Virus record (IMG/VR): IMGVR_UViG_3300030107_006054
Span: 2,968 to 26,268 of that record
From: a virus
DNA length: 23,301 nt
Direction: 5' to 3' (one strand)
The translations under genes were made by a program, and so were the position numbers. The notes under the pieces are model-generated. The model ran no database searches, was not told where the DNA came from, and saw only the letters and a list, made by a program, of their open reading frames with translations. Below, piece after piece: positions 1 to 23,301 of this stretch. How positions within the stretch are numbered: the stretch's first letter is position 1; each line of letters opens with the position of its first letter.

Positions 1-653
1 CTGGTGGTTATAGGATTAATGAGCTTGGTGTTTTTCGTAATGGTATTCGTTTAGTAGATGGTAATGATTATACTGCACGAGACGGTGCATCTGTTACTTT
101 ACTGACTCCTGCTACTGAAGGGGATGTTCTTGCGTTTCATGTATTTGATTCCTTTAATATTGCTAATGCGATTGTTCCTAATGAGTCTAGTCAGACAATA
201 GCCGGTGCATTAACTGTTACTGGTGATTTAACTGCTAGTAGTGATGTTATTGGTGTTAGCACTAGATTTACTGGAGCTATCGGTATTGAATCTGGTGGAA
301 CTGCCATTGGTCAAGGTGTTACAACCTTGAATTTTGTCGGATCTGGCAATACTTTTGCTTATGATGCTTCTAGCAATACTGTTGATATTACTATCTCTGG
401 TAGTGGTGGAGGTGGCGGTGGTTTAGGAACTGCTATCAATTATGCTGATGGAGAAACTTCTACTCCATTCAGTTATATTGGTAATTCAGTTAAAGTAACT
501 GAGAATTTGGCAATTAACACCTCTAATGCTGGTGGTAATGAATCTTATGTTGTTAGTGTCATTCCAAATGTGGAAATAACATCTGGTATTGCAGTCACTG
601 TTGGTACTGGTAAGACAATGATTATTGACGTACTTCAAATCGGGGATCTCTAA
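1..653 (+). CDS. Virion structural (fibre-like) protein, 5'-truncated by window edge
   Basis: The reading frame is open from base 3 to the TAA at 651-653, so the gene starts before the window. The visible N-terminal part has a beta-rich module around the residues NGIRLVDGNDYTARDG, of the kind repeated in marine phage tail and fibre proteins. A V-TG-L linker cassette follows, then a C-terminal module from about base 420 that starts GLGTA and ends with an ITSGIAVTVG-GKTM pattern. The same C-terminal module type ends the protein at 13055-13564. An internal TTG at 327 lies mid-module and is not a start. The stop overlaps the next start (TAATG). A structural role is inferred from composition and neighbours; the exact particle component is unknown. 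Confidence 0.8.
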   Translation, partial: GGYRINELGVFRNGIRLVDGNDYTARDGASVTLLTPATEGDVLAFHVFDSFNIANAIVPNESSQTIAGALTVTGDLTASSDVIGVSTRFTGAIGIESGGTAIGQGVTTLNFVGSGNTFAYDASSNTVDITISGSGGGGGGLGTAINYADGETSTPFSYIGNSVKVTENLAINTSNAGGNESYVVSVIPNVEITSGIAVTVGTGKTMIIDVLQIGDL

Positions 654-1501
654 TGGGAAGTTTAATTGTTAGAACTATTAAGGGATTATCTGATAATGGT
701 AATATTCTTGAAGATGGGATGTATGTTACAGGTGTCTCCACTTTTACTGGTAATGTAACTGTTGGGGGAACTCTTACTTATGACGATGTAACTAATATTG
801 ATTCTGTTGGAATGGTAACTGCCCAAGGAGGCATTAATGTAAGTGCTGGTAATGTTAAAGTAACTGCTGGTATTGTAACTGTTGGTGGTGGGGTAACTAT
901 ATCATCCGACTTTATACATCTCACTGATAATTCTAAGATTCAGTTGGGTATTGCATCTGATCTAGAAATTTATCATGATGGAAGTAATTCGATAATTAAT
1001 GATGCTGGTACCGGTAATTTAAGATTATCAACAGGTGGAACTGCTAAAGTAGAGGTTATTAGTACAGGTGCTAGTGTATATGGTGCATTAAAACTACAAA
1101 ATGGTCTTTTGAGAGAGAATGTTAATAGAAATACGAGTGCTGCTGCTAATGCTGCTACTGCACTCAATTTAGATAATGGAATGGTTCATTGGTTTACAAC
1201 TAATTTAGGTGCTGCCAATGTTAAAATGAATGTTGTTTCCGGTGCTGGAATTAATACTGATCTGGCAATTGGAGATATGATAAGTGTTACTATTATGACT
1301 GCAGTGAATAGCACTAGTAACTTTATTGAACAAGTTAGAGTTGATGGTGTAGAAGCATCTGCAGGAGTAACAACATATTGGACAGGAGGTAGTGCTCCCA
1401 CGAATGGTGGAGGTAGTGGTGTAGATACATATGCATTTAATATCGTTAAAACTGCTAGTGCAAGATACGATATGATTGCGAATCAGGTGAAAGGTTCGTA
1501 A
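653..1501 (+). CDS. Modular fibre-like structural protein (282 aa)
   Basis: This Gly/Thr/Val-rich, Cys-free protein has no membrane segment or signal peptide. After a short N-terminus it carries the recurring cassette VGGTLTYDDVTNIDSVG (about residues 37-55), then beta-strand-like repeats of the GNVKVTAGIVTV type. Next comes the DLEIYHDGSNSIINDAG motif (about 103-120) seen widely in marine phage fibre proteins. The C-terminal half (from about 155) is a different globular module, ending near ASARYDMIANQVKGS. Its start overlaps the upstream stop by one base, and GGGGA at 642-646 can serve as the ribosome site. A strong AGGAGGG for the next gene follows its stop. It is probably translationally coupled to its neighbours in a late transcript. 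Function beyond a virion structural role is not visible. Confidence 0.8.
   Translation: MGSLIVRTIKGLSDNGNILEDGMYVTGVSTFTGNVTVGGTLTYDDVTNIDSVGMVTAQGGINVSAGNVKVTAGIVTVGGGVTISSDFIHLTDNSKIQLGIASDLEIYHDGSNSIINDAGTGNLRLSTGGTAKVEVISTGASVYGALKLQNGLLRENVNRNTSAAANAATALNLDNGMVHWFTTNLGAANVKMNVVSGAGINTDLAIGDMISVTIMTAVNSTSNFIEQVRVDGVEASAGVTTYWTGGSAPTNGGGSGVDTYAFNIVKTASARYDMIANQVKGS
761..820 (+). repeat. Repeated coding cassette (TYDDVTNIDSVG), copy 1
   Basis: About 60 bases encoding VGGTLTYDDVTNIDSVG and flanks recur with only scattered changes at about 6811-6870 in the protein at 6485-7567, where the reading is VGGTITYDDVTNIDSVG. The two copies are the clearest DNA-level repeat between the modular fibre-like genes. 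They may be sites of homologous exchange between paralogues. Confidence 0.6.
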
Positions 1502-1513
1502 GGAGGGTTTCTT

Positions 1514-2617
1514 ATGTTTGGTAATTGGTGGCATAAAAAAGAAAAACCGTTGCCTGGTATGATGGGTTTTGGTGGTGGTGCCACGGGTCTTTCTCAAACG
1601 GGTCCCCAGGCATTTTCCGCTTCAGGTGGCGATGTTATAACATCTCCTTATCCTGATGGTGGAAGTACATATAAAGCTCATGTCTTTACTAGTTCAGGAT
1701 CTTTTGTTGTTACCGGAGAGCCACATGCTGTTCAGTATCTTGTAGTTGGTGGCGGTGGTGGTGCTGGTAGTTATTATTCCGGAGGCGGTGGCGGCGGAGG
1801 ATTTCGTTCAAGTCTTCCTGGGATAGCTCCTGGTGGACCTGGAACGTCAGTAGAAACGGCACTTACTTTAGGTTCAGGAACTTATACAGTCACTGTTGGG
1901 GCTGGTGGTGCTGGTGGTTCTTTTGTTCCAACTCAGGGAGGTACTGCTAGTAGAGGAGCTAGTGGAGGTAATTCTGTTTTTGCAACTATAACTTCACAAG
2001 GAGGTGGGGGATCGGGTAATAATTCTCCAACAGGATCAACTGCGCCTGGTTATAATGGTGGATCTGGTGGAGGTGCTTCTTCGATTGCTGGATCTTCTAC
2101 CAAAGGGGATGCTGGTTACGAAAGACAAACGACTGGTACAGGATCACCTACTCCGGTTCAAGGATTTCCAGGTGGTGCTGGTGGACCTTGGCCTGGTGGT
2201 GGATATTCTTCTACTGGTGGTGGAGGTGCTGGTGGTGCTGGTGGTGCAGCAGATGGAACTCCTCCTGGAGGTGGTCCAGGTGGAATAGGAAAAGCTATTC
2301 CAACTACAATTTTTGGTCCTACTACTCCTTCTTATGGTGCTCCTGGACCTAGTGCTGGACGATGGTTTGCTGGTGGTGGAGGAGGTTCTTCCTATAACTT
2401 CCCAGGTGCTGCAGCCCAAGATGGAGCAGGTGGTGGTCCTGGTGGTCCATATGCTGGTGGAGGAGATGGTGGTAGAGCACCTGCAACTCCAACGAGACAG
2501 AGTGAAGCTGGTCTAGATAATACTGGTGGAGGAGCTGGAGGAACTGCTCCTGCGGCTCCTTGGAAGACTCCGAAAGCAGGTGGTCCCGGAATTGTCATAG
2601 TTCGTTATACGGTTTAA
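1514..2617 (+). CDS. Glycine-rich adhesin-like protein A (367 aa)
   Basis: The protein begins with a Trp/Lys module, MFGNWWHKKEKPL, nearly identical to the start of the glycine-rich protein at 14818. A short beta module with the pattern TYKAHVFTSSGSFVVTG and QYLVVGGGGGAG comes next (about residues 54-85). From about residue 80 to 355 it consists of glycine-run segments (GGGG, GGAGG) separated by short variable loops, and it ends GIVIVRYTV. This fits the marine phage glycine-rich domain family. In T-even-related phages, glycine-rich gp38-type adhesins form polyglycine II sandwiches at the fibre tip with specificity in the loops; a similar role here is inferred. A strong AGGAGGG at 1501-1507 supports the start. 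A tail-linked adhesin is the best guess. Confidence 0.8.
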   Translation: MFGNWWHKKEKPLPGMMGFGGGATGLSQTGPQAFSASGGDVITSPYPDGGSTYKAHVFTSSGSFVVTGEPHAVQYLVVGGGGGAGSYYSGGGGGGGFRSSLPGIAPGGPGTSVETALTLGSGTYTVTVGAGGAGGSFVPTQGGTASRGASGGNSVFATITSQGGGGSGNNSPTGSTAPGYNGGSGGGASSIAGSSTKGDAGYERQTTGTGSPTPVQGFPGGAGGPWPGGGYSSTGGGGAGGAGGAADGTPPGGGPGGIGKAIPTTIFGPTTPSYGAPGPSAGRWFAGGGGGSSYNFPGAAAQDGAGGGPGGPYAGGGDGGRAPATPTRQSEAGLDNTGGGAGGTAPAAPWKTPKAGGPGIVIVRYTV

Positions 2618-2618
2618 T

Positions 2619-2626
2619 TATAAATA
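2619..2626 (+). promoter_or_regulatory. T4-type late promoter -10 octamer (TATAAATA)
   Basis: An exact TATAAATA lies directly after the stop of the glycine-rich gene and about 18 bases before the ATG at 2644. It is followed by ACTA, giving the same ATAAATAACTA string seen before the genes at 6485 and 13055. In T4-like phages this octamer is read by the late sigma factor gp55 together with gp33 and gp45. Confidence 0.7.
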
Positions 2627-2643
2627 ACTAAAAAAAAGATACT

Positions 2644-3036
2644 ATGTCCAAGCTCCAAGTTGATACCATATATGCAAAGGATGCGTTGAATGCGCCGGAT
2701 TTTCCTGCAGGTGCTACTGTAACTGGTGTAGTGACTGCTACTTCTTTTTCCGGTTCTGGTGCAAACTTAACTAATCTTCCTGGACAGGTTGATTTGTGGA
2801 CTAAAACGGCAGCTGGTATTAATACAGTATCATCCGTTGGAATTGGAACTACTAACCCCGTATCTGATTTAACAGTAGGTCCTGTTGGAACATCTGGAAC
2901 TAGTCTATTTGTTCATGGGGATGTAAGAGTAGTAGGTGTAGTGACTGCTACCTCATTTTATGGTGATGGTAGTACTTTGACTAATGCCGGTATCACTGCG
3001 GGTAAGTCAGTAGGTCTTGCTGCATTTTTTGCATGA
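2644..3036 (+). CDS. Small modular structural protein (130 aa)
   Basis: The protein starts MSKLQVDTIYAKDALNAPDF, a short N-terminal module related in style to the starts at 13592 and 13888. It then has the VVTATSFSGSGANLTNL cassette, a GIGTTNPVSDLTV motif (about residue 66) and a SLFVHGD segment followed by a second TATSFYGDGSTLTN. The SLFVHGD cassette recurs in the genes at 6485 (LHVHGD) and 13055 (LFVHGD). It ends GITAGKSVGLAAFFA without a globular C-terminal domain, so it may be a fibre fragment or a short accessory fibre. A TATAAATA late promoter precedes it; the ribosome site is weak. The particle position is unknown. Confidence 0.75.
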   Translation: MSKLQVDTIYAKDALNAPDFPAGATVTGVVTATSFSGSGANLTNLPGQVDLWTKTAAGINTVSSVGIGTTNPVSDLTVGPVGTSGTSLFVHGDVRVVGVVTATSFYGDGSTLTNAGITAGKSVGLAAFFA

Positions 3037-3042
3037 TAAATA
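3035..3042 (+). promoter_or_regulatory. Late promoter-like octamer (GATAAATA)
   Basis: GATAAATA overlaps the stop of the upstream gene and lies 23 bases before the ATG at 3066, a spacing like the other late octamers here. It differs from TATAAATA only at the first base. Confidence 0.5.
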
Positions 3043-3065
3043 CATTCACGGAGATTTTTTAAACC

Positions 3066-3434
3066 ATGGCTGCACCAAATATCCTAAGTGCCACCTCAAT
3101 ATACGGTAAAACAACTGGTGCGGCACTTGACACCACAACTACTACTTCGTTGTTAGCAAATGGGAGTGGTAGTAATAAACTTTTAAAGATTAATTCCATC
3201 ATTGTAGCCAATGTGGATGGAAGTTCTTCTGCTGATGTAACAATATCTTGGTATAATGGAAGTGCTGATAGACATTTAGCGAAAACAGTTGCAGTTCCTG
3301 CTGATACTACTTTGGTTGTTTTAGGTAAAAATACACCCATATATTTGGAAGAGAATCACTCAATTCGAGGCGGGGCTAGTGCAAATAGTGATTTAGAAGT
3401 CGTCATTTCATATGACGAATTAGACGATGCATAA
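3066..3434 (+). CDS. Conserved small virion protein (122 aa)
   Basis: The protein starts MAAPNILSATSIYGKTTGAA, a start I recognise as common in cyanophage and pelagiphage structural proteins. The body is beta-rich, with the pattern LLKINSIIVANVDGSSSADVTISWYNG (about residues 37-63) and AVPADTTLVVLGKNTPIYLEENHSI (about 75-99). It ends with an acidic tail, SYDELDDA. Its composition fits a small beta-sandwich virion protein rather than a repeat fibre. GGAG at 3050-3053 and a GATAAATA late motif lie upstream, and the next gene follows after a GGAGG site. Its precise structural role is unknown. Confidence 0.75.
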   Translation: MAAPNILSATSIYGKTTGAALDTTTTTSLLANGSGSNKLLKINSIIVANVDGSSSADVTISWYNGSADRHLAKTVAVPADTTLVVLGKNTPIYLEENHSIRGGASANSDLEVVISYDELDDA

Positions 3435-3450
3435 TCGGAGGATCTGAAAA

Positions 3451-4470
3451 ATGGGCAGAGGATTTTTTGCTAATAAATTTGGAGATACTCAACCTGCGAC
3501 TGCTGATCAAGCAGATCAAGGTGGGGTACTTAGTATGGATGATATATACTACTCTAAACAAGAAGGTGGGTATGCTGGTGATATAGAAGCTACTGGAGGA
3601 ACAGTAAGTAATTACACAATGGATGGTACTTATTATAAAGTACATACATTTTCCCATCCTAATTCAGATAATTTTGTAGTTAGTGCTTGTCCTCAAACTG
3701 CAACCGCAGAATTTTTTGTGGTTGCTGGTGGTGGATGTGGTGCTAATGGTTCTACTCACCCTACTCATACAGATGGAGGAGGAGGTGCTGGTGGATTAAG
3801 AACTAATATATTTGCGGGTCCTGAAAATCCGATGAGAGCCCCTCAATCTGCTTCAGCAGGTATTACTACTATTACTGATTCTTTCCCTATTAGTGCTCAA
3901 ACATATCCTATAACAGTTGGAGGAGGTGCAGCAGGTGCAACTGGTTATATTCAAGACGTTAACGGAGAAGGTTCGTTTATTTCTTCACCAACTGTTGTAG
4001 GACTTGTAACTGCAATGGGTGGAGGCGGCGGTGCTTATTGCTGCGGACAACCTGGTGATCATGGTGGTTGTGGTGGTGGTGCTACAGGTGGAGGATCTCC
4101 ACCATATCCAGGAGGAGAAGGTAAGGATGCGATTGATCCATTATCTCCTAAATGGCAAGGATACGATGGTGGTAGCGCAGGAACTCAACCTAATGCTGGT
4201 GGAGGCGGTGGTGCTGGGTCAGTTGGTAATACTCCTGGTAATGGAGAAGGTGGTTATGGAATTAATAGTACAGTCTTAGGCGGACCTACTTCCCCTGCAA
4301 TTTATTGTACTGGTGGTGATAGAACTAATACATCAACTCCAACTCCTGATAGGAGTCCTACAAATATTGGTGCTGGTGGTCATGCTGGTGCTAGAAGTCC
4401 TTCAACAGTTCCTTCTGGATCTGGTAATAAGGGAATAATTATTATTCGTTATCCTGTGGGTGGTCCATAA
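3451..4470 (+). CDS. Glycine-rich adhesin-like protein B (339 aa)
   Basis: Its N-terminus (MGRGFFANKFGDTQ) differs from the other two glycine-rich proteins, so it may dock to a different partner. A beta module follows with YKVHTFSHPNSDNFVVSA and AEFFVVAGGGCGANG (about residues 62-100). After that come glycine-run repeats with variable loops up to the terminal GIIIIRYPVGGP. It has several cysteines (for example YCCGQPGDHGGCGGG around residues 195-208), unlike protein A. GGAGG at 3437-3441 supports the start. It is the last gene of the first structural block; an early-type promoter begins right after its stop. A host-receptor adhesin role is inferred from the family. Confidence 0.78.
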   Translation: MGRGFFANKFGDTQPATADQADQGGVLSMDDIYYSKQEGGYAGDIEATGGTVSNYTMDGTYYKVHTFSHPNSDNFVVSACPQTATAEFFVVAGGGCGANGSTHPTHTDGGGGAGGLRTNIFAGPENPMRAPQSASAGITTITDSFPISAQTYPITVGGGAAGATGYIQDVNGEGSFISSPTVVGLVTAMGGGGGAYCCGQPGDHGGCGGGATGGGSPPYPGGEGKDAIDPLSPKWQGYDGGSAGTQPNAGGGGGAGSVGNTPGNGEGGYGINSTVLGGPTSPAIYCTGGDRTNTSTPTPDRSPTNIGAGGHAGARSPSTVPSGSGNKGIIIIRYPVGGP

Positions 4471-4473
4471 GAG

Positions 4474-4502
4474 TTGACACTCTAAAAACTATCCTATATA
4501 AT
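4474..4502 (+). promoter_or_regulatory. Perfect sigma70-type promoter (TTGACA, 17 bp, TATAAT)
   Basis: The -35 TTGACA is at 4474-4479 and the -10 TATAAT at 4497-4502, separated by exactly 17 bases. Transcription should start near 4509, in front of the oxygenase-like gene at 4526. This is the consensus of the host housekeeping sigma factor, which T4-like cyanophages use for early genes. It starts four bases after the stop of a late-type structural gene. Confidence 0.8.
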
Positions 4503-4525
4503 AAACTTGAATACATTATAGGTTT

Positions 4526-5146
4526 ATGGCATATCAGAGTATATGGTATTTTACTGATCTTCCTGAGAAGGTTATAGATCTGATAGAAGAAGATTTAACA
4601 GAAAAATTTGATCCTCAAATGCAGGACTCCAGGTTACATGGAGATTCATTAAATAAAGAGAAAAGAAATTCCCAAAATGCATGGATTCCAACTACTCATT
4701 GGGTAGGTGGATTTATGTGGCATTATATTCAGAGAGCAAATAGAGAGAATTTTCTTTATGATTTAAGATGCATTGATGGTGAGAGTATGCAATATACTCG
4801 GTATAAAGAAGGGCAATTTTATAATTGGCATAATGATGCTGGATTAGCAACACAATATAAACCTGTATCAGTAGGTAATCGGGCAGAAGGATTAGCACAA
4901 GATTTTGTAAATGAAAATGTAGAATTAATAAGAAAATTATCATTCGCAATGCAACTTTCTGATCCTGATGATTATGAAGGTGGAAATGTTCAATTTATTG
5001 ATGAAGCAGGAAATCAATATATTGCTCCTCGCAAGAGGGGATGTATAATATTGTTTGACTCAAGAACACAGCATAGAGTTCTTCCTGTAAAGAAGGGAAC
5101 TCGTAAGTCTATCGTTGGATGGACGGTTGGACCACGCTGGAAGTAG
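4526..5146 (+). CDS. 2-oxoglutarate/Fe(II)-dependent oxygenase, prolyl-hydroxylase-like (206 aa)
   Basis: The fold signature is that of PKHD-type 2OG-Fe(II) oxygenases. The iron-binding HxD is H102-N-D104 (in YNWHNDAG), the distal histidine is H183 (in TQHRVLPV), and R193 in the GTRKSIVGWTVGP stretch is the likely 2-oxoglutarate carboxylate ligand. The strands LSFAMQLSDPDDYEGG and GCIILFDS are the usual core strands. The length is normal for the family. Such enzymes couple 2-oxoglutarate decarboxylation to hydroxylation, in this subfamily often of protein side chains; the substrate here is unknown. It is first of a three-gene oxygenase run, just behind a consensus early promoter. A cytoplasmic enzyme is expected. 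Confidence 0.88.
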   Translation: MAYQSIWYFTDLPEKVIDLIEEDLTEKFDPQMQDSRLHGDSLNKEKRNSQNAWIPTTHWVGGFMWHYIQRANRENFLYDLRCIDGESMQYTRYKEGQFYNWHNDAGLATQYKPVSVGNRAEGLAQDFVNENVELIRKLSFAMQLSDPDDYEGGNVQFIDEAGNQYIAPRKRGCIILFDSRTQHRVLPVKKGTRKSIVGWTVGPRWK

Positions 5147-5155
5147 GAGGTTATT

Positions 5156-5905
5156 ATGGCAGAAAGACAGACCGAACAGTCGGTGATGATTCAGGAGAAA
5201 ATAAACAGTGGAACTGCATGGACACGCAATGATAAGTTTGAAAAGGATGGATATCTTAAGGTAGAAAATTTATGGGATGCAGAAGAACTTTATCATCCTC
5301 TTCCAGAATTACGGGGACAATTAAATTATTTTGATGATAATCCAGAGAATTTTAGTCATAATCCACTTGAACAACAAGTAGAAGGTTCAGTTGCTCGTTA
5401 TTGGCATCCACAGTATCGTAGGATTCATAGTGGTGTTCGGAAAAAATTAGAGATAATTCTGGGCCGGAAACTTTATAATACCTATTACTATGATAGGTTT
5501 TATTTTCCTGGGCAAGAATTAACTAAACATGCAGATAGAGATGCATGTGAAATATCTGTTACTATGCACGTTAGTACTAATCTTCCGGATAACTTAAAAG
5601 AATGGGAAATAAAGATTAAAACTCCCGATACCTACACTGATAAAAAGAAAACTGCTGTATTAGTTCCTGGTGAAGAAAGATCACTAGTATTAAATTCTGG
5701 TGATGGAATGATATATAAAGGATGTGAACGTCCTCATTGGAGGGATCCAATGCCTGGTATTACTAAGGAAGAATTGTCTAAAAAGAAGAAAAAGTGGTTT
5801 AGTAATAAAGATAATCCAGAAGAGTATTATTATCATCAAATATTCTTTCATTATGTTCTACAGGATGGTCAAAGAGCTCATTGTGCATGGGATAGAGCCA
5901 GATGA
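5156..5905 (+). CDS. 2OG-Fe(II) oxygenase-like protein (249 aa)
   Basis: The candidate metal-binding residues are H125-A-D127 (in LTKHADRDACEISVT) and H194 (in GCERPHWRDP), with the core strand pattern SVTMHVSTNL and LVLNSGDGMIYKG between them. The C-terminus has a basic stretch (KKKKKW) followed by YYHQIFFHYVLQDGQRAHCAW. This arrangement (HxD, DGxxYKGCExPHWR, final HYV-DG) is typical of an oxygenase-like group in marine phages. It follows its neighbour with a strong AGGAGG at 5145-5150 and its stop overlaps the next start as ATGA, so the three genes form one translational unit. The substrate is unknown; a protein or glycan hydroxylase is plausible. Confidence 0.8.
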   Translation: MAERQTEQSVMIQEKINSGTAWTRNDKFEKDGYLKVENLWDAEELYHPLPELRGQLNYFDDNPENFSHNPLEQQVEGSVARYWHPQYRRIHSGVRKKLEIILGRKLYNTYYYDRFYFPGQELTKHADRDACEISVTMHVSTNLPDNLKEWEIKIKTPDTYTDKKKTAVLVPGEERSLVLNSGDGMIYKGCERPHWRDPMPGITKEELSKKKKKWFSNKDNPEEYYYHQIFFHYVLQDGQRAHCAWDRAR

Positions 5906-6459
5906 AGGCACCTCTTTTTGAATTTCCTTCTTATCAGTATGAGGTAAGTGATTGGAAGTTTAAGAAGAAAAGTCTTCTTAATCGTATTAATAAGAGTAAG
6001 TTTATACGCACCGAACTCCAACCTTTTGAGACCGATAGACAAACATGTGGTAAATCATATGTTAGATATTTTGAAACTCTTTTGGTTTCAGAACTTTCTG
6101 AGTTTTGTCAAGAGGCACAAGTCACATGTTCCATGACTGATGCATGGAGTGTTAAATATCAAAAAGGAGATCACCAAACTGTTCATAATCATCGGGGATG
6201 GGGATTCTCTGGAATATTATATGTGGAGTATGATCCAAAAGTTCATACTCCTACTTGTTTTGTAGCACCGTGGCAAGATCCTGCAACTGATACTACTTCT
6301 CTTGCATTTCCAGAAAATATAAAAGAAGGAACACTTTTTATTGCTCCTTCATGGGCATTACATTTTGTTCATCCCAACCATACAAGAAAGCAGAGAACTG
6401 TTGTGGTGTTTGATTTATTACCAGATCTTCCAGAACATCAAGCGATAAATAGTGAATAG
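5902..6459 (+). CDS. Putative 2OG-Fe(II) oxygenase of the HxH type (185 aa)
   Basis: The key motif is AWSVKYQKGDHQTVHNH with H95-N-H97, followed by GWGFSGILYVEYD and, near the end, GTLFIAPSWALHFVHPNH (H154, H157) and RTVVVFDLLPD. This matches the family of putative 2OG-Fe(II) oxygenases that have HxH followed by a SGxxYV strand instead of a classical HxD. It resembles the protein at 17521 (CWAALYNKGDHTDIHNH) with the HNH at the same residue numbers, so the two are probably paralogues. It overlaps the upstream gene by 4 bases. Two GATAAATA motifs near its end lead into the next structural gene. Catalytic activity is inferred. Confidence 0.75.
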   Translation: MKAPLFEFPSYQYEVSDWKFKKKSLLNRINKSKFIRTELQPFETDRQTCGKSYVRYFETLLVSELSEFCQEAQVTCSMTDAWSVKYQKGDHQTVHNHRGWGFSGILYVEYDPKVHTPTCFVAPWQDPATDTTSLAFPENIKEGTLFIAPSWALHFVHPNHTRKQRTVVVFDLLPDLPEHQAINSE

Positions 6460-6466
6460 ATAAATA
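6444..6466 (+). promoter_or_regulatory. Tandem late promoter-like octamers (GATAAATA x2)
   Basis: Two GATAAATA octamers lie at 6444-6451 and 6459-6466. The second is followed by ACTAG, continuing the ATAAATAACTA string shared with 2619 and 13028, and stands 18 bases before the ATG at 6485. It restarts late transcription after the oxygenase insert. Confidence 0.55.
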
Positions 6467-6484
6467 ACTAGAAAGAATCTAGTA

Positions 6485-7567
6485 ATGACAAGAGCCAGAG
6501 AATTAGCCGATTTAGGCAATCCTAATGCTATTACGGTAGGGGTTAGTAGTTTTGTTGGTATTGGAAGTGAGACTCCTGGTGCTCAATTAGATGTAGGTAA
6601 GGGAGATCTAATTGTTGGTGCTGCTATTACTTTAGGTGGACCCAGTGGTATTATAAGTGCTACAACATTTAGTGGTAATTTATCCGGTAATTTATCTGGA
6701 TCAGTTACTGCTACAGATACTACAGCTTCAACATCTAAAACTACAGGTGCATTGATTGTATCTGGTGGTGTTGGTATTGCAAAGAGTTTGTTTGTTGGAG
6801 AAGGGATATCTGTTGGTGGAACAATAACTTATGATGATGTAACTAATATAGATTCTGTTGGTTTTGTAACAGCAGGAAAGGGATTTAGAGCTACTTCTGG
6901 TGGTATTATTGTAACTGCTGGTGTTTCTACATTTTCAAATCATATAATAGTAGGAACAGGACTTTCTATTGCTGGTGTTACGACATCGCATAAGGCACGA
7001 TTGGGTGTAGTAGGTGCATCAGGAACTAGTCTTCATGTTCATGGAGATGCAAGAATTACTGGTGTTATAACTGCTACTAAGTTTTTAGGAAATGGTTCAG
7101 AATTAACTGGTGTAGTTTCCGGTATTGAAGTTAAGTCTTCTGGAACTTCAGTTGGAACATCTTTAACTGCACTTAATTTCAGTGGTGCAACAGTAAGCAC
7201 AGGGTCTGCAGGTATTACAACTGTTACTATTGCTGCTGCAGGATTAGAAACTAGTTCTTATTCTGTTCCTACTGCAGGTCTTACTACATATTTGAAACTA
7301 AGTGATGCACAAGAACATAAATTAACTGCATCGGGTATAACTACTATTACTTGTTATGGTGGAACAGAAGGAGATAGTCATACTCTTAGAATTATTAATT
7401 CGGGAATAACAACGATTGGATTTAGCACATATTTTTATTGGCCATCAGGATCTGCTCCTGTGATGCCTACGGCATCAGGTACTATTAGTTTGATTTCATT
7501 TACTATTAATCGAGTTGGTACTTCAGGAACGCAATTACTTGCTGGTGCCTCATTAAACTTTAGTTGA
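6485..7567 (+). CDS. Modular fibre-like structural protein (360 aa)
   Basis: It starts MTRARELADLGNPNAITVG, the same type of start as 13055 (ITNASRLADFG). The body is a chain of cassettes: a TTASTSKTTGALIVSGGVGIAKSLF repeat (about residues 78-102), TYDDVTNIDSVG (about 113-125), a GTSLHVHGDARITGVITATKF segment (about 179-200) and NGSELTG. The C-terminal third is a beta-rich globular module, with AEGLETS-like strands and repeated GITT(I/V) steps, ending QLLAGASLNFS. The SKTTGAL motif is widely used in marine phage fibre proteins. A GATAAATAACTA motif precedes it and GAGGA after its end leads into the giant gene at 7578. A tail-fibre or whisker part is likely. Confidence 0.8.
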   Translation: MTRARELADLGNPNAITVGVSSFVGIGSETPGAQLDVGKGDLIVGAAITLGGPSGIISATTFSGNLSGNLSGSVTATDTTASTSKTTGALIVSGGVGIAKSLFVGEGISVGGTITYDDVTNIDSVGFVTAGKGFRATSGGIIVTAGVSTFSNHIIVGTGLSIAGVTTSHKARLGVVGASGTSLHVHGDARITGVITATKFLGNGSELTGVVSGIEVKSSGTSVGTSLTALNFSGATVSTGSAGITTVTIAAAGLETSSYSVPTAGLTTYLKLSDAQEHKLTASGITTITCYGGTEGDSHTLRIINSGITTIGFSTYFYWPSGSAPVMPTASGTISLISFTINRVGTSGTQLLAGASLNFS

Positions 7568-7577
7568 GGATAGATAA

Positions 7578-10500
7578 ATGGCAGTAGTAATTCCTCAGGT
7601 AGTCACGGAAGTTAGTGCTTCAGGTGCTCAGGTTATTGATGGTAGTTTAGATCTTGATGGTGCTCAACAACAGTACTTAAGTAGAGATCCTTCTACTGCT
7701 GGTAATCAAATGACCTTTACTTATGCGGGATGGTTTGAAAGATCGGATTTTGGTAATGAAGTTATATTATTTGGTGCAGATGAGGATAATACTAATGTAC
7801 ACAATTGGTGTGTGTTGAGGATAGAAGCAACTCCTCAAATGACTTTTATTAATAATAATTCAAATAGTACAGGAGTTACTCTAAAAACATCACAATATTT
7901 TCGTGATACTGGTTGGTATCATGTAGTGCTTGCTGTTGATACTACAGACGGAACTTCTTCTAATCGAGTTAAACTTTATATAAATGGTGAACAGGTAAAA
8001 GATTTTGCTACTTCAACTTATCCTGCTCAGAATTATCAAACTCAAATAAATTCTACTAATTATCAGTGGGTTGGAAGAGAAGCAAGAGGATATTATTACC
8101 GAGGAAAGATGTCTCAGGTATATCTGATTGATGGAAAACAACTTGAACCAACAGAATTTGGATATACAGACCCATTGACAAATACATGGAGACCTAAGAA
8201 GTTTGAATCTCCTACAAGTCCTAATAATGGTAAGACTTGGAGTAGTGGAATAACTGGAACTTCTGGTGGAGCTTCTGTTACTGTAACGACTCCAGCAAAC
8301 GCATTTGATTATTCTGTCAGTACGAAAGCTACATTTACTCATTCGGCAGGAGATGACTCCATCATAACTTTTACCCCTCCTGGAGGTAGTATATCTGGAT
8401 CAACTTTTAGAATATATTGTTATCAACCACAAGGAACGTCTTCTGCTAACCAATATTTAAGTATTAATGGTGGTTCGTATGTTATTGATTCAGGTAATTG
8501 GGCTGGAGTATCTGCGAATAATGATGGATGGAGCACAGCTCAGACTATTCCAGGAGGAACGCTTACAAGTATTGCACTTAAACTTACTTATGGTGGTGCA
8601 TCAAGTCAATATATAAATGCTATTGAAGTTGACGGAGAACTGCTTATTGACGATTTAGATAATTCAAATGGTTTTGGCCACAATGGTTTCTACCTCCCAA
8701 TGGATGGAAACACACCGGTTGGTGAAGATCAATCAGGAAATGTAAATAATTATACTCCATATAATTTGGGTGCTGGTACTGTTTCTATGGATAAGGCTAC
8801 TGGAGCTTTTCCTACTCTTAATACTATAAATGGTGGAACAATTGCTACTCCTGGTGTAAGAGGGCAAGTAAGTATTGGAGTAACGGTAGCACCGAAAACT
8901 GGTGGTGGTAATGCATATTATTTTGATGGTGTAGAAGCTCCTTCTTTGGAACAATATCGGGGACAGACTATAACTTTTGATCAACAAGATTCAACAAATA
9001 ATAATCATCCACTTAAAATTGCTACTGCTGCTGATGCTTCAGGAAGTACTCAATATAATAATGGAGTTTTAATTGGTGGTACACCTGGTATTACCACTTA
9101 TTATGGTGTAGATTTTAATGGAAGCTCTAATAGAATGAGAATTCCTCATTCAAGTGAAGAATTTAAATTACAATCAGATTTTACAGTAGAAGGATGGGTA
9201 TATTTGGATGCTTTTGTTTCTGATGGTGCGGTATTTAGTTTTTGGGATTCAGGATCTACTAATAATAGAAATCTTATAATTGGACCTAATGCTAGTGGAA
9301 GTAATAAATGGACATTCATCTATAATTCTTCAGGAAGTGGCGGTTGGACTACTGTTGCTAATCCTGATGCTTGGACGGGGAAATGGACTCATCTTGCTTA
9401 TTCTTATGATTATAGTGCAACAACTCATAGAGCATTTGTAGATGGAGTGTTAGTAGGAACGAATTCAGCTGCTGCAATTTATAATGCTACACAATCACCT
9501 TTCATTATAGGATGCAATACTTATACTAATAGTGGATTCTTTAATGGTAAGATAACTAACGTTAGATTTTCTAACAATATTAGATATACTGATACTTTCC
9601 AACCCCAAGTAGAACCTTTTGCTACTGATGGAAATACTGTATTCTTAGGATGTTTAAGTGGTACTTCTGTAACTACTGCTGTTACTACTCCAAGTACCCC
9701 AGAAACTAGTGATGCTCCTTCAGTTTGGAAAGTAGATAATTTATATCACCCATCTACTAAAATAACAATTCCTAATGATGCACCGAATACTTTATATTAT
9801 TATTGCGGTAATCATTCTGGAATGGGTGGATCTATTGGAGTTAGTACAGATTTACATATAGCAGATCCTCATGCATCAAAATGTGTTGTAGCTCTTCCTC
9901 TTGCTGGTGTTAGTGAAGATGTAAGTGCATCAGTTGCATGTACTTCTATTCCAAAGAAAGTAACTGATGAAGGAAATGCGGCTTCCACAACGCTAAGTGC
10001 TCCTTTTTATGGTTCTTCTTATGATTTCGATGGAAGTGGTGATCATATAGCAGTTACTTCACCTGTTGGATTTGGTACGGTATTCTGCCAGGAAGCCTGG
10101 ATATATCATGAAGGGGGTGGAGATTATATTCTTACATCATCTAGTGCATCTGGAAGTGCAAGTAACTACTCTTATATCGAATCTCAAACAGCTGGAGAGC
10201 TTAGAATTAAATCGGATCCTGGAGCTTCTGCTGATACTCCTGCTAAATTTTATTCAGAAGATCAATGGTTTCATGTAGCTCATACTTCTGATGGAACCAC
10301 TGGAAAACTATATGTTAATGGTCAGTTATCTCCCAATACTTATAGTGCTAATGGATGGACTCCAGGTAAGTTTCAGTTTTTAAGACTTGCTGGTGGAGGA
10401 GGATTTGGAGGTGATTATACGGGACAAATAAGTGATTATAGATGTTATGTGGGAACTACCAAGTATACTGGGAATTTCAATCCTCCAGCAATCAAGGCAG

Positions 10501-13010
10501 ATATACTTCCAAATACTTCATCAGGTGTAGCATATAGTTCAGAACTTACGAAAGTAATTGATGGTTCTGTTGTTTTTGATGCGAGTGGTGATTACTTGTC
10601 TGGATCATCAACTGATACATTTGTTTCTGATGCGAAATATACAATTGACGGATTCATTTATTTGAATAGTGCTCCATCAAGTGGTGCAACAGCTGTTATT
10701 TTTGATACTGGAAGTGGTGGAAGTGATCCTGAATTAAATGTGTATAATAATAGTGGTAATGTTCAACTATATGAGTCACTTTCCAATAATACTAACTGGG
10801 ATGCTGGTGCTCCATATATGAAAGTTGGGAGATGGTATTACTTCAAACAGACTGTAAATGGAACATCAGCAACAGATTCGTCAGCAATTCATAAACTTTA
10901 TATTGACGGTAAAGTTGGAGTTTCAAATACAATTAATTTAAGTTCAAGAAGTGGAGCTTCAGTATTTTCAATTGGTGCTAGGACAAACGCTTCTTTGCTA
11001 TTAGATGGATATATATCAAATTTGAGATACAGAAGTGTTGTTGACGATTCATCCGTTGTTCCCACATCACCACTGACTAATGTAATCAATTCAGGAACAG
11101 CTGCTACAAAACTTTTATGTTGTCAGTCATCAGCTTCTGCAACCATTGCTGCTGTAACTCCCGAAAGTCTTACCGCAAACGGAGACGCAGCAGCAACCAA
11201 CTTCAACCCATTCAACACTGATATCACCACAGTTCTTGGAGAGGAGACTGATTACTGCACCATGAATCCACTTACTAATGCTCATGGTGTGACTTTAAGT
11301 GACGGAAACTTAAAATGTACTTGGCCTTCTGATGGTGATGGTGAGGCAGTTGCTGGGACAATAGCAATACCAATGGGTGTTGCTGGAAAATTCTATTGGG
11401 AATTAGATATAACAGCAGGAACTGGTGGTGGACTAGATTTTGGTATTGTAAGAAGTGACCAAATGAGTTGGATGGATGGATCAACATCTAATAGAGTATA
11501 CAACGACCCAGAGTTTGCAGGGTTACTGGGAAATAGTGGCGCATTTAGAAATAAAACAGGGACTGACTCAGATGTAAGTAGTTACTTAAGTTCTATTTCA
11601 AATGGTAGTTCCCAGACATTCATGGTGTGTGTTGATGCCTTTAAAGGTAAAATGTGGATTGGCAGAAACGGAGTGTGGGGTAATAATGGAGGCAGGGGGA
11701 ATCCTGCTTTGGGAAGAAATCCAGGGACATCTAACTTATATAAAGACACCATATACTCATATTTGCCAATCCAAATGGGTGCAAGCGATAGTGGTACATC
11801 CACTACTGTTTGGAATTTTGGACAAAAACCCTTCAAATATACACCACCAGAAGGATTCCAACCATTATGTCTTGCAAACTTAGAATCTCCTGCGTTGGTA
11901 AGACCTGACACTGCTGTTGGGATTGTAACTTATACAGGAACAATTACAGATACTTCAATTCAACCGATATCTGATGTCCCCTTCCAACCAGATATGACTT
12001 GGATAAAAAGAAGAGATGGAACTAATTCCTCTCAACTTGTAGACTCTGTAAGAGGTGCTGGTAAATGGTTGGAATCTAGTGGCAATGCTGCTGAACAATC
12101 AAGTAATACAAATGGAGTATTAACTACATTTAATTTAAATGGATTCAACTTAACAGGTGGATCTACTAATGCCAATTTATGTTGTGAAGATGGCTTTACT
12201 TATGTTTCTTGGAACTGGAAAGCAGGTGGAAATAATAATACATTTAATGTTGATGATGTAGGTTATGCAAGTGCTGCTGCGGCAGGATTAAATGGTGGAA
12301 CCATTACTCCTACAGGTGCTTCTGTTGGAACCAAGCAGGGATTTAGTATAATAGGATACACCGGAACAGGATCTGCTGGTACGTTGTCTCACGGACTCTC
12401 ACAAGCACCTGGTCTAATTATCATGAAAGGAAGGAATTTTACCGACGACTGGCGCGTTTATCACAGTTATTTGGATAGTAGTGAACCAGAAGATTATTAC
12501 CTAATTTTGCAGTCCACTAATGGAAAATCTGCCGATCAAGGTGCGTCGTTTATGAACGACACTGCACCTACAAACACAGTATTTTCTTTAGGAACAGATA
12601 GTGCCATTAACGGCAGTTCAAGAACTATGATCGCATATTGTTGGCACGATGTCCCTGGCCTGCAGAAATTTGGAAAATATGAGGGTAATGGTTCTGCTAG
12701 TGATGGTGTATTCGTGTATCTAGGATTTAGACCTGCTTTGCTTATTACGAAGAAAATCTCTAGTACATCAAATTGGATTATGTGGGATAAAGAAAGGAGC
12801 CCTTATAATGTTGCTAATAATTATCTTTATGCGAACTCTACTGATGCCCAGGATACTGATGGAATTAAGGGTGTTGATTTCTTATCAAATGGATTTAAAA
12901 TGTATAATAACTATACAGATGCTAATAATGATGATTCAGACTACATTTATATGGCATGGGCTGACTCACCATTCCATAACCTGTATGGAGGAGAGGCAAA
13001 CGCCCGATAG
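7578..13010 (+). CDS. Giant multidomain LamG/cupredoxin-like/SPRY-like tail fibre protein (1810 aa)
   Basis: The domains, by residue, are: LamG-like 1 (22-200; GWF-WYHVVLAV-KLYINGE); a beta module ending EVDGELLID (204-359); the first half of a cupredoxin-like domain (435-505) with H477; LamG-like 2 (510-695; FTVEGWVYLD, WTHLAYS, AFVDGVLVG); the second cupredoxin half (715-755) with C743, H746 and M749; LamG-like 3 (810-980; YDFDGSGDHI, LYVNGQL); LamG-like 4 (995-1180; VVFDASGDYL, KLYIDGKV); a SPRY-like domain (1222-1437; GKFYWELDI to YTPPEGFQPLCLANL); and a C-terminal marine-phage module (1469-1810; FQPDMTWIKRRDG, GFSIIGYTGTGS, YCWHDVPG). LamG folds bind glycans in other proteins, so host-surface recognition is likely. 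GAGGA at 7566-7570 supports the start. It is by far the longest gene here. Function is inferred from domains. Confidence 0.85.
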   Translation: MAVVIPQVVTEVSASGAQVIDGSLDLDGAQQQYLSRDPSTAGNQMTFTYAGWFERSDFGNEVILFGADEDNTNVHNWCVLRIEATPQMTFINNNSNSTGVTLKTSQYFRDTGWYHVVLAVDTTDGTSSNRVKLYINGEQVKDFATSTYPAQNYQTQINSTNYQWVGREARGYYYRGKMSQVYLIDGKQLEPTEFGYTDPLTNTWRPKKFESPTSPNNGKTWSSGITGTSGGASVTVTTPANAFDYSVSTKATFTHSAGDDSIITFTPPGGSISGSTFRIYCYQPQGTSSANQYLSINGGSYVIDSGNWAGVSANNDGWSTAQTIPGGTLTSIALKLTYGGASSQYINAIEVDGELLIDDLDNSNGFGHNGFYLPMDGNTPVGEDQSGNVNNYTPYNLGAGTVSMDKATGAFPTLNTINGGTIATPGVRGQVSIGVTVAPKTGGGNAYYFDGVEAPSLEQYRGQTITFDQQDSTNNNHPLKIATAADASGSTQYNNGVLIGGTPGITTYYGVDFNGSSNRMRIPHSSEEFKLQSDFTVEGWVYLDAFVSDGAVFSFWDSGSTNNRNLIIGPNASGSNKWTFIYNSSGSGGWTTVANPDAWTGKWTHLAYSYDYSATTHRAFVDGVLVGTNSAAAIYNATQSPFIIGCNTYTNSGFFNGKITNVRFSNNIRYTDTFQPQVEPFATDGNTVFLGCLSGTSVTTAVTTPSTPETSDAPSVWKVDNLYHPSTKITIPNDAPNTLYYYCGNHSGMGGSIGVSTDLHIADPHASKCVVALPLAGVSEDVSASVACTSIPKKVTDEGNAASTTLSAPFYGSSYDFDGSGDHIAVTSPVGFGTVFCQEAWIYHEGGGDYILTSSSASGSASNYSYIESQTAGELRIKSDPGASADTPAKFYSEDQWFHVAHTSDGTTGKLYVNGQLSPNTYSANGWTPGKFQFLRLAGGGGFGGDYTGQISDYRCYVGTTKYTGNFNPPAIKADILPNTSSGVAYSSELTKVIDGSVVFDASGDYLSGSSTDTFVSDAKYTIDGFIYLNSAPSSGATAVIFDTGSGGSDPELNVYNNSGNVQLYESLSNNTNWDAGAPYMKVGRWYYFKQTVNGTSATDSSAIHKLYIDGKVGVSNTINLSSRSGASVFSIGARTNASLLLDGYISNLRYRSVVDDSSVVPTSPLTNVINSGTAATKLLCCQSSASATIAAVTPESLTANGDAAATNFNPFNTDITTVLGEETDYCTMNPLTNAHGVTLSDGNLKCTWPSDGDGEAVAGTIAIPMGVAGKFYWELDITAGTGGGLDFGIVRSDQMSWMDGSTSNRVYNDPEFAGLLGNSGAFRNKTGTDSDVSSYLSSISNGSSQTFMVCVDAFKGKMWIGRNGVWGNNGGRGNPALGRNPGTSNLYKDTIYSYLPIQMGASDSGTSTTVWNFGQKPFKYTPPEGFQPLCLANLESPALVRPDTAVGIVTYTGTITDTSIQPISDVPFQPDMTWIKRRDGTNSSQLVDSVRGAGKWLESSGNAAEQSSNTNGVLTTFNLNGFNLTGGSTNANLCCEDGFTYVSWNWKAGGNNNTFNVDDVGYASAAAAGLNGGTITPTGASVGTKQGFSIIGYTGTGSAGTLSHGLSQAPGLIIMKGRNFTDDWRVYHSYLDSSEPEDYYLILQSTNGKSADQGASFMNDTAPTNTVFSLGTDSAINGSSRTMIAYCWHDVPGLQKFGKYEGNGSASDGVFVYLGFRPALLITKKISSTSNWIMWDKERSPYNVANNYLYANSTDAQDTDGIKGVDFLSNGFKMYNNYTDANNDDSDYIYMAWADSPFHNLYGGEANAR

Positions 13011-13027
13011 TGTAGTCTCACTATAAC

Positions 13028-13035
13028 TATAAATA
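13028..13035 (+). promoter_or_regulatory. T4-type late promoter -10 octamer (TATAAATA)
   Basis: An exact TATAAATA, followed by ACTAAAAAG, lies 19 bases before the ATG at 13055. The local string nearly duplicates that at 2619-2635. Confidence 0.7.
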
Positions 13036-13054
13036 ACTAAAAAGATATTGGATA

Positions 13055-13564
13055 ATGGCGATTACCAATGCAAGTAGATTAGCTGATTTTGGTTCTGGAA
13101 TAGGTACTGGTGGTGCTATTCTCCAAGTTGACAATGCAAATAAAGAAGTTGGTATAGGAACTACTAATCCTAATGCAACTCTCACAGTTAATTATGCAGG
13201 AGTAGCAGGAACTTCTCTGTTTGTTCATGGTGATGCCAATATTACTGGCACCACAACTGTTACTACTTTAAGTGCTACTACAGTAAATGCTACTACTATT
13301 ACTGGTGATGGTTCTGACTTAACTGGAATCAGTGCTGGATTGGGAACAGCTTTAAGTCAAACTTCAGGCAATCCTCTTAATTTAATATTTAAGACACCTA
13401 AAGTATTGCCGGTTGCTGCAGGTACAACTGTTAGAGTTACATCTGATTCTACTTCTGGTAATATAGCATTTATGAGAGAAAGTGAGATTAATGTAGGTAG
13501 TGGAGCGACACTTACTATAGGTAGTGGAACTACATTAGTAACGAATATTCTTTCTGTTTTTTGA
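13055..13564 (+). CDS. Modular fibre-like structural protein (169 aa)
   Basis: The protein begins MAITNASRLADFGSGIG and then carries VGIGTTNPNATLTV (about residues 30-46), GTSLFVHGDANITG (about 50-65), a Thr-rich TTVTTLSATTVNATTITGDGSDLTG stretch and a C-terminal module from GLGTALSQ to the end. That module (NVGSGATLTIGSGTTLVTNILSVF) is the counterpart of the C-terminus of the truncated gene at 1-653, indicating cassette sharing. TATAAATA lies upstream. It is Cys-free, without membrane segments. It is a probable short fibre or tail accessory protein. Confidence 0.75.
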   Translation: MAITNASRLADFGSGIGTGGAILQVDNANKEVGIGTTNPNATLTVNYAGVAGTSLFVHGDANITGTTTVTTLSATTVNATTITGDGSDLTGISAGLGTALSQTSGNPLNLIFKTPKVLPVAAGTTVRVTSDSTSGNIAFMRESEINVGSGATLTIGSGTTLVTNILSVF

Positions 13565-13591
13565 TATATAACATATAAAAAAGGAACTAAA

Positions 13592-13849
13592 ATGTCTGAA
13601 CTTAGAGTAAATAAAATAGTTAATCAAGCAGGTACAGGTGCTTCACAATTAACATTTGGTGCAGAAGTTCCTGTAGGATATGGAATTACCGGTGCTGGTG
13701 GTCTGAATGTTTCTGGAGTTTCTACCATTACTTCTGATATAAATGTGGGTGTTAGTACAGCGGCTGGAGTAGTATTAAAATCTGCTGATGGAACTAGGTA
13801 TAGAATAATTGTTGCAAATAACGGAACTCTTAGTTCTGTGGCCCTTTAA
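13592..13849 (+). CDS. Small structural protein, MSELRVNKIVNQAGTG type (85 aa)
   Basis: Its first half, MSELRVNKIVNQAGTGAS with AGGLNVSGVSTIT, parallels the next gene (MSQIRVDGVVNEAGTGSV with AGGLNITGVSTIT), so the two are tandem paralogous starts. The second half is a compact segment, GVVLKSADGTRYRIIVANNGTLS, which I recognise as a common end of small cyanophage structural proteins. An AAGGA site is 6 bases upstream of the ATG. I saw no exact late octamer before it, only CATATAAAA. It may be a short fibre or a truncated duplicate of its neighbour; which one cannot be decided here. Confidence 0.72.
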   Translation: MSELRVNKIVNQAGTGASQLTFGAEVPVGYGITGAGGLNVSGVSTITSDINVGVSTAAGVVLKSADGTRYRIIVANNGTLSSVAL

Positions 13850-13852
13850 ATG

Positions 13853-13860
13853 AATAAATA
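13853..13860 (+). promoter_or_regulatory. Late promoter-like octamer (AATAAATA)
   Basis: AATAAATA followed by ACC lies 28 bases before the ATG at 13888, in the 38-base gap between two structural genes. It differs from TATAAATA at the first base. Confidence 0.45.
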
Positions 13861-13887
13861 ACCTATAGAAAAGGAACTTAGAAGAAA

Positions 13888-14802
13888 ATGTCTCAAATTA
13901 GAGTAGATGGTGTAGTTAATGAAGCAGGAACTGGATCCGTTGAGTTGACTCAAGGTGCATCTGTTCCTAGTGGAAAGACAGTTGCGGGTGCTGGTGGTCT
14001 AAACATTACTGGTGTTAGCACAATAACCCAATTTGGCGCAGGATTTACTGTTGCTGGAGATGTTACTCTAACGGGCGATTTAACAGTTAATGGTGATACT
14101 ACAACTATTAGTGCAACCAATTTAGATGTAGAAGATAAACTAGTTGGTATTGCATCTACTTCTGCACCGACTAGCACAACTGCTGATGGTGCTGGTATTA
14201 CCATTTATGGTGGTACAACTAATGCTTCAAATAGAACAGGAAATAAAACAATTACATGGGAAAAGGACACTGGGTGTTTTGAGTATAGTGAGCCTAATAA
14301 GTTTAAGGGTGTAATTGAGACAATAGGAACTGCATCTACCTTCATGGCAGGTACTCAAGTTGTTATGGAGTTGGATGTAGCAAATACAACTACATTTACT
14401 CAATCTATGGAGAATATTACCAGGCAAGGTGGTATTGGTATTGTTTCCTTTAAGAATTTACCGACAGATGCGGGAGTAAAGAATTTAACAACAGCAACAG
14501 TTATCTTTACGCAAAAATCTACTCAAGCATCCATTGCGGTAGGGTATAATACAATGCCTCAGTGTGGTATTGGTACTTCTTGTATTGTAACTGGATGGGA
14601 GAATGGTGCTAAGATTGCAGGTATTGTAACAAGTGCATTGGCCGGTTCTGCGAGTACAGTTACTCTTTCTAGTACTGCAAGCGATCAGGACATTGTATCA
14701 TTTGCTGTTTATTATGATGGAACCACTAATACTGATATTGATGCTTATAAGGTATATGCTACGAAGAATGGTGGTTTTAGACAAGGTAACTTCCAACAAT
14801 AA
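13888..14802 (+). CDS. Modular structural protein with globular C-terminal domain (304 aa)
   Basis: The N-terminal module (MSQIRVDGVVNEAGTGS) and AGGLNITGVSTIT cassette match the preceding gene. A TLTGDLTVNGDTTTISATNLDVEDKLVGIAS segment (about residues 64-94) follows; the NGDTT-ISATNL-VEDK-I pattern is widespread in marine phage fibre proteins and often precedes a chaperone-like or globular end. The C-terminal half (from about 150; MAGTQVVMELDVANTTTFTQ, then CGIGTSCIVTGWENG) is a beta-rich globular domain. The end is followed at once by AGGAGG at 14804-14809 for the next gene, so it is co-transcribed and probably made together with glycine-rich protein C. Its partner and location are inferred. 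Confidence 0.77.
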   Translation: MSQIRVDGVVNEAGTGSVELTQGASVPSGKTVAGAGGLNITGVSTITQFGAGFTVAGDVTLTGDLTVNGDTTTISATNLDVEDKLVGIASTSAPTSTTADGAGITIYGGTTNASNRTGNKTITWEKDTGCFEYSEPNKFKGVIETIGTASTFMAGTQVVMELDVANTTTFTQSMENITRQGGIGIVSFKNLPTDAGVKNLTTATVIFTQKSTQASIAVGYNTMPQCGIGTSCIVTGWENGAKIAGIVTSALAGSASTVTLSSTASDQDIVSFAVYYDGTTNTDIDAYKVYATKNGGFRQGNFQQ

Positions 14803-14817
14803 GAGGAGGTAATTAAA

Positions 14818-15870
14818 ATGTTTGGTGCTAATTGGTGGCATAAAAAAGAATCACCTCTTTTTACCGGAAATCATTTTGGATTTGGGGTAAATAAGGATGC
14901 GGAGGATGATGGGTCTCCGACCTTTTTTAGTGGAAGTGGTGGAGAGGTTACAGATGGTGTAACTCCTGGGAATGGATATAAGTATCATTATTGGAAAACT
15001 CCTGGTACTTTCTCCGTTGGTGGAAATTTCAGTGCTACAACAAAACAAGTTGATGTTCTTTGTGTAGCTAGTGGTGGACAAGGAGGAAACCGTGCAGGTG
15101 GTGGCGGTGGTGCAGGTGGTGTTGCCCTCGCAAGTGGAACAACCTGGATACCAGTAACAACAGCAGGAACAGATATAAACATTACTGTAGGAGCTGCACC
15201 TCCTCCTAATGCCAGTCCTCAACCAGAAGGAAATAAGCAGGATGGTAATGATTCTCTCTTTGGTTCAGGAGCACCAACATATCAAGTTGAAGCAGCTGGC
15301 GGTGGTGCTGGTGGTGCTGACTCTCCTGGTAACTCTGGTGGATCGGGTGGTGGAAAGATGTATGATGAAGGTAGTGCTGGATCAGGAACCCAACCCACTA
15401 AAAATCCTAGTATGCCCTGGGTAACTAATTATGGTCATAATGGATCAAAAGGACATAATGGTCCTAACTGGAACTCTGGTGCTGGTGGTGGAGCGAGTGG
15501 TAATGCTGCTGACGGCAGCTCTAGCGCTAGAGGTTCAGCAGGTAATAGTCAGAATTTCCCAGACTTTGATATTCCTTTGTATATGCCAGCTCCTGATCCT
15601 TATAGACCAGGTATAAATCCACTTCCTGGATACCATTATGGTGGCGGCGGCGGTGCTGGTGCTTATGGTCCTCCATTTTCTCCTCAAAATCACTCTACCA
15701 GTGCTAATAATGGTGGTGGCGGCACAGGAGCTCCTAGCATTGGTGACGGAACTCCTGGAGTTAATGGACTTGGTGGTGGTGGAGGAGGTGCTTGTGGAGG
15801 TACTCCTGGCCCAGGTCCTGCTGGTGGTCATGGTGGTGCTGGTATCGTAGTACTTAGGTATCAAGTATAA
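14818..15870 (+). CDS. Glycine-rich adhesin-like protein C (350 aa)
   Basis: The start MFGANWWHKKESPLF is almost the same as that of protein A at 1514, so both probably attach to the same type of partner. A beta module follows (YKYHYWKTPGTFSVGG and QVDVLCVASGGQGG, about residues 50-89). Then come glycine runs alternating with long variable loops rich in Asn, Pro and Tyr, for example around residues 255-275. It closes with GIVVLRYQV, the family end signature. AGGAGG at 14804-14809 gives a strong start. Its last 17 bases overlap, in antisense, the end of the carbamoyltransferase gene. An adhesin role is inferred as for A and B. Confidence 0.78.
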   Translation: MFGANWWHKKESPLFTGNHFGFGVNKDAEDDGSPTFFSGSGGEVTDGVTPGNGYKYHYWKTPGTFSVGGNFSATTKQVDVLCVASGGQGGNRAGGGGGAGGVALASGTTWIPVTTAGTDINITVGAAPPPNASPQPEGNKQDGNDSLFGSGAPTYQVEAAGGGAGGADSPGNSGGSGGGKMYDEGSAGSGTQPTKNPSMPWVTNYGHNGSKGHNGPNWNSGAGGGASGNAADGSSSARGSAGNSQNFPDFDIPLYMPAPDPYRPGINPLPGYHYGGGGGAGAYGPPFSPQNHSTSANNGGGGTGAPSIGDGTPGVNGLGGGGGGACGGTPGPGPAGGHGGAGIVVLRYQV

Positions 15871-15879
15871 TATTTTTTT
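15850..15879 (+). terminator. Possible weak terminator at convergent gene ends
   Basis: TACTT at 15851-15855 pairs with AAGTA at 15863-15867 (5 bp, plus a possible G-T pair) around a 7-base loop. A run of seven T at 15873-15879 follows after five bases. The stem is short and lies within coding sequence, so the call is weak. Confidence 0.28.
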
Positions 15880-17488
15880 CTACAAACCAGAGATAATTAA
15901 TTTTCGAGTTTTTAAAAGTTTTAATTGCATCTTGTGGAGATTCTACTAATGGATCTCCTGCAAGATTAAAACTTGTATTTAATAAAACAGAACAACCTGT
16001 AAGTTTTTTAAATTCCTTTAGTAAGTTGTAAAGATGAGGAATTGAGTTATTTACAGTTTGAATTCTACATGTACTATCAACATGGGTAATTCCTGGTATT
16101 GAATCAGTTAATACTGGGAAGGATATAGTCATGTTTGGAGATTTAGTGAGATGGTACATCTCAAAATATTCTTTTGCATCTTCTTCTAATACACAACCAG
16201 CAAAGGGACGATACCATTCTCTTTGTTTGATTTGATTTATTATATTTTTAGCATCAGGATTTCGTGGATCAAAAAGTATAGAACGATTTCCAAGAGCTCT
16301 GGGACCACATTCTGCTTGCTCGTTAAAAATAGCAACGCTTTGTTGGTCTACAAGTAGTTTGGCAATATCTTTAAGAGATGCCCTTTTTCCTTTTATTTGT
16401 TTGAGATTATGGGGAATATGGTTAAAGAATGTATGGGAAGGAAGTTTGGGTATAGTGCCAACCTCATTTTTATGAGCATAAATGGCAGATCCTAAACTGA
16501 TGGATGAATCATCTGCTATTGGTTCAAAATAAAATTCTACTTCTGGTAGATTTTTAATAAGATGGTGATTAGTAACAACATTTAAACCATAACCACCTGT
16601 AACACATACCTTTTTAATATTCGTTTTTTCTACATATTTTTTGACGAGTCTTAATACTTCTTCTTGAGTTTGTTTTTGAACCTGAAAAGCATAGTCGGCA
16701 TAAAATTTATAATTTCCTTCTGGTATTTTTGTAGTTTCATTTCCATAATGTTCTTTTAATAGAACTGTTTCATGATTATTGGCATTATGCCTCATAAAAA
16801 GATGACTATCAGCAATACCATTGTAAAATAAATTGACATGTTCTTTATCTTCACCGTATGAGGATAATCCCATTACCTTACCATTGTTTAAAACATTTTC
16901 TCCTATTAAAGTAGTGGCACTCTCATATACTTGAGTGATTCCTAGAGTACTGTCACATCTTACATCACATCGTGGATTGTTTTTAATATACTTTTTAAGG
17001 TGATCAATAATTTCTTTATCAAAATCTATTTTACCTATTTGAGGAACTATAAAATTCTTATAGATTGAGTTTATTTCATAGTTTTGGTTAATCTTAAAAA
17101 TAGTTTCTGTCTCTGCATAGTGTTTGCATCGGGTTCCATTTCTATCTACTACAAGAACAAGTGATTCATCGAATTTACTATTATAGTATGCATAATATGC
17201 ATGGCACAAATGATGATCCCATTCCATATGAATGATTTCACAATCAAATTGCTTTCTTAAAATAGATTCAAGATAATCTCTGTGAAAAGGATCTGGTGCA
17301 AGAGTTGAGTTTAATATTACTAAATCTATCTTAAAATCATTCTTTATGATATAATCAAGTGATTTAGTCCATCCTTTGTCATGTTTAAAACCAGAAAGTC
17401 TTTCTTCTTTTGAAAAGTATTTTAGTTTACCTTCACTAATAAAAGTGACACTAGCATCATGAGATGTTATAATAGATAATATATTCAT
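15854..17488 (-). CDS. NodU/TobZ-type carbamoyltransferase (544 aa)
   Basis: The N-terminal domain starts MNILSIITSHDASVTF and has the family motifs DHHLCHA (residues 91-97), VLVVDRNGTR (111-120), GKVMGLSSYG (203-212) and VTGGYGLNVVTN (296-307). The C-terminal domain has ECGPRALGNRSIL (393-405), KQREWYRPFAGCVL (421-434) and LLNTSFN (502-508). Family members make a carbamoyl-adenylate from carbamoyl phosphate and ATP and transfer the carbamoyl group to a hydroxyl, usually of a sugar or antibiotic. The length is near the family norm, so it looks intact. The usual DGxGE segment reads DRNGT, a notable change. It is the only minus-strand gene, divergent from an oxygenase-like gene at 17521. Its target (glycan, nucleotide or other) is unknown. 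Confidence 0.88.
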   Translation of the reverse strand: MNILSIITSHDASVTFISEGKLKYFSKEERLSGFKHDKGWTKSLDYIIKNDFKIDLVILNSTLAPDPFHRDYLESILRKQFDCEIIHMEWDHHLCHAYYAYYNSKFDESLVLVVDRNGTRCKHYAETETIFKINQNYEINSIYKNFIVPQIGKIDFDKEIIDHLKKYIKNNPRCDVRCDSTLGITQVYESATTLIGENVLNNGKVMGLSSYGEDKEHVNLFYNGIADSHLFMRHNANNHETVLLKEHYGNETTKIPEGNYKFYADYAFQVQKQTQEEVLRLVKKYVEKTNIKKVCVTGGYGLNVVTNHHLIKNLPEVEFYFEPIADDSSISLGSAIYAHKNEVGTIPKLPSHTFFNHIPHNLKQIKGKRASLKDIAKLLVDQQSVAIFNEQAECGPRALGNRSILFDPRNPDAKNIINQIKQREWYRPFAGCVLEEDAKEYFEMYHLTKSPNMTISFPVLTDSIPGITHVDSTCRIQTVNNSIPHLYNLLKEFKKLTGCSVLLNTSFNLAGDPLVESPQDAIKTFKNSKINYLWFVEKNIILDT

Positions 17489-17520
17489 TCATCTATTTCT
17501 ATACATTATAATTATATCAC
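17489..17520. promoter_or_regulatory. Divergent promoter region with overlapping -10 boxes
   Basis: The 32-base AT-rich gap between two divergent genes holds TATAAT on the + strand (17507-17512) and TATAAT on the minus strand at 17511-17516 and 17505-17510. No good -35 is visible on either side. For the minus strand only a TTTCAT lies at the right distance (17534-17539). Confidence 0.45.
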
Positions 17521-18051
17521 ATGAAAATGATTAATGAAAGATTGCGGGTTGCGGAATATGAATATCCTTTAGCATCTAAATTAAATCCAGAACTCCATCA
17601 AATTATTCTTGGGTTACCTGATGCTCAACAAAGGAGGGTGTCATTAAAAGCAAAGATGACTGAATGGAGAACTGAGAATAAGAAGTTTGATATTGTTAAG
17701 GAGTTTGTAAAGAAGTTTATAATAAGAGACTTTTCTAATGGAGAAGTTATTTGTTCTGAATGTTGGGCAGCACTTTATAATAAAGGGGATCATACTGATA
17801 TTCATAACCATGAACCATCATTTTTTTCTTTTGTTTATTATGTTAATACTCCAAAAGGATCCTCCCCTTTAATTTTTGATACTTCTGGCTACAAGATAAA
17901 ACCCATATCAGGTAGATTGGTTATTTTTGATTCTAAATTGAATCATCGAGTTCCAACTAATAGATGTGATGGAAGGAGTGTCATATCAGGAAATTTCATT
18001 TATAAGCAATTGCGGGGAGTTCATGGTGATCTTAGTAGTGTGACAGTTTAA
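17521..18051 (+). CDS. Putative 2OG-Fe(II) oxygenase of the HxH type (176 aa)
   Basis: The core motif ECWAALYNKGDHTDIHNH has H95-N-H97, followed by the strand SFFSFVYYVN. The second half shows GRLVIFDSKLNHRVPTNR (H142) and RSVISGNFIY. This parallels the protein at 5902, so the two are probable paralogues of the phage HxH oxygenase group. The N-terminal 60 residues are helical and charged. The ATG lies right after the divergent promoter region shared with the carbamoyltransferase, which suggests joint control of the two. An earlier start is not possible without entering the promoter; a second in-frame ATG exists at 17527. Enzyme activity and substrate are inferred or unknown. Confidence 0.75.
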   Translation: MKMINERLRVAEYEYPLASKLNPELHQIILGLPDAQQRRVSLKAKMTEWRTENKKFDIVKEFVKKFIIRDFSNGEVICSECWAALYNKGDHTDIHNHEPSFFSFVYYVNTPKGSSPLIFDTSGYKIKPISGRLVIFDSKLNHRVPTNRCDGRSVISGNFIYKQLRGVHGDLSSVTV

Positions 18052-18077
18052 GAAGTGTTATACTAATTTCCCATCAT

Positions 18078-18089
18078 CCCTCATGAGGG
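18078..18089. repeat. Perfect 12-base palindrome (CCCTCATGAGGG)
   Basis: CCCTCATGAGGG is self-complementary. It sits in the gap after the oxygenase-like gene at 17521 and is followed by TTTATACTATAAG. It could be an operator-like site or a very short hairpin; the T-rich tail is too poor for a confident terminator. Confidence 0.4.
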
Positions 18090-18118
18090 TTTATACTATA
18101 AGAGTTCGTGAATGATTA

Positions 18119-18241
18119 ATGAGCAAAGACATGACTGGCAAGGAGAAATTACTCTTTCTTGCTTCTTTTGTTTGGGTAATGCATTGGGGTGTTCGTTTAA
18201 CCCTCGCAGCATTTACTACTCTTGAATTAAATTATTTCTAA
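18119..18241 (+). CDS. Small predicted membrane protein (40 aa)
   Basis: The protein runs MSKDMTGKEKLLFLASFVWV and on to TLELNYF. A charged N-terminus (residues 1-10) precedes a hydrophobic, Trp-containing span at about 11-33, fitting one membrane segment. The stop overlaps the ATG of the metallopeptidase (TAATG), the coupling arrangement seen elsewhere in this window, which supports it as real. The ribosome site is weak. A competing ATG at 18112 in another frame gives a 36-codon ORF with less sensible composition. The function is unknown; cyanophages carry many such tiny membrane proteins. Confidence 0.6.
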   Translation: MSKDMTGKEKLLFLASFVWVMHWGVRLTLAAFTTLELNYF

Positions 18242-18663
18242 TGTATTATCTGAGCTACTCTGGATACAACTATAGTAAGCGAAGGTGTGAACGGATCGTG
18301 GATTGGTTCGTGAATAGATACCTTCCTCGCCATAAGTTGATTATCAATGTTGACCACAGAGGACTTTTGCGTGAAGGTGTCTTTGGGTGGATGTGGGCTG
18401 CTGATTGTGATTATAGACCTCGTGACTTTGAGATCGAGATCCATAATCGTATGGATGAAGAACACTACACCAAGACTCTCCTGCATGAATTGTGGCACCT
18501 CTATCAGCATGTTAAGGGTGCTCTTAGGGATAAGCATGGAAAGCGTTTATGGAAGGGTATAGATCACTCTGAGACTGATTATGAGGATCAACCCTGGGAA
18601 CAACAAGCACATCAAATGGAAGATGTTCTTTATGAAGAGTATCTCACCAATCTATCTAATTAA
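18241..18663 (+). CDS. HExxH zinc metallopeptidase-like protein (140 aa)
   Basis: The zinc site is HELWHLYQH (H82, E83, H86, with a further H90). Downstream is QPWEQQAHQMEDVLYEEYL, in which E120 or a nearby residue could be the third ligand as in gluzincin-type or SprT-like small peptidases. An upstream beta stretch, RDFEIEIHNRM (about residues 61-71), precedes the active-site helix as in SprT-like folds. No signal peptide is seen, so it should act in the cytoplasm. It is translationally coupled to the small membrane protein before it. A protease role in host takeover or in protein processing is possible, but no substrate is visible. Confidence 0.72.
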   Translation: MYYLSYSGYNYSKRRCERIVDWFVNRYLPRHKLIINVDHRGLLREGVFGWMWAADCDYRPRDFEIEIHNRMDEEHYTKTLLHELWHLYQHVKGALRDKHGKRLWKGIDHSETDYEDQPWEQQAHQMEDVLYEEYLTNLSN

Positions 18664-18665
18664 TT

Positions 18666-18878
18666 ATGACATCTTCAACCAAAATCAAAACTGAGTTTAT
18701 TTGTGTTAAACCACGTTCATCTGTAGCTAAAGACAGGTTTGAGAATGATATGAGTCTCTTACATTCGTGTAAGGTAGTTAAACGTGAATATGGTAAAGTA
18801 TTTCTTGAATCTATTTCAGGTCGTTATGCTTTTGAGATGTTTGAAGGAGGTGATGACCATTGGGAAATTATTACTTGA
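18666..18878 (+). CDS. Hypothetical small phage protein (70 aa)
   Basis: This short mixed alpha/beta protein (MTSSTKIKTEFICVKPRSSV to DDHWEIIT) starts 2 bases after the metallopeptidase stop, so it is co-translated. It has a pattern of alternating hydrophobic residues (CKVVKREYGKVFLESISG at about residues 36-53) typical of a small beta fold. It has two cysteines, C13 and C36, and no membrane segment. I do not recognise the family. Position and start are well supported by the tight spacing. Confidence 0.65.
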   Translation: MTSSTKIKTEFICVKPRSSVAKDRFENDMSLLHSCKVVKREYGKVFLESISGRYAFEMFEGGDDHWEIIT

Positions 18879-18903
18879 TTAAATATAAAAGATATGTAAT
18901 AAT
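18875..18903 (+). promoter_or_regulatory. Possible early promoter (TTGATT, 17 bp, AATAAT with TG extension)
   Basis: TTGATT at 18875-18880 and AATAAT at 18898-18903 are 17 bases apart, and TGT directly precedes the -10. It would drive the small gene at 18910. The match is moderate and the ATG lies close to the expected start site. Confidence 0.3.
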
Positions 18904-18909
18904 ACTATC

Positions 18910-19074
18910 ATGATGCAACTTTTATTTGCTATTGCTGCTCTTACTTGCGTGGAAGCACAAAAGTTAATAGAGAGCGTCAATGATTCCCGTATGGATGAAA
19001 AAGAAGAAATAATCAAAGTAATTAAAATGAACACCCAAGATGAGTGCCATGAAAGACCAGAACACAATTCGTGA
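18910..19074 (+). CDS. Small secreted or membrane-anchored protein (54 aa)
   Basis: It starts MMQLLFAIAALTCVEAQKL, a hydrophobic signal-like N-terminus (residues 3-13) with Cys13. A charged helical part follows (ESVNDSRMDEKEEIIKVIK), then a second cysteine in NTQDECHERPEHNS. The pattern of a leader, a Cys, a short helix ending VIKxNT and a final Cys recalls a small protein family I know from T4-like cyanophages, where a disulphide in the periplasm is plausible. Its 3' end overlaps the next gene by 35 bases in a different frame, so one of the two starts may be wrong; the next gene also has an ATG at 19049. The function is unknown. Confidence 0.6.
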   Translation: MMQLLFAIAALTCVEAQKLIESVNDSRMDEKEEIIKVIKMNTQDECHERPEHNS

Positions 19075-19249
19075 AGAAGAAACACAAGATCAAAAATGGA
19101 ATCGTGGATTGGATCTTTACATAGAATCAGTCCAGAAACCTGATAATGTTCTTCGTGCTTGTGCTCACAATCAGAAGTGTTTTAATGAGTTAATGGAAGT
19201 AAGAGAGCATGTATTAGAGTATGTTAGGACATTAAGAAGATCAGTTTAA
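19040..19249 (+). CDS. Hypothetical small helical protein (69 aa)
   Basis: This charged, helical protein (MSAMKDQNTIREEETQDQKW to VLEYVRTLRRSV) has a central segment CAHNQKCFNELMEVREHVLEY. C41 and C47 are 6 residues apart. The start at 19040 lies inside the preceding gene; an in-frame ATG at 19049 would shorten the overlap to 26 bases. Its stop overlaps the next ATG (TAATG), the standard coupling seen here. I do not recognise the family. Confidence 0.62.
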   Translation: MSAMKDQNTIREEETQDQKWNRGLDLYIESVQKPDNVLRACAHNQKCFNELMEVREHVLEYVRTLRRSV

Positions 19250-19791
19250 TGCAACAACCTATATTATTCGCAACTCCTTTGTGGACGTTTAAAAACCCAT
19301 TACCTAAAGGAGCATATGATTGGGCATTAAAATATAAAAAAGAGAATCCTGAATCGGTAGTCATATCCAATAGAGGAGGGTATCAAAGTAAACAGCAAGG
19401 AATTGATGTTTGCCCATATAAGGATCATTTAGAATTTATTTTACACCAATTCCAACCATTTCGTGAATTTGTTATAGATGGTTGGTGGTTAAATGTTAAT
19501 ATGAAAGGGGATTATAATTTACCTCATACTCATGGTGATGCTGATTTAGCTGCAATATGGTATATAACTGATAATGAAGGATTATTATATTTTCAAGATC
19601 CTTTAATTACAAGTAGGATTGTTTTATATTCTACAATATTATCTGAGTGGAATGATAGACCTAATAAAAGTATAAAATGTAGTGCAGGAGATTTGTTAGT
19701 ATTCCCTTCCGATGTTCCTCATCGTGTAGAGGAGCATCAGTTAGATTCTCCTCGCATTTCTCTTGCTTTTAATATGATAGGTAAGCGTTAG
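19249..19791 (+). CDS. Putative 2OG-Fe(II) oxygenase, HxH type (180 aa)
   Basis: The N-terminus PILFATPLWTFKNPLPKG is typical of putative 2OG-Fe(II) oxygenases that begin with a pathway-substrate-like strand. The metal motif is H93-T-H95 in NLPHTHGDADLAAIWYI. The distal part is GDLLVFPSDVPHRVEEH (H158), followed by SPRISLAFNMIG with R169 as the likely 2-oxoglutarate-binding arginine. All core motifs are in order, so this is the best preserved HxH member in the window. The TAATG overlap couples it to the upstream helical protein. The oxygenase substrate is unknown. Confidence 0.82.
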   Translation: MQQPILFATPLWTFKNPLPKGAYDWALKYKKENPESVVISNRGGYQSKQQGIDVCPYKDHLEFILHQFQPFREFVIDGWWLNVNMKGDYNLPHTHGDADLAAIWYITDNEGLLYFQDPLITSRIVLYSTILSEWNDRPNKSIKCSAGDLLVFPSDVPHRVEEHQLDSPRISLAFNMIGKR

Positions 19792-19958
19792 GTATAAGTT
19801 CGTAGGCATTTATTTTTGTATAGTTAAAAGTTGTCAAAAGCACACAAATATACTAAATAATAATAGTCACCATTAAGGTACACACGAGGAGGAAAATGCA
19901 TTAAAGGTGTATATTATGCACTATATTATGAGTAAACAATTGTAAATGGAGAAGATTA
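19792..19958 (+). promoter_or_regulatory. Leader region with strong Shine-Dalgarno and minimal ORFs
   Basis: This gap holds no full-length gene. GAGGAGG at 19886-19892 is 3 bases before ATG CAT TAA (19896-19904), which would encode only Met-His. A second ORF, 19916-19945, encodes MHYIMSKQL. Then GGAGAAG at 19948-19954 serves the MHN start at 19959. No promoter with good -35 and -10 spacing was found, only TTGTCA (19831) and TATACT (19849), 12 bases apart. The region may be a translational leader; the evidence is only the arrangement. Confidence 0.4.
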
Positions 19959-20126
19959 ATGCACAATTTAATATCACACAATCAGTTAGCAGGATCAAGA
20001 CATCAAGAATACACGTCTGATTCTAACAACGATTTAATAGAAGAATACTACGAGTGCTTAATCGAGTGCGACGACGATCAAAGCACATGTAAACGTATAT
20101 GTAAGGAGGTTTTAGTTTACAGTTAA
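19959..20126 (+). CDS. Small cysteine-motif cyanophage protein (55 aa)
   Basis: The protein runs MHNLISHNQLAGSRHQEYTS to VLVYS. Its C-terminal half has the motif YYECLIECDDDQSTCKRICKEV, with C33, C37, C44 and C48 spaced as CxxxC and CxxxC on two predicted helices. That could form a disulphide-linked hairpin (CHCH-like) or bind a metal. I recognise this small family from T4-like cyanophages, where its role is unknown. The start has a Shine-Dalgarno site, GGAGAAG, 4 bases upstream. It has no signal peptide. Confidence 0.7.
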   Translation: MHNLISHNQLAGSRHQEYTSDSNNDLIEEYYECLIECDDDQSTCKRICKEVLVYS

Positions 20127-20195
20127 AGTCAACTATTAAATCTAAGACACATGTTAATTTTTTCACATCCACCTTAATTAAATTAAATAAAGAAC

Positions 20196-20203
20196 TATAA
20201 ATA
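20196..20203 (+). promoter_or_regulatory. T4-type late promoter -10 octamer (TATAAATA)
   Basis: An exact TATAAATA, preceded by C, directly abuts the hairpin that follows. Transcripts starting here (about 20209) would lack part of the left stem, so the hairpin would act only on read-through from upstream. The small membrane gene at 20233 lies downstream. Confidence 0.6.
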
Positions 20204-20229
20204 CCCTCAACCGAAGTTGGGGGTATTTT
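20201..20229 (+). terminator. Strong intrinsic terminator hairpin
   Basis: The left arm 20201-20211 (ATACCCTCAAC) pairs with the right arm 20216-20226 (GTTGGGGGTAT), giving an 11-bp stem with one G-T pair and a CGAA loop. TTTT at 20226-20229 completes it. It would end transcripts of the small-gene run that contains the gene at 19959. Its right arm also carries the GGGGG that could be the ribosome site of the gene at 20233. Confidence 0.75.
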
Positions 20230-20232
20230 AAT

Positions 20233-20346
20233 ATGAAATCATGGGACTGGGATTCTATCCGAATTGGTGCTATAATGATAATAGGAACGATTTGGTTCTA
20301 TCTTCTTAATCAACAAATCCGTGAGAATTATAAAGATGACACATAA
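20233..20346 (+). CDS. Small single-span membrane protein (37 aa)
   Basis: It reads MKSWDWDSIRIGAIMIIGTI and on to QQIRENYKDDT. One hydrophobic segment at about residues 9-25 (IRIGAIMIIGTIWFYLL) is followed by a charged tail. The GGGGG in the terminator right arm lies about 10 bases upstream and could act as the ribosome site, meaning the hairpin would hide it unless transcription begins at the late octamer inside. The next gene starts 10 bases after its stop. The function is unknown. Confidence 0.55.
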   Translation: MKSWDWDSIRIGAIMIIGTIWFYLLNQQIRENYKDDT

Positions 20347-20356
20347 ACTTAGTTAA

Positions 20357-20962
20357 ATGGATAATATTTTTAAAATTGAAAGGGTAAATGAACATTCTCC
20401 TATTACCAAGGCAATTATGCCTGCAGAAATACTTACAGAAGTAAGGGGGTGGATAAATGAATGTAGGAAAATTAAAGATCATCCTTTAAGAGAACTTAAA
20501 TCTCATTCTAATGTAGGATACAATTATAATGGAAGTGGAGTGAAACATAATAGTTATCAATGTTCTATTCCTTTCCGATTAGTGGAGGAATCTTTTTGGT
20601 TAATATGGACATTAAAATTGGTTGCTAAATATTCTGAAGGAGGAAAAGATTATCGTTCTTTTAGTATTAGAAATCCTTCTGGGTTGAGTTATGATGATGA
20701 ATATGGAATTTGGGCAAATTTTACCTATGAAGGAGATGATAATCCACTTCATAATCATGCTACCGAGGACGGGTTTCTTTCAGGTATAATGTATATTCAT
20801 AATGATGGACAACCCACTGTTTTCCCTGAATATGATATTATAACTGATCCTAGTGAAGGGAATATGTACCTGTTCCCCTGTCATTGTTCTCATTATGTGG
20901 AGAAAAAGACTACATCAAAAGAAAGAGTTTCAATTGCATTTAATATAGTACAATCATTATGA
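20357..20962 (+). CDS. Putative 2OG-Fe(II) oxygenase, HxH type (201 aa)
   Basis: The metal motif is H132-N-H134 in GDDNPLHNHATEDGFLSG, followed by the strand IMYIHNDGQPTVFPE. The distal part is GNMYLFPCHCSHYVEKKTTS with H179, then KERVSIAFNIVQSL with R190. These match the HxH, SG-xY, LFP-x-H and RxSIAFN signature of the putative 2OG-Fe(II) oxygenase family. The N-terminal 75 residues (helical, with FKIERVNEHSPITKAI) are unlike those of the other members here. The stop overlaps the next start as ATGA. A cytoplasmic enzyme with an unknown substrate is expected. Confidence 0.78.
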   Translation: MDNIFKIERVNEHSPITKAIMPAEILTEVRGWINECRKIKDHPLRELKSHSNVGYNYNGSGVKHNSYQCSIPFRLVEESFWLIWTLKLVAKYSEGGKDYRSFSIRNPSGLSYDDEYGIWANFTYEGDDNPLHNHATEDGFLSGIMYIHNDGQPTVFPEYDIITDPSEGNMYLFPCHCSHYVEKKTTSKERVSIAFNIVQSL

Positions 20963-21123
20963 CAATTAAAAAATTTAAAAATATTGATAAAAAAGGGCGT
21001 GAATCTACTTGGGAGTGGGAGGAAACTCCTGAAGTAATAGCGGCATTAGAAAGGTTACATAGTGATTACAGAAAAGTATCTCAAGATGATAACTTAGAAA
21101 AGTTTAGTCTTGGTGACAAATAG
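20959..21123 (+). CDS. Hypothetical small protein (54 aa)
   Basis: This highly charged protein (MTIKKFKNIDKKGRESTWEW to EKFSLGDK) overlaps the oxygenase stop by 4 bases (ATGA), so it is translated by coupling. A predicted helix covers residues 22-40 (TPEVIAALERLHSDYRKV). It has no cysteines and no membrane segment. I do not recognise it. A plausible partner or regulator of the upstream oxygenase is only a guess from the overlap. Confidence 0.55.
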   Translation: MTIKKFKNIDKKGRESTWEWEETPEVIAALERLHSDYRKVSQDDNLEKFSLGDK

Positions 21124-21140
21124 GAGGAATAGACTTTGTA

Positions 21141-21154
21141 TGGTATAATAAATA
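21141..21154 (+). promoter_or_regulatory. Overlapping early extended -10 and late-like octamer before ferredoxin
   Basis: TGG precedes TATAAT at 21144-21149, an extended -10, and AATAAATA at 21147-21154 overlaps it. No -35 lies 17 bases upstream. The pair could allow both early host-sigma and late gp55 transcription of the ferredoxin gene, whose ATG is at 21178. Confidence 0.55.
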
Positions 21155-21177
21155 GCAGCGAGTCGTAAAGATTAAAC

Positions 21178-21474
21178 ATGGCATCTTATTCCATTACTCT
21201 TAAATCTCCAGATGGCACCGAACATAATTTTGAATGTCCTGAAGATACTTACATTTTAGATCAAGCAGAAGAAGAAGGAATTGATCTTCCGTTTTCTTGT
21301 CGTGCTGGTGCTTGTAGTTCTTGTGCTGGTAAAGTATTAGAAGGCAGCGTGAATCAAGACGATCAATCCTTTTTGGATGATGATCAATTAGAAGCAGGAT
21401 ACGCTCTTTTATGTGTATGTTATCCTCAAGCAGATTGTGTCATTGAAACAGAGAAGGAAGAAGATCTTTACTAA
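21178..21474 (+). CDS. petF: Plant-type 2Fe-2S ferredoxin (98 aa)
   Basis: The cluster ligands are C41, C46, C49 and C79 in [13 protein letters not shown] and LLCVCYP, the exact C-x4-C-x2-C-x29-C pattern of photosynthetic ferredoxins. The acidic surface regions and length also match. Such ferredoxins take electrons from photosystem I and donate them to ferredoxin-NADP reductase, bilin reductases and other enzymes. In cyanophages they are auxiliary metabolic genes that keep host electron flow running during infection, and phage ferredoxin can serve the phage bilin reductase. It has its own dual-type promoter region. Its overall sequence is very typical, with an acidic tail (EKEEDLY). Confidence 0.95.
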
Positions 21475-21505
21475 ATAGTCTTTCGGATACATTACCTAGA
21501 AAACA

Positions 21506-21655
21506 TTGAAGGATAAGAAAGCAGCAAAGACTATTATCAGACGAGCAAAAGAACATCCAAATTGGTATACTGAAGAGGAGGTAAGATTTGCTAAAATGGT
21601 TAAAAGACGTATTAAGCGGGAAAAGCAAGCAAAAAAGAAGTTAAGTGAAGAATAG
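21506..21655 (+). CDS. Small basic protein with probable TTG start (49 aa)
   Basis: In one frame, between the TAG at 21497 and the TAG at 21653, lies an unbroken 49-codon ORF, with TTG at 21506 as the first plausible start. The protein contains KKAAKTIIRRAKEHPNWYTE and EEVRFAKMVKRRIKREKQ, a strongly basic, helical composition. The HPNWYTEEEV-AKMVKRRIKRE pattern resembles small cyanophage proteins I recall, often near ferredoxin. There is no ATG near the start (the first is internal, at residue 31) and no clear Shine-Dalgarno, so the start is uncertain. A DNA- or RNA-binding role is possible from charge alone. Confidence 0.45.
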   Translation: MKDKKAAKTIIRRAKEHPNWYTEEEVRFAKMVKRRIKREKQAKKKLSEE

Positions 21656-21706
21656 TTACTGAACTATAAAGAAATTATTAAATTTATAGATAAATTACAT
21701 AACTAA

Positions 21707-21715
21707 TGTTATAGT
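21707..21715 (+). promoter_or_regulatory. Possible extended -10 promoter (TGT TATAGT)
   Basis: TATAGT at 21710-21715 is preceded by TGT, an extended -10. The likely start site is about 10 bases before the ATG at 21739. No -35 was found at 17 bases. Confidence 0.35.
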
Positions 21716-21738
21716 ATACACACATTACTTCTAGAACT

Positions 21739-21963
21739 ATGTTTAACCTCGACCAAAAATACGAATCTTATGTTAGAAATGGTAATAAAAAACTTCGTAT
21801 TGATGGTATAGAGGAAAGAGTTAAGGGATATGGTTACACTGATGATGGGAAAGATATTGATGGTTATTATTTGATTACAGATAATTATACTCTCTATTAT
21901 AATACTAATGAGCAGTTCATTAGGATGGAGGCACTTGCGGAAGTGGCACAACCAGTTTCCTAA
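21739..21963 (+). CDS. Hypothetical cyanophage protein (74 aa)
   Basis: This acidic, Tyr-rich protein (MFNLDQKYESYVRNGNKKLR to ALAEVAQPVS) has a central segment GYGYTDDGKDIDGYYLITDN. It is probably a small beta/alpha soluble protein. It has no cysteines and no membrane span. It stands alone behind a possible extended -10 and ahead of the helicase, separated from the latter by 50 bases. I do not recognise a family. Confidence 0.6.
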   Translation: MFNLDQKYESYVRNGNKKLRIDGIEERVKGYGYTDDGKDIDGYYLITDNYTLYYNTNEQFIRMEALAEVAQPVS

Positions 21964-22013
21964 ACAGTCTTTTTTCGTGTATGATGGAAGAATTGAAATG
22001 GTAGTAACCCAAC

Positions 22014-23234
22014 ATGTTTAAGTTACGACCTCATCAACTACGAGCAGTTAAGAGCATGCAGCGTAGAGATAAGGGACAATTGATTATGCCTACAGGAGCA
22101 GGTAAAACTCTTTGTATGATTAAAGATACAGAGAGAGAATTTAATGGTTGCGCGTGGGATTTGTTTCTTAAGACACCTGAAAGAAAAGTAACTGTTGTTG
22201 TTGCTCCTCGTATATTATTATCTCAGCAACTATCGGAAGATTTTGAAGAATCTTTAGGCATAAATCCTATGCTTCAGTATAAAATTCTTCATGTACATAG
22301 TGGCGATACTCATCATAATTCTACTACTAATGCGGGGAAGATATTAGAATGGACAAAGGATAATTACAGATATAATAAGTTAATTTTTACTACATATCAT
22401 TCTCTACATCGTATACAAGAAAGTGGTATAAATGTAGATACTATCTACTTTGATGAAGCGCATAATAGTGTTAAAAGAAACTTTTTCCCTGCTACTGAAT
22501 TTTTTGCAGGTTTGGAGCATATTCGCTGCTTTTTCTTTACTGCTACTCCTAAGCATAGTTATTCTCTTTCACATGCTGGAATGAATGATAAGGAAGTATA
22601 TGGTAAAGTAATTACTAAAGTTTCTGCGCCTGAATTAGTAGAGCAAGGGGTTATTCTTCCTCCTAAAGTTGTAGTAAAAGAATTTGAAAAGGTTGCCAAA
22701 GCAGAACAAACTAATAAAACAGATTGTCACCATTTAATTGAATCTATTGATGAAGTAAATGTTGATAAGATTTTAGTGTGTGTTAGAAGAACGCAGCAAA
22801 TTATTAACTTAGTAGATGAGAAAAATACTTTTTGTGGTGACTTAGAGAAAAGGGGATATGATTTACTTTATATTACTTCTAAGACTGGAGGATATGTTAA
22901 TGGGGAAAAGGTTAGTAGAGAAACTTTCTTTTCTACTTTAAGAGAGTGGGGTAATGATAAGAGTAAGAGATTTATTATTATGCATCATAGCATCCTTTCT
23001 GAAGGTATTAGCGTACCAGGATTAGAAGCGGCATTGTTTATGAGAAATATGAATTATATTACTATTTCTCAAACAATTGGGAGGGTTATTAGAAAAGGTG
23101 ATGATGACAAGAAATTTGGTATAGTAGCAGTTCCCGTCTATGATAAGGTGGGAATTAGCACCGCCAAGAGCGTTAATGCTGTTGTTGATACTATCTTTCA
23201 AAAGGGAGAAGCAGCAACTTCTGTGGTACGGTAA
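22014..23234 (+). CDS. SF2 DEAH-box helicase, UvsW/restriction-helicase-like (406 aa)
   Basis: The helicase motifs are in order: Walker A MPTGAGKT (25-32) after RPHQLRAVKSMQ, motif Ia VVAPRILL, motif Ib FTTYHSLHR (125-133), the DEAH box DTIYFDEAHN (142-151), motif III FFFTATPKHS (173-182), a motif V-like SEGISVPGLEAALF (329-342) and motif VI QTIGRVIRKG (353-362). The family moves along nucleic acid using ATP. Related phage helicases such as T4 UvsW rescue replication forks and branch-migrate recombination intermediates. At 406 residues it is shorter than T4 UvsW and lacks its N-terminal DNA-binding part, so it could be a different SF2 branch; I give no symbol. It is intact. Confidence 0.85.
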   Translation: MFKLRPHQLRAVKSMQRRDKGQLIMPTGAGKTLCMIKDTEREFNGCAWDLFLKTPERKVTVVVAPRILLSQQLSEDFEESLGINPMLQYKILHVHSGDTHHNSTTNAGKILEWTKDNYRYNKLIFTTYHSLHRIQESGINVDTIYFDEAHNSVKRNFFPATEFFAGLEHIRCFFFTATPKHSYSLSHAGMNDKEVYGKVITKVSAPELVEQGVILPPKVVVKEFEKVAKAEQTNKTDCHHLIESIDEVNVDKILVCVRRTQQIINLVDEKNTFCGDLEKRGYDLLYITSKTGGYVNGEKVSRETFFSTLREWGNDKSKRFIIMHHSILSEGISVPGLEAALFMRNMNYITISQTIGRVIRKGDDDKKFGIVAVPVYDKVGISTAKSVNAVVDTIFQKGEAATSVVR

Positions 23235-23239
23235 TTAAA

Positions 23240-23301
23240 GTGTCCACTATTTTCCCCATTATCCATAATATCGGTTATATTAGGTACATGGGAAACAAAG
23301 A
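23240..23301 (+). CDS. Start of a downstream gene, 3'-truncated (possible DNA methyltransferase)
   Basis: After the helicase stop, a GTG at 23240 opens a frame reading VSTIFPIIHNIGYIRYMGNK to the window end; an ATG at 23288 is the alternative start. The RYMGNK end recalls the N-terminal AdoMet-binding loop of D12-class adenine methyltransferases (RY-G-K), but with about 20 residues this is only a hint. TATATT at 23276-23281 would be too late for the GTG start. The start choice is uncertain. Confidence 0.3.
   Translation, partial: MSTIFPIIHNIGYIRYMGNK

Follow-up and report, generated by a model that had tools for sequence, protein, structure and literature searches.

Blue copper proteins such as plastocyanin, amicyanin and rusticyanin are free secreted electron carriers in which the copper ligands follow the order His ... 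Cys-x(n)-His-x(n)-Met, with a Tyr-rich strand before the Cys and a Gly after the Met. Free plastocyanin genes (petE) are also carried by cyanophages (PMC3037559). Metal ligands occur on phage tail fibres as well, where iron is bound through HxH motifs, as in T4 gp37 and Alteromonas phage R22Y (PMC11705849). In the open-access literature, no report was found of cupredoxins in phage structural proteins or of a cupredoxin split by a lectin. The domain described here has the same ligand order, the same Tyr-rich strand and the same Gly as the secreted copper proteins, and structure comparison of a predicted model points to the same Greek-key barrel. It differs from them, and from the petE products of cyanophages, in being located inside a large virion protein, where it is interrupted by a LamG domain. 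Like the HxH fibres it places metal ligands, here candidate ones, on a tail fibre, and it differs from these fibres in the presumed metal, the type of ligand and the fold.

The window, meaning the whole stretch of 23,301 nucleotides that was analysed, is a portion of a 26,268-base virus record (IMG/VR IMGVR_UViG_3300030107_006054). Since its gene content includes a 2Fe-2S ferredoxin, a phage-type DNA helicase, 2OG-Fe(II) oxygenases and a carbamoyltransferase, a T4-like cyanophage is suggested as the source virus. The split domain belongs to a modular protein whose PHROG matches are virion structural and tail fibre families, and in which Pfam detects four Laminin_G_3 domains and a C-terminal DUF7483 (Table 1). 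The second LamG domain alone lies inside another domain; the other three are located between domains.

Table 1. Features of the split cupredoxin-like domain and its protein (coordinates in the window)
Feature	Position	Strand	Basis
1810-residue modular virion/tail-fibre-type protein	7578..13010	+	ORF list, Pfam, PHROG
N-terminal part of cupredoxin-like domain, residues 434-509, with H477	8877..9104	+	Profile match, model 3-74
Candidate ligand His477	9006..9008	+	Invariant column among 57 members and 338 distinct homologues
Inserted guest, residues 510-726 (217 residues), complete LamG and tail linker	9105..9755	+	Excision join, Laminin_G_3, LamG fold
LamG core, residues 515-667	9120..9578	+	Pfam match
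LamG tail linker, residues 690-726	9645..9755	+	Low model confidence; sequence comparison by eye
C-terminal part of cupredoxin-like domain, residues 727-756, with C743, H746, M749	9756..9845	+	Profile match, E 5e-10
Short ligand loop C743-x2-H746-x2-M749	9804..9824	+	C, H and M columns invariant among 57 members
DUF7483 C-terminal domain, residues 1450-1798	11925..12971	+	Pfam, E 5e-86

The earlier note on this DNA had recognised two halves of one domain around a LamG insert, and its motifs are found where it placed them: VAPKTGGG at 437, FDQQDSTNNNHPL at 467-479, GTPG at 501-504 and STKITIPNDAPNTLYYYCGNHSGMGG at 726-751, with the candidate ligands H477, C743, H746 and M749 at the residues given. 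A profile made from uncut relatives alone, leaving out the window sequence, matches the N-terminal part over model positions 3-74 (75.5 bits, E 9e-22) and the C-terminal part with 37.7 bits, in the right order and in the same ORF. Compared with uncut homologues, the N-terminal part is 61% identical (G006/L168) and the C-terminal part 57% identical (G006). When residues 510-726 are excised, the two parts merge into one continuous match over model positions 3-108 (131.3 bits, E 4e-39). In this excision test, stretches of varied length were deleted and each join was rescored against the profile; the best join was 509|727, nearly all of the best joins, the top six included, had an excised length of 217 residues in common, and 2000 joins to a shuffled C-terminal part reached a maximum of only 88.2 bits.

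After excision of the 217 residues, the loop returns to the usual size in the family. The distance from His to Cys is 266 in the window protein and 44-53 in most relatives (at most 93 by simple count). In a MAFFT alignment the gap falls between Y509 and S726, one residue before the excision join, with no host residue missing, and the cupredoxin residues ITTYY (505-509) are retained ahead of the insert. The LamG domain proposed between the halves is indeed present, but its extent of 510-695 was drawn too short, and 510-726 describes it better, as a LamG domain with its own tail linker. The guest enters immediately ahead of the strand that precedes the Cys strand. No exact repeat of at least 8 bases is common to the two boundary regions, and for this reason no mechanism of insertion is proposed.

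The uninterrupted form of the domain is common. As the earlier note held, relatives occur in marine phage proteins, and hundreds were found in scans of viral contigs. A profile of 57 diverse members retrieved 338 distinct full-length copies from 476 loci in marine viral and microbial contigs. All of these copies are uncut, which excludes the outcome that the two halves are never contiguous. The continuity stated in the earlier note, in which GTPG runs directly into the ITIPxxAPxTLYYYC strand, is true of the uncut homologues, and this direct junction supports the reading as an insertion. Among annotated phages, tblastn places the N- and C-terminal parts about 3 residues apart in S-TIM66 and S-TIM61, and the parts are also contiguous in Pelagibacter phage Baldr; the uncut sequence reads GTAGSTGAYTEIIVPEGTPTLYYYC in the S-TIM66 protein and GTQGQAGAYVQIIVATGAVTLYYYC in the Baldr protein. 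Direct homologues are found in fibre and baseplate domains of marine phages (phrog_30742, phrog_677), the nearest having 45-62% identity and the same ligands. Such relatives, including the S-TIM66 virion protein, cyanophage gp9 and tail-fibre-like proteins of P-SSM2, are uninterrupted, unlike the window domain, and their annotations go no further than virion structural, tail fibre or baseplate connector protein.

Conservation in this family is concentrated at the candidate ligands. The set of His, Cys, His and Met is kept in all 338 full-length copies, the last three spaced as Cys-x(2-4)-His-x(2-3)-Met, while identity elsewhere in the domain falls to about 35%. The pattern H..C-x(2-3)-H-x(1-4)-M is present in 337 of them, the remaining one having H..C-x4-H-x2-M, and the ligand spacing is 2,2 in 275 of 285 matching homologues. 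Across the 57 diverse members, six columns and no others are invariant: those of the four ligands and, besides them, a Tyr and a Gly. H477, C743, H746 and M749 of the window protein fall in the invariant His, Cys, His and Met columns, in the order His ... Cys-x(2-4)-His-x(2-4)-Met. The C-x2-H-x2-M loop has the length of that in amicyanin. Taken together, ligand order, loop length and predicted fold suggest a type-1-like site.

Several further copies of the domain were observed. Upstream of the window, this virus record contains a copy without interruption (G000:C1:1012-1248; L003), reading GHPFRIQ...YYQCTAHANMGG, in a protein that matches the baseplate/tail connector family phrog_677 across that domain. 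A degenerate copy lacking most ligands occurs in gp7 of P-HM2 (L006), which scored under the threshold defining the 338, and intact copies are found in an ORF elsewhere in the same phage (L280). A Rhodobacteraceae contig (L314) has the longer ligand loop C-x4-H-x2-M (CAASGHEGM). The His/Cys/His/Met domain also appears in genome contigs labelled Marine Group II archaea, SAR86, SAR116, Pelagibacter and Opitutia (L289, L293, L296-L301, L303, L304, L306, L307 and others), often in proteins of 170-440 residues.

The fold was assessed mainly on an uncut relative (L189), modelled by AlphaFold2 with a pLDDT of 91.3 and strands at 28-32, 43-46, 61-64, 73-77, 85-90 and 97-102. In a VIA-align comparison of this model, the best seven chains are all type-1 copper cupredoxins, with Z scores of 8.1, 7.6 and 7.5 for the N-terminal part of Hyphomicrobium nitrite reductase (2dv6) and 7.0-6.4 for rusticyanin. 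The domain is also present in BFVD models of fibre and baseplate-connector proteins from cyanophages, with TM up to 0.89. The fold could instead be an immunoglobulin-like sandwich, to which the YYC..H similarity would be superficial: a Foldseek search of the PDB with the L189 model puts Ig-like folds on top (E 4e-3), several rows of a PDB sequence-profile comparison are Ig domains, and one BFVD relative is named an Ig-domain protein. Against this, all seven cupredoxins stand above every Ig row in VIA-align (Z of at most 6.2), plastocyanins align in the sequence-profile comparison with His and Cys/His in register, and Ig folds are not known to carry an invariant His/Cys/His/Met set. An Ig sandwich is therefore considered unlikely, and the assignment to the cupredoxin fold appears good, with some doubt left because Foldseek alone prefers Ig domains.

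The AlphaFold2 model of the split segment has host strands at 464-468, 479-482, 497-500, 726-730, 738-743 and 750-756, which correspond to the six of L189. Confidence in the host parts is mostly pLDDT 84-93, with 91-93 in the C-terminal part; the region of the LamG tail linker (residues 672-723) and the residues around the first junction fall below 50, and the pTM is 0.47. The strand pattern and the per-residue confidence thus support a single fold shared by both halves, as far as a model can whose input alignment included uncut homologues and which is for that reason no independent proof. Because MAFFT placed the LamG rows imperfectly alongside the cupredoxin rows, the first LamG strand is poorly modelled. 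Among the matches listed for the split model in the PDB, only LamG relatives appear, so this search is no test of the barrel. If strand 73-77 of L189 forms a hairpin with the Cys strand 85-90, the insertion point would lie beside the Cys/His/Met loop, and strand order accordingly suggests that the guest sits at the metal end of the barrel.

It may be asked whether the LamG insertion destroyed the domain, leaving two halves that now serve as independent linkers. The low pTM and the presence of the insertion in one contig only would fit such a broken domain. However, no host residue was lost, all ligands are kept, the closest uninterrupted relatives (L188, L189, G006) still share 55-63% identity with it, and the C-terminal part is modelled with high confidence. 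A second, independent split family also bears on this question. In viral contigs L415-L418, a cupredoxin-like host domain is interrupted in the same H-to-C region by a different guest of about 100 residues, Gly/Ser-rich and without a Pfam match, and the ligands are kept. The host fold and the interrupted region are those of the window protein; the loop subtype is longer in L415-L418. L415 is about 80% identical to L416-L418, and dN/dS between L415 and L416 is about 0.06 and about 0.07 in the host halves and 0.14 in the guest. Purifying selection on both halves indicates that the H-to-C region tolerates insertion and that members of a split family can stay under selection that keeps the fold, which argues against the window case being a broken gene. 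Loss of the domain is thus quite unlikely. The contig L376 was likewise listed with this second split form.

The guest itself is an ordinary member of the LamG/Laminin_G_3 domains, of concanavalin A-like fold, that occur in phage fibres. Alone, it matches Laminin_G_3 (PF13385) with E 4e-21 and 76.1 bits, well above the curated cut-off of 27.6, and its modelled fold is concanavalin-like, with a Z of 12.6 to a GH43 accessory domain. Its tail linker resembles, by eye, the tail (1160-1210) that follows the fourth LamG of the same protein. Further cases of LamG within a cupredoxin were sought with the junction peptide PGITTYYG and none was found, nor did the LamG junction appear in other contigs of the viral scans; a LamG alignment of four rows was too diverse for scanning. 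Several long tblastn spans (L188, L201, L228, L264) turned out to contain one uncut domain, copies in tandem or adjacent ORFs.

A junction known from a single contig, in a protein with repeated LamG units, raises the suspicion of an assembly chimera in which one such module was misassembled into a cupredoxin gene. This would require two misjoins, both in frame and neither costing the host domain a single residue, in an ORF open across 5.4 kb and with no shared exact repeat at the boundaries. In addition, the guest is only 24-27% identical to the other LamG domains of the protein, a divergence too large for confusion in assembly. Such an artefact is regarded as very unlikely.

The identity of the metal is less certain than the ligand set. 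No cupredoxin match is found for the window protein in Pfam or NCBIfam. Weak matches to the Pfam family Copper-bind (PF00127) speak for a cupredoxin: 16 of the 57 members match at E of at most 1 (best E 0.0028), and the phage's own second copy reaches E 0.004 (2e-4 at genome scale) with 18.0 bits, the cut-off being 21.2. No tested member passes the curated cut-off. Close descent from petE was also considered and is unsupported, since hhalign against three cyanophage plastocyanins gave a probability of only 1.7%. Given the failed PF00127 cut-off and the missing hhalign link to plastocyanin, the domain is called cupredoxin-like and not a member of Copper-bind. It is possible, if doubtful, that a truly inserted and refolded domain has a His/Cys/His/Met set that holds no copper in the virion, being a structural relic or a Zn or Fe site in a stalk or hub. 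Among the annotated records examined, no family member is described as copper-binding; the literature search, which found no report tying cupredoxins to phage structural proteins, and the iron-binding HxH fibres (PMC11705849) also speak for such a role. On the other side, Cys and Met are kept together with the two His in every distinct full-length member, and the closest folds to the model are type-1 copper domains. Zn and Fe sites would need no invariant axial Met.

The reading preferred here, with a probability of roughly 0.78, is that residues 434-509 and 727-756 together make up a single Greek-key domain of cupredoxin-like type, whose family is widespread among the virion proteins of marine phages, that a LamG unit has been inserted into it, and that it has refolded around a type-1-like site as a fibre scaffold. 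The sequence comparisons show the insertion, where it starts and stops, the conservation of the ligands and the uncut family, and modelling supports a common fold. A complete LamG unit has entered the loop just ahead of the strand pairing with the one that bears the Cys. The domain would refold around its guest, the N- and C-terminal parts retaining the core, and H477, C743, H746 and M749 are predicted to converge in a metal site of type-1-like character. The metal bound there is most likely copper and may staple the two parts together. In a tail fibre or a protein associated with the baseplate, the domain probably serves as a rigid scaffold, where it would anchor and orient the LamG lectin-like module, displayed from a loop, which may contact host or surface glycans and so take part in adhesion.

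Since the guest is expected to emerge from the barrel next to the ligand loop, a coupling between metal site and lectin is conceivable, in which the binding of copper or its redox state would determine how stiff the LamG domain is or how it is oriented; this is a highly speculative idea. If it held, the availability of copper in seawater would tune phage adhesion, and the many such sites in marine phage tails would do for copper what the 'Trojan horse' idea proposes for iron.

Phage fibres thus appear to use a blue-copper-type domain as a scaffold for insertions, and two unrelated guests occupy the same region of it. A very common virion domain of marine phages, so far labelled 'structural' or 'tail fibre', keeps the full type-1-like ligand set in every full-length member above the profile threshold, and the presence of copper in marine phage tails becomes a directly testable question. 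For protein engineers, the domain offers a natural insertion-tolerant loop in a putatively metal-stapled fold.

The surroundings of the gene have features of their own. Five different 2OG-Fe(II) oxygenase genes lie within 16 kb (4526-5146, 5902-6459, 17521-18051, 19249-19791 and 20357-20962), and a further ORF (5156-5905) is oxygenase-like by eye, without a Pfam match. The carbamoyltransferase gene (15854-17488) is on the opposite strand (-) and is surrounded by structural genes. Three paralogous glycine-rich proteins, all assigned to phrog_2295, are encoded among the fibre genes (1514-2617, 3451-4470 and 14818-15870), and a further glycine-rich ORF is found in the adjoining part of the virus record (L003).
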